From positions 1 through 64,000 of the forward strand of contig NZ_KB899294.1 of assembly GCF_000378145.1 (NCBI RefSeq): 64,000 nt of DNA, in the 5' to 3' direction. The DNA comes from Saccharibacillus kuerlensis DSM 22868. Lineage in GTDB: Bacteria > Bacillota > Bacilli > Paenibacillales > Paenibacillaceae. Under the pieces are notes generated by a model. It searched no databases, was not told the DNA's origin, and saw nothing but the letters and a program-made list of their open reading frames with translations. Shown in pieces: positions 1 through 64,000 of the stretch. Each line of letters starts with the position of its first letter. Position 1 is the stretch's first letter. A program made the translations under genes and the position numbers.

Positions 1-232
1 TACGATTTGGCGAGCTTTTGCGAAAAATAATTGCATATGGGCACTTATTGGGCTTTACGTTGAATCTTATGGATGAAATCTTATGAGACGCGTCCCATTC
101 CGGCATATACGCGAACCAATGATCGGCTTCGTATTTTACGTTCAGTGGCTTCATTTAAATTTGGAAACCGGATTTGGGCGTTGAAAGTATCTTCTATTCG
201 AAAAAGTTGATAAGTTTGCGTACATGCCCTAG
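1..232. repeat. Partial copy A of the four-palindrome repeat element
   Basis: This is the right part of the dispersed noncoding element seen complete at 42306-42719. One 24-bp palindrome (AATAATTGC-N6-GCACTTATT type) lies at 26-49, preceded by the same spacer (ATTTGGCGAGCTTTT) found in copy D. The right half matches copy D except for an extra stretch of about 25 bp near 60-85. It ends at CTAG (229-232) next to TTTGCGTACATGCC, the terminal repeat shared with other copies. The rest lies left of the window. It abuts the 3' end of the GH38 gene. Confidence 0.8.
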
Positions 233-241
233 TGTAATTGG

Positions 242-3200
242 TTATTTCCGTTCGTTGAAACTCAAACTTACTGCATAAGTCACGATTTTGGTAGGCCCAA
301 CTTCAGTACGCAGCACGCCCTTCCGAGACGGCTTGGCCTCGGCGTCAGGGAAGAGATTTTGTTCTGCGGAATCGGAGGAGAAGAGGGAAGTCGCTCCTTC
401 CTGCTCTTTTGTTGTCCGTTCGCCGTCTTCTCCGTCTGCGTTTGGCAGCATTTCGCGGCGGCGTTCCAGAATATCGCTCTCGTACATGGCCGCATGCGGG
501 AAATTCAGCCGCAGCACAAAGTCTGAGGGTGCCTGCGATAGGTTGTACCAGCGGAGCACGACGTCTCCGTACTCCTCGGACAGCTTGGCGGCGGAGAAGG
601 CGAGACTGTCGCCGCTCCACTCCAACAGCTGTCCGGACGCCGGAAGCGGGCCTTTCTGCATGCTGGTCTGCGTAACAAACCACGGCGTTTGATATTGATA
701 AGCTTCGGCGTAAGTGCCGGATTCAATCGTATTTCCGGCATGGGGGAAAAGAGCAAACTCGGCCGTATGCGGGCCGAGACACTGCGCCTCCGGCGTCGGG
801 AAGACGCCCCAGTCGCCTAGTTCAGACGATGAGCGGAGCAGCGTGACGGCAAGGGTGCCCGCGTCATCCTGCAGCACTTCGTATTCGTTAAGCCCTTTGT
901 TAGCAGCGGTCAGGCCGAAAGATCCATCCGAAACGCCGACAAAAGCGTGCTGATGCTGCGCATTGCTCGGATTGATCCACTCCGGCGCAGGCTTTGTATC
1001 TCGTTCGGCCGCTTCGAAGATCGAATCAGCGAGATGGCGATCCGCTTTCAAGCCGCTCGGAAATAGGACGCGCAGCCGGTGATCGAACGCCTGATTGTCG
1101 AAGGAAGCCGTGATCGTCGGGCCTTTGGATTCCCGTTCCAGCGTCATCCTCGTTACAATGCGCAGCGGCACGAGAGAAGAGACGCGCTGCGATTTGCGTT
1201 CAGTGAACGGGACGAGGAACCGCTTTTCTTCTTCGAACTTCTTCTCCATACCGGCCGGAATCTGCCAGTCGTGTATGATCTCGAACACGACGCGTACCGG
1301 CGAAGATTCAACCACTGAGATTGAAGCTTCCAGTCCGGCGGTCGTCAGAGCCGTCTCGCCTTCCGGCTGGCGGAAGACGTATTCGTTGCCGACGTCGCCG
1401 CAGTCTTCGTAAACGCCGAGTCCGGAATAAGTCCGGCCCGTGATTTTGTCCGTCAGGTCGTACGAGCCGTCCGTCCGGAATTCGACGGCGACGTAATCGT
1501 TTGCCATGCCGCGCTCATGGACGCGGAGAGAGGAGACATTGTCCGCCGAAACATGCGGCAAAGACTGCGCATGATCTGCCGATTCCGCGGAAACATTGAA
1601 GCCGACGGTGCCGGCAGCAGAGCGGGAAGCGGCCGAACTGATGCTGTCGGCTGCCGAGCCCGGAGCTGCGGCTGCCAATTCGCCTTCCTGCTTGGCCCGG
1701 CCGCTCTGCGGCTGCACGGCTTCGATGAAGGCATCTGGCGCAGTGCCGGTCGGTGAGCCATCCGCTCCGGAGCCGTCCGAAGCTCTTTCGCCGCCAACTG
1801 CGGCTTCGGGACTGCCGATCCGGCCTTCCTGGACGCTCAAGCCGGCCCCGGACGCCGGCAGCCAGGCATACGCCGCATAACCGAGCGGCGCTATTTCCCG
1901 CGCTTCCAGGGTCAGCCGAACCCTGCGCGCCATATAAGGCTGCCGGAAACGGTCGTCCGGCAGCTCGTAGCCGAAGTGCACGCCGAGGTCTTCCAGCTCG
2001 GCATACACTTCCCGGCCGCGGCTGTCGAGTACGCGTCCTGATCCGGCTCCGCCCGATTCGCCGCTTCCCGGCCCGCCGCAGCGGCCAGATTCCAATTCGA
2101 TCTGTTGAAGCTCGGCCGTGATTTCGGCAATTGAAGGCCGCTCGCCGAAGCCGAGCCTCGCAATGTCCAGCTCGACCGTCACGACGCCGCTCCGCGTCCA
2201 GCCTGTCGTATTGAACACCGCGAACGGCACGGCGTTCGCGTCCCAGCCCGGCGCGTTCGCTGTGTCGATACGCCGCGTCAGCGCCTGCAGGCTGGCGTCG
2301 ACGATCGCTTCAGCCGTATGCCGGCTCTTCTCGAACCGCGTAACCATTTCGCGGTGCACTTCGTCCACGCTGCAGCCGCAGATGCTGTCGTGCGGGTGAT
2401 TCTGCATAAGCGTTTTCCACGCGTATGTCAGCTCGTGGTGCGGATATTTCCGGCCGCCCGCCAGATGGGCGAGCAGGGCGAGCGGCTCTGCGCCGCGTTC
2501 CAGCAGGGTCTGGCCCTGCTGATTCATCTGCTTGAGATACATGCGCGCCGACGCTGTATTGACGAGCGTACCCCAACCGTCAGTGCGCTGGCTTCGCAGC
2601 TCGCCGTCGACGGTTACGAGATTGTCCGGCAGCGCCGGACGCAGCGCCTCGAGATACTCGTCGAAGCTCACATGCTTAAAGTCTGTGTCAGGAAAGAGAC
2701 TGCGTGCCGTCTCCAAAGCCTCCGGCAGATCGGTCTGGACCGGCTGATGGTCGCAGCCGTTCATAAACAGCAGATGCGGTGTAGAAGCGTATTTGGATGC
2801 ATCCGCCAGCTTGGCGGTCCAGTACTCGCGGGCGGCATTGATATCGATTGGCACTTCCATGCCGTTGCTGTACCAATTGGCGAACAGCACGCCATTTACG
2901 GATGAGCCGTCCGGCGAGCGCCAATGCATTTCGGAATACGGTGATTCGTAGGTATCCGATTCGTAGACGGCGTTGGCAAAGCCGGTCGGCTTTACGCCGC
3001 GACCGAATACTGCCGTATCGATATCAGCTTGTACCAGCATTTGCGGTGCCTGCCCCATATTGCCGAACGAGTCGGGGAAGTAACCCAGCTTGGAAATACT
3101 GCCATAGCGGGCCGCATCCTGATGTCCGATCAGCAGATTGCGTACGTTCGCTTCGGCGCTTGTCAGAAACTCGTCCTGCAGCACATACCAGGGTCCAATC

Positions 3201-3445
3201 GCAATGCGCCCGTCACGGATCAGCTTTTCCAGTCGTTCGCGGTTGTCGGGGCGCACCTGCAGGTAGTCTTCTATAATGATCGTCTGTCCATCAAGATGGA
3301 AACTGCGGTAATCCGGGTTCTGTTCCAAAGTGTCCAGCAGCGTGTCCATCAGTTCGATCAGGCGCATATGATGGCGTTCGTAAGGCAGATACCACTCGCG
3401 GTCCCAATGGGTATGCGAGATCAGATAGGCGGTTTGGCGGTTCAT
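242..3445 (-). CDS. GH38 alpha-mannosidase
   Basis: Glycoside hydrolase family 38 alpha-mannosidase, about 1067 residues, likely cytoplasmic (no signal peptide), removing alpha-linked mannose from imported glycans. The N-terminus has the zinc-binding signature SHTHWDREWY (about residues 9-18), and the catalytic aspartate lies in GYFPDSFGNMGQAP (near residue 125). A second histidine-containing signature, NHPHDSICGCS, follows, as in MngB-type enzymes. The start is set at ATG 3445, which has GAGGAGG six bases upstream. A longer frame opens at TTG 3460, but that TTG overlaps the Shine-Dalgarno itself. Odd feature: an Ala/Ser/Gly-rich insertion at about residues 530-650 not expected in the family. 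It follows another GH38 gene and a GH125 stump on the same strand, suggesting a former mannan or N-glycan operon. Confidence 0.93.
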   Translation of the reverse strand: MNRQTAYLISHTHWDREWYLPYERHHMRLIELMDTLLDTLEQNPDYRSFHLDGQTIIIEDYLQVRPDNRERLEKLIRDGRIAIGPWYVLQDEFLTSAEANVRNLLIGHQDAARYGSISKLGYFPDSFGNMGQAPQMLVQADIDTAVFGRGVKPTGFANAVYESDTYESPYSEMHWRSPDGSSVNGVLFANWYSNGMEVPIDINAAREYWTAKLADASKYASTPHLLFMNGCDHQPVQTDLPEALETARSLFPDTDFKHVSFDEYLEALRPALPDNLVTVDGELRSQRTDGWGTLVNTASARMYLKQMNQQGQTLLERGAEPLALLAHLAGGRKYPHHELTYAWKTLMQNHPHDSICGCSVDEVHREMVTRFEKSRHTAEAIVDASLQALTRRIDTANAPGWDANAVPFAVFNTTGWTRSGVVTVELDIARLGFGERPSIAEITAELQQIELESGRCGGPGSGESGGAGSGRVLDSRGREVYAELEDLGVHFGYELPDDRFRQPYMARRVRLTLEAREIAPLGYAAYAWLPASGAGLSVQEGRIGSPEAAVGGERASDGSGADGSPTGTAPDAFIEAVQPQSGRAKQEGELAAAAPGSAADSISSAASRSAAGTVGFNVSAESADHAQSLPHVSADNVSSLRVHERGMANDYVAVEFRTDGSYDLTDKITGRTYSGLGVYEDCGDVGNEYVFRQPEGETALTTAGLEASISVVESSPVRVVFEIIHDWQIPAGMEKKFEEEKRFLVPFTERKSQRVSSLVPLRIVTRMTLERESKGPTITASFDNQAFDHRLRVLFPSGLKADRHLADSIFEAAERDTKPAPEWINPSNAQHQHAFVGVSDGSFGLTAANKGLNEYEVLQDDAGTLAVTLLRSSSELGDWGVFPTPEAQCLGPHTAEFALFPHAGNTIESGTYAEAYQYQTPWFVTQTSMQKGPLPASGQLLEWSGDSLAFSAAKLSEEYGDVVLRWYNLSQAPSDFVLRLNFPHAAMYESDILERRREMLPNADGEDGERTTKEQEGATSLFSSDSAEQNLFPDAEAKPSRKGVLRTEVGPTKIVTYAVSLSFNERK

Positions 3446-3469
3446 AAAAGGCCTCCTCAAGCTGCTCGA

Positions 3470-3540
3470 ATGACGGATTTTGAATAAAGGATTTTGAAAG
3501 ACGGGTTTAATGACAGATCTTGAAAGGCGGATAAGGTGAA
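3470..3540. repeat. Degenerate 14-15-bp tandem repeat
   Basis: Upstream of the GH38 start the sequence repeats a GGATTTTGAA core about every 14-15 bp (about four imperfect units). No function is evident. Confidence 0.55.
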
Positions 3541-3625
3541 AAAGTGACTTTCGTTCATAGAGAGATGAGTCGCGCCCGGAGTCTGACGAATCGCTTTCGG
3601 AATCTGAAGAATCGTGTCAGAATCG

Positions 3626-3679
3626 ATGGAGCTTATGGAGCTTATGGAGCTTATGGAGCTTATGGAGCTTATGCGGCTT
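3626..3679. repeat. 9-bp tandem repeat (ATGGAGCTT)
   Basis: Five perfect copies of ATGGAGCTT occupy 3626-3670, followed by a sixth with two changes (ATGCGGCTT). The plus-strand reading frames through it (ELMELM or GAYGAY) have no other support and are probably not genes. Confidence 0.9.
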
Positions 3680-3735
3680 GTTCGGCTCGTGCCGCTTCTT
3701 CAGATATTTGGATTAAGCCCGATTTCGATCCTGCC

Positions 3736-4023
3736 TCACAGCTTGCCTGATCGAATCAATCCGGTGACCAATTCGCTGAATAAACTATTGGCCCAGGCAA
3801 ACCACGGACGAGTAAACTTGGACGGATCGTCGGCGTGAAAACCTTCGTGCATAAAGCCGGTGTCGGCATCCGTTGCTTCGAGCGTCTGCAGCAGACACAG
3901 TTTTTCCTCGTCGGTACCGGCTGCATGCCGCTTGTTGTCGGTATTTAAACCGTTAATATTGGAGTCATTGGCGTTCAAATCGTTGATGTTCAACTCGTTA
4001 GTGTTCAAGTCGTTGGCGTTCAA
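3736..4023 (-). pseudogene. 3' stump of a GH125 exo-alpha-mannosidase
   Basis: The C-terminal 65 residues (3736-3933) read TGFMHEGFHADDP then FTRPWFAWANSLFSELV, the characteristic end of GH125 (former DUF1237) metal-independent alpha-mannosidases, normally about 430 residues. The rest of the enzyme is missing. The first 30 residues are instead an Asn-rich repeat encoded by a 15-bp tandem array. A plausible AAAGGGG followed by TTG at 4023 could still drive translation of a 95-residue product, but the family's catalytic part is gone. It lies between two GH38 genes on the same strand, where a GH125 partner would be expected. Most likely an internal or 5' deletion relic. Confidence 0.85.
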
Positions 4024-4024
4024 A
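3950..4024. repeat. 15-bp tandem repeat fused to the GH125 stump
   Basis: Imperfect 15-bp units on the plus strand (GTTCAAATCGTTGAT, GTTCAACTCGTTAGT, GTTCAAGTCGTTGGC and more degenerate neighbours). On the minus strand they stay in frame and encode repeated Asn-x-Asn-Asp/Glu-Leu. Confidence 0.85.
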
Positions 4025-4111
4025 AGGAAATCCCCTTTCGGTATACGGAACCGAAATATGAAGCCGGATATAGATCAGAGATAAGGACCCGGGCTGCAAT
4101 TTCCCGAACGA

Positions 4112-7100
4112 TTATGCGCGCAGATCGATCAGGAACGTACGGATCTCATAAGGCTCCAGCACGAAGTCAATCTGTGGTTCCTGCCAGCGTTCGCCTTCCG
4201 GCTGTTCCATCAGATTGCATGCCTGCCATGAAGCGATGCTCAGATCGCTCTCCAGCGTCAATTTCTGCCGGCTTCCGGAGAAATCGTGTACGCGCAGAAC
4301 GACGAATTCGCCGTCCTCCGAGCGCTTTACAGCCGAGATCATGGCTGTGAGGTTCTTGGCAGCGTCGAACGCGCCAACTGCACCGCCGAATACACCAACC
4401 ACTGCCCTGCTGCGCTCGGCACCGCCATGTTGTTCACCGCCTGCTGCTTGCATGCGCTCTGTGCTGAAGTTCGCTGCGTTCGTATGCTCGGCGATGACGC
4501 CGCTGTGCCGCCAGGCCGTGCCCACGCCGGTGCTGACTGACAAACGGAACATGGACAGAGCCGACCGTTCCGGAGCGCCTTCCGACACACGGAACGGATT
4601 GTTCAGGGCCCAAGCGCTGCGAACGGTACCGCCAAGCAGCCAGTCTCCTTCATGCGGCAGCAGCGAATACGTAAATTCGTGCGCTCCTTGGTCGGCTTCC
4701 GTGTCCGGATGCTGAGCGCACTTGATCAGCGACAGGCGCATCACGTGATCCTTAATGTCGTAGCCGTACTTGCAGTCGTTCAGCAGGCTGACGCCGTAGC
4801 CTTTGTCCGACAGATCGGCCCATTGATGGCCGACGGTCTCGAACCGCGCCATGTCCCAACTCGTGTTCCAGTGGGTCGGACGCTTGACGTTGCCGTACTG
4901 AACATCGTACGTCGCTTCCGTAGCACGCACATGTACCGGAAAAGCAGCTTTCAGCAGTACGCGGCGTTCGTGCCAGTCGGCTTTGGTCTTGAAGTCGATC
5001 CTGCGGTCGGATGCGTAGACGATCATCTGCTGTTCAATCCGCGATGCTGCCGTTTCCCAGACGAAGGCGATCACGCAGCGCAGTATTCCGTTCTCCTTCA
5101 CAGACACGCTGGTCAGGTTGTCCAATTCCCAAGATTTCTGCTGATAGAAAATATCGACGTCCCACGCTTCATGCGCCAGCGGTTTGTCTTCGAACAGTTG
5201 GAACACGTTGCCGCGCTGTCCGTGTGCCAGCACTTCGCGATCCGCCCTGCGGTCGTAGATGCGTGTAAGCTGACCCTGCTCATTCCAGTCCAGTTCATAG
5301 AATGGAGTGTCGACACCATTCTCGCGCAGAGTGAAGACGGAGTGAGAAGACACAGGGTTTTCGATCAAGGAAGCTGGATGTGAATCGTTGGCTTTACTGG
5401 CTTCGCTCGCTTCATTGACCTTATTGGCTTCATTGATCTCGCTGTCTGACCTTTGTGCCGCCGCTTGCGCCACTGCCGCTCCGGATAAGCCGGTGTCCGC
5501 CGGCAGATCGGCGTGATCCGCTGCACCGCCCGGCTCGAATGTCAGCTCCGCATAACCCAGCGAAGGAACGTCTGTCGCTTCTACAAGCCAAACGCCGTCC
5601 GACAGTTGGGCGCGAAGCGTTTCGCCGAGATGATTTTTCCATACACCGCCTGCGTTCGCGATGCTGTCCGTTTCATTCACGGCACTGCCCGCTGCCGAGA
5701 TCTCGACGATTCCGGTCTCCGCCCACGGCGAAGAATTCCAGACCGTGAAGCGCCGCACTGCCTGCGAAGAAGAGCCGTCTGCGCTGCCTGTCAGTAGACC
5801 TTGTTCCGCTCCGCTTCGAGCTTTCAGGCCCAATTGTTCGGCTTCAGCGTACTCAATCGTGCTGTCCTCGTAGACTTCGCGAATCGACGAGCCCGGGATA
5901 ATGTCATGGAACTGGTTGCGCAGAATAATCTTCCAGCCTTCGTCCAGTTCTTTTTTTGCATATTGGTTCCAATCGCCGGAGAGGACCGCATTCAATGCGT
6001 TCAACCATTCGCTTTCCCGGTACAGAAGTTCAAGTTTTCGGTTCATGCGTTTGTTGTAAGCCTGACTTGTGTACGTTCCGCGGTGATATTCGAGGTACAG
6101 CTCGCCGTCCCACGTATGTACGTAGCTGTCGGTCTTTTCCACCGTTTCGCGCAGCTTTCGGAAGTAGTCGCCGGCTGTACCGGTTTTCATTTTTGGCAGC
6201 CCAGGCATGCGGTCGATCCGTCTGCGCATCTCCAGCATGTTCCGGTTGACCCCGCCGCCTCCGTCGCCGTAGCCGTAGGAGAACAGCAGCTTCTGGTTCA
6301 TTTCCTTGTCGCGGTAGGCGTCCCAGCTGCCTTTGACCGTCTTGGGCATAATATTGCCGTTATACGTGTAGAACCAGGAACCCGGCTCGGACCACGGTTC
6401 CGTCGTCGTTATAAAGTGGGTCAGAATCTCTGTTCCGTCCATCCCGCGCCACATAAACGTATCGTGCGGCATTCGGTTGTACTGATTCCAGCTGATCTTG
6501 GTCGTCATGAACGTGTGAATGCCGGACTTTTTCAGAATCTGCGGCAGCGCCCAACTGTAGCCGAACACGTCCGGAAGCCAGAGGTAATCGCATTCCGCAC
6601 CGAACTCTTCCCGGTAAAATTTTGTTCCGACGAGAATCTGCCGCACCAACGATTCGCCGGATGTCAGGTTGCAGTCGGCTTCCAGCCACATGGCACCGCT
6701 GGCTTCCCAACGTCCTTCAGCGGCTCTTGCTTTGATATCCTCGTATAGTTCGGGATAATCGGTTTTTACGTAATCGTAGAGCTGGGGCTGCGTCTGCAGA
6801 AACGTATACTCGGGAAACAGCTCCATCAGACGCATGACTGTCGAGAAGGAACGGGCGGTCTTTTCACGGGTATGTTTGAGCCGCCACAGCCAAGCTACGT
6901 CGATATGCGTATGCCCGATCGCTGTGATCTCGACCGCCGAATGCTTGTCCATACGGTCGATAGCGTTCGAGAGAGAGTCGCGCGCTTCGCGCAGCGATTC
7001 GTAGAAGGCGTCCGAACCTGGCGAGCTCCAGTCGATAAGCAGCAGCGAGCGGTCCGCAGCTTTAAGCAGTTGGGAACGTTCCGGAAGGTTGGGGTCCAGC

Positions 7101-7648
7101 ACTTCGACCGTCTCGGATACCGCCAGCAGCGTGTGATAATAATCGTCGGCAGGTTCATCGAGCCAGCAGACTTCCGCAATCCGGATGCCGTGAGTCTGAT
7201 TCTGCTGCACGCCGCCGCCTTCAAGACCGGACCACAGGCGAAGCGTCAGCGGAAGTGTCGTCCCGGCCGGATCTTCGTTGAAAAAGACTTCGAGATGGTT
7301 GGAGTCGACGCCTTGATAAGGTTGGCCATGCAGATAGAAGAGAGACTCGAAGCCGGAATTGTTGCCGCCGCCGGTCTCGCCCAGATCGAAGCGGCCGAGA
7401 ATGCGGCGTCCGGACCATTCGGCAGGGATATTCATTTCGGCGTAGAGCCACAAGTACAGGTCGCGTCCGCTCCAGCTCTCGCCGATCTTCAGCGTGCCGG
7501 TATAGTCCGCAGACGAAGGGATTTCGGGATTGATCTCTTTACGGGCATCTTCAAGGGAATGGAAAAAAGGAATGGGCATGCGGTCACGGTAACGGTAATC
7601 GGACAGTTCATGCAGACGGGAGCGCAGTTTGGATTCGGTTAAAAACAC
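4112..7648 (-). CDS. GH38 alpha-mannosidase (long form)
   Basis: GH38 alpha-mannosidase, 1178 residues, longer than the roughly 870-1050 usual for bacterial relatives. It has an N-terminal beta-sandwich region (about 1-235), the zinc motif GHTHIDVAWLW (about 243-253), the nucleophile motif WLPDVFGYSW (about 358-367), then the central and C-terminal mannosidase domains. The start is GTG 7648, with AAAGGAGGT about nine bases upstream. No signal peptide. Residues about 700-760 are low complexity (NEANKVNEASEASKAND), encoded by 12-15-bp repeats, and probably an expansion rather than a domain. It is the first gene of the mannosidase cluster, with a good promoter and a candidate cre site upstream, so it is probably catabolite-controlled. 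Confidence 0.93.
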   Translation of the reverse strand: MFLTESKLRSRLHELSDYRYRDRMPIPFFHSLEDARKEINPEIPSSADYTGTLKIGESWSGRDLYLWLYAEMNIPAEWSGRRILGRFDLGETGGGNNSGFESLFYLHGQPYQGVDSNHLEVFFNEDPAGTTLPLTLRLWSGLEGGGVQQNQTHGIRIAEVCWLDEPADDYYHTLLAVSETVEVLDPNLPERSQLLKAADRSLLLIDWSSPGSDAFYESLREARDSLSNAIDRMDKHSAVEITAIGHTHIDVAWLWRLKHTREKTARSFSTVMRLMELFPEYTFLQTQPQLYDYVKTDYPELYEDIKARAAEGRWEASGAMWLEADCNLTSGESLVRQILVGTKFYREEFGAECDYLWLPDVFGYSWALPQILKKSGIHTFMTTKISWNQYNRMPHDTFMWRGMDGTEILTHFITTTEPWSEPGSWFYTYNGNIMPKTVKGSWDAYRDKEMNQKLLFSYGYGDGGGGVNRNMLEMRRRIDRMPGLPKMKTGTAGDYFRKLRETVEKTDSYVHTWDGELYLEYHRGTYTSQAYNKRMNRKLELLYRESEWLNALNAVLSGDWNQYAKKELDEGWKIILRNQFHDIIPGSSIREVYEDSTIEYAEAEQLGLKARSGAEQGLLTGSADGSSSQAVRRFTVWNSSPWAETGIVEISAAGSAVNETDSIANAGGVWKNHLGETLRAQLSDGVWLVEATDVPSLGYAELTFEPGGAADHADLPADTGLSGAAVAQAAAQRSDSEINEANKVNEASEASKANDSHPASLIENPVSSHSVFTLRENGVDTPFYELDWNEQGQLTRIYDRRADREVLAHGQRGNVFQLFEDKPLAHEAWDVDIFYQQKSWELDNLTSVSVKENGILRCVIAFVWETAASRIEQQMIVYASDRRIDFKTKADWHERRVLLKAAFPVHVRATEATYDVQYGNVKRPTHWNTSWDMARFETVGHQWADLSDKGYGVSLLNDCKYGYDIKDHVMRLSLIKCAQHPDTEADQGAHEFTYSLLPHEGDWLLGGTVRSAWALNNPFRVSEGAPERSALSMFRLSVSTGVGTAWRHSGVIAEHTNAANFSTERMQAAGGEQHGGAERSRAVVGVFGGAVGAFDAAKNLTAMISAVKRSEDGEFVVLRVHDFSGSRQKLTLESDLSIASWQACNLMEQPEGERWQEPQIDFVLEPYEIRTFLIDLRA

Positions 7649-7758
7649 AGGAAAAAGACCTCCTTTGGGTAGTTGGACGAATCGTCAAACGGTCGGAGGC
7701 GAGTGGGGTCAAGAAGGGCCGGGGGTACTCGCCACTATGGGGAGGCATGCCGGGTTCT

Positions 7759-7775
7759 TCTGCAAACGGAGTCGA
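7759..7775 (-). promoter_or_regulatory. Candidate cre (CcpA) site of the mannosidase operon
   Basis: The core TGCAAACGGAGTC (7761-7773) matches the 13 central positions of the cre consensus TGNAANCGNWNNC. The outer W positions do not match. It lies about 20-40 bp downstream of the -10 box, a position used for CcpA roadblock repression. Confidence 0.5.
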
Positions 7776-7796
7776 TCTTAGGGGATCGTTAAGGCC

Positions 7797-7825
7797 ATTA
7801 TAAGCAGGTCATGTCCGTTTTTCAA
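7797..7825 (-). promoter_or_regulatory. Sigma-A promoter for the GH38 gene
   Basis: On the minus strand TTGAAA (7820-7825), 17-bp spacer, TATAAT (7797-7802). This gives a leader of about 140 nt before the GTG start at 7648. Confidence 0.7.
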
Positions 7826-7870
7826 ACCGATATTTGCAAAAAAAAGAGAAAAAGAGTCCTATTTGGGAAA

Positions 7871-8116
7871 GCATTTGCTGTTCCGGGAGGCGGAGAACCG
7901 GCGGCGTTCAATACGAGAGCGTTCACGCTGCGAATCAGTGAAGACGGCGAGAACTGGACCGATGCCGTACAGGTGACGGACAATGCGGCCGGGCTGAGCA
8001 GGCATGCGATTCCGCTGACATCCGCTCGATATGTACAGCTTGTTGTGGAGAAGCCGACTCAGGGCGGCGACACGGCGGCGCGGATTTACGGACTGGAAGT
8101 CATGGGGTTGAAGTAA
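7871..8116 (+). pseudogene. 3' stump of an F5/8C (discoidin, CBM32-like) domain protein
   Basis: The frame encodes NTRAFTLRISEDGENWTDAV and ends ARYVQLVVEKPTQG...ARIYGLEVMGLK, the typical last 80 residues of an F5/8 type C carbohydrate-binding domain found at the C-terminus of secreted glycosidases. No upstream part of the domain or enzyme exists. The frame can be opened at 7811, but those 20 residues (Lys-rich) look unrelated and overlap the divergent mannosidase promoter. Probably the remnant of a large plus-strand glycoside hydrolase (identity unknown) lost from this locus. Confidence 0.75.
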
Positions 8117-8211
8117 AAGCAGCCAGTTTTCCCGATTTCAACACGCGACCGGAACGAATTCCCTTCGGAGCCTCTGCGGCTGTTCGGTGCATAGGACTTT
8201 ATCGACAGCCT

Positions 8212-8246
8212 GAGCGCGGCTTCTAAATGAAGCCGCGCTTTTTTTC
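8212..8246. terminator. Rho-independent terminator
   Basis: GCGCGGCTTC stem with loop TAAAT, pairing with GAAGCCGCGC, then seven T on the plus strand. It lies between the discoidin stump and the convergent methyltransferase gene. Confidence 0.85.
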
Positions 8247-8254
8247 GCTTCCGG

Positions 8255-9085
8255 TCAGCTCGACGAATCCGGCTTCTGCGCGATCAGCTTGCTCATCGCA
8301 TGACGATGAGGAATTCCGGAAGACATACAGTCGAATACGATCTCCGAGCTGTCTGCCAGCAGCCAGTCATGATAATGCCGGGCCAGCTCGCCGGAATGCC
8401 AAGAATAAGCATACGGCTCGTCTTCAGGCGGCGGAGCGATAAAAGGCTTCTCCACAAATACGTTCAACACATGCAGCCCACCGGCATTTGTGAATGCCTT
8501 GTAGTTTTCGAAGATTTCGCTGCGCAGTTCCGGTCTGATGTAATGCAGGACCCCGCTTGAAAAAACAATGTCGAAATGCTCGTCCAAACGGTGATCCAGA
8601 ATGTCCGCTTTGAACACTTCGACATGCACGCGTGCCTGCTCGGCAAGACGTTTTGTTTTCTCGATTCCGGCATCGGCCACATCAAACGCAGTAACGTGAT
8701 AGCCGTTGCGGGCAAAAAAGACGGCATCCTTGCCTTCGCCGCAGCCGACATCCAGCAGTTTAAGAGGACGCACGGGCGGTATTCGTTTCAATACTTCGTA
8801 ACAAGCTGAATTGGGCTCGGTACCCCAGTAATAACCAGAGTTCCGATATTCCTGTTCATAGATGGTAACGGATCTGTCGAATGAAGCATACCCGAACAGT
8901 CTGTCTATTCCGGTTTCCAGCGTTCGAGCCAACTGCGGAAGCAGAGCGATATCGGGCAGGCTTTGAGCATTTTCCCACTTTGACACGGCTTGGAAAGATA
9001 CGCCGACTGCCTGAGCCAGCTCTTCTTGGGTCATGCCTTTTTCCTTGCGATAATTATGGATGTTTCTTGCCAACTGCTCTTTCAT
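8255..9085 (-). CDS. XRE-family HTH fused to SAM-dependent methyltransferase
   Basis: 276 residues. Residues 1-65 form a helix-turn-helix of the Cro/CI (XRE) type (GMTQEELAQAVGVSFQAVS). Residues about 85-265 form a class I methyltransferase of the TehB/UbiE kind, with motif I LLDVGCGEGKDAVFF (about 110-124), acidic motif II FDVAD, and motif IV-like FDIVFSSGVLHYI. HTH-methyltransferase fusions are common in Bacillota and are thought to be regulators that modify an unknown small molecule. The substrate cannot be read from the sequence. The start ATG has GAAGGAG upstream. Monocistronic, ending at a terminator shared with the stump gene opposite. Confidence 0.88.
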   Translation of the reverse strand: MKEQLARNIHNYRKEKGMTQEELAQAVGVSFQAVSKWENAQSLPDIALLPQLARTLETGIDRLFGYASFDRSVTIYEQEYRNSGYYWGTEPNSACYEVLKRIPPVRPLKLLDVGCGEGKDAVFFARNGYHVTAFDVADAGIEKTKRLAEQARVHVEVFKADILDHRLDEHFDIVFSSGVLHYIRPELRSEIFENYKAFTNAGGLHVLNVFVEKPFIAPPPEDEPYAYSWHSGELARHYHDWLLADSSEIVFDCMSSGIPHRHAMSKLIAQKPDSSS

Positions 9086-9204
9086 TTTGGTCGCTCCTTC
9101 GGATGTTTGCTTGTCTGATTCTTATTTTAAGGAACAAGGCGGTTTGCAAACAATAGAGGCGTATTCGAGTTTTGGACGGGTTCAACCGAAAGTTGAGTTA
9201 TGTT

Positions 9205-9743
9205 TGGAAGAGCGATCCGATTTAAAGATTTAAATGAAGCCGATGCACGTAAATGCGAAGTCGATTATTGGTTCGCGTACACGTCGTAATGGGATGCGTT
9301 GAACAAGAAATGATGAATAAGATTCGTCTAACGGGAAACGATAAAGATAAATAGGATGCGTCCAACAAGATGCGTTTAATTAAGAAGTGACTAACAAGAC
9401 GTGTCTAAATAAGAAGTGTCTAACAAGACGTGTCTAAATAAGAAGTGTCTAATAAAATTCGATAAACAAAATTCAACGTAAAGCTCAATAAGTGCTCACA
9501 TGCACTTATTTTTCGCAAAAGCTCGCCAAATCGCATAATAAGTGCGCAGGTGCAGCTATTTCACGTGAAAGTACAGTTAGAAACGCAAAAACGCTGAAAT
9601 AAGTGTATGAGAGCACTTATTCCAGCGAAAGTTAAAAATTCGAGAAAAATAAGTGTATAGGCGCACTTATTTTTCTTTTTCCCTCTTACACCTTCAATAG
9701 ATTTTTCGGATCTGGCTGAAATAGGTTTGCGTACAGCCCCTAG
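9205..9743. repeat. Copy B of the four-palindrome repeat element (inverted)
   Basis: Four 24-bp palindromes of the type AATAAGTGC-N6-GCACTTATT lie at 9487-9510, 9537-9560, 9598-9621 and 9648-9671, with starts 50, 61 and 50 bp apart. The spacers (26, 37, 26 bp) are the reverse complement of those in copy D at 42306-42719. The right end reads TTTGCGTACAGCCCCTAG (CTAG at 9740-9743). The left part (about 9205-9310) matches the reverse complement of copies A and D but has lost the terminal repeat. An internal segment (about 9370-9460) has expanded as a tandem repeat. No coding potential. Confidence 0.85.
9391..9448. repeat. 29-bp tandem duplication inside copy B
   Basis: Two perfect 29-bp units (9391-9419, 9420-9448), each made of two 14-15-bp halves (CTAACAAGACGTGT and CTAAATAAGAAGTGT). 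Degenerate halves flank them on both sides. Confidence 0.9.
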
Positions 9744-9830
9744 AGCGGTACAACGGTATCAGCCAACCTTTCGGTATCAGCCGACCTTTTCAGTATAAGA
9801 CAAGCGCCCGGTCTCATACGATTCGAGTAT

Positions 9831-12128
9831 TTATCGGGCTAACCATACCCGCATAAGCGAGAACAGCTTTTCGATATTCAGCGGTTTGCTGATGTAATCA
9901 GAAGCGCCCGCTTCCAGGCACATTTCGCGTTCGTCTTTCATGGCTTTGGCCGTTAGAACGATAATCGGCAGCGCGCCAAACTCCGGTTTTGCCCGGATCG
10001 CTTTCATCGTTTCATAGCCATCCATAAGCGGCATCATGATATCCATCAGTACCAGATCGTAAGCGGGATCGCGCTCAAGTACATCAAGCGCTTCGCGCCC
10101 GTTCTCGGCAATGCCGACCTCGGCGCCTTTGCTCTCCAGAGCGACCGAGATTGCATAAATATTGCGCGCATCATCGTCGACAAGCAGCAGACGCCGACCT
10201 TCGAACAGTTTTCGGTCGCCTTCCTGCTCCCGAGGGAGATGCAGGTTGGAAGCCAGGGAAGTTGAAGGTTCAGGAAGAGCGGTTGTCGCTTCAGCATCAG
10301 GCTGATGTACATGCCGCAGGTCGGATGGAAGATACAGAGTGAACACACTGCCATGTCCGGATGCGCTTTCCAGTCCGATACTTCCGCCCAACAGACGCGA
10401 AAATTCGCGGCAGATAGACAAGCCCAAGCCGGTACCGCCATAACGTCGTTCTGTCGCCCCGTCCGCTTGGAGGAAAGCTTCGAAGATCAGATCTTTTTTG
10501 TCATCGGAGATGCCGATACCTGTATCCGCCACTTCGATCTTCACTCCGGCTTCGCCGTTCGATGAATTCGGCAGGTCTGCGGATGCAATACGAAGCGTGA
10601 CGGAACCCTGCGTAGTAAACTTGATTGCATTGGACAGCAGATTTTTCACAATTTGCTCAAGACGGCGGCCATCGGTCCACAGCAGTTCAAGCGTATCCGG
10701 CTCGAAGATTGTGTCGAAGCGAATGCCTTTTTTTCGCGCAATTTCGTCAAACAGACCTTTCATACTCTGCGAAAGTTCTGTCAGATTATACGGTTCGGCG
10801 GTCACTTCCATTTTCCCGGCTTCCGCTTTTGCCAAATCCAGAATATCGTCAATCAATCCCAGCAGATCATGTCCCGAACGGTAGATCGTGGCGGCGTATT
10901 CTTTCTCCTGCTGTGTCAGTGTCTCATTGTCCTTCTCGGACAGGATTTGCGATAAGATCAAAATGCTGTTCAGCGGTGTACGCAGTTCATGCGACATATT
11001 GGCCAGAAACTCGGTCTGGAACTGTGCGCTTCGAATCAGCTCCTGCTGCACAACTTCGAGCAGTCGGTTCTTCTCTTCGACCTGCAGGTTCGTTTTTTCC
11101 AGTTCACGGTTGGCTGTGCGCAGCGTCTCCTGTTGGGTACGCAGTTCTTCCGATTGAGCCTGCAATTCTTCGGTCTGACTCTGCAGCTCTTCTGCAGAAA
11201 GCTGGGAATCGCGAAGCAGACTGTCCACCTGCATACGTCCGGTGACAGCATTGATTGCGATGCCAAGCGTGTTCATCAGCTGCTCGACCAGCCGCCGCTG
11301 TACAGGAGTGAAGGTTGTTAACGAGGCGAATTCTACGACAGCTTCGACCCGCTGTTCGAATTGAACGGGAACGATGAACAAGCTGCGCGGCGCCGCCTCC
11401 CCCAATCCGGAAGTGATGCGCAGATAATGTTCGGGCAGATCTTCAAGCAGAACCGATTCACCGCTGAGCGCGGCTCGTCCTACCAGTCCTTGACCTATTT
11501 TGAACGTATCGACCGACGACTCGGCGGCATAATCGGAATAGGAGGCGATTCGCACTAGTTCATCTTCGCCTCGGCGCGAGTAGAAGACGGCGTAAGCAGC
11601 TCCGCTCAACGGAACAATCTTGCGCAGGAACGTTGCAGCAAGCTGCTCCATCGAACCGATATTTTGATAGAGAGCCGACGATTCGGCCAGCGCCGTCTGA
11701 ATCCATGTATGCTCTTCAAGTTCTTCCTTAAGCTCGCGCGATCTGCGATTATGACTTTCCAGCGAAATGGCCATTTCATTGAAGGAAAGTGCAATATTGC
11801 CGATTTCATCTTCGCTGTCCGAATTCAGACGGGGGAGATTTTCGGAAGTATTAAAATCGGCGCTGCGCATAACTCCGGTTATGTTTTTAAGTTTATTTGT
11901 CGTACCGCGAATCGTTCGCCGCATCAGCAGAATCGCGGCAGCAAGCAGCACGGGAGCAAGGATTCCAATACTCCAGAGCATAAGGCGAGCCGTACGATAG
12001 CGTTCTTCGATACCGGCATCGGACGATTGTTCAATAAAGTAGAGAAAAACGGCGGACAGAGCCGCTGTCACAAGCATGATAATAAATACGGAGCCAAATC
12101 CCGAAAGCTGTCTTTTCTTGTAGTTCAA
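9831..12128 (-). CDS. Hybrid sensor histidine kinase/response regulator
   Basis: Membrane hybrid kinase, 765 residues from the preferred start. Two transmembrane helices near the N-terminus, HAMP-like linker, GAF domain (about 145-285), long Gln/Glu coiled coil (about 285-360), HisKA with phospho-acceptor His about 380 (NMSHELRTPLNS), HATPase (VKNLLSNAIKFT, ADTGIGI, YGGTGLGL), and a C-terminal receiver with Asp about 696 (LVLMDIMMP). Start: a longer frame reaches 12503, but its first 125 residues have no helix pattern. TTG 12128 has TGGAGG eight bases upstream and is followed directly by the first membrane helix. No HPt domain or partner regulator adjoins it. The ligand is unknown. Confidence 0.92.
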   Translation of the reverse strand: MNYKKRQLSGFGSVFIIMLVTAALSAVFLYFIEQSSDAGIEERYRTARLMLWSIGILAPVLLAAAILLMRRTIRGTTNKLKNITGVMRSADFNTSENLPRLNSDSEDEIGNIALSFNEMAISLESHNRRSRELKEELEEHTWIQTALAESSALYQNIGSMEQLAATFLRKIVPLSGAAYAVFYSRRGEDELVRIASYSDYAAESSVDTFKIGQGLVGRAALSGESVLLEDLPEHYLRITSGLGEAAPRSLFIVPVQFEQRVEAVVEFASLTTFTPVQRRLVEQLMNTLGIAINAVTGRMQVDSLLRDSQLSAEELQSQTEELQAQSEELRTQQETLRTANRELEKTNLQVEEKNRLLEVVQQELIRSAQFQTEFLANMSHELRTPLNSILILSQILSEKDNETLTQQEKEYAATIYRSGHDLLGLIDDILDLAKAEAGKMEVTAEPYNLTELSQSMKGLFDEIARKKGIRFDTIFEPDTLELLWTDGRRLEQIVKNLLSNAIKFTTQGSVTLRIASADLPNSSNGEAGVKIEVADTGIGISDDKKDLIFEAFLQADGATERRYGGTGLGLSICREFSRLLGGSIGLESASGHGSVFTLYLPSDLRHVHQPDAEATTALPEPSTSLASNLHLPREQEGDRKLFEGRRLLLVDDDARNIYAISVALESKGAEVGIAENGREALDVLERDPAYDLVLMDIMMPLMDGYETMKAIRAKPEFGALPIIVLTAKAMKDEREMCLEAGASDYISKPLNIEKLFSLMRVWLAR

Positions 12129-12557
12129 GTAGATATCCTCCAGACTGGATGCGAATCGGCGGTGCGGATTGAGGAGTAAGTATCGGAAGCAGGTTGTTAG
12201 GGAATAAGCGTTATCAAAATGGGCTGAACAAAGCTTATACTCAGCCAGTATAAGCTTTTTTCGATAGTTTGTCGTGCTGAAAAGGAAAGAACGGCAGTAG
12301 AAAGTGAGCAGTAAAAAAGGACGCTGTTGTGATAACAGCATCCTTATTTGTGTTTGCCAGCAGCAGGCTTGACGGTCGATACTGGATAGGAATTCTTTTA
12401 CCGTTATGACAGCTGGCGCGATCATGCATCGTACATTCAGCAGAGGGCCAGCAGACGACCGGCAGGCGACCGGCAGGCGACGCAGGGTTAGAACATTTTC
12501 CATCGTCCTATAGATGTTACGAAGCTTGTTTGCCGCTTGCCTGCCGCTTGTACATTA

Positions 12558-13484
12558 TCATCTATTGTCGGAGCTGTGTCCGGAGAATCGTACCCGATAC
12601 GTTTCTTCCGCTTCCAGCTTCAATGGCCTGAAATTATCAGGATACTGTGACAGGACTTCGCGCAGCCGATCCAACCGATCCTGAGGCAGTTTGTGCGTGT
12701 AACGGCGGATAAACTCCGGATACAGCTCGATATATCGCTTCATCCGGACAGCCGCGCCGACAACGGCGGTCAGAATCTCGTCTCCTCGATGCAAGCTGCG
12801 GATCTGCGGCTCGTATCGAATACAGTAGCGAATTGCGCTCTCTTTGATCAATTCGCGGTTCAACTTGGCGACTTCGCCAATATAACCAGCCAGATGCGGA
12901 GAGAAACCGTCCATAATCAGCGGCTCTAGCAGCAGATCCATATCGCGGCGCAGGACGAATGACTGAAGCAGCTCTGCCTGCAGATTCCGGATCGGATCAT
13001 TGCGCAGCAGCGTATTCACCTCGCGCAGCATTTCGTAAGCGTGGGCAGGTTCAGGCTCCAGCAGCCCTTCGGCCGCCCGGATGTCCTGTATAAGTCCATG
13101 GCGTATACGATCCTTATCACGGGCGAACAATTGGTCTGTGCGGATGCATACTTGTTCCTCGAACGCGCGCCGCTGGGACATCCACAGCAGAGCAGTCAGC
13201 AGTACGCCGGCTGCGGCCGATATGCCGATCCACGGGGGAGTGCCGGCAAAAAACATGGCCAGCAGCGTCAGCAGGACGGCAAAGAGCCGTTCGGAATACA
13301 TGGAGCGCCGGACGGCACGTCTGGCTGTCGAAGGTACGTCGTACAATCTGCGTCGACCGCAGGCCGGGCATATATTTTGGGATAATACTGTATAGCAGCT
13401 GCATTTGCGGCAGACCCGCAGCTTATCGTAGGCATATTCGGTACGTTCATAGGGCTTCAATCTTACAACCTTTTTTCTGATCAT
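12558..13484 (-). CDS. Zinc-ribbon membrane protein of unknown function
   Basis: 308 residues, family not recognised. Residues 25-45 hold a CxxC...CPACG zinc ribbon (VCRKCSCY, then NICPACGRR). Two transmembrane helices follow (about 67-105), then an alpha-helical, charged cytoplasmic domain of 200 residues with no known motif. The ATG overlaps the stop of the upstream 72-residue gene (ATGA), so the two are translationally coupled. The pair runs divergently from the vWA-tubulin-GTPase cluster and shares its 404-bp intergenic region, so it may be co-regulated with it. That link is inferred from position only. Confidence 0.75.
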   Translation of the reverse strand: MIRKKVVRLKPYERTEYAYDKLRVCRKCSCYTVLSQNICPACGRRRLYDVPSTARRAVRRSMYSERLFAVLLTLLAMFFAGTPPWIGISAAAGVLLTALLWMSQRRAFEEQVCIRTDQLFARDKDRIRHGLIQDIRAAEGLLEPEPAHAYEMLREVNTLLRNDPIRNLQAELLQSFVLRRDMDLLLEPLIMDGFSPHLAGYIGEVAKLNRELIKESAIRYCIRYEPQIRSLHRGDEILTAVVGAAVRMKRYIELYPEFIRRYTHKLPQDRLDRLREVLSQYPDNFRPLKLEAEETYRVRFSGHSSDNR

Positions 13485-13699
13485 GGACGGTCACGCCGAT
13501 CGTTTAAAGTATTCAGCAGCCGCTCATCCAGTTCAGCCCTTGAAGGAGCTTTTTTGCGGCTGCGGATATAAAGCAGGGAATTGATTGTTGTAAAAAGAAA
13601 CAAAATCCCGAGTGTTCCGTATGTGAGATAGATTAAATTACCGGACAATTGCTGCACATTCCTTTCCAAAGCCGATTTTGGGCAGATTTTTGGAGTCAC
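13481..13699 (-). CDS. Small single-pass membrane protein
   Basis: Up to 72 residues with one hydrophobic helix (LIYLTYGTLGILFLFTTINS) and a charged C-tail ending NTLNDRRDRP. Family not recognised. The start is uncertain: the first ATG at 13699 has no good ribosome site, whereas TTG 13648 (giving about 55 residues) has AAAGGA 11 bases upstream. It overlaps the downstream zinc-ribbon gene by four bases. Its small size and coupling suggest a partner subunit of that membrane protein. Confidence 0.6.
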   Translation of the reverse strand: MTPKICPKSALERNVQQLSGNLIYLTYGTLGILFLFTTINSLLYIRSRKKAPSRAELDERLLNTLNDRRDRP

Positions 13700-14103
13700 G
13701 AACAGGAAAAGCGGCTCCCGCCGTCTTCAGTCATAGGAGTCCGTGAACCTCTGCACATTTTACGTTATAATTTGGGCAGTGCCTCCTTGGTTAACGATAG
13801 CTGGAAAAAGCGCCGGGTGCAACAAGACGTTGTGAAGATATGCGAAGGGAAATAACCGGGTTTCCTATAAGCGATCATCAGATATTATATCTTTTCAAAC
13901 CCAAGATTGCAGGCAAGCTGCCACCCAGGAACAGGGTTGATTCAGGGAAATTACAGTCTTTTCAAAAGTTATTAACGAAATATTAAGGATTTTCACAGAA
14001 AACAGGCCTATGATAGTGTCGTCGGCTTCCGCTGCAAAATGGAATCGATGCCGGCATATGAGTAAAATGCGCAATCAGATAAATAAGAAGGGGTTTTGCC
14101 AAA
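13700..14103. other. Divergent intergenic region, no gene recognised
   Basis: 404 bp between the small membrane protein gene (minus) and the vWA gene (plus). It is AT-richer than its surroundings and must contain both promoters. No unambiguous promoter, riboswitch or long dyad could be identified by eye. Confidence 0.5.
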
Positions 14104-15894
14104 ATGGTACTGAAAATCAGAAGGTTGATTTATCCGCTGTTGGCGGTTCTGCTGCTGACTGCAGGAGTGTTCCCTACAGGTGCTCGTCCGGCGGGAGCCA
14201 CGGGAACGGCGTCTTCGGCCGGCTCTACACCGATTGATGCGGTACTTGTACTCGATGCGAGCAACTCGATGGCGAAGAGCGACCCGCAGAAGCTGGGCAA
14301 CGAAGCGATGAGGCTGTTTATCGATATGCTGCCCGTACAAGGCGACCGGGTCGGTATTGTCTCCTATACCGATGTCGTACAGCGCGAGAAAGCACTGCTG
14401 GAAATCCAAGCTCAAGCCGACAAAGACGAGTTGAAAACCTTTATCGGCCAGTTGGGCCGCGGAGCTTATACGGATACTGCAGTCGGTGTGACCGAAGCGG
14501 TAAATATGCTGCAGCGCGGAGCGCGCCCCGATGCCGAACCGATGATCGTCCTGCTGGCCGACGGCAATACCGAACTTAACACAACCAAGTCCAAAACGTT
14601 GGAACAGTCGCAGCAGCAGCTTGCCGATTCGGTGCAAAAAGCAAAGGACGCCGGTATTCCCGTCTATACAATCGGGCTTAATGCCGACGGACAGTTGAAT
14701 CAGAACGAGCTTGAAAACATCGCATCCAGTACCGGAGGCAAATCGTTCGTCACGGATTCTGCCGATGATCTGCCGAGCATCCTCAGTGAAATTTTCGCCA
14801 GCCATCAACAGCTGAATATTGTACCGGTCGATTCACTGACCGGCAGTGGAGATTTCCAGGATGTGACGGTTGCCGTGCCGAACGCCCATGTACTGGAAGC
14901 GAACGTATCGATCACTTCAGACCAGCAAGTCGAACTGAAGCTCAAGGACCCGAGCGGCGCAGAGATTGCGATCCCATCGGATGCCGTGGCGCTGTCCACG
15001 TCCAAAACGTATTCGCTGCTGAAACTGATTCGGCCGCAGGAAGGTGACTGGACGCTGAGTGTAAAAGGAGCGGATCAGGATCAGATCGACATCAGCCTCG
15101 TATTCAACTATGATATCGAGCTGGCGACCGCTCCGCTTAATGCTTCCTCGTATGGTGCGGGCGACAAGGTTGACGTTTCCGCTTATTTAACAAGTGCCGG
15201 ACAGAAGCTGGATTCGCCGGAATTATACGGAACGATGAAGGCGTCACTCGTCGCGAAGGACGAAGAGACCGGTACCGAGACCAGCGTTCCGATGACATTG
15301 AACGGTACGCAGTTCGACGGCAGCTACGAGCTGCCCGAAGCGCATAAGTACACGCTGCTCGTCCGTGCGGAAGCCGACAGCTTCTACCGCGAATCCGCGC
15401 CGATTACGATCGACGCCGCTTCCGGGACGGTATCCGGCGGAGCAGGAGCAGAAGCGGACAAGAAATTCCCGCTTGTTCCGGTCATTCTCGGCGTGCTTGG
15501 TCTGCTGGCACTTGCCGCCATTGCTTTCTTCCTGATGCGCTATTTCAAAAAGGTGAACAAAGGCTTCGTCGGTCAGATGGTCATCGAGATTCGCGACGAC
15601 AACACCGGCGAACGGTCCTATCCGCAGTATAAAAAACTAAATACGTACAAAGGGCGTCTTAATTTGCATCAGCTCCTTCAACTCGCTCCCGAGCTGAAGG
15701 ATACGGAAAATATCGTCTTTACCCCGGGTTCCGAAGATCGTATTGTGCTGCGCAGCACCGCTGAAGGCATTCCGATTGAGAAATCCGGCCGGGCCGTTGA
15801 CACATCAAAAGGTCTGGAGCTGAAAAGCGGCGACCGGATTACCGTGCCCGTAACCCAAGCCAGTAAGACGATCAGTCTGGAATATTTGGTCTAG
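14104..15894 (+). CDS. Secreted, membrane-anchored vWA-domain protein
   Basis: 596 residues. Signal peptide (about 1-33), von Willebrand factor A domain (about 45-245) with an intact metal-ion site (DASNS at 51-55, GRGAYTDT for the Thr, MIVLLADGN), beta-sandwich segments (about 250-440), a transmembrane helix (about 455-480) and a cytoplasmic tail of about 110 residues. The vWA domain therefore lies outside the membrane and the tail inside. vWA domains bind partners through divalent metal. The partner is not known. First gene of the 14104-30213 cluster. ATG 14104 has AAGGGG upstream. An analogous membrane vWA protein is encoded three genes downstream. Confidence 0.88.
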   Translation: MVLKIRRLIYPLLAVLLLTAGVFPTGARPAGATGTASSAGSTPIDAVLVLDASNSMAKSDPQKLGNEAMRLFIDMLPVQGDRVGIVSYTDVVQREKALLEIQAQADKDELKTFIGQLGRGAYTDTAVGVTEAVNMLQRGARPDAEPMIVLLADGNTELNTTKSKTLEQSQQQLADSVQKAKDAGIPVYTIGLNADGQLNQNELENIASSTGGKSFVTDSADDLPSILSEIFASHQQLNIVPVDSLTGSGDFQDVTVAVPNAHVLEANVSITSDQQVELKLKDPSGAEIAIPSDAVALSTSKTYSLLKLIRPQEGDWTLSVKGADQDQIDISLVFNYDIELATAPLNASSYGAGDKVDVSAYLTSAGQKLDSPELYGTMKASLVAKDEETGTETSVPMTLNGTQFDGSYELPEAHKYTLLVRAEADSFYRESAPITIDAASGTVSGGAGAEADKKFPLVPVILGVLGLLALAAIAFFLMRYFKKVNKGFVGQMVIEIRDDNTGERSYPQYKKLNTYKGRLNLHQLLQLAPELKDTENIVFTPGSEDRIVLRSTAEGIPIEKSGRAVDTSKGLELKSGDRITVPVTQASKTISLEYLV

Positions 15895-15896
15895 CG

Positions 15897-15955
15897 ATCT
15901 TTGATTCAGTACTCTCTGGTTCAGTACTTTCTGGTCCAGCAAGCCTAGTCCAGCC
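15897..15955. repeat. Degenerate 15-bp tandem repeat
   Basis: About four imperfect units built on TGGTTCAGTACTTTC directly after the vWA stop codon. Confidence 0.6.
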
Positions 15956-16031
15956 AACTGCATGTAAGCTGTTCATTTTGACTGCAAACTGTTGATTTTT
16001 CGCTTAAAATACCGCTGTTATCCTACCGACC

Positions 16032-16060
16032 CGGCCTTCCGCAATATGGCGGAAAGGCCG
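16032..16060 (+). promoter_or_regulatory. Hairpin just upstream of the tubulin-like gene's ribosome site
   Basis: CGGCCTTCCGC pairs with GGCGGAAAGGCCG (one bulge) around an AATAT loop, ending eight bases before the AAAGGAG at about 16068. There is no T-run, so it is not a standard terminator. It could protect the transcript, tune expression between vWA and tubulin-like proteins, or attenuate. Function unknown. Confidence 0.55.
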
Positions 16061-16080
16061 CATCCCGAAAGGAGCTTTTC

Positions 16081-19000
16081 ATGAAACCGATTGTAAGAGA
16101 ACATATCCAGCAGCTCGACGTCTCGCTCGGAGGCGGGATCGTCAGTGAGAAGATCCGCGTCGATACGATCGACAATCCGATGCTTATTATCGGCCTCGGC
16201 GGCACGGGCATCGATGCCCTGCTGCGTCTCAAATACCAGATCAACCGCCGCTTCAAGCTGCCGGAAGATCCAGTCTCCAAGAAAAAGATGGAAAAGCCGT
16301 CCAATGTCGAGTTCCTCGCGTTTGAAACGAACGAGCAGGATCGTGGCAAGCGTTACAAAGGCATCGGCCTTGATCCGATCAACGAATTTGTTCTGCTCGC
16401 CAACGCCGAAATCGGCGGGCTGCTGCAGAACCGCAGCATCCTCGAACCGTACATCACGGAGTGGCTGTCGCCGGAACTCAGCATCACCGACGGCATGAGC
16501 GGCGCGGCCGGCGTACGTCAAGCGGGACGTCTGCTGCTGTTCACCAAGATCAATCAAGTTGTGCAGGCGATCGACAAGAAGATTAAGACACTGTCTGTCG
16601 GTACAAACAAGAAACTGACCGTTTTCCTGCTGACCGGGCTGTCCGGCGGTACGGGCAGCGGCTCGTTCCTCGATATTTCATACATCATCCGCGGATTGGT
16701 CGAACGCGATCACGGTTCTGCCGGTATCGACCGACTCAACATGCTGGGCTACCTGTTCACGCCGGACGTCAATCTGTCGAACAAAAGCCTCAGCGAACAT
16801 ACGCGTGAATACGTCCGTAAGAACGGTTATGCCGCGCTCAAAGAGCTGGATTACTGGATGAACGTCGACGCGCGCGGAGAGCGGTTTAAGCAGCAGTACG
16901 GCAGTATTCTGACTGTCAACTCGCCGCTGCCGCCTTTTAACCTGTGTCATCTGATCTCCGCAACGAATACAGAAGGCAAGCTGCTGGAGAATGCGTACGA
17001 TTACTGCATGAACGTGACGGCAGAGAATATTACGAACTTCATGGCGAGCGAGGAAAAAGCTTCCGGCGAAGAGTTCGCAATTCACGACTATATCAGCAAT
17101 ATCCGCACGAATATCGCACAGATGAACAAAGCCTATCCGGCCAATTACGATTACAATATCATCGGCGCTTCGTCGGCAGTGCTGCCGATCGAGGAAATGA
17201 CGACCTATCTGGCATTCCGTCTGTTCCAGAAGATGGAGAAAATGTTCCAGCACGCGCCGAACCAGGAAGAGGTCGAACGCTTTGCACAGAAGCTGGGTCT
17301 CGATCCGGATTCCATGCTCAAGACGTTCGAGTCGAGAGTGCCGGAACCGATTCCGGGCTATCAGAACAGCGAACGTCTCAGCTATGCCAATGTAGTCAAG
17401 ATGCAGAACATCAGCATGGACGCCGAGTTGGAGCAGACGTTCCTGACACGTGCACGCGAAGAATATATCAAGATGAAGAAACAACTGCCGGGCGAGATGA
17501 TGCAGCGTTTCTCCGAACAGGTCCGCCGCAGCTTCCTGAGTCCGGAACAGGGTCCTTTCTACGTATCAAGACTGATTTATACGGAAAAAGGCTTCTCCAT
17601 GCTCAAGATGCTTCAAGCGTACATCGAGAACCTGCGTGAGAGTCTGCTACGTATTCCGCGTGATATTGAAGCGGCGGAGGAGCAGGCGAACGAGCGTCTG
17701 GGCGACGCGAAGAGCGCGCTCATTTCCCGGGATAAGAAAAAGAATGCTTATATTGAAGCCAAAATGAACGAGTACTGGCTGAGAGCCGATATCGAGCGCA
17801 CCGAGCAGATGATCGAATTCTATGAGGACTTTTACGAGCTGCTGAACCGCGAAAACAACCGGATCTACGGCGTATTCACGGAAATTCTGAACGCGCTCAG
17901 CTCCATCTTCGAACGCAACGGCGAAATTCTGACCCGCGGCGACGAGCAGGTGGACCACAAAGGAAACAAGACGTATTACTGGAATGTGGTTAGCGTGCCG
18001 GATATCTCCAAAGTCGTGGGCAGCATTATGGAAGGCCGCGACGTGGACGATCTGATCCGAGACTTCTCCCAGGAACTGCTCGATCATTCGGACCGCTGGA
18101 TCAAGGAGCAGGAAGTCGATATCGTCGGCTCCATCTCCGATTTCCTGACAAGCAAATTCGGCGATCTGATCACCCAGTCGATGGAAGATTTCCTGCGGAT
18201 GAAATTCGGCGAAGACGAGTCGATCGAGAAATTCGTCGAGCGCAATATCGCAGGCAAGCTGGATGAGGAAGCGATTCCGGTGTTCCATTTGAGCAACAGC
18301 TCGGGCAATCTGCATTTCCCTTCGTGGGGCTTCGTCTCTGTACCTGTAGAAGCGCCGGGTATCCTCAAAGGTATCCGCAACTATCAGGAGAACGCGATCG
18401 GCAAGTCGAACTTTACAGTCAAAGAAAGCCGCGTCAAAAACCGGATCTTCTGGCTCAACACGCGCAACGGGGTGCCGCTGTTCGTCTATACGCCGCTCAA
18501 AGTCTATGAAGAAAACTACGAGCGTACCATTCTTGGCAAAGAGGGCGTCGGACGCCACCTGGTGCAGACGGAGCGCGAAAACTGGACTTACCTGCCGTCG
18601 CCGATTCCGCAGCAGTCGTGGGGCGACGTGTACCTCAACGATCGCGTCAGAGCTTACAACGAACGGATTCGCGAGGAGTTCGTCCGGGCGAGAGGCTTCG
18701 GCATCATTATCGAAAAAGACGCCGACCAGACGACCAGCAGCCGCTATTCCGTCGTAACGACCCGGCCTTTCGATCTGTTCGCGGCGCTGTCGGGCTTTGA
18801 CATGCAGCTTCAGGGTGCCAAGCCGAACCTGGGTGAGGTCAAAAGAGCGCATGCCGAGCTGAAGCGTCTGCTGAATGAAGGAATCGACCGCGAATCGGTA
18901 AAAGACATTTTCGGCAGCTTCAACGAAGAACTGGCCAAAGAGAACTTGATCCGTTCGCCGGAGCAGATTCGCCGGGTGCGCGAGGAATTGGCGAAATACG

Positions 19001-19470
19001 AAATGATTCAGGCCAAAGCGGCCGAGCTGGAGTCGCTGCTGTCGCAGCATGCCGGCGAGGAAAGGCTGCTGGATCAGTATATCGAAGCCCTCTACACGGA
19101 GACGATTGTCAAGAAAGGCGCCCTGTACGTCTACGATCGTGAAGAGGACGAAGAGAGCTGGGAGCCGTTCGTCAACCTGATGAAGAGCCGCAGCTACCCG
19201 CATTTTGAGATCTACACGGTGTTCGGTTCGCTGGGCGAGCGTGAACGTCAGACGCTGATGCGCAAAGCTTCCCGCCGTTCGAACGAGCTGACCGCATCGG
19301 AAGACGTATCGCTGCTGCTGGGCAGACTGGATGAGCTGTATACGACATTTATTGAAGCGCGTCAGCAGCTGGAATACGAGCGCATGGAGCTGGTCAACGG
19401 TGAGGAAGCGTACCGCTTCTATCAAGAAACGTCGGCCAAGCTGAACGATCTGCGCAAAAGGTTGAAATAA
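16081..19470 (+). CDS. Tubulin/FtsZ-like GTPase (Tubulin_2-type), large
   Basis: 1129 residues. The N-terminal 400 or so residues have a tubulin/FtsZ Rossmann-type GTP-binding pattern: a first glycine loop IIGLGGTGIDAL (36-47) and the tubulin signature-like loop LTGLSGGTGSGSF (184-196; compare GGGTGS/TG in FtsZ and tubulin). The C-terminal 700 residues are mostly charged helical and coiled-coil regions without a recognised domain. This is the pattern of the bacterial 'tubulin-like' family (Tubulin_2), distinct from FtsZ (about 380 residues). It probably binds GTP and may polymerise; neither can be shown from sequence. ATG 16081 has AAAGGAG six bases upstream. It is followed, one base after its stop, by a protein that appears to be a degenerate paralogue. 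Confidence 0.85.
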   Translation: MKPIVREHIQQLDVSLGGGIVSEKIRVDTIDNPMLIIGLGGTGIDALLRLKYQINRRFKLPEDPVSKKKMEKPSNVEFLAFETNEQDRGKRYKGIGLDPINEFVLLANAEIGGLLQNRSILEPYITEWLSPELSITDGMSGAAGVRQAGRLLLFTKINQVVQAIDKKIKTLSVGTNKKLTVFLLTGLSGGTGSGSFLDISYIIRGLVERDHGSAGIDRLNMLGYLFTPDVNLSNKSLSEHTREYVRKNGYAALKELDYWMNVDARGERFKQQYGSILTVNSPLPPFNLCHLISATNTEGKLLENAYDYCMNVTAENITNFMASEEKASGEEFAIHDYISNIRTNIAQMNKAYPANYDYNIIGASSAVLPIEEMTTYLAFRLFQKMEKMFQHAPNQEEVERFAQKLGLDPDSMLKTFESRVPEPIPGYQNSERLSYANVVKMQNISMDAELEQTFLTRAREEYIKMKKQLPGEMMQRFSEQVRRSFLSPEQGPFYVSRLIYTEKGFSMLKMLQAYIENLRESLLRIPRDIEAAEEQANERLGDAKSALISRDKKKNAYIEAKMNEYWLRADIERTEQMIEFYEDFYELLNRENNRIYGVFTEILNALSSIFERNGEILTRGDEQVDHKGNKTYYWNVVSVPDISKVVGSIMEGRDVDDLIRDFSQELLDHSDRWIKEQEVDIVGSISDFLTSKFGDLITQSMEDFLRMKFGEDESIEKFVERNIAGKLDEEAIPVFHLSNSSGNLHFPSWGFVSVPVEAPGILKGIRNYQENAIGKSNFTVKESRVKNRIFWLNTRNGVPLFVYTPLKVYEENYERTILGKEGVGRHLVQTERENWTYLPSPIPQQSWGDVYLNDRVRAYNERIREEFVRARGFGIIIEKDADQTTSSRYSVVTTRPFDLFAALSGFDMQLQGAKPNLGEVKRAHAELKRLLNEGIDRESVKDIFGSFNEELAKENLIRSPEQIRRVREELAKYEMIQAKAAELESLLSQHAGEERLLDQYIEALYTETIVKKGALYVYDREEDEESWEPFVNLMKSRSYPHFEIYTVFGSLGERERQTLMRKASRRSNELTASEDVSLLLGRLDELYTTFIEARQQLEYERMELVNGEEAYRFYQETSAKLNDLRKRLK

Positions 19471-19471
19471 G

Positions 19472-22096
19472 ATGAACGAGCTGCTGGAGCAATTCGCCGC
19501 CGCGTATGCGGCGAGGGAAGAGACACTGCCCGGCTTCGCAGAAGGACGGAGCGGCCTGCATTATCCGGCCGCTTTCCTGTTTATCGGCGACCGGGCGTCG
19601 GAGGCGGCGTTGGCACTGACGGAACTGAATGCCCGCAAATACGATAACGCGGAAGGGATCGCGTATTTCCAAGTTGCGGATGCAGATCTTGCCCAGGATG
19701 GACTGGATCGTCATCGGCAGGCGGTCAGATTTCGCTGGGATGCTTTCAGAGGAAGAAGCCCGCAGGAGAACAGACTGCGGCGGGAGACGCACCGGGCCTT
19801 TCTGGACCCGGATGCGGATCATCTGTATGAACTGAACCGCGCACTTCGCCGGTCCAGCCGTATGCTGTCCGAAAGCGGGCGGCTGTTCACTTCATTCGAT
19901 CGGCTGCATCTATCGGTCGTTGTGCATGCGGACGATGTGATGAACGTGCTGACTCCGGAAATCTCGCTGCTGGCTGGCGCGGTGTTCGGGCAGTCGTTCA
20001 AGTCTGTGCAGACGGACTTGTATGTGCTGGTGAGCGATCAGGAACAGTCGGATTCTTTCGGCTATTCCAGCTCGGTCGGCGTATCGTTTCTACGCGAGCT
20101 GGATCTGATGCAGCGGCCGGAATACAGTTTCTCCGCGCCTCTTCAAGTGACGGAGAACCGGCTGACGATCGACGTGAGCCATGCACCTTCACCGCTGTTT
20201 GATCTGGTATACATCCTGTCGGACAAAAACGAGCGGGGTATCGCTTCGCCGGGCGGCCTGCGCGGAGGTTATGAGATTATCTGCCACGCGCATCTGCTGA
20301 AGAACCGCCGCAGGGAAGTCGGATCGGCGGAGGAACAGCCGCTCGAAGGACTCAAAAGCGGGGCCGGGGAATACAACAATTCTTCCTTCAAGAGCGGGTT
20401 GTCCGACGAGTCCGGCAGGCGCGGCTTGGCTTCCGGCGGTTTCTCCCGGGTAACCCGGCCGGACCGTTCGATCGCACTGGCCGTTCTCTATCATTTCGCG
20501 CGCGGATTGAATATGCGTATGCGGGAGATTCCGGAGACGCCGGCTGCGGAGCAGCTGTCCCGGATGGAACTGGATCGTCCGCATATGAGGGAGCGGGCCG
20601 AACGGCTTGCGCCGGACGAAGGGCGGCTGGAAGACATGAACGGCATTATGAGTTCATCCGTTTCGTACTCGTCGATCCGCCGGATGACGCTGTACGAGGC
20701 GGAAGAAACGCTGTTCGGCAAGGCGGCGGAGAGTTTCTTCCGCGGCAACTTTGAGGCGGAGGTGCAGCGCGGGATGGCCGAAGCCGATATCGGACGCGGT
20801 CTGAGGCGGTACGCTGCCCGCGCCGCGGAGGAAGACGCCCGGTACGGACTTTACCGGATCGCGGCCTGGAGCGATCCTTCCGAATCCGCAAATGCGGCAC
20901 CCGCCGCGCTGCTGGAGCGGATGCGCGAGGCCATGTTGGAGCTGGACGGAACGAAGGCGGAACTGGATCGTTTGTACGGCGGGATTGTGGAAGATCAGCC
21001 GTTCAAGAAAGCCCTTCTGCGCGACAGTCAGAATGTGCGCAACTTCGTGCGATATTTCTTCGAGCAGGTGTACGGACTGAAGCTGCGGATTTTGAGATTG
21101 GAAACGGAAATTGAGCTGTACCGGCGCTACGAAGATGCGCTGACGGCACTGCATGCGCAGTACAAGTCGATGATTCGCCGCGTGGAGCATCTGGAAGAAC
21201 GGCTGCTCCGCGCCGCCGAGTACAGTGCGAAGAGTGCTGACGATTACATCGGACAGAATCTGATGCCGTACTACGGGCGCGTTGTCGAGACGCTGATGCG
21301 AGACGCCGAAGATCGGCGCGGACGCGATTACTACTTCGAGGAGCGCCGATTAGGCGATCTGGCTGCGCTGATTGCGGAGCGTCCGGAGGATGCCTATGGA
21401 AGCGGCATACCGGGGAGCGAAGCAGGAGGGCTCCGTTCGGCAGCAGCGAGCAGCGTCGTGAGCGCAAACGGTTCGGCTGGTTCGACCCGTCTGGCTTCGG
21501 ATGAATCTTATCGTTCATCGCCGCCAGGGACAGGGCGCTTGTCCTATCCGGGCGGCGTGCTGTCCGGGATCAACGAAGCCGGACTTCCTCCGGCAAGTGC
21601 GGGCGAACGCCGTCTGCTGGAACGGCTGGCGGAACTGTGCAGCCGGGAGCTGCTGGGCGCCGATCCGCTTGTGCAGACATACGAAGAGGAACTGCTTCGC
21701 CGGGCGAATGTAGCCGTGGAGTACGAGAACAGAGAGACGATGACCAAGGAAGATCTGTTCCGTATCCTCTATCGTAAGCTGGAGGAGCGGGCGGCGATCA
21801 ATCTGCGGCTGTTTGATTATACGCAGGAACACCGCCACGAAGAGAAATACTTCTTCGGCGACGCGAACGGCGAGTTCATGCGCTACGCGCTGAACGAAGA
21901 GGAGACGTCGCGGATCTACCGCGTCGGCTACGTCCACGAACGCCGCAGCGACGGCGTCGAGAAGCTGAACCTGATGGGCGGCTTCCATATTGAAGACCTC
22001 ATGTATTACCGGAACGGCCGCGTCTACTATGACGCTTATATCAAAGCGGGTTACGAGTTCCATGCGATTGATGAGAAGACTCTGCCGGAGATCTAA
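19472..22096 (+). CDS. Probable degenerate tubulin-like paralogue, partner of the upstream GTPase
   Basis: 874 residues, no database family recalled with certainty. Its N-terminal 350 residues follow the layout of the preceding tubulin-like protein. AAFLFIGDRASEAAL (34-48) sits where the glycine loop would be, and a hydrophobic strand VQTDLYVLVSD (about 178-188) follows. Then comes PSPLFDLVYILSDKNERG (about 239-256), which parallels PLPPFNLCHLISATNTEG of the neighbour. Both glycine loops are absent, so it probably does not bind GTP. The remainder is charged helical or coiled coil, with a Ser/Gly-rich segment at about 645-705. The ATG lies two bases after the upstream stop, so translation is coupled and a complex is likely. 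The paralogy is inferred by eye. Confidence 0.75.
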   Translation: MNELLEQFAAAYAAREETLPGFAEGRSGLHYPAAFLFIGDRASEAALALTELNARKYDNAEGIAYFQVADADLAQDGLDRHRQAVRFRWDAFRGRSPQENRLRRETHRAFLDPDADHLYELNRALRRSSRMLSESGRLFTSFDRLHLSVVVHADDVMNVLTPEISLLAGAVFGQSFKSVQTDLYVLVSDQEQSDSFGYSSSVGVSFLRELDLMQRPEYSFSAPLQVTENRLTIDVSHAPSPLFDLVYILSDKNERGIASPGGLRGGYEIICHAHLLKNRRREVGSAEEQPLEGLKSGAGEYNNSSFKSGLSDESGRRGLASGGFSRVTRPDRSIALAVLYHFARGLNMRMREIPETPAAEQLSRMELDRPHMRERAERLAPDEGRLEDMNGIMSSSVSYSSIRRMTLYEAEETLFGKAAESFFRGNFEAEVQRGMAEADIGRGLRRYAARAAEEDARYGLYRIAAWSDPSESANAAPAALLERMREAMLELDGTKAELDRLYGGIVEDQPFKKALLRDSQNVRNFVRYFFEQVYGLKLRILRLETEIELYRRYEDALTALHAQYKSMIRRVEHLEERLLRAAEYSAKSADDYIGQNLMPYYGRVVETLMRDAEDRRGRDYYFEERRLGDLAALIAERPEDAYGSGIPGSEAGGLRSAAASSVVSANGSAGSTRLASDESYRSSPPGTGRLSYPGGVLSGINEAGLPPASAGERRLLERLAELCSRELLGADPLVQTYEEELLRRANVAVEYENRETMTKEDLFRILYRKLEERAAINLRLFDYTQEHRHEEKYFFGDANGEFMRYALNEEETSRIYRVGYVHERRSDGVEKLNLMGGFHIEDLMYYRNGRVYYDAYIKAGYEFHAIDEKTLPEI

Positions 22097-22143
22097 AGGC
22101 ATGGGAAAGCAGATAGATGTTCTAATGAAGGGAGTGAAGAAAG

Positions 22144-23415
22144 ATGCAGCGCAAAATCAATCTGCTTCTTCTGCTGCTGGCGCTCGCCGGCGGAGCAGTC
22201 GGGTTCGGCATCGGGGAATGGCTGCTGAGCCGGTACGAAGGAGAGATGTCGAGTATTTTGCTCATAGGCATTTACTTCGGCGTTCTCGCTTTCTGTATCG
22301 GACTGGGCTGTCTGATTGCAGAAATGATTTCGCCGAAGTTAAACGGAAGATCATGGAGGGAACGTTATGCGGGGCTATCGTGGAAGCTGCTCGTCCCGGC
22401 AACACTGGCAGCTTTTCTGGCACTGGGTTCGCTGTTCGAGTACGTGTATGAACTGGACTTGGGCAAAGCCAAGCGGATCAATGATATTGTGCTCGTTATC
22501 GATAATTCGGAGAGTATGCTGACGACCGATCCTCAGAATCTGCGGTTTTCCGCCGCCAAAGATTTGATTGAGCGTATGGATGCCGAAAAACGGGTCTCTG
22601 TCTTTGTTTTCGATGATATACCGCAGATGGTACAGCCGTTCGTCTCAATAGCGACGGAATCGGCAAAGCAGCAGGTCTACACCAAGATCGACGGAATTGA
22701 AGATGCGATTTATGGTACAGATATTGCTGAGGCATTGACAGAAACGATGGGCCATATTCGCGAACAGGGAGAGTCGACCAGCGGTGCTATGGTTATTCTG
22801 CTGTCCGACGGAGAAAATGAAACGGACGTGAGCTCGGTGCTCAGCGATTATCGCAGCGGACGAGTCCCTGTCAACACGATCGGACTGGGTGCGGAGGGAG
22901 GCGACTTCCCGCTTCTGCGGGATATTGCGGACCGGACCGGCGGCACGTACACCGATGTCGCCAACGCCGATCAGATTTCGCTGGCGTTCCAGGATATCTA
23001 TCGCAACTTGGACGATCACACACTGCTGACGGATCGCACAGGTGCAGCTGCAGGCAGCACTTATCTGCAGATTCTGCATATTGTACTGATTCTGCTGATC
23101 GGAACTGCGCTTGGTCTGGCTCTGGGGCTGGTGTTCGACAACCGCTTCCTGGCCAAAAGCTTCGGTATCGGCGGAGCGGTCGCAGGTCTTGTCGCCGGTC
23201 TGATTCTGGAGTTCGGATTGCAGGGAGATACGCTGAGTGCACCGATTGTCAGACTGTTGGCGGATTTGGCGCTGGCGTTCATTATTGCGCTGTTCACGCT
23301 TGTCGTACCGATCCGCGAACAGCAGCGCAGGGAACGAGGCCGCAAAGGAATGAGCACGACAAATCCTTCCGCCGGTCTCGGCCATCGTCCGGGCGACCGG
23401 AGCAGCGGATTCTAG
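22144..23415 (+). CDS. Multi-pass membrane vWA-domain protein
   Basis: 423 residues. Three hydrophobic helices in the first 105 residues, a vWA domain (about 112-300) with intact metal site (DNSES at 120-124; YGTDIAEAL supplying the Thr; VILLSDGENETD), then three further helices (about 308-330, 338-357, 369-390) and a short charged tail. It recalls the Bacteroides-type BatA/BatB arrangement of a vWA domain held between membrane segments, but the number of helices differs. GGGAG precedes ATG 22144. It ends the first half of the cluster and is followed by a 1.35-kb gap. Confidence 0.86.
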   Translation: MQRKINLLLLLLALAGGAVGFGIGEWLLSRYEGEMSSILLIGIYFGVLAFCIGLGCLIAEMISPKLNGRSWRERYAGLSWKLLVPATLAAFLALGSLFEYVYELDLGKAKRINDIVLVIDNSESMLTTDPQNLRFSAAKDLIERMDAEKRVSVFVFDDIPQMVQPFVSIATESAKQQVYTKIDGIEDAIYGTDIAEALTETMGHIREQGESTSGAMVILLSDGENETDVSSVLSDYRSGRVPVNTIGLGAEGGDFPLLRDIADRTGGTYTDVANADQISLAFQDIYRNLDDHTLLTDRTGAAAGSTYLQILHIVLILLIGTALGLALGLVFDNRFLAKSFGIGGAVAGLVAGLILEFGLQGDTLSAPIVRLLADLALAFIIALFTLVVPIREQQRRERGRKGMSTTNPSAGLGHRPGDRSSGF

Positions 23416-23429
23416 GTTGGCAGTCCGGT

Positions 23430-23570
23430 AGTATAATGCTGAAGCTGTTGCTAACGTTGAAGCTGTTGCTAACGCTAACGCTGATGCTAATACTGAAGCT
23501 GAAGCTGAAGCTAATGCTGAAGCTGAAGCTAATGCTGAAGCTAATGCTGAAGCTAATGCTGACTGCCGAA
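23430..23570. repeat. Tandem repeat of GCTGAAGCTAAT type
   Basis: About 130 bp of six-base modules GCTGAA, GCTAAT, GCTAAC and GCTGTT in changing order after the membrane vWA gene. The minus-strand frame (Ser-Phe-Ser-Ile repeats) is an artefact of it. Confidence 0.9.
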
Positions 23571-23651
23571 CGATCCGACCAGGCAGTACGTTGCTGAAGC
23601 TGACGGCCGAACAAGCCGCAAGGCAGAAATATGAAAGTTGAATGCAAGGAC

Positions 23652-23692
23652 AAAGACTGTCGAGGTACTTCGGCAGTCTTTGGGCTGTTTTT
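23652..23692 (+). terminator. Possible terminator of the first half-cluster
   Basis: AAAGACTGTCGAGGT pairs almost perfectly with ACTTCGGCAGTCTTT, followed after GGGCTG by five T. The stem is strong but the T-run is offset, so termination may be partial. Confidence 0.5.
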
Positions 23693-23779
23693 GACAGTCA
23701 AGAAATGCAATTCAAAAAACGGCTTTCCTTCGATGGCAGAGCGCTTACTCTGGCAGAATGCTTACTCTTCGTAATTAGC

Positions 23780-23935
23780 AATTTTATCTGTGACGCCACA
23801 GTTTTCATCTTCGATGTCGTGAGCTTTATTCTCGAAATCACAACTTTCATCCGCGATGTCATGGCTTTATTCTCAATATCAAAGCGTAATGACCTTCATT
23901 CTCGAAATCACAACCCTGTTCTTCAATATTACACT
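23780..23935. repeat. Degenerate ~21-bp tandem repeat
   Basis: Imperfect repeats of about 21 bp alternating TTTATTCTCGAAATCACAAC and TTTCATCTTCGATGTCGTGA types. A 114-codon plus-strand frame runs through (from 23642) but has no ribosome site and repeat-driven composition, so it is not called. Confidence 0.6.
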
Positions 23936-24072
23936 CCTCATTCCCGATGCTGGAGTGCTTCATTTAGAGATGAAAATCGAGCCTGAAAGCTGGAACTGAA
24001 AGCTTAACGTTGAAAAAGTCCCTTTTCTTTGAGAAAGCCGATTATGCGCGTATGTAGGAAGACATTTCGGCA

Positions 24073-24257
24073 AATAAGTGCGTATATACACTTATTCCAG
24101 CTTGTTTTTCTTTTTATTTCAAAATAAGTGCACCAGTACAACTAAATGAGCGCTTTTCGACTAGAACTCCCCATTTTTCAATAAATAGTTGTATGAGAGC
24201 ACTTATTTCGCAAAAACAAAGGCAAATCGATTATTTAGTTGTATATGAGCATCTATT
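24073..24257. repeat. Copy C of the four-palindrome repeat element (eroded)
   Basis: Palindromes at 24073-24096 (good), 24123-24146 (half-decayed), 24184-24207 (good) and 24234-24257 (decayed), with starts again exactly 50, 61 and 50 bp apart. The spacers and outer parts have diverged and no terminal repeats remain. Confidence 0.85.
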
Positions 24258-24345
24258 TTTCGTATAAGCCAAGAAGTTACGACTTTTGATGAGGAAGATT
24301 ACCGCGATCATGCGAAAGGTTGCTAGCGGTAGGCCAAAATGACGT

Positions 24346-24475
24346 AGATATGCGAAGCTGCAGACATACGAAAAGCCGCAGATATGCGAAAACTGTAGAG
24401 ATGGGAAAAGTCACAGGTATGCGAAAGGTCGCAGACCTCCGAAAGGCTGAGAAAGAAGTAGAAAGTATGCGAAAA
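24346..24475. repeat. Degenerate ~18-bp tandem repeat
   Basis: About six units of 16-18 bp built on GATATGCGAAAACTGCA (variants GACATACGAAAAGCCGCA, GGTATGCGAAAGGTCGCA). Together with the flanking repeats it fills the gap 23416-24766, in which no gene was found. Confidence 0.75.
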
Positions 24476-24766
24476 CTGCTGCGGTCACGTGAATGGCTCT
24501 CATGCGTATACGAAAATTGCTGCTGCAAACTGCCCTTTTGGCCGTCGATTGAGCATCGTAGGAGCGTTCGATTTAGCAGGGTAACGACAGCTCCTTTGAC
24601 CGGATTCTCCCCGTCCGGGGCCGGGGGATTCGGGCAGCTGGCTGTGCTATAATGAGGAAAGCTATGAAGATTGATCCAAAAATCAAAAATCCGTGTCTTT
24701 ACGCCAAATCAGGCAGATGGACATGCGAATATTCAACGAACGTTTGAACGAAGGGGGAGATCCGGA

Positions 24767-25459
24767 ATGCGGTTTACCGAAGCAGGCCCGGACTTACCGG
24801 TTATTCGTGAGCTGACGCGCCGGGTTAACGACGATGTCTGTACGCTGCAGTGGCAGTGGCCGTCCGGTACGGATTCGGTCTATATCGGCCGCCGTGCGTT
24901 GGATACGGCAAGCTCCGGCGCGTTTGGAGCAGGCGCGGAAGCCGGTTCCGATCCGACTGTATTCGGGCCGGACGGTGGCTTTGATGAGTCCGGACTGAAG
25001 CTGTACACGCGCGAAGAATATAAAGCGGCCGGTGGTTATCGAGATCGTCTGGATGGAATCGGCCGATATGCTTATACGGTTTACGCTGCTGTGCCGGGTT
25101 CCGGCGAGCCGGTGTTGGTGCGCCAGCCGAACGGCGAAAATATTATTGAAACGCCGGCAGGTCGGGCCAAGATCCGCTATGCCGTCCGGGAGAAGAAGGC
25201 GCTCTTTCGTGCCTACAAAACGGTACGAATCGAGATTTCCTGCGAGGTGCCGCTGGCAGAAGACGTGCTCTGCTACGTGAAGAAGAGCGGAAGTCATCCT
25301 GCTGGTCCGCAGGACGGTACGGTTTATCCGTTTGCGGCCCCATTTTCGGCCGGGCGCACCGTCCTGCCGGAAATCGAAGTAGGGAAGAACGATTACGTTC
25401 GGGTGTTTTTCACGGACGGGAAGAGGTACGGCCAGCTGTACGAGCTGCTGCCTGAATGA
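24767..25459 (+). CDS. Small beta-rich protein of unknown function
   Basis: 230 residues. No family recognised. The first part (CTLQWQWPSGTDSVYIGRRA) and the second (VRIEISCEVPLAEDVLCYVKK) have the alternating hydrophobic pattern of fibronectin-type or other beta-sandwich domains. No signal peptide or membrane segment. ATG 24767 is preceded by GGGGGAG at seven bases; an earlier ATG at 24671 in the same frame lacks a ribosome site and would add 32 unlikely residues. It opens the second half of the vWA-tubulin-GTPase cluster and is probably an accessory of the GTPase/GAP1 pair. Confidence is high that it is a gene, low for function. Confidence 0.72.
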   Translation: MRFTEAGPDLPVIRELTRRVNDDVCTLQWQWPSGTDSVYIGRRALDTASSGAFGAGAEAGSDPTVFGPDGGFDESGLKLYTREEYKAAGGYRDRLDGIGRYAYTVYAAVPGSGEPVLVRQPNGENIIETPAGRAKIRYAVREKKALFRAYKTVRIEISCEVPLAEDVLCYVKKSGSHPAGPQDGTVYPFAAPFSAGRTVLPEIEVGKNDYVRVFFTDGKRYGQLYELLPE

Positions 25460-25479
25460 TGGCGGCTGCGTCGATTGGG

Positions 25480-25515
25480 ACTTATCCCAATGCCGGAAGA
25501 GGGCATGGGATAAGT
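25480..25515 (+). other. Intercistronic hairpin without T-run
   Basis: ACTTATCCCAATGCC pairs with GGGCATGGGATAAGT (one bulge). It lies between the beta-rich gene and the GTPase gene. A partial second copy of the left arm occurs at about 25570. Possible transcript processing or stabilising element. Confidence 0.45.
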
Positions 25516-25683
25516 GGTAGGGAGGCAGCGTTATAAGCTGCTGCTTTAAGACCACGGCTGCGCCGCCCGGAACTTATCCATTTGCCTTCGGTTATTGGAT
25601 GAAGTTGCGGGGGGTTGAATGAAGTTGCGGGACTACTATATGAAACTGCGGCATAGGATATAAAAAACTTAGGGGGAACGGGA

Positions 25684-26940
25684 ATGAGCTTCTTCAGCCG
25701 ATTCAAAAGAAAGCCTCAAGCGGAACCGAGGCCGCTGTTTTATGATATCGTCTGTCCATACTGTTTCAGCAAATTCTCGCCGGACGATGTCGTCTTCCGT
25801 GCCTCGCATCACCGCGAGGACGACGAGGACTTTGCGCTGCGGGAAGACGAGGCGCTGAACCGGTACCGGGAACGCTTCGGACTGGGGACGCTGTACGATC
25901 TGGAAGCGATTCTGCGTCCGCAGGACAGTCTGCCGGAGCACCGGGTCTACACGGATCACGTGCTGACAGGATTGGTCGATCGCTACGGTGAGATGACGCG
26001 CAGGCGTCTGTGTCCGCACTGCCACAACGAACTGCCGGTAACGGCGGGCAAAGTACCGAGCAATATCATTTCGATCGTGGGAGCTTCGCAGGTCGGCAAA
26101 TCTGTCTATATGACATCGCTGATTCACACGCTGCAGCAGACGACGGCAGACCGGTTCGATGCTGCCTGCATGCCGCTGAACGCGGAGATCAGCCGCAAGT
26201 TCCGCATGAACTACGAAGATCCGCTGTTCGAGCGCGGCGATCTGCTGGCATCTACGCAGAAGGAGCGGATGCAGGAGCCGTTTATTTTCCAATTCGTATT
26301 CAAGGATGAGAGCAAGCCGCCGCTGACGCTGGTCTTCTTCGATGTTGCAGGCGAGGGTATGGTAGACCAGGAGTACCTGAATCTGCACGGCCGCCATATC
26401 AAGAATTCCGCGGGCATCCTGTTTATGATCGATCCGCTGCAGATCCGCTCGATCCGCGAACGGATTCGCATCATGCTGGGCGACAAACCGGGCGAATTGG
26501 CGAATCGGTACGACGAGCCGCGCGACGTGGTTCTGACCATGTTCAGCGACTTTATTGCGCATCAGGAGAAGGGCAAGACGGATATTCCGACCGCGGTTGT
26601 GCTGACCAAGAGCGATATGCTCAAGGCGATTGCGGACGAAGACGGGGACTACATACGCCCGAACAGCAACATTTTCAACAATCTGGAGCATCACGATTAC
26701 TTCGATCTGACCGAATTCGACAACATCGACGGCGAAGTGCGGCGCTTTATCGAGAAAGTCGACCGGCCGTTCAAAGGGACTATGGATGTCTATTTCAACC
26801 AAACCGGTTATTTTGCAGTATCGGCGTTGGGGAGCAATCCGGTGGACCAGAAGATTCAAGGTGTCGTCAGCCCGATCCGGGTCGACGAACCGTTTATTTG
26901 GCTGCTGTATAAGCTGAAATATATTGAGGGGAGAGAGTAA
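25684..26940 (+). CDS. TRAFAC-type GTPase with split N-terminal zinc ribbon
   Basis: 418 residues, cytoplasmic. Two cysteine pairs, CPYC (24-27) and CPHC (110-113), flank a charged helical insert and probably form one zinc ribbon. The GTPase domain follows: P-loop IVGASQVGKSVY (about 131-142), Walker B/G3 VFFDVAGEGM (about 217-226), hydrophobic strand GILFMIDPL, and a G4-like VLTKSDM (about 306-312) where NKxD or TKxD is expected. The G3 aspartate-glycine arrangement and TKSD favour a GTPase over an ATPase. The stop is separated by three bases from the TTG start of the GAP1-like gene, indicating coupling and probably a GTPase-regulator pair. Confidence 0.85.
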   Translation: MSFFSRFKRKPQAEPRPLFYDIVCPYCFSKFSPDDVVFRASHHREDDEDFALREDEALNRYRERFGLGTLYDLEAILRPQDSLPEHRVYTDHVLTGLVDRYGEMTRRRLCPHCHNELPVTAGKVPSNIISIVGASQVGKSVYMTSLIHTLQQTTADRFDAACMPLNAEISRKFRMNYEDPLFERGDLLASTQKERMQEPFIFQFVFKDESKPPLTLVFFDVAGEGMVDQEYLNLHGRHIKNSAGILFMIDPLQIRSIRERIRIMLGDKPGELANRYDEPRDVVLTMFSDFIAHQEKGKTDIPTAVVLTKSDMLKAIADEDGDYIRPNSNIFNNLEHHDYFDLTEFDNIDGEVRRFIEKVDRPFKGTMDVYFNQTGYFAVSALGSNPVDQKIQGVVSPIRVDEPFIWLLYKLKYIEGRE

Positions 26941-26943
26941 AAG

Positions 26944-29900
26944 TTGAATAAGTTCTCCTCGCAAAAAATTGGCCAGCAGATGTACACCCGCGCTCGAAGC
27001 GGCATTTTCCGCGATACGGAAGGCTATGATACGATCGCGCGCTCGGCAGGACTGGACGATCAATTTGTCAAAAAAACGCTGCATCCGCTCTGCGCTTACG
27101 ATGCCCCGGCCGAACTGACCGCTTCCGGCGTCAAGGAAGAGTCGGCTTATCCGGACTCCGTGCACCTGGTGCAGCTTGAGAACGGCGATGTCGTGCTGGG
27201 ACGCAGTCTGTACAAATCGGCGGACTTCACGGGTTTGCGAAGTTCCTTTTTCACCCATAACTATGTGATTCCGGCGGAAAAAGCGGAGTCGTTGAAAACG
27301 GAGTATATGAATTTCCTGTACGCGGATTATGTATCGGGGGAAGACGACTTTTCTGCGGAAGCGCCGGATGGAGCTGTGCTGTCGGAGTTGGAAAGCCTGC
27401 CGATGCGGACGAAGCTGCCGAAACCGAAGACGGGAGCGGATAAACTGGACGAGCTGGAGCTCGACGGCGCTTCGTTCAAGCGGCTGCTGCTGGCCGTGAT
27501 GGAATCGGTAAACGGCCGGCGCAAAGTGTATGTGACGCTAAATGCGCCGGTTGCTGATCTGAGCGCCCGCGCACTGCGGCTGCTTGAGGTGCTGTATGCC
27601 GCGCTGCCGCCGGCTTTCCGCCGTCGTCTCGGATTTATGACCTATTCGCGCGAACCGCAGAACCGCAAAGGCGTCAATCTGACGTTTGTCGAACAAGGGT
27701 CTATGCGTCCGGGAGATCGGAATATTGAAAAAGACTTCCTGTTCGACTTCTTCCGGGGAAGGATCATCAATGCAGCGGAAGGCGGAAGCCTTCAGGAATT
27801 GGGAGACTTTCTACATAACGGTCTGAGTGATCCGCAGCGGTTGGAGCGGTTTTTCGCTTTTGCGGATGAGGCACTGGGAAGCTCGCCGGAAGAGTTGAAC
27901 TCGGAACGATATTTGGAGCTGTCCCGACTGTTTATGATCGAAGAGGGAGACGAGACGCCTTACGAATCGGATCGGCGAGGCATTCTCGCACTGCTGCTTG
28001 GCTGGACACGCCGCTCGGGCGAAACGCATATCAAAGCCAGAATGCTTGAACTACTGGCGGGGCGCTTTGATCGTGAAATGCAGGATCTGATGGCCGGACG
28101 TCTGCCGGAGCCGGAACTTCTGCGCGATATTTTGGGCTACTTCCGAGTTGGCGGCAAAGGAGCAGGGGCTTTGGTGCTGCGGTATCTGCTGACACTGATG
28201 CCGATGGTCACGCGTCAGAAGCGGAAAGACGGCGGTATGGCTTACTTTGCGGTAATTGAGAGCGATCCGGAACTTGCGGATATGTTCTTCTCTACGCTGA
28301 TCGGCAACCGCCAGCTGGCTTCCATGCTGTTCGAACCGTATCTGGATCGAAAGATGGAAGCGGCAGCAGATGCTTCGGAAGTGGTGCGTCTCGTGCAGAA
28401 ATGGTCCGACGATCATCCGGGTCTGCTGCAGAACGAACATTTCTGTGACGTATCGCGGAGAACGCTCGGCGGCAAGCTGCGCCGTTCCGCCGACCCGGTA
28501 TCCGCTGTGCGCAGCGTCGTAGAGACGCTGCGCGGCGACGGCAATCCGACGGCCGGCCTGATGGACGGCACAGGCGAGGAGCTGATGAAGCACCCGCTGT
28601 GCGTGACGCTTGCCGACGAAGCGATCCAGTATCTGCTGGACGAATGGGAATGGAACAAGGTTACGCTGCAGCAGGTGACGGGACTCGGCTTCCTGTACGA
28701 GGGCGAGACCGAAGAAGAACGTAAGCGGAAAGTCCGCGGCCCTCGCGGCACCGGCAAATACGCCGCACTGCGCGCCGCATACCTATGGTTTACTCAGGAA
28801 CGGCCGGACGCCGGCCTGCTGGAAGGACTTGAACTGAGAGAAATGGACGAAGTCCAGATGCTGGGCAAGCGTCTGCTGCCGGCGGAAATTGCGGCAGGAC
28901 GTTACAGTCGTCTGCTGCCGGCTTTCTCACGCAGTCTGAGTGGAGGCGGCGAAGACGTCGATTACCGCCGCTTGGTCGATGCGGTGCGGATCAACTCTGT
29001 GAAGTCCGGCGGACGCGAAGAAGTGTATCGTTTCTTCGCTTGGTCGGCCCGGCAGGAGCCGTATGTTCAAGGGAAACGGTTCGACCCGGCATACGAAGCA
29101 GAAATTATCCGTTATTTTGCGGCTCATGACCGGGAAGCATTCCGGGATAAGAACAATCGACGCGAATACTTCGATAACGCGCCGCCTCCTCTGGCCAGTG
29201 TATACCGCAAAGTCCAGGCGCAGCAGGCACCGCCTCTTGTGCGCTGGATGCGCAAAAACCGCAGACTGGCGCTGATGCTGATGGGCGTGCTCGCTCTGCT
29301 GATCGTTGGCGGCGGAACCGTCGGCGTGCTGTACGCAACAGGCGTTCTAGGCGGACAGGAGCAGGCGGCTCAGACACCGGCTGCTCCGGCAGTCGATCCT
29401 TCTTCCGAGAATGGAACGGATACGCCTGGAACAGTCGAGAGCGCAGATCCTGCAATGCTGGTGTTTGCGCCATCCGGAAGCGGGACAATCGAGTTCCGTT
29501 TCCGCACGGCAGCAGAGCGGAATGCTTTTGTGCAAGCACCGCCCAGTCTGACATTGGAGTTGTTGAACGGCGGCAGTGAGACTGTACCAAGTCCGGAGCT
29601 GCAGTCAGTCGATCTGGAACCGGGCGAAGGCTCGACTGGCACGGACGGCTCTTCCATTGAAGGTCCGGATGCCGGAACCGGTGCAGATAGCGGCGCAGCC
29701 GATGGCGAGTCAAGCGCAAGCGATGGCACGGGAACAGCTGGCCAAAATGCAGGCGAAGAAACAGGCAGCCCGGCGGGAGCGGAGGCGGAAGCCGGAACTG
29801 GCGAAGCTTCTGGTACAGAGACCGATTCGGGTACCGTCGGCACATCCGATGAAGAGCCCGGAGCTGAAGCTGGAGATCTGACCGGCACAGGCATTGTCCC

Positions 29901-30213
29901 GGATGCCGCTGGGGGCCTCTCTGGAGATCAGCCTTTCGGTTCGGAGAACGGAACCGATGCCGCCGGAGAAGCAGATTCCGTTACAGAATCCGTAACCGGT
30001 ACGGATACGTCCGGTTCAAGTGCCGATCCTTCAGCAGGCGAAAACACTGAAGTCGGAAGTGGATCCGCGTATGAAGCGGCGAACCCTGCAAACTACCTGT
30101 ACACAGCGGTGTTCCAGATCGCAGAGTCGGTCACGGCTGAGAACTCTCCGATCGAACGAGTAACCGTCGATGGCGAGAGTTACGCGGTTCGTACAGATTC
30201 GGCAGGGGAATAA
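26944..30213 (+). CDS. GAP1-type (GTPase-associated) protein, membrane anchored
   Basis: 1089 residues. The N-terminus (QQMYTRARSGIFRDTEGYDT, then SAGLDD and LCAYDAP; about 11-55) and the following about 300 residues match the GAP1-N family of GTPase-associated proteins as I remember it. A long helical region (about 330-765) follows, then a transmembrane helix (about 772-799; RLALMLMGVLALLIVGGGTV). The presumably outer C-part has a short beta-rich piece, a Ser/Gly/Glu/Thr-rich disordered stretch (about 900-1040) and a final beta-rich segment. The start is TTG 26944, with GGGGAG ten bases upstream. Adjacent to a TRAFAC-type GTPase, as described for GAP1 families. Last gene of the cluster, followed by a terminator. 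Confidence 0.82.
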   Translation: MNKFSSQKIGQQMYTRARSGIFRDTEGYDTIARSAGLDDQFVKKTLHPLCAYDAPAELTASGVKEESAYPDSVHLVQLENGDVVLGRSLYKSADFTGLRSSFFTHNYVIPAEKAESLKTEYMNFLYADYVSGEDDFSAEAPDGAVLSELESLPMRTKLPKPKTGADKLDELELDGASFKRLLLAVMESVNGRRKVYVTLNAPVADLSARALRLLEVLYAALPPAFRRRLGFMTYSREPQNRKGVNLTFVEQGSMRPGDRNIEKDFLFDFFRGRIINAAEGGSLQELGDFLHNGLSDPQRLERFFAFADEALGSSPEELNSERYLELSRLFMIEEGDETPYESDRRGILALLLGWTRRSGETHIKARMLELLAGRFDREMQDLMAGRLPEPELLRDILGYFRVGGKGAGALVLRYLLTLMPMVTRQKRKDGGMAYFAVIESDPELADMFFSTLIGNRQLASMLFEPYLDRKMEAAADASEVVRLVQKWSDDHPGLLQNEHFCDVSRRTLGGKLRRSADPVSAVRSVVETLRGDGNPTAGLMDGTGEELMKHPLCVTLADEAIQYLLDEWEWNKVTLQQVTGLGFLYEGETEEERKRKVRGPRGTGKYAALRAAYLWFTQERPDAGLLEGLELREMDEVQMLGKRLLPAEIAAGRYSRLLPAFSRSLSGGGEDVDYRRLVDAVRINSVKSGGREEVYRFFAWSARQEPYVQGKRFDPAYEAEIIRYFAAHDREAFRDKNNRREYFDNAPPPLASVYRKVQAQQAPPLVRWMRKNRRLALMLMGVLALLIVGGGTVGVLYATGVLGGQEQAAQTPAAPAVDPSSENGTDTPGTVESADPAMLVFAPSGSGTIEFRFRTAAERNAFVQAPPSLTLELLNGGSETVPSPELQSVDLEPGEGSTGTDGSSIEGPDAGTGADSGAADGESSASDGTGTAGQNAGEETGSPAGAEAEAGTGEASGTETDSGTVGTSDEEPGAEAGDLTGTGIVPDAAGGLSGDQPFGSENGTDAAGEADSVTESVTGTDTSGSSADPSAGENTEVGSGSAYEAANPANYLYTAVFQIAESVTAENSPIERVTVDGESYAVRTDSAGE

Positions 30214-30222
30214 ACGAAAATG

Positions 30223-30266
30223 AAGCCCAATCGGGTTCAGGCATAAGCCTGTCCGGTTGGGCTTTT
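30223..30266 (+). terminator. Terminator of the vWA-tubulin-GTPase cluster
   Basis: AAGCCCAATCGG pairs with CCGGTTGGGCTT around a second small stem, followed by TTTTT. Confidence 0.9.
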
Positions 30267-30405
30267 TGGTGTTATATGCTTTTTTCAAGAGGTATAGGAG
30301 GCTGTGTGATCATAAGTATAGTAAAATATATTTATGATTACAAATTAAGTAAGGGATCTAAACGGAATTAAGGTTGTAGAATTAATTTATCGACAAAAAA
30401 AGAAA

Positions 30406-30546
30406 ATGATGATTAAGCTTAAATACGTGGAGGCATTCCCTACCCGACATGGTCTTATGCATGTGATCCGGGAGCAGATTGGAGAACGTTCTTATATCGA
30501 CCGGCAGGGAAATGATGTGGAATTTAAGCCGATGCCTGAAGGGTGA
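30406..30546 (+). pseudogene. Coding-like 46-residue frame, possible gene relic
   Basis: The frame reads MMIKLKYVEAFPTRHGLMHV and ends NDVEFKPMPEG. The composition looks protein-like and the open frame continues upstream to 30352 without a start codon, but there is no ribosome site before the ATG. It lies in an AT-rich segment. Probably the 3' end of a lost gene; a short genuine gene cannot be excluded. Confidence 0.3.
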
Positions 30547-30590
30547 TAAGGTGTAGGGAGAGCAGGAACAAAAGGGAGGCCGCTTATACA

Positions 30591-30947
30591 ATGAACATAA
30601 CGAAGTCGAAATACCTTTTCCCGATTAGCGCGCTTATTATTTGGATTATTATAATCGCTTTGTTCGGACTTCTATCTCATTTTTCGGCCGCCGGCTTCAG
30701 TCTGCTTGTCTACGCGGTATGCATACTAGTTTATGATTCTGTCAAAGGTAGAAATTCTGGAGCCTTTGTTAAGCAAATGATAACGGCTATAATCGGTCTT
30801 ATTGTATCTTGTATGAATGTTGCAAATGCTTTCTACTTAGAAAATCAGGGTTTGCTATTTAAATGGTTTGTTGCTTTATTTTCATTGTCGATTGTATACG
30901 TTTTCCTGAAAATGATTAAGCAAAGCGACAGGCGGTATCATAATTGA
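30591..30947 (+). CDS. Small integral membrane protein, unknown
   Basis: 118 residues with three or four hydrophobic helices (PISALIIWIIIIALFGLL, FSLLVYAVCILVY, MITAIIGLIVSCMNVANAF, WFVALFSLSIVYVFL). The family was not recognised. ATG 30591 has GGGAGG ten bases upstream; an in-frame extension to 30543 has none. The gene is much AT-richer than its neighbours, suggesting recent acquisition. Confidence 0.7.
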   Translation: MNITKSKYLFPISALIIWIIIIALFGLLSHFSAAGFSLLVYAVCILVYDSVKGRNSGAFVKQMITAIIGLIVSCMNVANAFYLENQGLLFKWFVALFSLSIVYVFLKMIKQSDRRYHN

Positions 30948-31003
30948 ACGGAGGAACCACTATGCCGTTATGGCTGCGAATCATTTGAGCCCCTCAAAAT
31001 CAC

Positions 31004-31057
31004 AAAAAGCCTAAACGTTATCCGCCTTTTAGGCAGACGACGTTTAGGCTTTTTTTA
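31004..31057. terminator. Bidirectional terminator
   Basis: AAAAAGCCTAAACGT pairs with ACGTTTAGGCTTTTTTT. It serves both the plus-strand membrane gene and the minus-strand GGDEF gene, whose stop codon touches the T-run. Confidence 0.9.
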
Positions 31058-33724
31058 TGAACCCAGCGCATGTCGTGCCAGGCTGGCGATCTCTGCCGGA
31101 GGTACGGCTTCTCCGAACAAGGGACCCTGCATGCCGAAGCGGGCCAGGCTGCGGAGCAGCAGGGCCTGCTCTTCGTTTTCAATCCCTTCGGCCGCAATAT
31201 GGAGCTGCAGCGTCTTGGCGAGTCCGGCGATCGAGGCGGTGATCGACTGTCTGACCGGGCCGCTTTCGAGGTTCACAGTCAACGAGGAATCCAGCTTAAG
31301 GGTATCGATAGGGATATTCTCCAGAGCGGACAGCGCAGCATAATTTTCTCCGCAGCCATCGACCGAGACCGAGATACCCAGCATTTTGATTTCTTGAAGC
31401 TTGGGTGCGAGCATTTTGGGCTGAGCGATGATCGCGGATACGGACAATTCTAACTGAATCAGTTCAGGACTTGTTCCGCTTTCCTCCAAGATCTGCTGTA
31501 ACTGCATGGCCAGACTGTCCTGTTCGAACTGGTGCGGCGACAGATTAATTGTGATCTTGACCGGCATCCCTTCGTCGCTCCAGATCTTGGCCTGTCTGCA
31601 GGCTTCACGCAGCGTCCATTCGTCGATTGCAAGATTCATGCCTGTGGCTTCCGCAGCCTGCATGAATACGTCCGGCTTCAGCAGCCCGAAACCGGGGCGG
31701 TTCCAGCGAAGACAGGCTTCAGCACCAATCAGCGAGTTGGTATCCGCATCGACCTGCGGCTGGTAATGGAGCAGAAGCTCATTCCGGGCGATCGCTTCAA
31801 CAATATCATTCTCCAACGAAATCTTGTCGAAGATGGAAGGGGCCGATTCTCCGAACAGCTTGTAGCATCCTCTTCCGCCTTCCTTGGCCTGATACAGGGC
31901 GATATCGGCTTTCTTCATCAAGCCGACAGCAGTATTATCATCGGACGGGTAGAGGGCGATCCCGATACTTGGCGTACTGTTCAGCACGCGGCCGTTCAGA
32001 TTATGCGGGCGGCTGAGTTCTTCAAGAATACGGCGAGCCCGCTCTTTGACATCTTCGAGACCGGATACTTCGCGCAGGATAAGGGTGAACTCGTCTCCGC
32101 CCTGACGGGCGACCGTGTCGCCTTCACGCATACATGCCTTCAGTCGGTTTGCTACCGATAGCAGCAGACTGTCGCCGACATCATGGCCAAGTGTATCGTT
32201 GACGGACTTGAATCGGTCCAGATCGATAAAGGCCACCGCCAGCTGCTCTTGATAGAGCTGGGCATCGAACAAAGCTTTTTTCAGCAGTTCGTCGAAGGCA
32301 GCTCGGTTGGTCAGGTCAGTAAGCGGATCGTGATACGCCAGATGACGAATTCGCTCTTCGTTCTTCTTGTTTTCCGTAATATCTCTGCCAATTCCGAAAA
32401 TACCGACGATCTTGTCTTTCACTCGAATCGGAACGCTGATAATACTGACTTCGTACGATAAACCGGCTCGGTTCTTGACAGTAAACTCCTGCCGTAGAGG
32501 GATTCCTTCCCGAAGCTGCTTCAAGTCGTCCGATAATCCCGGAAAGTCCTGCTTTTGTATAAACGAGGAGTAAGATAAGCCGATCAGTTCACGAGCATTG
32601 TAGCCGAGCAGATTCGCGCAGGTCGTATTCACACTGTCGAACTTTCCATTCATGTCCAGCGAGTAGGCGGCATCAGGATGATAATCGAATAAGGAGCGGT
32701 AGCGCTGCTCGCTAATCTCCAGCTCTTCCGTCTTGTCGTACAATTTGTTCAACAGACGCCGGTTCTCCAATAGAATAAACATCTGCCGCGTAATCACGAG
32801 CATAATGGAGATCGCGCAGCCAACTGTAAGCGCGTCAAATTTGCCGGGGCCGGTAATCATGAAGATAAACAGTACGATGACGTTTACGTAAGGAAGAGAC
32901 AGGCGAACAAGGTCAAACCGCCGCGGATCTTCCTCTTCTTTTCCTGCAGGTTTTTCATTTTTCTCGGTTGTCTGAAGAGCTCCGGCGCCTCCAATCAGCA
33001 GGAGGCTTAACGTAAACAGCGGATCGACCAGATTGCCCATGAAATAACTGTCTGCGGAAACCTGGTAAAGATAAATGGAATTGCTGATAGCCTGAATGAT
33101 CAGACCTCCGACAACGAGCAGCATTGGCTTGTCCGAGACGACCTGACGTGAACCCCAATATAGGCTGACTGCTCCAAACAACAAGCCGAGGTTACCAATT
33201 GGATAAAACAGAGAAACGGAAAGCTCCAGAATGCTCGCTTTCCCGGGCTGAAGCAGCGGACCAATAAGGTAGTGCCAGCTGAATGCAGTTGCTGCCGTCA
33301 TAATGATCAGAACGTCAAACAGCAGTTTGAAAGCCCGGTAGCTCCGTTCAAATTGAGTGAAAGGATAGATAAAAGCGGCCAGATAGCAGACAATTTGCAG
33401 GATGAAAAAAAAGTCTGTCCAGCCAGGAGAGGGTAATTTGGTACCGAGTACAACGTCCTCATAAAGCCATATCATTTCGGCGAACGAATAGCTGAAGCTG
33501 CCGAGGGTCAATAAGATCCAAAAGGTTCTTCGTTCACCCGAACTTCGTTTTGCAGCGCGTGCCAGCCATGCAAGGGTAATTAGGCATGCGGCTGTGGTAA
33601 AGACGGTCCCTCCCCAACTGGATAAATCAGGGTTGTGTTTCCATATTGAAATCCAAGCAAAATAGGCGAGAGTGAATAAAGAGATAAAGGGGAAAAGAAC
33701 GGTGGTTTTGTTTTGATCTGTCAT
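31055..33724 (-). CDS. Membrane PAS-GGDEF protein with degenerate EAL domain
   Basis: 889 residues. About nine N-terminal transmembrane helices (1-310), a PAS domain (about 340-450), a GGDEF domain and an EAL-type domain. The cyclase signature is intact (RQGGDEF, about 540-546), with an allosteric RxxD (REGD) five residues before it, so c-di-GMP synthesis with product inhibition is expected. In the EAL domain the key motifs are altered: EAL is EAC, the DDFG loop reads VDGCGENY, the LE(L/I)TE motif reads LELSVS, and QGY reads QGP. Phosphodiesterase activity is therefore unlikely and the domain may only bind c-di-GMP. The c-di-GMP riboswitches at 57312-58912 are possible downstream targets. AGGAGAG precedes the ATG. 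Confidence 0.9.
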   Translation of the reverse strand: MTDQNKTTVLFPFISLFTLAYFAWISIWKHNPDLSSWGGTVFTTAACLITLAWLARAAKRSSGERRTFWILLTLGSFSYSFAEMIWLYEDVVLGTKLPSPGWTDFFFILQIVCYLAAFIYPFTQFERSYRAFKLLFDVLIIMTAATAFSWHYLIGPLLQPGKASILELSVSLFYPIGNLGLLFGAVSLYWGSRQVVSDKPMLLVVGGLIIQAISNSIYLYQVSADSYFMGNLVDPLFTLSLLLIGGAGALQTTEKNEKPAGKEEEDPRRFDLVRLSLPYVNVIVLFIFMITGPGKFDALTVGCAISIMLVITRQMFILLENRRLLNKLYDKTEELEISEQRYRSLFDYHPDAAYSLDMNGKFDSVNTTCANLLGYNARELIGLSYSSFIQKQDFPGLSDDLKQLREGIPLRQEFTVKNRAGLSYEVSIISVPIRVKDKIVGIFGIGRDITENKKNEERIRHLAYHDPLTDLTNRAAFDELLKKALFDAQLYQEQLAVAFIDLDRFKSVNDTLGHDVGDSLLLSVANRLKACMREGDTVARQGGDEFTLILREVSGLEDVKERARRILEELSRPHNLNGRVLNSTPSIGIALYPSDDNTAVGLMKKADIALYQAKEGGRGCYKLFGESAPSIFDKISLENDIVEAIARNELLLHYQPQVDADTNSLIGAEACLRWNRPGFGLLKPDVFMQAAEATGMNLAIDEWTLREACRQAKIWSDEGMPVKITINLSPHQFEQDSLAMQLQQILEESGTSPELIQLELSVSAIIAQPKMLAPKLQEIKMLGISVSVDGCGENYAALSALENIPIDTLKLDSSLTVNLESGPVRQSITASIAGLAKTLQLHIAAEGIENEEQALLLRSLARFGMQGPLFGEAVPPAEIASLARHALGS

Positions 33725-34014
33725 GCTGTCAAGCTCTCCTATCTACTTGAAGTGGTTCTCAAGTTGCGTTAGTTAAGTATATTTTACTATAAAAAGAGTC
33801 GAAAGAATTATTTATTTAGGTATCAAGAGAGAAAAAAAGCGATTTATTATCGTTTAATTCTATTTTGTACCATAATTCGACAAAAATAAATCCTGTTTCT
33901 ATTCTATCTTTTTTATGGATTAACTTTTTTTGGCTCAATGGGTATGTATGAATAAGTAAGCGAATCATGTAGGAGTGAATGGGTTATTTTTTACTTTTCG
34001 TGGGAGGTGTTTGA

Positions 34015-35082
34015 GTGAAGCAGCCCGCACGATCCATATGCAAAACATTTCTGTGGATATTGACGCTCATGCTGATTCTCGCCGCTGGCTGCAGAAGCGA
34101 TACAGCGCAGCAGGGGCCCAGCACAGCCGATATTTTCCGGACCCAAGATTGGCGTCCCGTTCTAGTCGGCAGCAAGTACGGTTATGCGGATTCCTCCAAT
34201 CGCCTCGTTCTCAAGCCCGCTTATCATGAAGCCCGGCATTTCTCGGAAGGATTGGCCTTTGTCAGAATCGGAGAACAGGCCGGCTATATCGACGCAACGG
34301 GACAAATGGTGATTGAAGGAAAAGGAGGAGGAGATTTTCGCAGCGGACTGGCTGTTGTGATGGACCACGATGCCAAGAATGCCGGGGGAATAGGCGAACA
34401 TTGGAATTATATCGATAAGCAGGGCGATGTCGTTCTCGGAGCCGGCTATTATCGGGCCAACTCGTTCTCGGAAGGACTTGCTTCCGTCTGGCCGGACGAG
34501 AAGAGCGGGGCAGTCTTTATCGATCCCAAGGGGACAGTGGTACTTGATGGAGGCTTCAGCTACGGTGGCAGTTTCAGCGAAGGACTGGCCGTTGCAGCCA
34601 AAGGCGGGAAATGGGGATTTGTCGATAAGCAGGGAAAGACTTTGCCGCCTCAATTCGTCTACGATGCCGCACGGAATTTCAGCGAGGGACTGGCAGCTGT
34701 ACTGCTTGGGGAAAAATGGGGATTTATCGACAAGCAAGGAAATAAAGTTGTGGAGCCCCGCTACGAGGAAGTCGGTCGATTCAGTGAAGGGTTGGCCAAG
34801 TTCCGTTTGAATGGATTATGGGGATTCATCGATGCTTCCGGCAGGGTGAAGATCGATCCGACATTTACAGATGCTCGGGACTACTCGGAAGGTCTGGCCG
34901 CGGTCCGGGCAAATAATGGCTTATGGGGATATATCGGAGCCGGCGGGAGTTATCGAATTCAACCCCGGTTCGAGGTAGCTTACGGCAGCGAGAATCGGAC
35001 CATGCTGGTGAAGCATCGGGACACGGGCGCCTACGGCTACGTGGATTGGGAAGGGAAACCGGTTCATTTTATCGTTAAATGA
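34015..35082 (+). CDS. WG-repeat lipoprotein
   Basis: 355 residues. Lipoprotein signal peptide with lipobox LAAGC (Cys about 26), then about eight WG repeats (units such as KWGFVDKQGK and LWGFIDASGR, each followed by FSEGLA). WG repeats form beta-rich folds with unknown binding roles and are common in surface lipoproteins. GTG 34015 has GGGAGGTG five bases upstream. Transcribed divergently from the GGDEF gene across a 290-bp AT-rich gap. Confidence 0.9.
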   Translation: MKQPARSICKTFLWILTLMLILAAGCRSDTAQQGPSTADIFRTQDWRPVLVGSKYGYADSSNRLVLKPAYHEARHFSEGLAFVRIGEQAGYIDATGQMVIEGKGGGDFRSGLAVVMDHDAKNAGGIGEHWNYIDKQGDVVLGAGYYRANSFSEGLASVWPDEKSGAVFIDPKGTVVLDGGFSYGGSFSEGLAVAAKGGKWGFVDKQGKTLPPQFVYDAARNFSEGLAAVLLGEKWGFIDKQGNKVVEPRYEEVGRFSEGLAKFRLNGLWGFIDASGRVKIDPTFTDARDYSEGLAAVRANNGLWGYIGAGGSYRIQPRFEVAYGSENRTMLVKHRDTGAYGYVDWEGKPVHFIVK

Positions 35083-35160
35083 TTGAAGTATTGCCGTCCC
35101 CGGATTGCCATGTAAAAGGAACAGAGTATAAAATGCAGGTATGGAAGGGAGGCGAAGGCT

Positions 35161-35769
35161 ATGGCCGGCAGCCGTATTATTGCGCTGAACCGTCTCGATC
35201 CGGCCGACCGCTTCTGGAGAGTATTCGAGAGCAAAGAACGGGATTGGTTCGATCGGTTGGAAGAGGACCAGGAAGGCGTATTCGAGGAATTGGGCAGAAT
35301 GCTGCAGGCGATCGATGACAATCTGGCGTTCGGGATCTCGGAAGGCGTCGAAGACGGACAAAGGCAATTGGTACTGTCAGCCAACGGGATCGTCGATTCG
35401 TTCGGCAGTGTAATCTCGTTGTATGAGGCGGCGCCCAAGCTTGAACGCTGGAAAATCGTTGCATTCCGTCCCCGAATGGAAGCGGCTGCAGGATTTGTGA
35501 TTCGGATGGAAGAGCTGGAACTGTCCTGCGCCGACATTTATTTCAGTTGGGAGTTGAAGGACCAACTGATCGATTTGAAAGTGTATATCCGTCATTTCGA
35601 TCCGGCTGACCTGCGCTTCGTCAACGCCTACTTTATTCTGCTGGACAGTCTGATCGGCGAATTCGACGCGGCAAGCCGTATAGGCGAGACAACCTTTGCC
35701 CGGCTGGAAGATACAGAGGGACTGCTGACGTTGAATAAGATTGTCCGAATTGTCGACAACATGATATAG
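35161..35769 (+). CDS. Conserved-looking hypothetical protein
   Basis: 202 residues, soluble, no signal peptide. The pattern LVLSANGIVDSFGSVISLYEAAPKLERWKIVAFRPR resembles an uncharacterised family I have seen in other bacteria but cannot name. The N-terminal third is acidic and helical; the rest is mixed alpha/beta. GGGAGG lies eight bases before the ATG. It follows the WG-repeat gene by 78 bp and probably shares its transcript, ending at the terminator at 35792. Confidence 0.72.
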   Translation: MAGSRIIALNRLDPADRFWRVFESKERDWFDRLEEDQEGVFEELGRMLQAIDDNLAFGISEGVEDGQRQLVLSANGIVDSFGSVISLYEAAPKLERWKIVAFRPRMEAAAGFVIRMEELELSCADIYFSWELKDQLIDLKVYIRHFDPADLRFVNAYFILLDSLIGEFDAASRIGETTFARLEDTEGLLTLNKIVRIVDNMI

Positions 35770-35791
35770 GGAGCGACGAATCCGCATATAC

Positions 35792-35836
35792 AAAAAAGGA
35801 GCGAAGCCGAATGGAATTCCGGCTCGCTCCTTTTTT
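35792..35836. terminator. Bidirectional terminator
   Basis: AAAAAAGGAGCGAAGCCG pairs with CGGCTCGCTCCTTTTTT, between convergent genes. Confidence 0.9.
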
Positions 35837-35856
35837 ATAGGATCTGGGATTCAGCC

Positions 35857-36393
35857 TCAGTTCGCCTGCTCCCATTCTTCTCTCAAGATGCCCATACGGA
35901 TCGAGTCGTAATACTGCCCGTTGTAATAACGTGCTTTACGAATTCTGGCCTCCATCTGCATACCCAGCTTCTCGCCAATCCGGATCATGCGTGCATTGCC
36001 CGACCAGGTGCTGTATCCGATTCGCACCAGCGGCATTGTCCTGAACAAGTGCTCGACCCACAGCTTCAGAGCGCGCGTGCCCAGACCTCTGCCCCAACTG
36101 CCTGCTTCGTGGAAGACGATGCCGACCTCCAGCCAGCGGGAAGGCTCGTGTTCCCAATAATAGGATACCGTGCCGCGCACCGTACCCTGCACCTCGATTA
36201 CCCAAAAGTCGTCATTGCCGATCCATTTCTGCCCCGTCGGCAGGAAATCTGCGTAAGAAATGGACTCATGCGGATAATAGGGCGCGTCCCACTTTTTCCA
36301 TTCGGGCTGTTCTTCCTTATAGACAAGCTCCCACACGCGAGGCAGGTCTTTCTCTTGCAGCGGGCGGATAGTCAGTTCTTGATCCGAAATCAT
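35857..36393 (-). CDS. GNAT-family N-acetyltransferase
   Basis: 178 residues of the RimJ/RimL-like GNAT type. The acetyl-CoA loop is GSWGRGLGTRALKLWVEHLF (about 98-117), with the preceding strand RWLEVGIVFHEAG, and the C-terminal GKARxY-type strand appears as RIRKARYYNGQYYDSIRMGI. It acetylates an amine of a protein or small molecule; the substrate is unknown. AGAGGA precedes the ATG. Confidence 0.88.
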   Translation of the reverse strand: MISDQELTIRPLQEKDLPRVWELVYKEEQPEWKKWDAPYYPHESISYADFLPTGQKWIGNDDFWVIEVQGTVRGTVSYYWEHEPSRWLEVGIVFHEAGSWGRGLGTRALKLWVEHLFRTMPLVRIGYSTWSGNARMIRIGEKLGMQMEARIRKARYYNGQYYDSIRMGILREEWEQAN

Positions 36394-36656
36394 TCTATTC
36401 CTCTTTTCGCGAATTTAGTTGTCGATCACCTCATGCGTCGTGTTCGAAGTTGTGTTTTTCATGTTCATCAGTCCTCTCTTGGTTAATTAAATTCAATACT
36501 AATGGAATATTTAGGGGATGAAAAGGTAACGAATGGAAAAGCGGAATGAACCGGAAAATCAGCAAAGCCCACTGTCCGCGAAGAGAATCCTTCAGTCGGA
36601 GAGCGGGCTTATGTGTTCGTATGTTTTGCTGCACATTCGTTTAACTGCGCATTCGT

Positions 36657-37631
36657 TTAACTATAGAAGTTTCGGGTCCAGCGGTGAGCTTTGAGCTTCT
36701 CGATCTGCTCCTTCGGCAGTCCCTGTCCATCGCCAATTTTCATGTTGCGCTCAACGTTGCGGATCGACCGCATGCCAGGGATTACGGTGGAGACGGCCGG
36801 GTGGCTCAGTACGTAGCGCAGCGCGGTCTCGGCGATCTCGTCGTTTCCGATGCCCAGGTCCTGCGTGATCTTCTGTACCCGCTCGTACACCTCGCGTTTG
36901 CGGTCGCCGCGGAAATAACGGCTGCGGAAATCGTCTTCGTCAAATTCCGTCTCCGGCGTAATGCTGCCCGTCAGGCCGCCTTCGTCGAGCGCCACGCGTA
37001 CGATCACGCCGACGTTATGTTCTAGGCAGGCAGGGAGCAGCTCGTCTTCCGGTGTTTGTTCGAAAATGTTGTAAATCACCTGCACCGTATCGACGACACC
37101 GCTCTCGATCAGCTTAATGGCGTTGGCGGGCTGGTAGTCATTGATCGAGACGCCAAAATGGCGGATTTTGCCCTGCTCCTTCAATTTCTGCACGCCTTCC
37201 AGCCAATCGCCTTGTCCGACCCATTCGTCCGACCAGACATGGAACTGCTGGACGTCGATGACATCCAGGCCCAGATTGCGCAGGCTGGTTTCCGTTGAAG
37301 AAATGACATGTTCGGCGGTGAATGCTTCGTTCGACGGTACACCTGCCTGTGCCGGCCACTGACCGTTTTTTGGCGGAATTTTCGAAGCCACGTAGATCGT
37401 TTCCGAGCGCTCGCGTACCACTTGTCCAACCAGTTTCTCACTGTGGCCGTCTCCGTAACCGAGCGCCGTGTCGATAAAATTCAGTCCCAGCTCAATCGAA
37501 CGATGCAGCGCTTTCAACGATTCTTGGTCGTCGGCGCCGCGCCAACCCGTATTGCCGATTCCCCATGCTCCGTAGCCGATCTCCGATACGTCCAATCCCG
37601 TTTTACCAAGCGTTCTGTAGTTCATGCTCAT
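36657..37631 (-). CDS. Aldo/keto reductase
   Basis: 324 residues, NADPH-dependent aldo-keto reductase of the YhdN/YajO-like group. The catalytic tetrad is visible: Asp in FIDTALGYG, Tyr in the same motif, Lys in YVASKIPP, and His in VQQFHVW. Cofactor-binding residues lie in the C-terminal [11 protein letters not shown] 37631, with AAGGAGG about 12 bases upstream (a second ATG two codons later is also possible). The divergent MerR gene may control it, but the spacing (230 bp) gives no clear shared operator. The substrate is not predictable. Confidence 0.9.
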
Positions 37632-37794
37632 GGTCTGCTTACGCCTCCTTGGTCGATTCCGGACTTGCCCTCTTCCGGATCAGTATCAAAAGTTCGAAAC
37701 GATAACCTTTAACCGTAATGACAGCAAACGATAGAGGGAATGCTCAAAGTCGACGCGAAAGTTTAGAAAAAGTTTTCGAACATTCAAATTCCCT

Positions 37795-37826
37795 CTTGTG
37801 CATGTCGTTACGTCAACCCCTATACT
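37795..37826 (+). promoter_or_regulatory. MerR-type promoter with long spacer
   Basis: A -35-like CTTGTG (37795-37800) and a perfect -10-type TATACT (37821-37826) are separated by 20 bp, longer than the usual 17. The spacer holds an imperfect dyad GTCGTTACGTCAAC. Overlong spacers with a dyad are typical of promoters activated by MerR-family proteins. It precedes the MerR gene, so autoregulation is likely. Confidence 0.6.
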
Positions 37827-37861
37827 GAGGCCAAGAATAAATGGGAAAAGGTGGGTGGAAC

Positions 37862-38710
37862 ATGGAACATAGCGGAGCATCTTCGCCAAAAGTATCGAAC
37901 GAAGCGCAGACCGTCTATACGATCGGCGCTTTCGCCAAACTGACGGGAGTGACGGAGCGGACGCTGCGTTTTTATCACAAAAAAGGACTGCTTGCGCCTT
38001 CGGGCTACAACGATCTCGGCCACAGGCTGTATACCGAACGCGATCTGATCCGACTTCAGCAGATTTTGACGCTCAAATTTCTGGACTACCCGCTGGACCG
38101 GATTGCCGGCGAACTGGAAGTGGAGGGCGAAGCGCTCAAGCGCTCGCTTGAACGCCAAAGGCAGCTGCTGCGGCAGAAAAGGGAGCAGCTCGACCGGATG
38201 CTGGACGCTCTGGACGATACGCTCAACCTGGCAGAGGTCGAGGAAGGGAAAGTCTGGGAAACAGACATTCTGCTGCTCATGATCCGTTCAATCTCGTTGG
38301 AAGCGGAGCAGCGCCGCCGGATGGAAGAGCGTCTGCCGGAGGAGCTTGCTAACCTATTCTGGATGGACGGCATCCCGAAATCCGAACGGAGAAAAAGGGA
38401 GCGGGAGATGATGAATCAAGTTGTACACCTAAAAAAATTGATGCAATCGGGCCGCCCGCCTGAAGACCCGGAAGTGCAGAAGATCGCCTCGGGACTGAAT
38501 CGACAGGCGAGCAAGCTGCTGGAACAGCTGGGCCGTCCGCTGTCTCCGGAAGAGTTGGAGGAACTGGAGGCATTCATGAAAGCGGAGACTCCGCTGCATG
38601 TTCCGCTGTTATTCACGAATGAGGAGGAGCATTATCTGGAGCGTATGTGGGCACAGACGGAGAATGACGGAATGAATCAAGGGATAAAGGGGGACGAAAT
38701 GCATGAGTAG
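37862..38710 (+). CDS. MerR-family transcriptional regulator
   Basis: 282 residues. A winged-helix MerR domain (about 18-85; YTIGAFAKLTGVTERTLRFY, then HRLYTERDLIRLQQI), a long dimerisation coiled coil (about 95-150), and a helical effector domain ending LEALEEFM-like helices, resembling TipAS/drug-binding MerR regulators. ATG 37862 has GGTGG upstream; the frame also opens at 37841. It overlaps the ABC transporter gene by eight bases, so this is a regulator-exporter operon in which the transported compound is probably also the inducer. Confidence 0.9.
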   Translation: MEHSGASSPKVSNEAQTVYTIGAFAKLTGVTERTLRFYHKKGLLAPSGYNDLGHRLYTERDLIRLQQILTLKFLDYPLDRIAGELEVEGEALKRSLERQRQLLRQKREQLDRMLDALDDTLNLAEVEEGKVWETDILLLMIRSISLEAEQRRRMEERLPEELANLFWMDGIPKSERRKREREMMNQVVHLKKLMQSGRPPEDPEVQKIASGLNRQASKLLEQLGRPLSPEELEELEAFMKAETPLHVPLLFTNEEEHYLERMWAQTENDGMNQGIKGDEMHE

Positions 38711-40814
38711 AAGCGGGGAAGCGCAGGAGAACGCGGTGAGCACAAGCGGAAAGACAGCGCCCGTCAAGCCGAAGTCGGCACTGCCAGAACGAACGGACAC
38801 TGACCTACTGCGAAAAGAGGGAAACGGAAAGAAGGGGGAAGCGGACAGCGAAGGGACGACCGGCGAAGGAGTGAACGGAGCGTCCTCGCCTGGCTGGGGG
38901 ACGTTTTGGCGGCTGATTGCACGGTACCGCCCCAAGGGATGGCTGATTGCCGCTGCCGTCATTCTGGGGCTGTTCGAGACTCTGGTGACATTGGCGATTC
39001 CGCTGCTGACCAGCCGGATGGTTGACGGGTTTTCGGCAGCCAATCTGACCGGCCGGACCGTTGCGCTGCTGGCGGCGGCGTTTCTCGGGCAGGCTCTGAT
39101 GGCGGGCTTTGCCATGTATACGATGTCCTATGTAGGACAGTTTATTGTCTCGGGACTGCGGCGGGACCTGTGGAAACGGGTGCTCAAGCTTCCCGTCTCG
39201 TTCTTCGACCGGAATACGTCGGGCGAGACGATGAGCCGCGTTACGAACGATACGAATATTGTGCGCGACTTTATTACGGGACAGGTGATTTCGTTCCTGT
39301 CCGGAATCGTGTCGATTGTTGGCGCCGTCATTATCCTGCTTACGATCGATTGGAAAATGACGCTGTTTGCGCTGCTCGCTATTCCGGGGGCGATGCTGCT
39401 GCTGTGGCCTGTAGGCCGCCGTATGTACGCGATCTCGCGCGATATGCAGAAGGAAACAGCCGAGTTCCAGGGTGATCTGGGCCGGGTGCTTGCGGATATT
39501 AGGCTGGTGAAAGCTTTGCTGGCCGAGCCGGCGGAAATGGAACAAGGCGAGAAACGAATCACTGGGCTGCTGCGATTCGGCCTGCGGGAAGCGCGTATTC
39601 AGTCGATCGTGTCACCGCTGATGATGACGATTATGCTGCTGATTCTCGTTGCGCTGATCGGCTATGGAGGTGCACAAGTAGCGCGCGGAGCGCTGACGGC
39701 CGGTGCACTGGTCGCGATCATTTTGTATATGTTCCAGATCGTTGTGCCGTTCACGCAGCTGGCGACGTTCTTCACCCAATTCCAGAAAGCGCTTGGCGCG
39801 ACGGAACGGATTCAGGAAATTATGGAGCTTACGCCGGAGGAGCGGGAGCTTGCGGAGACAGATGAGAGGATCGGAGGAAAAGCGGCCGTCCTTCCTCACA
39901 AACAGGATGCTGGGCCGTCAGTCAAGTATGACGAGAAAGCTGCTCTCCGGAACAGTGAGCTTGCGAAGCATGAATCTGGCGACGAAGCGCTATCGGAAGC
40001 GAGGGCAGAGGAAGTGTTGGCAGGTGTGCTGGAACGCAGTACCGCCCAACTCCCGCTAACGTTCGACAAAGTGAGCTTCGGCTACTCAGCCGACAAGCCG
40101 ATTCTGCAGGACTTGAGCTTCACGGCCGAAGCCGGACAGACAACGGCATTCGTCGGCCCGAGCGGAGCGGGCAAGACGACGATCTTCTCGCTGATCGAAC
40201 GCTTCTATGAACCGATAGAGGGCCGCCTGCTGTACGGCGAGGAGCATGTATCAGGCATACCGCTGCGTCAATGGCGCGGACGAATTGCCTATGTCTCGCA
40301 GGAAAGTCCGGTTATGGTGGGGACGATCCGCGAGAATCTGATCTACGGCTTATCCGGTACGGATGACGCAGACGACGCGGCTGTAGAAGAAGCGGTGCGT
40401 CTGGCGAATCTGACAGAGTTTATCGCTTCGCTGCCGCAGGGTCTGGAAACACAGGCCGGCGAACGCGGCGTCAAGCTGTCCGGCGGTCAGCGGCAGCGAT
40501 TGGCGATCGCCAGGGCCATTCTGCGCGATCCGGACATTCTGCTGCTGGACGAAGCGACCGCGCATCTGGACAGCGCATCGGAAGCGCTGGTGCAGCAGGC
40601 ACTCGATACCTTAATGCGCAGCCGGACAACGCTGGTTATCGCGCATCGGCTCTCTACCGTGCGTGGAGCGGATAAGCTGGTCGTCATCGAGAAGGGGCAG
40701 GCTACAGGAGAAGGCACGCATGCGGAGCTGCTATCTTCGCACGCTTTTTACCGGAAGCTGGTGTATGGACAGTTTGAACCGGCAGAAGTGAATAAAGAGG
40801 AGGAGCAGAGATGA
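38703..40814 (+). CDS. ABC exporter, fused membrane and ATP-binding domains
   Basis: 703 residues, half-transporter of the BmrA/LmrA multidrug type, acting as a dimer. A charged N-terminal extension of about 65 residues, six transmembrane helices (about 75-385), an acidic linker of about 65 residues (390-455), then the ATPase: Walker A VGPSGAGKTT (about 483-492), Q-loop YVSQES, signature KLSGGQRQR (about 591-599), Walker B ILLLDEAT, H-loop IAHRLS. The long N-terminus and the linker between domains are unusual. Translation is coupled to the MerR gene (overlap) and to a tiny downstream ORF (ATGA). Confidence 0.93.
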   Translation: MSRSGEAQENAVSTSGKTAPVKPKSALPERTDTDLLRKEGNGKKGEADSEGTTGEGVNGASSPGWGTFWRLIARYRPKGWLIAAAVILGLFETLVTLAIPLLTSRMVDGFSAANLTGRTVALLAAAFLGQALMAGFAMYTMSYVGQFIVSGLRRDLWKRVLKLPVSFFDRNTSGETMSRVTNDTNIVRDFITGQVISFLSGIVSIVGAVIILLTIDWKMTLFALLAIPGAMLLLWPVGRRMYAISRDMQKETAEFQGDLGRVLADIRLVKALLAEPAEMEQGEKRITGLLRFGLREARIQSIVSPLMMTIMLLILVALIGYGGAQVARGALTAGALVAIILYMFQIVVPFTQLATFFTQFQKALGATERIQEIMELTPEERELAETDERIGGKAAVLPHKQDAGPSVKYDEKAALRNSELAKHESGDEALSEARAEEVLAGVLERSTAQLPLTFDKVSFGYSADKPILQDLSFTAEAGQTTAFVGPSGAGKTTIFSLIERFYEPIEGRLLYGEEHVSGIPLRQWRGRIAYVSQESPVMVGTIRENLIYGLSGTDDADDAAVEEAVRLANLTEFIASLPQGLETQAGERGVKLSGGQRQRLAIARAILRDPDILLLDEATAHLDSASEALVQQALDTLMRSRTTLVIAHRLSTVRGADKLVVIEKGQATGEGTHAELLSSHAFYRKLVYGQFEPAEVNKEEEQR

Positions 40815-40888
40815 GTCAACGGGTTCCAATACCGCCGGACGACGACAAACAGGGGATCGATCGCATTCTGGTGGAACTTGATGTATGA
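40811..40888 (+). CDS. Tiny ORF coupled to the ABC exporter (25 residues)
   Basis: MSQRVPIPPDDDKQGIDRIL and five more residues. The start overlaps the exporter stop as ATGA, with AGGAG nine bases upstream (inside the exporter's last codons), so it should be translated by re-initiation. No family recognised. It could be a leader or adaptor peptide, or the 5' stump of a truncated gene. Confidence 0.4.
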   Translation: MSQRVPIPPDDDKQGIDRILVELDV

Positions 40889-41013
40889 GAGAGGAGCAGG
40901 AAATAGATAGGGAAGAGCCATATCTGCCTCGGATTGCAGTCTATACGAAGTATTTGGATTCGTTGATCGGATCGGAGGCAGCTTCGCTGCTTATTGTTCT
41001 ACTTAGTAAATAA
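40885..41013 (+). CDS. Second tiny coupled ORF (42 residues)
   Basis: Starts MREEQEIDREEPYLPRIAVY and ends in a short hydrophobic segment EAASLLIVLLSK. The ATG again overlaps the previous stop (ATGA). The acidic N-terminus and hydrophobic tail might make a small membrane-associated peptide. Alternatively this and the preceding ORF are frame-shifted pieces of one degraded gene. Confidence 0.35.
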   Translation: MREEQEIDREEPYLPRIAVYTKYLDSLIGSEAASLLIVLLSK

Positions 41014-41109
41014 AAGGATAAAACGTGTCTTGACAACTTATTTAGAATTATCTATATTGTAAACCTGATATGAATTCCAAAAAAAGTTGAATTAAAAAGA
41101 GGTTGGAAA

Positions 41110-41721
41110 ATGCTTGAGTTCGACATTATGAATTATGTGGCAGTATCAATTATCTTTTGTATCTATCAACTGATTCGTTTCTTATTAAAAAAAGAATTTA
41201 ACTTGATTCATTTTATTTTTAAATTTGTATTTGTTTTATACATATGCCTTTTAATAAGTGTTGTATTTTTCCCTATTTTAGTAGATCAACAAGCAATATT
41301 GGCTAGAAAAGAATCTATAGGTGAGGACATCCCTTTTAACTTAGTTCCATTTAAATCGATATACGATACTTTTTCTTTTGGTCTAAACCATGGTTATTAC
41401 AAGAGTTTGTCAGCAGCTTTAATAGGAAACTTTTTGCTTTTGCTTCCTTTTGGACTTTATATAAGTGCGATTTGGGGAAAGCTAAGAAAAGTGAAAAAAA
41501 GTATAGTAGTGGGTATGATTATTTCTTTGACGATAGAATCTATTCAATTATTAGAGGATATTTTTACTGCAGCGGGAAGAAGTGTAGATATTGATGATAT
41601 CATATTAAATACATTAGGATTTGTAGTTGGTTGTTACGTAGGGAAGTACATGTTTCAATTCATGCAGAATCTTTCAAAAAAATATCATTTCGTATTGAAA
41701 AATAAAAAAGAGCATATTTAA
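41110..41721 (+). CDS. VanZ-like family membrane protein
   Basis: 203 residues with four or five hydrophobic helices and the VanZ pattern: FNLVPFKSI (NlvPF), a GNFLLLLPFGLYI helix, then SIQLLEDIFTAAGRSVDIDDIILNTLG with the conserved R-DIDDiilNtlG motif. VanZ proteins give low-level teicoplanin resistance in enterococci; most relatives have no known role. AGAGG precedes ATG 41110. The gene and its upstream region are strikingly AT-rich compared with the exporter next to it, so it was probably acquired. Confidence 0.85.
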   Translation: MLEFDIMNYVAVSIIFCIYQLIRFLLKKEFNLIHFIFKFVFVLYICLLISVVFFPILVDQQAILARKESIGEDIPFNLVPFKSIYDTFSFGLNHGYYKSLSAALIGNFLLLLPFGLYISAIWGKLRKVKKSIVVGMIISLTIESIQLLEDIFTAAGRSVDIDDIILNTLGFVVGCYVGKYMFQFMQNLSKKYHFVLKNKKEHI

Positions 41722-41878
41722 TATTTTTCAAGAGGTCCGGAGATTTAACTAACCGTTGGACAAGCGGAATGTAAATATTAAGGCATCAGACGCCCGTGTA
41801 AAGTCAACTTTTCCTGCGATGGGTAAATAGATTAGAAAACCGGACCATTTCCGGCGACTCGGCCATACGGGAGGACCT

Positions 41879-42253
41879 ATGAATCTAAAACAATTCAATG
41901 CAATCGTCAGCCGGCCTGCCGATTTGCGATACGACTATTTCGTAAAAAAAACCGCAAATACGCAGATGCTGTGGGGGCTTTACAACGAAGGCTGGGCCAT
42001 GACCACGGCGCCGGACGGATCTGCGCTGCTGCCTTTATGGCCCGAAGACGAGTTTGCGCTGCACTGCGCGATTGACGAATGGAACGGTTATACCAGCCGT
42101 CCGCTCGACCTGCACGCCTTTATGGAGAAAATTCTGCCCAAGCTGGAACAGGACGGAGTCAGAACGGCTATTTTTTACAACAACAGCGACTCCGCAATAG
42201 TAGGAGCGGGGAAGCTGCTTGAAGATTTGAAGGCGGCGCTGGCTCGATCATGA
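41879..42253 (+). CDS. DUF2750-type protein
   Basis: 124 residues, soluble. The pattern FVKKTANTQMLWGLYNEGWA, LLPLWPEDEFALHCA, then LDLHAFMEKILPKLEQDGV matches DUF2750, a small family of unknown function often found near immunity-like or toxin-immunity genes. GGGAGG lies five bases before the ATG. Terminator at 42269. Confidence 0.8.
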   Translation: MNLKQFNAIVSRPADLRYDYFVKKTANTQMLWGLYNEGWAMTTAPDGSALLPLWPEDEFALHCAIDEWNGYTSRPLDLHAFMEKILPKLEQDGVRTAIFYNNSDSAIVGAGKLLEDLKAALARS

Positions 42254-42268
42254 AAAGTGAAGAACGGG

Positions 42269-42307
42269 AAAAGCGGGGTTCGGTTTAAAACCGGACACCG
42301 CTTTTTT
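42269..42307 (+). terminator. Terminator of the DUF2750 gene
   Basis: AAAGCGGGGTTCGGT pairs with ACCGGACACCGCTTT, followed by T-run. The last bases overlap the left end of repeat element D. Confidence 0.85.
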
Positions 42308-42719
42308 AGGATCTGTATGCAAAGCTGCTTCAGCAAAATCCGAAAGAATTTATTGAAGATGTAATAGGGGAAAAAGAAAATAAGTGCGCCTGTACACTTA
42401 TTTTTTCCACATTTTTAACTTTCGCTGAAATAAGTGCTCCTATACACTTATTTCAGCGTTTTCGCGTTTCTAACCTTACTTTTATGTGAAATAGTTGCAT
42501 CTACGCACTTATTGTACGATTTGGCGAGCTTTTACGGAAAATAATTGCATATAAGCACTTATTGGGCCTTACTGGAACGCGTCCCATTACGGCATATATG
42601 GGAACCAATAATCGGCTTCGTATTACGTTCAAAGGCTTTATTCAAACTTGGAAACCGGACCTGGGCGTTAAAAGCATCTTCTATTCGAAAAAGTTGATGA
42701 GATTGCGTACACGCCCTAG
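42306..42719. repeat. Copy D of the four-palindrome repeat element (complete)
   Basis: 414 bp. Four 24-bp palindromes at 42379-42402, 42429-42452, 42490-42513 and 42540-42563; start spacing 50, 61, 50. The left end TTAGGATCTGTATGCAAA and the right end TTGCGTACACGCCCTAG are imperfect terminal inverted repeats (12 of 16 positions after TAG). The termini carry TTAG and CTAG, which could be four-base target duplications. No ORF. Same unit order as copy A, inverted in copy B. Confidence 0.88.
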
Positions 42720-42796
42720 TGGATTTTAAGCCTTTGCTGAATAAACCTGTTGGTGAATGACTAATAAATAGGGTGAAAAAACTCGGATTTAAGGGG

Positions 42797-42845
42797 TATA
42801 ATTCATCGGAAAAATCCCCTATGCTGTTAATTGAAAGCGTTTACT
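42797..42845 (+). promoter_or_regulatory. Promoter -10 and perfect cre site of the GH9 cellulase gene
   Basis: TATAAT at 42797-42802 (the -35 is poor). At 42831-42845 TTGAAAGCGTTTACT fits all positions of the CcpA cre consensus WTGNAANCGNWNNCW. The site lies about 30 bp after the -10, so glucose repression by roadblock is expected. Confidence 0.8.
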
Positions 42846-42869
42846 TATAAAACGGAGGGATGTTCATTC

Positions 42870-45800
42870 ATGTATCAACGAACCAAGACTCTCGGTACCA
42901 AGCGCACGTTGTTTAAAGTTGTCGGTGGACTGCTGGCGGTTTCTCTAGCTTTTCCGGCCGTAGGACCAGTCGCGACGATTCATGCCGAGGAAGCCATAGA
43001 GTACGCGCCGCCGGGAGGGCCCGACTGGAACAAACTGCGTGATATTGTAATCGCCGATTACGGATGGGGCGACAAAGTTACCGTAACCGATGACGTGTAT
43101 CAGGAGCAAACCGGGAAAAAGATCGAGACTTCCGGTAACTGGATTGCACATTACACGACCAACGGTTGGCAGACCTTCGATTTCTCACGTTATGGTGCCA
43201 ACGGTACGCTGGAATTTGATGCGGTCGGTATAGAAGGCGGAGAATCGTTCCGTATCGGTTTCCGGGACGGCGTGCATGAACGTCTGCAAGCCAACGGCGA
43301 ATTCTACATAGACAACGACAATAATCCGGAAGAAACAAATATCGATGTCTTCTCCAAAGATGTAAGCGAATACAAGCCTCTTACGACGGAATGGCAGCAT
43401 TACTCGATTCCGCTCAAAGATCTTTTTGGCTCGGATCCACTCTTTGACCCGAGTCAGGTTCAGCTTTTGAAACTTGCCGGGGACAGCTCGGTCACATTCC
43501 GTATCGCCAACATCAAAGTCGTATCGCCGGATACCGAAATATCGGCTGCACCGATCAAAGTTAACCAAGTCGGTTATTTGAACGAGGGCGAGAAGTATGC
43601 ACTGGTCAGCGGCTATTACAATGAGCTGAACGCTACAGTCGGCACGCCGTTCGAGGTCAAGCGTACTTCCGACGGTACGACCATGTACAACGGAACACTG
43701 TCTCTGATCAAAGCTTACGATCCCTCCTCGGGCGAAAAAGTACTGAAAGCCGACTTTACGCCGCTGCGGGAACCGGGCGAATACGAGATCGTCGTAGATG
43801 GAATTGCTGCACCGTCCGTTCCATTCAGATTAGGTACGGACGTATACGGCGATCTGCTTACAGACGTCCAGAAATTCTTCTATTACCAGCGTGCCAACGA
43901 CGATCTGGACGCTGAACATGCAGGAGAATTTGCGCGCGAAGGCCTGCACAAGATTGACAGCAATCTTCCGCTTCAATCCAATCCTTCGATTACCAAAGAC
44001 GTATCCGGCGGATGGTGGGATGCGGGCGACACCGGCAAATACGTGACGGCCGCGGCAACCGCGGTATCGGACCTGCTCTGGGCGTACGAGGCGTATCCGA
44101 CAGCTTTCCCGGACAGACAGCTCAACATCCCGGAAAGCGGGAACGGGATCTCCGACCTGCTGGACGAGATCAAGTTCGAGACGGACTTCTTCCTGAAAAT
44201 GCAAGATCCCGAGACGGGCGGATTTTACGCTTACGTCATTCGCGAGCCTGAACCGAAGCGTTTCATCATGGACGGAACCGGAGATAAGAGTGTGATTCCA
44301 ACCGCTCAGACCGCCAATACGGTCGGTGCTCTTGCTCACGCTTCGCTCGTATTCAAATCGGACCCGGCACTTGAAGACTATTCGAATACGCTGCTGAAAT
44401 CGGCGGTCGACGGATGGACGTTTCTGGAGAATCATCCGGAATACATTGCGCAGCCGGACGGTCCTTACAATGACAACAACGATAAAAACGACCGCTTCTA
44501 CGCTGCGGCCGCGTTGTATCGGGCAACGGGAGAAGCGAAGTACGGCGATTATGTCAAAGCTCACTACCAGAATTTCGAAAACGTGTTCGAATCGACAAAC
44601 TTCTCGCACGGGATCAATGGTATGGAAATGATCGGCTACTACCATTATCTGAGTGCATCGCAGGTTGATCCGGAAATCCGCGATTGGTTTGCTCCGAAAT
44701 ATGAAGTTTGGCGGGACAAAGTACTGGATGCCACGCTGAACGACGCGGTATGGCGCAATTCGACGCAGGACAACTTCTATTGGGGTGCCAACTCCAATGT
44801 GGCAAGCGTACCGGTAAGTCTGGCGATCGGCAGCCGAATTCTGGGCACGTTCGACGAAGCCAATATCCAGGCGGCAGCCAGCAACCTGAATTATCTGCTG
44901 GGCATCAATCCGCTTCAGCTCAGCTATATTACCGGCCACGGAGAAAACCGTATTCGCAGCACGCACCATGAAATTTACATGCGCGACTTTATTATCGAAA
45001 TGCCGAACGGCTATATGGCAGGCGGGCCGAACAGCTCCAAGGCCAAATTCCCGGCCAAAGCCTACAACGAATCTACAATCGATTGGGAGACCAACGAACA
45101 GGCGCTGAATTACAATTCGCCGCTGATTTATCTGACAGCGATGCTGCAGGAAGCCCAGTTGTCCGAACCGACGAATCCGACGCCTACGCCGACGAATCCG
45201 GCGCCGACATTCCCGGTACCGTCGAACCCGGCTCCGTCAGCTCCGGCGCCTTCGACACCGGTGACCCCGCCGGCTTCAAATGGACAGCCGGCACCTTCAA
45301 CACCTGCACCTGCGCCGGCAGTGCCTCAACCAGCGCCTGCACCGAGCGTATTCAACTCCCGTGCGATAGATGCGGGTAGACTGCTGCAGAATCTGCAGGA
45401 GCGTCAGGGAAATGCCGGTAACACGGCTCCGCGCGTCTTCTCCGATGCCAACGGTCACTGGGCAGCGCGTGTGCTGAACGGCTTCGCCAAGCTCGGTGTG
45501 ATTGAAGGTTACGCAGACGGAACGGTGAAACCGAACGCGGCCGTAAGCCGCGCCGAATTTGCGGTCCTGCTGGACAGGCTGTTCGGACTCCAAGCCGACA
45601 CTTCGCAATCGGCTGAATTTACAGACATTAACGGACATTGGGGCGGCAATTCGATCCGTAAGCTCGCTTCACTCGGTATCTTGAACGGTTACGGCGACGG
45701 CAGCTTCAAGCCGGGCAAAAGCCTAAGCCGTCAGGAAGCGGTTGTGATCTTGTCCCGTATTCTGGAGCTGCAGAATGCTGCAGTTACGACAAACCCGCCT

Positions 45801-45989
45801 TCGGTAACCGATCTCGATCGGGCAGGAAGTTTTGCTGCTGACGCGATCAATACAGCGGCGCAGTATGGGCTGATCAAAGGCGGAACATTCCGCCCTACGG
45901 CCGAAGCGACACGTGCCGAGATGCTGCAAATGCTCTGGAATGCCCTGGAGCTCGATCCCGATTTCAAACAGCTGCTGGATTCGCTGTAA
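42870..45989 (+). CDS. S-layer-anchored GH9 endoglucanase
   Basis: 1039 residues. Signal peptide (about 1-39, cleavage after VATIHA), an N-terminal carbohydrate-binding-like beta-sandwich (about 40-225), a cellulase Ig-like (CelD_N) domain (about 230-320), and a GH9 catalytic domain (about 325-760) with the signature GGWWDAGDTGKYV containing the paired catalytic-site aspartates. A Pro/Thr linker (about 765-830) and three SLH domains (VFSDANGHWA, EFTDINGHWG, and a weaker third) follow, anchoring it to the secondary cell-wall polymer. It hydrolyses cellulose or related beta-glucans at the cell surface. ATG 42870 has GGAGGG upstream. A frame open from TTG 42831 is rejected because that codon is part of the cre site. 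Confidence 0.93.
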   Translation: MYQRTKTLGTKRTLFKVVGGLLAVSLAFPAVGPVATIHAEEAIEYAPPGGPDWNKLRDIVIADYGWGDKVTVTDDVYQEQTGKKIETSGNWIAHYTTNGWQTFDFSRYGANGTLEFDAVGIEGGESFRIGFRDGVHERLQANGEFYIDNDNNPEETNIDVFSKDVSEYKPLTTEWQHYSIPLKDLFGSDPLFDPSQVQLLKLAGDSSVTFRIANIKVVSPDTEISAAPIKVNQVGYLNEGEKYALVSGYYNELNATVGTPFEVKRTSDGTTMYNGTLSLIKAYDPSSGEKVLKADFTPLREPGEYEIVVDGIAAPSVPFRLGTDVYGDLLTDVQKFFYYQRANDDLDAEHAGEFAREGLHKIDSNLPLQSNPSITKDVSGGWWDAGDTGKYVTAAATAVSDLLWAYEAYPTAFPDRQLNIPESGNGISDLLDEIKFETDFFLKMQDPETGGFYAYVIREPEPKRFIMDGTGDKSVIPTAQTANTVGALAHASLVFKSDPALEDYSNTLLKSAVDGWTFLENHPEYIAQPDGPYNDNNDKNDRFYAAAALYRATGEAKYGDYVKAHYQNFENVFESTNFSHGINGMEMIGYYHYLSASQVDPEIRDWFAPKYEVWRDKVLDATLNDAVWRNSTQDNFYWGANSNVASVPVSLAIGSRILGTFDEANIQAAASNLNYLLGINPLQLSYITGHGENRIRSTHHEIYMRDFIIEMPNGYMAGGPNSSKAKFPAKAYNESTIDWETNEQALNYNSPLIYLTAMLQEAQLSEPTNPTPTPTNPAPTFPVPSNPAPSAPAPSTPVTPPASNGQPAPSTPAPAPAVPQPAPAPSVFNSRAIDAGRLLQNLQERQGNAGNTAPRVFSDANGHWAARVLNGFAKLGVIEGYADGTVKPNAAVSRAEFAVLLDRLFGLQADTSQSAEFTDINGHWGGNSIRKLASLGILNGYGDGSFKPGKSLSRQEAVVILSRILELQNAAVTTNPPSVTDLDRAGSFAADAINTAAQYGLIKGGTFRPTAEATRAEMLQMLWNALELDPDFKQLLDSL

Positions 45990-46025
45990 TTCAGCTGTAA
46001 TTCAGCTGTAATTCAATAGGTACAC

Positions 46026-46070
46026 AAAAAAGCTTGGCCTAGTCCGAAAGAGGACTGAGCCAAGCTTTTT
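46026..46070. terminator. Bidirectional terminator
   Basis: AAAAAGCTTGGCCTAGTCC pairs with GGACTGAGCCAAGCTTTTT; convergent genes on both sides. The cellulase stop just before it lies in a short TAATTCAGCTG tandem repeat (45988-46014). Confidence 0.92.
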
Positions 46071-46100
46071 CTTATGATTGGATTCAAGGAAGTGCAGCTT

Positions 46101-48050
46101 CTATCGAACCGGGTTCTCTGCGGTTTCGTCCGGCAGGAAATGCCGCGACAGATCCCCGAACAGCGAGTAATAGTCGCCATTCGTTAACTTGTTCGGATCG
46201 CTGATCAGGTTCAGCGTCTCCTGCTGCAGCCAGCCGTCGGCAAGCAGCGTTTCCAAGGCGCTGCCTTCAGGTACAGACAGGTCCATGGCGCTGGCAATCA
46301 ATCCGGCGGCGATTTCCAGAGTCAAATCCTCTTTGGCGGGATCGGCGTAGCCGGCCAGTACGCCTTCCATTTCGCCCGGGAAGAAATCCCGGTGCAGCAG
46401 GCGCACGGCTCGTACAGCGTTGAAGAAGCGCTGTACGTTAGCTTCATTGTCGAGTCCCCAGCCGTCGTTCTCGTATCCGCCGGACGTCAAATACATATTG
46501 GCGGCGATCAGCATACCGGGATAATGCTTATGCTTCGTGTATTCCGGCTGCGGAAGATCAGGCCGTGACAAGTCCACGCCCTGCTTACGGAGCTGCTTCT
46601 TGAGCGCTTCGATTCGCTCTTCCGAACCGGATAATTCGCGCAGACTCATATCGGAGTCCAGCGCGAGCTTGACTGCGGCTCCGGCCGCTTCGGCAGTCGC
46701 CATGCCAATGGGAATCGTCCGTGCACTGCCGTGCGGCACGGTATCGAACCCGGCCGAACGTCCGACGACGAGCAGGCCGTCAACGGTCTTCGGCACGAGC
46801 GTACGGAATGGAACACCATACTGGCTCGGCTTCATAAGCACCGTACCGATTCGTCCGTCGCTTGTGCTCTGAATATCGACCGGATACGAACCGTAGGCGA
46901 TATCGTCCCAGTGGGAACGATTCTCCATCACGTCTGCCAGATTCAGGCGGTACTCGGCTTTAAGATGGCGGGATTCCCGCAGGTACAATTCGCTGGCCAC
47001 GCCGTCATACTCCAGCGCAGCCATTTCCGGGAAGCGCTGCTTTAGGAAGTCGACGATTTTTGGCGCTTCCGCCGTACCGATTTCCATCCCCCGCTTCACC
47101 GATTCCGGATCAAGCGGGTCTACGCCGAACAGCAGCAGGGCATTGATCAAGATGGTCCCGTCATTTTGCCGACCGATATTCAATCCGCGCATCTTCACTT
47201 TTGTCGGATCGCTTGACGGATATTCCGCGGCTTCCTTATAGCCCCACACGCTCATCTGGTCAATACCGGTGTCATTGTGCTTGGCAAGCTTATTCCAGAT
47301 TTCTTGAGTCATGCCTTTCATACGAAACACGAGCGTGGAAGCCATAAGGCTGTCCGTGTCGCCGATATCTTCGCGCCCGAGCGTAAACTGGGCTCCCGCT
47401 TCGGCGGCCACATCGGCATTCTGCGTTGCATCGATCAGGGCGGAAGCAAGCACTCTCTGCTCGGTTCCATCCTGCAGCGTAATGTTCATACCGGTGACGA
47501 CCGTACGGCCGTCGAGCGTACCGGTAATCGGAGTCATAGCGCGCGTTCCCATTACCAGATCAATATTGGGTTCGGCTTTGACCATTTTATAAAATACATT
47601 GGCCGCGACATTTACATCAAATGAAGAGCCTTCGACTTGATCGTACCATTCTTGAAAAAGGCCTTTATTTAAATAATTCGCCGGTCGAAATTGCGGGAAG
47701 AAAAACGGCTGCTTCGGTGAATAGTTAAGGTCGATCGTATTCAGTCCGCCGACTGTCATCAGCCCGCCCAGCATGGTCCGATCATGTCCGTCGACCAGCA
47801 GTACGTTCAGCCCGTTGCGCGCGGCAGAGATAGCGGCAGCGATCCCTTCCGGATCAGTGCCGGCAACAATTACATCGTACTGTTCCGAAATGGTGTCGGC
47901 CGAGACGACAGGGATAAGCGCTTCGGGAACGCCGTGGTTAACGAGTCGGCTCTGTTCCAACTGCCGGAAGAGCAGAAGAGCTGCGATACCCAGCACGCAT
48001 ACGACGGCAAGAGAAAGAGCGACGGTTTTTTTCCAGTTTTTCAAACGCAT
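46101..48050 (-). CDS. Membrane-anchored FAD-dependent oxidoreductase
   Basis: 649 residues of the FAD_oxidored type. A single N-terminal membrane helix (about 8-28; VALSLAVVCVLGIAALLLF), probably an uncleaved anchor with the enzyme outside. Then the FAD-binding Rossmann fold YDVIVAGTDPEGIAAAISAA, in which the central Gly of GxGxxG is replaced by Asp-Pro-Glu, then VLLVDG. A later GLLVVGRSAGFD...GMATAEAAG is the second FAD-contact region. Family members act on unknown substrates, often in sugar-utilisation loci. An AAAGGA ribosome site lies 11 bases from the ATG. Confidence 0.85.
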   Translation of the reverse strand: MRLKNWKKTVALSLAVVCVLGIAALLLFRQLEQSRLVNHGVPEALIPVVSADTISEQYDVIVAGTDPEGIAAAISAARNGLNVLLVDGHDRTMLGGLMTVGGLNTIDLNYSPKQPFFFPQFRPANYLNKGLFQEWYDQVEGSSFDVNVAANVFYKMVKAEPNIDLVMGTRAMTPITGTLDGRTVVTGMNITLQDGTEQRVLASALIDATQNADVAAEAGAQFTLGREDIGDTDSLMASTLVFRMKGMTQEIWNKLAKHNDTGIDQMSVWGYKEAAEYPSSDPTKVKMRGLNIGRQNDGTILINALLLFGVDPLDPESVKRGMEIGTAEAPKIVDFLKQRFPEMAALEYDGVASELYLRESRHLKAEYRLNLADVMENRSHWDDIAYGSYPVDIQSTSDGRIGTVLMKPSQYGVPFRTLVPKTVDGLLVVGRSAGFDTVPHGSARTIPIGMATAEAAGAAVKLALDSDMSLRELSGSEERIEALKKQLRKQGVDLSRPDLPQPEYTKHKHYPGMLIAANMYLTSGGYENDGWGLDNEANVQRFFNAVRAVRLLHRDFFPGEMEGVLAGYADPAKEDLTLEIAAGLIASAMDLSVPEGSALETLLADGWLQQETLNLISDPNKLTNGDYYSLFGDLSRHFLPDETAENPVR

Positions 48051-48300
48051 TGATGTAGAATTCCTTTCTGAAATCCGGCGAAGCCGCTTGATTTACATGA
48101 GGTTTTTTTGCAGACGCATGTTCTGAATATATCGGTTTTTGGACAGGGTAACAAGCTTTCGCCAAGGATTAGAGAGTAACAATATTGTAATGAAAAGGAG
48201 AATTCAGGCTTATAAAGGGAAAAGAGAGGTTAAAAACTTCCTTGAACGTCTATAGATTATAAAAGGAAACGATCCCGATTCGGACAAAGGAGGAGAACGC

Positions 48301-49239
48301 ATGAAGGTGCAGGCAGAACGCGAGCTGGAAGCCCGAATTAAGCATGGTTATGCCGATGTGAACGGAGTGCTGCTGCATTACGTGGAAGGTGGAGAAGGAC
48401 CGCTGGTCCTGCTGCTGCACGGATTTCCGGATTTCTGGTATACATGGCGGAATCAGATTCCGGCATTGATCGATGCGGGTTACCGAGTGGTGGCACCGGA
48501 TCTCCGCGGTTACAACGAGTCGTCGAAGCCGAGCGGCATATCGAGTTACCGGATCGAGGAATTGTGCGCCGATGTTGACGGACTGATTGAGCATTTTGGC
48601 GAAGAAAAAATTCTGCTGGCGGGTCATGATTGGGGAGGAAATGTGTCTTGGTTCTTCGCTATGCGCTATCCGCATCGGGTGCGCCGGCTTGCCGTACTCA
48701 ATATGCCGCATCCCCAACGTATGCTGGAAGGAATGCGGACGCTTCGTCAACTGCGAAAAAGCTGGTATATCTTCTTCTTCCAACTTCCGAATCTGCCAGA
48801 ATGGATGATGAGAGCGGGCGGTTTTAGCATGCTGCGCGGCCTTTTGCGAAGCGAACCTAATGAACCTTTTACCGAAGAAGAACTGCAGCATTATGTGAAA
48901 GCCTTTGAAGGACCGCGTACTATCGAATCCGCTATTCATTATTATCGGGCAATTATGCGGTATCCTTCCGAGCTGAAAAAGAGCGATATGCAGATCGTTA
49001 TGGCGCCGGTGCTGGTGTTGTTCGGCGACCGCGATCCGCACTTGTCGAAGGAACTGGCACGTCCGTCAGCGGAACTGGTGCCGAATGTGGAAGTTCATCA
49101 TTATCCACAGGCAGCTCATTGGGTGCAGCATGACGAGGCGGAAGAGGTGTCAAGACGACTGACAGACTTCTTTGGGAAAGCTGCTGAAGATTCCTATGCA
49201 CCCGGAACGGGGGAGCCGCTTCTTCACAACCAGCTATAA
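48301..49239 (+). CDS. Alpha/beta hydrolase, epoxide hydrolase-like
   Basis: 312 residues, cytoplasmic. Oxyanion motif LHGFPDFWYTW, nucleophile motif LLAGHDWGGNVSW (Asp about 110), acid in LFGDRDPHL, and base His in YPQAAHWVQHD. An Asp nucleophile in GHDWGG indicates an epoxide hydrolase or haloalkane dehalogenase type rather than a serine esterase; HGFPdfwYtW favours epoxide hydrolase. AAAGGAGGAG lies five bases before the ATG. Divergent from the FAD oxidoreductase. Confidence 0.9.
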   Translation: MKVQAERELEARIKHGYADVNGVLLHYVEGGEGPLVLLLHGFPDFWYTWRNQIPALIDAGYRVVAPDLRGYNESSKPSGISSYRIEELCADVDGLIEHFGEEKILLAGHDWGGNVSWFFAMRYPHRVRRLAVLNMPHPQRMLEGMRTLRQLRKSWYIFFFQLPNLPEWMMRAGGFSMLRGLLRSEPNEPFTEEELQHYVKAFEGPRTIESAIHYYRAIMRYPSELKKSDMQIVMAPVLVLFGDRDPHLSKELARPSAELVPNVEVHHYPQAAHWVQHDEAEEVSRRLTDFFGKAAEDSYAPGTGEPLLHNQL

Positions 49240-49339
49240 AACCCGGACTTACGCAGGGGATGTAATAGATGGAAAAAGAGAGCTAAACAGGATGATGGAC
49301 GTATGTATTTTGGGACTAATTACGTAGTAAAATAGAGAG

Positions 49340-49415
49340 TATAAGATAGAGAGTTATCAGAATAGAAGTTATAAGAATAGAGAGTCATCAGAATAGAAGT
49401 TATACGTATAAAGAG
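49340..49415. repeat. Tandem repeat of ~31 bp
   Basis: Two units of GAGAGT(T/C)ATCAGAATAG with AAGTTATAAGAATA-type spacers, each divisible into about 15-bp halves. Confidence 0.7.
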
Positions 49416-49453
49416 TAATCAAGTTGATTTTGATACAGGGAGGGGTGTTAAAA

Positions 49454-49945
49454 GTGGAAAAAATATCTTTTGCAAAGGGAGATCTGGGGAACTGGACGGT
49501 TAACTATAGACCTTCGAATATTATAAATCCGGATCTTGCGCGTGCAGTTCCGCAGAGCGGATCTGCGGCGCCGGCGCCAAGAGTCGGTAAATCCGGACAA
49601 AGCGGCGAACCGGCCGGGGCGCTTGAGCGGTTTGGCGAAGCAGAGCAGCGAAAGCTGGAAGCTCGTCGGGCCGAGAAACAGGCGGAAGAACGACTGGCGC
49701 AGCAGAAGCTGCTGCAGATGTTCTATGCGGAGCGAGCCAAGATTGAAGTCTCGCCTGAAAAGCTCAAAGCCACAGCGAAAGCGATGGCGGAGCGCTCGAT
49801 CGAGCAGTCGATGATTACCGACGGCATATCCATGAAGGTCGAATGGAGATCGGAACTTCATAAGGTCAGCATGGAGATCAGTCAGGAAGCGTACGCCAAG
49901 CTGAACGAGCAGGCCGATTCGAATAATAAGCCGGCAGTTAACTGA
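49454..49945 (+). CDS. Hypothetical protein with central coiled coil
   Basis: 163 residues, soluble. A Pro/Ala-rich N-terminal segment, an Arg/Glu/Ala/Gln-rich helix (about 60-105; RKLEARRAEKQAEERLAQQK) and a mixed C-terminal domain. Family not recognised. GTG 49454 has GGGAGGGG eight bases upstream; a longer frame from TTG 49424 has no ribosome site. Monocistronic, with a terminator at 50091. Confidence 0.65.
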   Translation: MEKISFAKGDLGNWTVNYRPSNIINPDLARAVPQSGSAAPAPRVGKSGQSGEPAGALERFGEAEQRKLEARRAEKQAEERLAQQKLLQMFYAERAKIEVSPEKLKATAKAMAERSIEQSMITDGISMKVEWRSELHKVSMEISQEAYAKLNEQADSNNKPAVN

Positions 49946-50090
49946 ATAATGTTCTTTGTAAGTACACGGGCGGTATTTATCCGGGATCGATAATCTGCAG
50001 CCGTACGGATTCAGCATTATGCACTTAAGTTTTATCTTGAAGTGGCTGTACATAGAACATGTGTTGAATTAGATAAACATAACAAAAGAC

Positions 50091-50115
50091 TCCTCATATC
50101 GAGGAGTCTTTTGTT
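50091..50115. terminator. Bidirectional terminator
   Basis: AACAAAAGACTCCTC pairs perfectly with GAGGAGTCTTTTGTT. Confidence 0.9.
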
Positions 50116-50187
50116 ATGCAAATACAGATGCTCAGAGCTCAAGAGAAAATCTTATAATCGTTAAAGCGCAGGTGACATTAAGAAATC

Positions 50188-51636
50188 TTACAGGCTGCGC
50201 GTGCTTTGAGTTCCTGCTGCCGCTCTATGAACCCAAATTATATCCTTACGCCGGTAAATGCCGAGAATCAAGCCGAAGATCGCACAGTTGATGATCGCTG
50301 TGCTGCCGCCGTAGCCGATAAATGGCATCGCGATCTTCGTGAACGGCAGCAGACCAAGCGACGCTCCGATTCCGTAGATCCATTGCCCGGCCAGCAGAAT
50401 CGACAGCCCGGCCGCAAGGGAGCGTCCGTAATAATCCGTAATGGCCCGGACCGCACCCAGAAGCAGAACAACCAGCCATACGATGCAGACCACCAGGATA
50501 CCTGCCGCGATCCATCCGAAGCTGTAGGTCAGGTAAGGGAAAATGGCATCGGCATAGGGATAAGTGATCGATTGTCCGGAAGAACCAAAGCCCTGTCCCA
50601 ACCAGCCGCCTTCCCGGATTGCTGCTGCCATGGTGGTATTTGCGTAATTAGCGTCCGGCGTCAGAGGATGAGGGGCAAAGACCGCCATTATTCGATCCTG
50701 CCAGTATTCATTTCGTAAATAAAGGCTTACCGCCGAAGCCGCTGCCGCGGCAGGCAACGCGTACAAATAGATTCGGGAACCTCCAGCTCGCGAAAAAAGC
50801 AGCAAAGAGGCGATAAGATACAGGGATAATAGCAGCCACGCCAGCAGAGAGAAATAGATATACAGCGCGACAGGCAGCAGTATTAGAGCGATTGCGACCC
50901 ATTGACGTCCGCTGTTCCATTTTTCATCTTTTAAAGTCAGCCGTTCGAATAGTCCGGGTAACGCGAGCAAAAACAGGATGAACATGCATAAGGTCCAGTT
51001 CAGCGTAATGCCACCGATATTCACCCAACCGAGCGTTCCATTGATCATAGTTGAGCCGAACGTGAAGAACAGAATTGTAAGAAGGATCGTGATCGTATAC
51101 AACCAAACCGCATGCTTTTTCAGCAGACGATAGTCGAAAAAGGTAAAGAGAATAAGCGCTGCAATCCCCATCCCGTAATATACACTCTGCTGCTCGCCGA
51201 AATTGATGAATTGGAATATGCCATCACCCGAGGCCGCCAGCGAGAACAGGGCTAACAGTCCGATCGCCACAATCGCCGTCAGCGGCACTAGCAGCTTCCA
51301 GTTGAATTTCGGCCGATGAACCTGCCCCAGCGTCCCGCCGACTTCGTCCGCGTCGCCCATCTGCGCAAGCGCCCAGGATGCAGCTTCGAGCGGCGAAGCG
51401 CCGGAGTCTTCGCGCCCTGCCGCCAGCTCGTCGATATGCGCGCGCATCTCTTCCCGCAGCTCGGGATGCAGCTCCTTGGCTTTGATACGGGCGCACATGC
51501 GATCCAGATAAGCGTCGACGAGGAGATCGGCGTCCGGGCGTTCCTGACTCTGGACGTCCGCTTCGAACTCGAATCCTTTTCCTGCCGATGAGACCTTGGA
51601 CGATTCGTTATGTGCTTTTGTGTGATCTGAACTCAT
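50188..51636 (-). CDS. SEDS (FtsW/RodA-like) protein with permease-prefix domain, copy 2
   Basis: 482 residues. The N-terminal cytoplasmic 'permease prefix domain 1' (about 35-100; DLLVDAYLDRMCARIKAKEL, ELREEMRAHI, ASWALAQMGDADEVGGTLG) precedes about ten transmembrane helices of the SEDS family. The late loop YPYADAIFPYLTYSFGWIA keeps an Asp at the place of the catalytic aspartate of RodA/FtsW (HTDFIF), so peptidoglycan or other polyprenyl-sugar polymerase activity is possible. Start overlaps the stop of copy 1 (ATGA). Third gene of a PadR-led operon. Confidence 0.85.
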   Translation of the reverse strand: MSSDHTKAHNESSKVSSAGKGFEFEADVQSQERPDADLLVDAYLDRMCARIKAKELHPELREEMRAHIDELAAGREDSGASPLEAASWALAQMGDADEVGGTLGQVHRPKFNWKLLVPLTAIVAIGLLALFSLAASGDGIFQFINFGEQQSVYYGMGIAALILFTFFDYRLLKKHAVWLYTITILLTILFFTFGSTMINGTLGWVNIGGITLNWTLCMFILFLLALPGLFERLTLKDEKWNSGRQWVAIALILLPVALYIYFSLLAWLLLSLYLIASLLLFSRAGGSRIYLYALPAAAAASAVSLYLRNEYWQDRIMAVFAPHPLTPDANYANTTMAAAIREGGWLGQGFGSSGQSITYPYADAIFPYLTYSFGWIAAGILVVCIVWLVVLLLGAVRAITDYYGRSLAAGLSILLAGQWIYGIGASLGLLPFTKIAMPFIGYGGSTAIINCAIFGLILGIYRRKDIIWVHRAAAGTQSTRSL

Positions 51637-53225
51637 GAAGGCACTCCTTTCGCTTTAGCTCCAGTGTTCTTGGTGTTAGACAATCGTTCCTTCGGTACGA
51701 TGTCTCTGCGCCGATGAATGCCCAGCATCAAGCCGAAGAGGGCGAAGTAGACAATAGAAGAGCTGCCGTAACTGAGAAAAGGTAGATGCACATCGATATA
51801 CGGCAGTAAGTTCAGGGATGCGCCGATCGTATAAAGGGTTTGAACGATAAAAGCAGATGAGAATAGAACGATCAGCGTTTTGCCGTACAAGTCACGTACC
51901 TGCCGAATTGACCGAAGCAGCTGAACGATCAGATAACTTAAGATGCCTAGAAAAACGGCGGCGCCGATCCAACCGAAACTGTAGATAAAATAAATGAAAA
52001 CCATATCGGAATAGATATCGGCCATCGGAGCAAAAGATGAACCGAAGCCATGGCCCCATAGACCAGAGGCATTCAAGACTTCGCTGATCCGATCATTCAA
52101 GAAACGTACATCCGGATTGACCGATTGAGGGGCATACACCGATTGGAACAGACCGATGCGCCTTGCAGCCCAATCGGCCCAATAATGGGATTGAAGCAGG
52201 TACAGGCCAATCCCCGCAGACAGAACAGCCGATGCAGGGAGAAAGGTCCGCAGATGCTCTCTTCTCCCGCAGAATTTCACATACAGGGGCAGAGCAAGCA
52301 TCAGGTAAAAAACAGCCGTCAAGGTCTTGTGCATCCCGATATAAGGCAGCACCGGTACAATCAGAAGCCCTATCAGAAGCATCACGGACGGTGCGTAAGG
52401 AGATTGGCTGCGCCAATCCTGGCGAGTCAGCAGACCTGTCAGCGACAGGACGAACAAATATAGCGAAGGAGTTGTCCACTCGATCCTCCAAGCAGCCAGA
52501 TTCAGGTAACCATAACCTGCCTGGCCGTCGGCTCCATCGGTCCATCCTTGAGCCGCAGTCAATAGTGTGAGCCCCAGCGTGATTACGTATAGAGCGAGCG
52601 AGTATTTCTGCAGCCGTTTGTAATCGAAAAAGATCAATGCGGTACACACCGCTGCTCCCATCAATATGTACAAAAGCTGCTCATGCGCCAGATGCAGATA
52701 AGAAAGGGGGCGGGATTTCAAGCCTTCTCCATCCGAGTAGAAGGTGTACCAGCTGGCGGTTCCGATAGAGAAAATCACTGCAAGTCCAATCGCTACAATC
52801 GCCGAGAGCGGCACCAACAGCTTCCAGTTAAACTTCGGCCGATGAATCTGCCCCAGCGTCCCGCCGACTTCGTCTGCATCGCCCATCTGCGCAAGCGCCC
52901 AGGATGCGGATTCAAGTGGCGAAGCGCCGGAGTCTTCCCGTCCTGCCGCCAGCTCCTCGATATGCCCGCGCATCTCTTCCCGCAGCTCCGAATGCAGCTC
53001 TTTCGCTTTGACACGGGCGCACATGCGGTCCAGATAAGCGTCGACGAGAAGGTCGGCTTCGCGGCGTTCCTGCGTATCGTTTGACCGCAGATCTCCTGAC
53101 CGCAAATCTTCCGACTGCGTATCGCTCAACTGCGCCTCGCGGCTGGAGACTTTTGCGCCGCCGTCAGATGCTGGTATGTCGGCCAAGCCTTCCAGGTTGT
53201 CCTTTTCCCGATCGAATCCGCTCAT
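51633..53225 (-). CDS. SEDS (FtsW/RodA-like) protein with permease-prefix domain, copy 1
   Basis: 530 residues, paralogous to the next gene: same prefix domain (about 55-125) and SEDS membrane core, with the Asp in DIYSDMVFIYFIYSFGWIG. The N-terminus is longer and carries repeated Ser-Asp-Leu-Arg units (LRSGDLRSNDTQ). The prefix-coding DNA of the two genes is nearly identical for about 250 bp, while the membrane parts have diverged strongly. The start overlaps the PadR stop by four bases. Prefix domains of this type usually sit in PadR-regulated permeases. The role (stress-induced wall synthesis or export) is not known. Confidence 0.85.
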   Translation of the reverse strand: MSGFDREKDNLEGLADIPASDGGAKVSSREAQLSDTQSEDLRSGDLRSNDTQERREADLLVDAYLDRMCARVKAKELHSELREEMRGHIEELAAGREDSGASPLESASWALAQMGDADEVGGTLGQIHRPKFNWKLLVPLSAIVAIGLAVIFSIGTASWYTFYSDGEGLKSRPLSYLHLAHEQLLYILMGAAVCTALIFFDYKRLQKYSLALYVITLGLTLLTAAQGWTDGADGQAGYGYLNLAAWRIEWTTPSLYLFVLSLTGLLTRQDWRSQSPYAPSVMLLIGLLIVPVLPYIGMHKTLTAVFYLMLALPLYVKFCGRREHLRTFLPASAVLSAGIGLYLLQSHYWADWAARRIGLFQSVYAPQSVNPDVRFLNDRISEVLNASGLWGHGFGSSFAPMADIYSDMVFIYFIYSFGWIGAAVFLGILSYLIVQLLRSIRQVRDLYGKTLIVLFSSAFIVQTLYTIGASLNLLPYIDVHLPFLSYGSSSIVYFALFGLMLGIHRRRDIVPKERLSNTKNTGAKAKGVPS

Positions 53226-53554
53226 GCCCGACCCTCCCCGAGCACCGAATTAACCGCGCCGCTGAAAACCCGCCATTCTTCCTTCTTCTGTTTGAGCTGC
53301 TTCAGTCCGGCGTCGGTCACCGTGTAATATTTGCGTTTGCGGCCGCCGCTTTCTTCCCAGTGCGATTCTACCCAACGCTCGGCCTCCATCGCGTGCAGAA
53401 TAGGGTAAAGTGTGCCTTCTTTAAGCGCGAATACGCCATCCGAACGACTATCCAACTCCTTGATCAGTTCGTAACCGTACATACTTTTGCTCGACAGAAC
53501 GGTCAGCACCAGCGCGCCGGTTGAGCCTTTCAGCAGTTCTTTGCTTACTTTCAC
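53222..53554 (-). CDS. PadR-family transcriptional repressor
   Basis: 110 residues with the PadR winged helix: LTVLSSKSMYGYELIKELD, GVFALKEGTLYPILHAME, and WVESHWEESGGRKRKYYTVT. Members repress their own operon until an effector binds. GTG 53554, with AGGAGG ten bases upstream. It overlaps the first SEDS gene and is preceded by a 30-bp dyad covering its promoter. Confidence 0.92.
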   Translation of the reverse strand: MKVSKELLKGSTGALVLTVLSSKSMYGYELIKELDSRSDGVFALKEGTLYPILHAMEAERWVESHWEESGGRKRKYYTVTDAGLKQLKQKKEEWRVFSGAVNSVLGEGRA

Positions 53555-53580
53555 CTTGGAACGTCCTCCTTTTATCTATA

Positions 53581-53626
53581 CCTAGAATTACTATGTATCG
53601 TAATACTAGGCTTTGGGATATGTCAA
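53581..53626 (-). promoter_or_regulatory. PadR operon promoter with overlapping dyad operator
   Basis: On the minus strand TTGACA (53621-53626) and a -10-like TACGAT about 18 bp on. The -10 lies inside a 30-bp near-perfect palindrome (53581-53610; arms CCTAGWATTACKAT) with an ATGTAT/ATACAT centre, as in other PadR operators. Repression by blocking RNA polymerase is expected. Confidence 0.75.
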
Positions 53627-53741
53627 GTTTTTGGGAAAAATGAGAAAGAAAAGGAGTTGGTGTGAAGGGACGAGAATGATAGTATGAGAGGGGAAACATT
53701 AAGAGGGCAAAGGTCAATCATCATTTTTACAGGGGGCTGTA

Positions 53742-55127
53742 ATGAAAAAGTTCGGAATAATGCTGCTGGCCGTGATTCTCGTCGTACTGACGTTGGGGCC
53801 TGCAGGGCAATCTCAGGCAGCTGTGAAAACGATTGTCGATCCGTCGGTAACGTACTCGTATGGAGTGCTGACTCGTGACATCCGCGAGCTTGCGGCCAAG
53901 TATCCCGATATTGTCGAATACAAGTCGATTGGCAGAACGCTGTACGGACGCGAGATTTGGGCAGTAGGGCTCGGCACCGGCCGTGCCACCGTCTTTTTCA
54001 ACGGCTCGCATCATGGACGTGAATGGCTGACTACCACGCTGAATATGTATATGATCGAACAGTACGCCGCCGCTTATACGGAAGGGCGCCGATTTGAAGG
54101 ATATGATGTCCGGGGCATTTTGGACAAAACGAAGATCTGGTTCGTCCCGATGGTGAATCCGGATGGTGTTACGCTGCAGCAGACGGGATTGAAGAGTTTT
54201 CCGGCCAGTGTGCATCAAGCGCTGATTCGGATGAATGAAGGCAGCCGCAATTTCAAACGTTGGAAAGCGAATGCGCAGGGAATCGATCCCAACCGCCAGT
54301 ATGATACGAATTGGGCCAATCTGGTCAATAACTATTACTCTCCGCGCTGGATGGGACATAAAGGAACGGCTCCGGTTACGACATTGGAAAATAAAGCGAT
54401 GGTTACATTCACCTACGAAATCGATCCGGAGATCGCAGTGTCCTATCATTCGGCAGGCCGAATTCTGTTTTGGAATTTCCGTACACCAGCCGTCAACTAT
54501 TCGCGGGACAAACGTTTGGCGGACATTTTTACCCGTTTTACGGGTTATAGACAGGTCAGTCCTGCTTTTAACTCAAACGGCGGAGGCGGCTATACGGACT
54601 GGTTTATTCAAAGGCTCGGACGTCCGGCCTTCACGCCGGAGATCGGCATTAAACGGGGAGAGACGCATCTTCCAGTGTCTGCCTTCCCCGAAGAATGGCG
54701 CCGCAACAAGAAAATCGGTCTATGGATTGCTGAAGAAGGCTACGCGCTCTGGGCGGCGAAGCCCCAGAACCGGATCAATCCGGTATCTCTCTTCCTCGAC
54801 GGAAAGCGGGTCGAAGGCGACCCGGCGGCATTCAACGAAAGCGGCACCACGTACGTCTCTTATAAGCCGCTGCTAACCTCGCTCGGTTACAAGTTGGCCT
54901 GGGACGGAACGTCGAAGTCTGTCACAGCGAATGGTCCGCAGGGTACCTTCCGCTTTACCCTGGGGAAAAAAGAAGCTGAGCTTAATGGGCAAACGGTGAC
55001 ATCAAATGCGGCTCCGCGTCTGCATGAAGGTATCGGCTATATACCTGTAAGGCTGCTCACTCAGGCTGTAGGTGCGCCGTTCAGTGTCGACAAGGATACT
55101 GGCATGGTATCGATTAAGAGCCCGTAA
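53742..55127 (+). CDS. Secreted M14 zinc carboxypeptidase with copper-amine-oxidase-like domain
   Basis: 461 residues. Signal peptide (cleavage about 26, SQA-A), M14 peptidase (about 35-335) with zinc ligands in SHHGREWL (His about 91, Glu about 94) and VSYHSAG, and catalytic Glu in FTPEIGI. A C-terminal copper amine oxidase N-like domain (about 345-460) follows, a wall-binding module common in Paenibacillaceae. Probably a gamma-D-glutamyl-diamino acid peptidase acting on wall peptides, or a general carboxypeptidase. GGGGGCTG precedes the ATG. Confidence 0.9.
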   Translation: MKKFGIMLLAVILVVLTLGPAGQSQAAVKTIVDPSVTYSYGVLTRDIRELAAKYPDIVEYKSIGRTLYGREIWAVGLGTGRATVFFNGSHHGREWLTTTLNMYMIEQYAAAYTEGRRFEGYDVRGILDKTKIWFVPMVNPDGVTLQQTGLKSFPASVHQALIRMNEGSRNFKRWKANAQGIDPNRQYDTNWANLVNNYYSPRWMGHKGTAPVTTLENKAMVTFTYEIDPEIAVSYHSAGRILFWNFRTPAVNYSRDKRLADIFTRFTGYRQVSPAFNSNGGGGYTDWFIQRLGRPAFTPEIGIKRGETHLPVSAFPEEWRRNKKIGLWIAEEGYALWAAKPQNRINPVSLFLDGKRVEGDPAAFNESGTTYVSYKPLLTSLGYKLAWDGTSKSVTANGPQGTFRFTLGKKEAELNGQTVTSNAAPRLHEGIGYIPVRLLTQAVGAPFSVDKDTGMVSIKSP

Positions 55128-55175
55128 ATGGACCAGAATTCGGTCAGCATACAGTGTTATATTTTCTTCTATAAC

Positions 55176-55204
55176 TTGACGAAACCGGCCTTTCAATGTT
55201 ACAA
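55176..55204 (+). promoter_or_regulatory. Promoter of the T-box-proS transcript
   Basis: TTGACG (55176-55181), 17-bp spacer, TTACAA (55199-55204). Confidence 0.6.
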
Positions 55205-55214
55205 CAGTCTCACA

Positions 55215-55505
55215 GATTCACAACGACAATGATCAACAGCAACGACCGGGGCCATGCCTCGCGAGCGCCGAAGCCAGCAGCTTCCGGTGCATACGCTGCC
55301 GTCAGAGAGAAATCCCTTGAGCTGTGAGGATTTCCGGCAGACGCGCGAAGTCCTATCCCGCGAGCTGCGGCGCTCCATACGCCGCCGGACGTCCCCGTTA
55401 ACGGACTTTGAGCCTTGATGAACCGGATATTCGTATTCGGCGCATCGGGGGAACCAGGGTGGTACCGCGAAGACGCATTCGTCCCTAACGAATGCGTCTT
55501 TATTT
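55215..55505 (+). ncRNA. T-box riboswitch (proline)
   Basis: Leader with stem-loops, the conserved T-box AGGGTGGTACCGCG (55456-55469), and an immediately following terminator GACGCATTCGT/ACGAATGCGTC plus T-run (about 55472-55505). Uncharged tRNA binding would favour the antiterminator and allow proS transcription. The specifier codon was not located with certainty; proline is inferred from the downstream gene. Confidence 0.93.
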
Positions 55506-55554
55506 GCGTTCCTGGTTCGTCTGTTCATTCCATTCATTCAGAGGAGAGATTCCC

Positions 55555-57252
55555 ATGAAACAAAGCAAACTGCTTATCCCTACACTGCGAGAAGCGCCGG
55601 CGGATGCCGAGGCGATCAGCCATAAGCTGATGCTGCGCGCGGGTCTGATCCGTCAGCTCGCTTCCGGCGTGTACACGTATCTGCCGCTCGGATTCCGGGT
55701 GCTGAAAAAGGTACAGGATATCGTACGCGAAGAGATGGATCGTGCAGGTGCACAGGAGCTGCTGATGCCAGCCATGCAGCCAGCCGAACTGTGGCAGGAA
55801 TCGGGCCGCTACGATGTATACGGTCCGGAGTTGATTCGTCTTAAGGACCGTCACGGCCGTGAATTCGCACTTGGTCCTACGCATGAAGAGGTCATCACGT
55901 CGCTGATCGCGGATGAGGTCAACTCTTACCGACAGCTTCCAATGACGTTGTATCAGATCCAGACCAAGTACCGGGATGAGCGTCGTCCGCGCTTCGGACT
56001 GCTGCGGGGCCGCGAATTTCTGATGAAAGATGCTTATTCTTTCGATCGCAGCTGGGAAGAACTCGATGAAACGTATCGTGCGATGTACGATGCCTATACC
56101 CGTATTTTCACGCGCGTAGGTCTGAACTTCCGTCCGGTACAGGCGGATGCGGGCGCAATCGGCGGCGAAGGGGAGACCCATGAATTTATGGCACTGGCTG
56201 ATATCGGGGAAGATACGATCGTTGTAAGCGAGAACGGCACTTACGCAGCCAACCTGGAGAAAGCCGAAATGTGGTGGGAAGCTCCTGCTGCATCCGACGC
56301 GGAAATCGCTCCAATGGACCGTGTTCATACACCGGGCGTACACACAATTGATCAGCTGTGTGCACATTTCGGAGCCGAAGCATCGGCGTTCATGAAGACG
56401 CTGCTGGTACTGGTCGACGATCAGCCGGTTGCCGTAGTCGTGCGCGGAGATCGCGAGCTTAATGAAACGAAAGTACTGAATGCGCTCGGAGGCGAGCGAA
56501 TCGAATTGGCAGACAATGCGGCTGTCGAACGTCTGACCGGAGCTGAGGTAGGTTTTGCGGGACCGGCTGGATTGGCAAAAGTGAAGCTGCTTGTTGACCG
56601 CGAAGTACAGGCTATGGAATCCGGTATTGCGGGCGCTAACGAAACGGATTACCATCTGGCGAACGTCAAGCCTGGCCGCGATTTCGAAGCGGATCTGGTA
56701 GGCGACTTCCGCAATGCGGCGGAAGGCGATATGAGCCCGGACGGCAGCGGACCGCTGAAGTTCTACCGAGGTATTGAAGTTGGGCATGTATTCAAGCTGG
56801 GTACCAAATACAGCGAGAAGCTCGGTGCGGCTTACCTTGACGAAACAGGTCGTCGTCAGGATGCAATCATGGGATGCTACGGTATCGGTATCTCGCGTAT
56901 TCTGTCCGCAGTGGTCGAACAGCACTACGATGATAACGGCATTGTATGGCCTGAAGAGATTGCGCCGGCGAAGGTGCACATTATTCCGGCTTCTGCCAAA
57001 GATGAAACGCAGATGAATCTGGCGAACGAACTTTATGCACGCTTTATGGCTGCAGGTATCGAAGTTATGCTGGATGACCGCGACGAACGAGCAGGCGTGA
57101 AGTTCAAAGATTCCGATCTATTGGGTATTCCTTACCGCGTTGTAGTCGGCCGTGAAGCAGCAGAAGGCCGGGTAGAATTCAAAGCCCGGACAGCAGCGGA
57201 CAAAGAAACGATTTCTGTAGAAGAAGCATTTGAACGGCTTACCGGAAAATAA
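55555..57252 (+). CDS. proS: Prolyl-tRNA synthetase
   Basis: 565 residues, bacterial-type class II synthetase charging tRNA-Pro. Motif 2 region YRDERRPRFGLLRGREFLMK, motif 3 CYGIGISRILSAVVEQHYD, an INS editing domain between about 225 and 405 (hydrolysing Ala-tRNA-Pro), and a C-terminal anticodon-binding domain (VMLDDRDERAGVKFKDSDLLG). The start is ATG 55555 with GAGGAGAG six bases upstream; the frame opens earlier inside the T-box terminator. Expression is controlled by the T-box. Confidence 0.98.
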   Translation: MKQSKLLIPTLREAPADAEAISHKLMLRAGLIRQLASGVYTYLPLGFRVLKKVQDIVREEMDRAGAQELLMPAMQPAELWQESGRYDVYGPELIRLKDRHGREFALGPTHEEVITSLIADEVNSYRQLPMTLYQIQTKYRDERRPRFGLLRGREFLMKDAYSFDRSWEELDETYRAMYDAYTRIFTRVGLNFRPVQADAGAIGGEGETHEFMALADIGEDTIVVSENGTYAANLEKAEMWWEAPAASDAEIAPMDRVHTPGVHTIDQLCAHFGAEASAFMKTLLVLVDDQPVAVVVRGDRELNETKVLNALGGERIELADNAAVERLTGAEVGFAGPAGLAKVKLLVDREVQAMESGIAGANETDYHLANVKPGRDFEADLVGDFRNAAEGDMSPDGSGPLKFYRGIEVGHVFKLGTKYSEKLGAAYLDETGRRQDAIMGCYGIGISRILSAVVEQHYDDNGIVWPEEIAPAKVHIIPASAKDETQMNLANELYARFMAAGIEVMLDDRDERAGVKFKDSDLLGIPYRVVVGREAAEGRVEFKARTAADKETISVEEAFERLTGK

Positions 57253-57257
57253 AGGTA

Positions 57258-57287
57258 TTGACAGAAAATCGGATATTCCATTATAAT
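57258..57287 (+). promoter_or_regulatory. Strong sigma-A promoter of the sortase leader
   Basis: TTGACA (57258-57263), 18-bp spacer, TATAAT (57282-57287), placing the start of transcription about 20 bases before the first c-di-GMP aptamer. Confidence 0.85.
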
Positions 57288-57311
57288 CAAGGTAACTAAA
57301 TAACCGACTTA

Positions 57312-57416
57312 TGAGAAACGCAAACCGGCCGAAAGACCGGGACGCAAAGTCAGGAATCTAAAGCGACAAGTTCGCCATGATCGTCCGACCGCCGCAAATC
57401 TATGTGGCGGTCTTTT
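57312..57416 (+). ncRNA. c-di-GMP-I (GEMM-I) riboswitch with terminator, upstream of sortase
   Basis: The aptamer has GCAAACC, a stem capped by a GAAA loop (CCGGCCGAAAGACCGG), GGGACGCAAAG, and a second arm with UCUAAAG/CAUGA elements that can act as receptor for the GAAA loop. The terminator GACCGCC/GGCGGTC with TTTT follows (57387-57416). The layout is that of a transcriptional switch. Confidence 0.82.
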
Positions 57417-57475
57417 CGCGTCTGCAGAACCCCTCCCCCCCACCCTGCAGCGGCCCCACATCTCTCTCCCCGAGA

Positions 57476-57580
57476 ACTTCGCACCCATCGTCAAGTTGGG
57501 CTGCAAAGTATGGACTTTACGGCAAGCCCCCGCTTGCTCGTACTGTCCGACCGCCACGAATTTTTGTGGCGGTTTTTTTT
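57476..57580 (+). ncRNA. Second, diverged c-di-GMP-I aptamer-terminator copy
   Basis: Aligned to the preceding switch, this stretch keeps GGGCUGCAAAG (for GGGACGCAAAG), the GGCAAG/CUUGC hairpin and the sequence GTCCGACCGCC leading into a terminator GACCGCCACG/TGTGGCGGT with eight T (57549-57580). The first arm is CCCA-UCGUCAAG-UUGGG, so the GAAA tetraloop is lost. The terminator is intact; ligand binding is doubtful. Confidence 0.55.
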
Positions 57581-57678
57581 GATTTCAGCCGTGCTTTATA
57601 TCATGCTTTTTAGGTTATAAAGTATATCAGGCGAAGCATTTAAAATCTCGACGTTATATGAAAAGAGGAGGAACGGCA

Positions 57679-58368
57679 TTGAAAAAATGGTCGTACATAA
57701 TCATGCTGTTGGGACTCTGCATTGTGCTGTACCCTTCCGTGACCAATTGGCTGGATGATCGAGCCCAGGCGAAGCTGCTGCAAGAAGCGGAAGCCGAAAG
57801 CTTGAAGCCCCTGAATATAGCTAATCTATCGAGCAGCAGCGCTGTGCCCGATTATCAGAAATTATCGAATTTGCTGGACGAAGGCGAAGGCGAAGTTGCA
57901 AGCGAAGACAACAGCGAAATCGAAAGCCAAGCACCGGAAGAAGCCAAGCTTGATGCTAACGCTTTGAAGGAAGGCCAAGTCCTGGGTGTGATTCGGTACG
58001 ATCGGTTGAACATCAAACTCCCGATCGTCGAAGGGGCTACCAAAGAAAATATGAAAAGCGCAGCCGTACACGTGACCGGAACAGGTATAGCCGGCGTAGA
58101 AGGAAATATGGCTGTGGCTGCTCATCGGGCACATAAGACAGGCCGTTTGTTCAATCGGTTGAACGAAGCCAAAGTAGGCGATGTAATCGAGATCGATCAA
58201 GGCGGACAGACCTATCATTACGAAGTAAACAAAATTCATATTGTCGAGCCAACGGAAGTATGGGTGCTTGATCCTACCGAAGGGGAGACCGGGCTGACGC
58301 TGATCACATGTGATCCCTTGATTGATCCTACACATCGTTTGATCGTTTACGCCGTTATGAAAAACTGA
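57679..58368 (+). CDS. Class D sortase
   Basis: 229 residues. N-terminal membrane anchor (about 3-22), an acidic stalk (about 40-95), and a sortase barrel with the catalytic triad His (VAAHRAH, about 148), Cys (LITCDP, about 211) and Arg (DPTHRLIVY). Class D sortases join proteins with LPxT-type signals to the wall or pili in sporulating Bacillota. No substrate with such a signal lies in this window. The start is TTG 57679, with AGGAGG eight bases upstream; the ATG at 57658 would place the ribosome site inside the gene. Expression is gated by two aptamer-terminator units. Confidence 0.9.
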   Translation: MKKWSYIIMLLGLCIVLYPSVTNWLDDRAQAKLLQEAEAESLKPLNIANLSSSSAVPDYQKLSNLLDEGEGEVASEDNSEIESQAPEEAKLDANALKEGQVLGVIRYDRLNIKLPIVEGATKENMKSAAVHVTGTGIAGVEGNMAVAAHRAHKTGRLFNRLNEAKVGDVIEIDQGGQTYHYEVNKIHIVEPTEVWVLDPTEGETGLTLITCDPLIDPTHRLIVYAVMKN

Positions 58369-58436
58369 GATTTTGAGTATTTAAAGGATGAATCGACCAT
58401 CAAAATAAGAATTATTCCATATTTATTTTCAATTTC

Positions 58437-58478
58437 AAAAAAGACCGTCATGAAAAAATCATGGTGGTCTTTTTTTTA
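58437..58478 (+). terminator. Terminator of the sortase gene
   Basis: AAAAAAGACCGTCATGA pairs with TCATGGTGGTCTTTTTTT. Confidence 0.92.
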
Positions 58479-58657
58479 TGCTTATATAAAAGTGCTTGCC
58501 AACCGATATAAAAGATAGCAGCCTGTAATCTAGAAGTCAGCAAGTCGGCTTTATACTTAGTTTTGATTTGAAACATGACTTTAGTCGTTTATTTTTCGGG
58601 AAAATCTGGCTTGCTAAATTGCTTTTATATGATACGATATGACTACGAGAGCTTTCT

Positions 58658-58757
58658 ACGATAAACGGCAAACCTGATCGAAAGACAGGGACGCAAAGCT
58701 AAAGGGCCTTACCTATAGGGGATAGCAGCCAGCCGCCGGAAGATAGGTCTTTTTTCG
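58658..58757 (+). ncRNA. c-di-GMP-I riboswitch 1 of the first transglutaminase-like gene (transcriptional)
   Basis: GGCAAACC, CCTGATCGAAAGACAGG stem with GAAA-type loop, GGGACGCAAAGC, then GGCCTTACC...GATAGCAGCC. The terminal part can re-pair: ACCTAT with ATAGGT followed by six T (to 58756), a terminator that competes with the aptamer. Confidence 0.9.
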
Positions 58758-58826
58758 TGTACATCTCTACTTGTGCCTTGGGCACCCCATTAACAGATGG
58801 GTTTTCATTAAATAGATAAGACTAAA

Positions 58827-58912
58827 ACGATAAACGGCAAACCTGATCGAAAGACAGGGACGCAAAGCTAAAGGGCCTTACCTGTAAGGGGATGGCAGCC
58901 AGTTACCGAAAG
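58827..58912 (+). ncRNA. c-di-GMP-I riboswitch 2 (translational)
   Basis: Shares about 57 identical bases with riboswitch 1. It has no terminator. Its closing stem (CAGTTACCG) runs directly into the GAAAGGAG ribosome site of the gene at 58924, so it probably controls translation. Confidence 0.88.
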
Positions 58913-58923
58913 GAGTTTTATCC

Positions 58924-59742
58924 ATGCGTAAACCCATTCTTAAGCTAACTCTCGCTCTGAGCTTGCTTGCTGGTGCTGCACCGGCGTTCGCAGTGCCTGT
59001 ATCGGCTTCTGCGATCAATGCTTCCTGGCTTGATACTTCGTACCTTCAACAAGGAACGGTAGGCGTAAGCTACAGCAGTAACAATTCCTCCAGAGTTAAA
59101 GTGATGATTACCAAAGCAAGCACTGTGTACACCTACGACCTGAACACCAATAAAAAGATCGAAACATTCCCGCTGCAATCCGGCACCGGCTCCTATGAAG
59201 TTACACTGTTTGAAAACACAAGCGGTTCCAATTATAAGAAAATCGGCTCCACTTCCGTTGAATTGAGCAGCGACAGCGAGAGCAAGGTGTTTCTGGGTTC
59301 TGTTCAGAACGTCAACTGGAAAGATGCCAAAAATGCGACGGCTCTTGCTAAAAAGCTAACTTCCGGAAAAAAGACGGATCAAGAAAAAGTGCAGGCAATC
59401 TACAATTATGTGGTATCTAACGTCAGTTACGATAATGAACTGGCCAAAACGGTCAGCGGCGTATATATTCCTTCGGCCGATGCCACTTTGAATTCGAAAA
59501 AAGGCATTTGCTACGATTATGCTTCCCTTGTCGCCGTTATGTTGAGAAGTTCCGGAATCCCGACCAAGCTGGTTATGGGAAATACTTCTTACGTCAAGGA
59601 ATATCATGCCTGGAACGAAGTATACCTGGGCAATAAATGGGTGATTATCGACCCAACAGTGGATGCCGCCTACAAAAAAGCCGGTAAAACGATTGATTTC
59701 GCCAAAGATTCCCATAAATATAGTGTGCAAAAGGTTTATTAA
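58924..59742 (+). CDS. Secreted transglutaminase-like protein (paralogue 1)
   Basis: 272 residues. Signal peptide (about 1-29, ending SASA), a beta-rich N-terminal domain (about 30-130), and a transglutaminase/protease-like core with the Cys-His-Asp triad: KKGICYDYASL (Cys about 195), KEYHAWNEVYL, and VIIDPTVDA. Such domains are usually cysteine peptidases or cross-linkers at the cell surface. It lacks an LPxTG signal. Two c-di-GMP riboswitches precede it. AAAGGAG lies before the ATG. A close paralogue follows. Confidence 0.9.
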   Translation: MRKPILKLTLALSLLAGAAPAFAVPVSASAINASWLDTSYLQQGTVGVSYSSNNSSRVKVMITKASTVYTYDLNTNKKIETFPLQSGTGSYEVTLFENTSGSNYKKIGSTSVELSSDSESKVFLGSVQNVNWKDAKNATALAKKLTSGKKTDQEKVQAIYNYVVSNVSYDNELAKTVSGVYIPSADATLNSKKGICYDYASLVAVMLRSSGIPTKLVMGNTSYVKEYHAWNEVYLGNKWVIIDPTVDAAYKKAGKTIDFAKDSHKYSVQKVY

Positions 59743-59775
59743 AGCAGCCGATTCCTATGTTCCTAGCAGCTCCTT

Positions 59776-59803
59776 GCCTCTTTCTTAGGAAGAGGCTTTT
59801 TTT
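59776..59803 (+). terminator. Terminator between the paralogues
   Basis: GCCTCTTTCTTAGGAAGAGGC stem followed by seven T. Confidence 0.88.
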
Positions 59804-59914
59804 GCGTTCACAAATAACCAGAATAAGGGAAAATCCTCTCATTAAAGCCTCTTCCGAAATGCCGTTAAAAATAAGGAGAGACGCGAACCAGTCAACGGCG
59901 TCCACCAAACTAAA

Positions 59915-59990
59915 AGGCAAAAGCAAACCTGATCGCAAGTCAGGATTTATCGCTGGAGAGGCTTACCCGAACGATACAAAGCTTAAAGCC
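59915..59990 (+). ncRNA. Degenerate c-di-GMP-I riboswitch
   Basis: GCAAACCTGATCGCAAGTCAGG keeps the first arm of the aptamers upstream (loop now CGCAAG-like), but GGGACGCAAAGC is replaced by GGATTTATCGC and the second arm is hard to fold. It sits where the functional switch lies in the first paralogue. Probably a decaying or altered aptamer. Confidence 0.55.
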
Positions 59991-60005
59991 AAAAGGAGTT
60001 TGTTC

Positions 60006-60815
60006 ATGTATAAATGGATTCTCAAAGTTGCACTCGTTATGAGTTTGATAGTCTGCATCATCCCAAGTTTCGCGGCTTCGGCTGCCGGCGCTTCCTGGCT
60101 CGACACTTCCACTCTGCAGCAGGGGACTGTAGGGGTTCAATATAGCGGCAGCACGGCCAAGCGCCATAAAGTCATGATCGCTAAAGCAAGTACCGTATAT
60201 ACGTATGACCTGAATGCTTCAAGAAAAAGCGAAACCTTCCCACTGCAATCCGGTAACGGCTCTTATGAAGTGACACTGCTCGAAAATGTCAGCGGTACAA
60301 GCTACAAGAAAATCGGCTCCACTTCTGTAGATTTTCGTGCTCAAAGTTCCACCAAGGTATTCCTCGGCTCGGTACAGAACGTAAACTGGAAAGACTCGAA
60401 AAAAGCAGTTGCGATGGCCAAGAAGCTGACGGCCGGCAAGAAAACAGATCGGGCCAAAGCAGAAGCGATCTACAAATATGTGGTGACCAACGTCCGTTAT
60501 GATCAGGCTAAAGCCAATGCACTGAGCGGCGGCGCTTACCTTCCTTCGGCAGACAGCACGCTGGTTTCCAAAAAAGGAATCTGCTATGACTATTCTTCTC
60601 TGATGGGTGTTATGCTGAGAAGTTCGGGTATCCCAACGAAATTGGTTATGGGCAAAACAACTTACGTGAAAGAGTATCATGCTTGGAACGAGATCTATTT
60701 GAACGGAAAATGGATCACTGTAGATGCCACAGTCGATGCTGCATACAAAAAAGCGGGTAAAAAGATTTCGCTCGCTAAAGACTCTAAAAAGTACAGTGCA
60801 CAAAAAGTGTACTGA
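60006..60815 (+). CDS. Secreted transglutaminase-like protein (paralogue 2)
   Basis: 269 residues, closely similar to paralogue 1 along its whole length, with the same triad (KKGICYDYSSL, KEYHAWNEIYL, ITVDATVDA). In the Asp motif DATVD replaces DPTVD. Signal peptide ends near ASAA. ATG 60006 has AAAGGAG at nine bases; a long in-frame extension to 59757 runs through the preceding terminator and decayed riboswitch and is rejected. Arisen by tandem duplication together with its leader. Confidence 0.9.
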   Translation: MYKWILKVALVMSLIVCIIPSFAASAAGASWLDTSTLQQGTVGVQYSGSTAKRHKVMIAKASTVYTYDLNASRKSETFPLQSGNGSYEVTLLENVSGTSYKKIGSTSVDFRAQSSTKVFLGSVQNVNWKDSKKAVAMAKKLTAGKKTDRAKAEAIYKYVVTNVRYDQAKANALSGGAYLPSADSTLVSKKGICYDYSSLMGVMLRSSGIPTKLVMGKTTYVKEYHAWNEIYLNGKWITVDATVDAAYKKAGKKISLAKDSKKYSAQKVY

Positions 60816-60833
60816 TTGATATAAAGCAAACCG

Positions 60834-60866
60834 GAGCTTCGCCTTGACGGCGAAGTTCTTTTTTTA
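60834..60866 (+). terminator. Terminator of paralogue 2
   Basis: GAGCTTCGCC-TTGAC-GGCGAAGTTC stem followed by T-run. Confidence 0.88.
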
Positions 60867-60986
60867 TGCGAAAAAGGAGACGGATGCGGTTCTAAAAACG
60901 TTAAACAAGAGAGGGTAGGAGTGCTTGCTCCAGATCGTTCTAAAAGATAACGAAGCAGTATGAAATAGAGGAAAAGGGGAAAATAG

Positions 60987-61532
60987 ATGAAAACAACGCA
61001 TGTACTCACGATTGCCTTGGTTTTTATTTTGGGCATTTTTCTATGGAGCTACCCGTTTCCTAAACAAATTGATAAAGAGATTCCCGCTATGATGTCGATC
61101 ACCGAAAACGGTTCGGAAGAAGCGTACACACATACACCGACAACGATCCATGTGAAAGGTGAAATCTATCAGAAGTTATTCCGCAGTCCGGAATTTAACG
61201 TGAAAATTACCGTCGACGGATTTGAATGGATGGACGATTACCCGGCAGGGGTTCCAACGATCGGAGACAGCAAAGAAGGGATTTATGTGGGTGCTGTTTG
61301 GTACAATAATTTCAAATCCAACATAGCGCTTGAAGATCAGAACAAAGTTGCGTTTGTCTGGTTCGACAAGGAGTTTGAGCGAATGAATATGGAAGCTTCC
61401 ATTGAAGAATGGATGGACGAGGAAGAGGGACAGGGCAGAACTCTTTATATAACCGGTAGAGCAGATAGTGCGGAACAAGCGGAAGCAATCCGGGAGGGAA
61501 TCAGAGATTTGCTTTATAATGAGGCAGAATAG
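60987..61532 (+). CDS. Hypothetical membrane-anchored protein
   Basis: 181 residues. One N-terminal hydrophobic helix (VLTIALVFILGIFLWSYPF) acting as anchor or signal, then a soluble acidic domain (TTIHVKGEIYQKLF, FNVKITVDGFEW, EEGQGRTLYITGRADSAEQA), which may be a small alpha/beta domain. Not recognised. An AGGAAAAGGGGAAA purine run precedes the ATG. Confidence 0.72.
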   Translation: MKTTHVLTIALVFILGIFLWSYPFPKQIDKEIPAMMSITENGSEEAYTHTPTTIHVKGEIYQKLFRSPEFNVKITVDGFEWMDDYPAGVPTIGDSKEGIYVGAVWYNNFKSNIALEDQNKVAFVWFDKEFERMNMEASIEEWMDEEEGQGRTLYITGRADSAEQAEAIREGIRDLLYNEAE

Positions 61533-61617
61533 CGGATGGAAGAGAGAGGTGTTTTCTACCGACACGGCATGTTCATACATCCGTATAATAGAAAGAAAAG
61601 TACAGGAGGACCGCCGT

Positions 61618-62358
61618 ATGTACCGCATCGCCGTTTGCGACGACGAACATCCGCGCAGGGAAGAGGTCCGGCGCATGCTGCTCGATCTGTCCGTGAAGTC
61701 GGGCATCGACTTTGACACGCAGCTTTTCGCCTCGGGCGAAGAGCTGCTGAAGCATTATACGGAAGGCGGAGAGCCTTACCATATTCTTGTGCTTGATATC
61801 GAAATGGACGGGCTGAACGGCATTGAGACGGCGCGCAGGCTTCGGGACATGAAGCGGCTGAGCGAGCAGATCATTTTTCTGACCAGTTACGCGGAGTATA
61901 TGCTGGACAGCTTCGATGTGATGACGTTTCAGTATTTGATCAAGCCGGTTCAACCGGATGTATTTGAGGAAAAGATGCTTAAGCTCTGCCGCTATTTCTC
62001 GGAAAAAGAACGCGAGATTCTGATCGTCAAATCGGCGGAGGGCGAACTGGTGCTGCATCAGGACGAGATTATCGCTATTGAAGCCTCTAAGAGCCTTACC
62101 GTAAAAAACAAACTCAGGATTACGACAACCCGCAGCGTTTATGAAGGTCGGGGGCTGATCTCAAGCTACGCCGAAGCATTGAAAGAAGACCGTTTCCTGC
62201 AAATTCATCGGTCGATTCTCATTAATCTGTCGCATGTTCATAAATTCTCAGGCAGTCGGGTCGTCATGTCGAACGGAATGGAACTGCCGATCGGCCGTTC
62301 GAAGATCAAGGAAGTGAAGGACGTCTGCACCAAATTTATGGTTGCGAGGGCCGAATGA
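61618..62358 (+). CDS. LytTR-family response regulator
   Basis: 246 residues. Receiver domain (about 1-120; CDDEH acidic pocket, phospho-acceptor Asp about 60 in LVLDIEMDGLNG, FLTSYAEYM, and YLIKPV with the conserved Lys) and a LytTR DNA-binding domain (about 140-240; IIAIEASKSLT, RFLQIHRSILIN). AgrA/ComE-like. AGGAGG lies eight bases before ATG 61618; the longer frame into the previous gene is rejected. The stop overlaps the kinase start. Confidence 0.93.
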   Translation: MYRIAVCDDEHPRREEVRRMLLDLSVKSGIDFDTQLFASGEELLKHYTEGGEPYHILVLDIEMDGLNGIETARRLRDMKRLSEQIIFLTSYAEYMLDSFDVMTFQYLIKPVQPDVFEEKMLKLCRYFSEKEREILIVKSAEGELVLHQDEIIAIEASKSLTVKNKLRITTTRSVYEGRGLISSYAEALKEDRFLQIHRSILINLSHVHKFSGSRVVMSNGMELPIGRSKIKEVKDVCTKFMVARAE

Positions 62359-63647
62359 TGGAGAGCCAGACGCTGCTGATCCTGCTGGTTGTCGGAACAA
62401 CGCTGGTTATGGCCGTACAGATCAACTTTTATTTCAATTCCGTATTCGGCCGGGAGCGGAGCAAATCAAGCAAGAAGTATTGGATTGCCGCTTTTCTGCC
62501 GCTGGCCTTCTTCTATCTGCTATGGGATCTGCCGGATCTGCCGTCTTCGCTGATGGCGCTGGGGATCATATTTCTGTTCGCGCAGGGGTATGAGGTGTCA
62601 CAGAAGCTCAAAGTCATGTTCGCCATTCTGTACGCGGTGCTGCTGACGCTGATTAATCTGATTATGCTTTATCTGCTTCATCCCTCCCTGCAGGTGCATG
62701 AGGCGAAACCCGACGGTGTACCTGAACGCATGCTGCTTACTCTGACGCTGCTGATCGGCTGCACCGTCATGTTCGCGGTTATTCAAGCGATCCGTCTTGT
62801 TGTCAAAAAACGCCGTTTTCCGCTGGAATCACGCTATTCGTTAGTATTTCTGTGCGTGCCGCTGATCAGCATCTATCTGGTCAACGTCTTCACCCTTTAC
62901 AGCGAGAAAAATATTCATTATTTCCTGTCGGTATTTGGCTTTATCGTATTGAACGTACTCGTTGTCTATATGCTCGATACCGTCATTGCAAGATTTCAGT
63001 TGACTCTTCAGAACGACCGGATGCAGAGCCAGATGGATTATCAAGACGCTAATTACGAGAAAACGGTACACAGCTTCAAAGAGATCAAACGCATCATTCA
63101 CGACACGAACAAGCATCTGCTTGTCGTGGCCGAGTATATTGAACGGGGGCGCGGCGAAGAAGCCAGGGAACATATTCGGACAATGCTCAATGAGATCGAT
63201 AACGCCTATCAGCGGGTCAATACCGGCAATCTTGTGGTCGATGCGCTGGTCACGAATGCGCTGAACGTGGCCGGGGCGAATGGCATTCGGATGGACACCG
63301 AGCTGTCTCTGCGCGAACCGGAGCTGCCGATCGAGCGCTATGATTTATGCGTCGTACTCGGCAATATGCTGGATAATGCCGTCGAAGCTTCCAAATCAAT
63401 CCGAATGGCCGAAGATCGTCATGTCCGTATCCAGATCCGTTCAAGCGAGAAGGCACTGTTTATTCGCGTACGCAACCGGACGGAACGGGAAGTAGCCGAC
63501 CTGCACAGCCGCAAATCCAATCCGGAAGATCATGGATTCGGACTGACCAATATTGAACGGATGTGCGACAAATATGGAGGGCATATGACGATCGAGACGG
63601 AGCATTTGACGTTCGACAATATGGTCATGCTGCCTTTTCCCAAATGA
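62355..63647 (+). CDS. AgrC-like GHKL sensor histidine kinase
   Basis: 430 residues. Six or seven N-terminal transmembrane helices (about 1-215), then a short dimerisation helix with the phospho-acceptor His (RIIHDTNKHLLVV, about 252) and a GHKL ATPase domain (VVLGNMLDNAVEA; HGFGLTNIERMCDKYGG). Partner of the LytTR regulator with which it overlaps by four bases (ATGATG). This class often senses peptides, but no peptide precursor or AgrB-type processing gene is visible here. Confidence 0.9.
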   Translation: MMESQTLLILLVVGTTLVMAVQINFYFNSVFGRERSKSSKKYWIAAFLPLAFFYLLWDLPDLPSSLMALGIIFLFAQGYEVSQKLKVMFAILYAVLLTLINLIMLYLLHPSLQVHEAKPDGVPERMLLTLTLLIGCTVMFAVIQAIRLVVKKRRFPLESRYSLVFLCVPLISIYLVNVFTLYSEKNIHYFLSVFGFIVLNVLVVYMLDTVIARFQLTLQNDRMQSQMDYQDANYEKTVHSFKEIKRIIHDTNKHLLVVAEYIERGRGEEAREHIRTMLNEIDNAYQRVNTGNLVVDALVTNALNVAGANGIRMDTELSLREPELPIERYDLCVVLGNMLDNAVEASKSIRMAEDRHVRIQIRSSEKALFIRVRNRTEREVADLHSRKSNPEDHGFGLTNIERMCDKYGGHMTIETEHLTFDNMVMLPFPK

Positions 63648-63651
63648 AATA

Positions 63652-63685
63652 GACTCTTGAACATGTCGTTCAGGGGTCTTTTTTT
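63652..63685 (+). terminator. Terminator of the two-component operon
   Basis: GACTCTTGAAC-ATGTC-GTTCAGGGGTC stem followed by seven T. Confidence 0.88.
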
Positions 63686-63774
63686 GCATTTCGGCGCTTT
63701 TATATATAGAGAACTTTCCTTTCGGCTATGCTGAACGCATGGATCGAATTCGACAATGCGGAAGGGGAATGGAT

Positions 63775-64000
63775 ATGAAGGACAAGAGAAATCGTATAAA
63801 TGACAAGAGAAACAAATGGAAAAAGGGCAGTACAGCTGCGATAGCGGCACTCCTACTGGCTTTGCCAGCGGCACAAGGAGGAAATGTACTGGCGGCGGAA
63901 TCATCGACATCCACGGCATCGACACCAACGGTACCAGCGCTGATGGCATCAGCACCAACGGCACCAACATCATCGACACAAACGGCAGCAGCACCAGCAC
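63775..64000 (+). CDS. Secreted low-complexity protein, 3' truncated by the window
   Basis: Only the first 75 residues are in view. A Lys/Arg-rich start (MKDKRNRINDKRNKWKKG), a hydrophobic signal core (AAIAALLLALPAAQGG), likely cleavage after VLAA, then an Ala/Ser/Thr/Pro-rich repeat region. GAAGGGGA precedes the ATG. The function lies beyond the edge. The antisense frame is a shadow of the repeats. Confidence 0.7.
   Translation, partial: MKDKRNRINDKRNKWKKGSTAAIAALLLALPAAQGGNVLAAESSTSTASTPTVPALMASAPTAPTSSTQTAAAPA

Follow-up and report, generated by a model that had tools for sequence, protein, structure and literature searches.

The element repeated in the window (the 64,000-nucleotide stretch analysed here, from the 4.70-Mb genome of Saccharibacillus kuerlensis DSM 22868, called G000 below) is a 185-base array of four palindromic boxes, which hold a fixed spacing over freely changing intervening DNA. 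Its register and orientation pattern, the constraint on its sites and their spacing, its patchy distribution and the insertion-sequence-related carrier of its young copies are read directly from the DNA. We consider it probable, with room for doubt, that the array is a dyad-symmetric site at the DNA level on which a putative DNA-binding protein assembles. It is an unusually strong indication of an undescribed nucleoprotein machine when a four-site geometry is held to the base while the intervening DNA drifts, and many species of a large bacterial family carry this geometry tens of times per chromosome.

Register and orientation of the sites

The window holds three full copies of the array (B, C and D) and a partial one (A), with the following features.

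1..232, + strand: copy A, right part of a MITE copy truncated at the contig end, with site 4 and the right terminal inverted repeat (TIR)
26-49: copy A, site 4 of the array
214-231: copy A, right TIR
9216..9742, - strand: copy B, MITE-borne, TIR at 9725-9742
9487..9510, no strand: copy B, first palindromic site, AATAAGTGCTCACATGCACTTATT
9537..9560, no strand: copy B, second site (+50)
9598..9621, no strand: copy B, third site (+61)
9648..9671, no strand: copy B, fourth site (+50)
24073..24257, no strand: copy C, bare array without MITE ends, sites at 24073, 24123, 24184 and 24234
42307..42720, + strand: copy D, MITE-borne, right TIR at 42701-42718, left TIR near 42307 degenerate
42379..42402, no strand: copy D, site 1, forward, strong half AATAAGTGC on the left
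42429..42452, no strand: copy D, site 2 (+50), forward
42490..42513, no strand: copy D, site 3 (+61), reversed, strong half GCACTTATT on the right
42540..42563, no strand: copy D, site 4 (+50), reversed

The initial annotation had described four sites at exactly 50-61-50 in three copies, which the start positions, read directly, confirm; it was right and understated the case, the element occurring at about 43 places genome-wide when partial ones are included. The register is kept in copy C, although its spacers are unrelated to those of copies B and D; the greater length of these two is due to both of them sitting within a MITE. The partial copy at 1-232 is, as noted there, a further instance, namely the same MITE as in copies B and D, truncated by the contig end. 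In copy B the far end is degenerate, and a second TIR was not found there.

Searching the window for the site gave 11 matches at up to 3 mismatches, against 0 in 100 shuffles; two of the sites of copy C lie beyond this threshold, the one at 24123 with 5 mismatches and the one at 24234 with more than 5, the latter being visible only in the extracted array. A sequence-agnostic detector of palindrome pairs, applied to the window over the range of 30-120 bp, returned only distances of 50, 61 and 111. Genome-wide, where a check had been proposed, the spacing is likewise not random: a single-site search of G000 with at most 1 mismatch and no assumed spacing yields 71 places (0 for a reversed-pattern control), 69 of which have a partner at 50, 61, 111 or 161 bp (+/-1), while the remaining 2, unpartnered, both lie at contig ends. 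R1, a profile built from 25 aligned arrays, has at least 89 matches in G000, where most arrays are matched on both strands because they are self-dyads; a hand count of these matches, with partial arrays at contig ends included, gives at least 43 distinct arrays.

Across seven genomes, 101 of 140 distinct arrays (identical cores and the loci of other species excluded) are exactly 50-61-50, and the other 39 are off by 1 bp in at least one interval, the interval detector tolerating only +/-1 bp. Site pairs less than 200 bp apart in the loci of five genomes fall nearly all at 49-51, 60-62, about 100, 110-112, about 150 and 160-163 bp; as the loci outside G000 were chosen with R1, which embodies the register, this amounts to agreement and not to independent proof. 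Many arrays of P. rubinfantis have a spacing of 51. The intervals had been likened to about five and six helical turns, and this holds well, with 50, 61, 111 and 161 bp all fitting 10.0-10.2 bp per turn.

The sites also have a direction. In G000, sites 1 and 2 read approximately AATAAGTGC-N5-T(A/G)CA(A/C)(C/T)TATT forward and sites 3 and 4 the same in reverse, such that the polarity of the array is -> -> <- <-, two sites each way around the dyad. Each site is an imperfect palindrome, strong in its outer half and weak in its inner half. The outer half is near-invariant in G000, G002 and G011 (the last a congener of the window's genome), its final C being present in 97-99% of sites as compared to 21-38% for the inner half; over all seven genomes, the outer C is found in 96-100% of sites. 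However, this asymmetry is not universal, since both halves are strong in S. alkalitolerans and P. sacheonensis, where the last base of the inner half is as conserved as that of the outer (0.96 and 1.00).

Arrays of more than four sites are present in G002 and G011. Two of them (L132, L141) have forward sites at 50, a flip at 60-61 and then reversed sites at 50; three others (L149, L150, L167) read 50-50-61-50 or 50-61-50-50, and L131 strings together 22 sites at intervals of 49-50, 61-62 and, in one case, 72, the site directions of these four loci being ambiguous or mixed. Within clusters, the gaps separating adjacent arrays vary, from 49-50 (L131) through 70-82 (L136, L139) to 230-255 (L132). 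A second class of sites occurs in P. rubinfantis, with another palindrome (approximately AACTGCA-AAAG-TGCAGTT) at 51-62-51, once 52-62-52, and full four-site arrays in five of the seven loci examined. As this class has its own palindrome in a similar register, the geometry is kept while the site sequence changes. The arrays do not look like CRISPR arrays, as near-identical direct repeats are absent and the sites vary and invert at the dyad.

Constraint on the sites and the case for RNA

How strongly are the sites held? Among 12 young MITE copies in G000, pairwise difference is 1.0% in the framework and 4.8% at the variable arm positions, as against 23.5% in the centre, 13.2% in the spacers and 19.5-23.7% in the MITE flanks, which makes the framework bases about 20 times more conserved than the MITE flanks. 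Gap cells per aligned cell in the same copies amount to 0.000 in the sites and 0.002 in the spacers, as against 0.014 for the right flank and 0.160 for the left; the spacer value is slightly lowered by the composition of the set, which leaves out contig-end copies, the diverged L058 and L059, and L047 and L051, both of which have lost their right part, L051 being also one spacer base short. A hypervariable site centre, suspected from 13 copies, was dropped, since the centre changes at the rate of the MITE flanks.

The same constraint is seen between more distant arrays. In same-genome pairs with a spacer identity below 40%, arm bases are on average still 77-91% identical in six of the seven genomes, P. 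rubinfantis being the one without any such pair. Between P. rubinfantis and P. timonensis, six orthologous arrays are 91% identical in the framework, 64% in the spacers and 41% in the 60-bp flanks, with gaps scored as differences; the weakest pair (L235/L252) retains 66% of its framework bases, and as all six pairs were found via their sites, site loss is under-counted here. An intergenic region common to Saccharibacillus sp. CPCC 101409 and S. alkalitolerans has an array in both species with spacers that cannot be aligned (L201/L220).

Is it DNA or RNA on which this constraint acts? The initial annotation had left a protein-bound array and a multi-hairpin RNA side by side, on the observation that the arms mostly stay paired. 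The pairing is real for the invariant bases. Where the arm bases vary, however, Watson-Crick pairing in the 560 sites is at the level of shuffles within genome and slot, with a small excess at position 5 only (0.57 vs 0.53; 2 of 500 shuffles reach the observed value), so that the search for compensatory arm changes, now carried out, ends with weak covariation at one position. An RNA function, in which the arrays would be transcribed as hairpins to serve as sRNA, sponge or 3' UTR element, we therefore regard as improbable. It could draw on the folding energies (z = -5.0 for copy D and z = -3.2 for copy C), which follow from the palindromes themselves and would be expected of any palindrome array, and on the 52-nt repeats of B. 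coagulans, which the available text of one report describes as transcribed (PMC8625621). But in addition to the near-lack of arm covariation, the weak halves lie on opposite strands either side of the dyad, the halves being mirrored across it and not strand-consistent, and an RNA would have no evident need of a fixed 50-base pitch. A scan with Rfam at the gathering threshold found no family at the arrays; around copy D, a further scan listed 11 sub-threshold matches, none near its cut-off. The protein-bound array is thus the part of the earlier proposal that stands, with good support from the constant register over unrelated spacers, the constraint on the sites and their orientation.

Carrier, turnover and gene context

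Two of the three full window copies (B and D) ride in a MITE of an IS4/5-type transposon, as does copy A. The ends of this MITE, TAGGGC.TGTA.GCAAAC, also bound four 835-bp units in G000; in the one unit that was read, two separate frames match PF13340 and PF01609, which are pieces of an IS4/5-type transposase. As a possible target site duplication, a TA is found at both ends of the MITE copies, where it is indistinguishable from the TIR. Given these shared TIRs, one may ask whether the element is an ordinary IS4/5-type MITE in which the palindromes are incidental. We give this very little credence, as the diverged arrays of G000, copy C among them, are in register and yet have no MITE ends within 130 bp on the left or 300 bp on the right, the arrays of other genomes keep their sites over other sequence, and the conservation of the framework far exceeds that of the MITE flanks. 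The arrays without MITE ends and the framework conservation together contradict a plain MITE as the whole story; the MITE is the carrier of the young G000 copies.

Mobility could have a more direct part. A selfish element, mobilised in trans by a putative recombinase or transposase, might have the array as its cis-acting end or recombination site, a reading that we hold to be unlikely; equally unlikely in our view is its corollary that the sites appear conserved since only intact ones spread, each lineage having moved many times. In their favour, array positions turn over, two arrays of P. timonensis having no counterpart in the corresponding intergenic regions of P. rubinfantis; in addition, many within-genome copies align with ends near the array edges, and presence among congeners is patchy. 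The intergenic regions at the two P. timonensis arrays differ throughout between the species (434 vs 12 bp and 445 vs 55 bp) and show no clean boundary; as the entire intergenic region differs, the two empty sites are uninformative on target duplication. On the other hand, the recurrent neighbour families that were looked up contain no transposase or recombinase, orthologous arrays retain their sites after their flanks have diverged, long tandem versions exist, and the centre evolves at the rate of the flanks, like a free spacer. Moreover, the Y1 (RAYT) transposase PF01797 is matched in none of the nine array-bearing genomes of the genus; its only match among 16 genus genomes is in G007, which itself has no array match.

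REP/REPIN elements are dispersed intergenic palindromes in many copies. The arrays differ from REPINs in that their four sites keep a fixed register while the spacers are free to vary, and a REPIN/RAYT identity was rejected on the absence of the Y1 transposase from the array-bearing genomes of the genus. A viral or plasmid origin was also rejected: two exact patterns had no match in viral contigs, nor had copy D, by blastn, in plasmids and phages.

In two different arrays, L058 (at about 2260, end of G000 contig C10) and L063 (at about 280-300, start of C3), one and the same foreign sequence end, TAGGCCTGTTGATTA..., interrupts site 4 close to the middle; this is probably an insertion sequence that picks the palindrome; a 68-codon frame behind the insertion in L058 has no Pfam match. 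A MITE-borne or interrupted array lies at or near an end of the G000 contigs C3, C9, C18 (the contig of the window), C21, C31, C38, C40 and C45, and the assembly seems to break at this repeat.

Of 39 genomes, 15 have an R1 match, that of the window among them. Within the genus, 8 of the 15 other genomes have a match and 7 do not, and in a sample of the family Paenibacillaceae, at least 92 of 245 genomes in 15 of 19 genera match, a lower bound as 10 candidates were scored per genome. A scan of contigs for the exact framework, which again gives a lower bound, found species of Saccharibacillus, Paenibacillus and Cohnella, and one Clostridia MAG; the last (L222) has another palindrome in direct tandem at 60-61 bp and was discounted. 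G005, an array-free congener, has no R1 match in its whole genome, and the sequence-agnostic palindrome-pair detector found nothing at 50/61 in 400 kb of it.

A neighbour gene is common to no more than five pairs of loci among those sampled in G000, G002 and G011; together with the P. timonensis arrays that lack a counterpart, this makes single arrays look dispensable over time. In one P. timonensis locus (L248), a palindromic repeat, GAACGAATTTTCGTTC, lies at 2492-2515 and 2854-2876, on either side of an array that the orthologous region of P. rubinfantis lacks. On the G002 chromosome, the stretch of 2.8-4.0 Mb, one fifth of its length, contains about half of the arrays listed there by a rough hand count.

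The arrays are mostly intergenic, with 9 of 162 lying wholly within an ORF of 130 aa or more, and the gaps they occupy are biased. By mechanical ORF calls, in which some loci count twice under two ids, 40 of 107 array-bearing gaps are convergent as compared to 18 of 110 gaps that are free of arrays and at least 200 bp long, while divergent gaps make up 15 of 107 and 34 of 110, respectively; this bias speaks against a promoter-regulating role. Enrichment between convergent genes and scarcity between divergent ones would suit bidirectional transcription terminators or gene-end insulators. Nonetheless, we see only a slight chance for such a role: a single hairpin is enough for termination, the stems are A+T-rich and a terminator scan of copy D marks none of its sites, the fixed spacing would go unexplained, 52 of the 107 array-bearing gaps are co-directional, and an avoidance of promoters alone could yield the bias.

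The genes next to the arrays were compared over 174 loci, 26 of which are without a full array (contig ends, second class, weak matches). The largest common neighbour family is of the AraC type and reaches 7 of 148 loci, followed by GntR, solute-binding, ABC, histidine kinase and dehydrogenase families, all of which are common. The look-up covered nine members, drawn from seven or eight of the larger clusters among families found at three loci or more, and no gene stands out there as mobilising or acting on the arrays; the family member at L174 has no Pfam match.

Known relatives and a putative assembly

Multiple phased sites on which a protein multimer bends or wraps DNA are familiar from Lrp octamers, ParR on parC and phage 186 CI, where they are known from few loci or from plasmid sites. 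Judged by analogy, the arrays would differ from these in their tens of chromosomal copies, their two fixed pitches and their dyad.

The closest resemblance is to the constant-length 52-nt tandem repeats of Bacillus and other Firmicutes (Subirana and Messeguer, IJMS 2021; PMC8161180). According to the available text of that paper, these are particularly abundant in Paenibacillus and have been assigned no function, the authors proposing a polymerising protein or small RNAs. Like the arrays, they are described there as dispersed and numerous in each genome, with a constant pitch (52 there, 50-51 here) and variable sequence, with short conserved signals and their reverse, with several families per genome and a patchy distribution. 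In 14 of 24 consensus units (of 27 printed; loops of 3-24), the palindrome beats 95% of shuffles. Constant length over variable sequence is thus found in both, the intervals of the arrays varying within 1 bp over unrelated spacers. However, a unit of 51-53 nt is not what is seen in the window and the genus (50, and 61 at the dyad), and the P. rubinfantis arrays at 51 and the second class at 51-52 with 62 would fit it in part. Nor are the arrays head-to-tail runs of at least four units; they usually have four sites, two each way. Conversely, the 52-nt repeats are tandem with a species-specific sequence, and a dyad, a 61-bp centre, an orientation and a family-wide consensus are not described in the text available. 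A literature search on the site sequence, on repeats and palindromes of Paenibacillus and on repeats of Saccharibacillus returned no report of the array among the matches listed. The initial view that the element belongs to no known repeat class is therefore largely upheld, except that its constant pitch and unit design recur, as far as the published text at hand describes them, in the 52-nt repeats (PMC8161180).

What could hold four sites in such a register? For the assembly we favour, we infer a protein, its dimeric state and a wrapping of the DNA from the geometry of the sites. Each 24-bp site, with a half-site of approximately AATARNTGYA occurring twice in inverted orientation about a free centre, would be bound by a sequence-specific and probably dimeric protein. 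As neighbouring sites are 50 bp, or about five turns, apart, the dimers on them would come into contact; at the 61-bp dyad, about six turns, the polarity is reversed, and the outcome would be a closed symmetric complex of four dimers, or of more in longer arrays. The value of 10.0-10.2 bp per turn is what one would expect of DNA bent or wrapped on a protein core. The arrays may have spread by duplication and by hitch-hiking, in G000 on the IS4/5-type MITE, after which selection would keep sites and spacing. No candidate for the protein was found, the neighbouring genes pointing to none; the array-positive and array-negative congeners provide the material for finding it.

As to the cellular role, loop anchoring, nucleoid organisation or insulation between gene ends are guesses; anchoring or organisation would be the likeliest, given the scattered and mostly intergenic positions of the arrays and their scarcity between divergent genes. 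More tentatively, and with less confidence than we place in the assembly site as such, the arrays could be the docking sites of an undescribed protein in symmetric tetrads of dimers with a helical repeat near 10.1 bp. Its DNA specificity would vary by lineage while the geometry of 5 turns, 6 at the dyad and 5 again stayed fixed, and the 52-nt repeats of Firmicutes would be sites of the same protein family. The unexplained 52-nt repeats would thereby gain a testable design of palindromic sites, polarity and dyad.

Elsewhere in the window, imperfect short tandem repeats with a period in multiples of 6 occupy 23434-23562, about 500 bp upstream of copy C. Three c-di-GMP-I riboswitches lie at 57309-57396, 58657-58740 and 58826-58910, two of them in tandem and near-identical in sequence.
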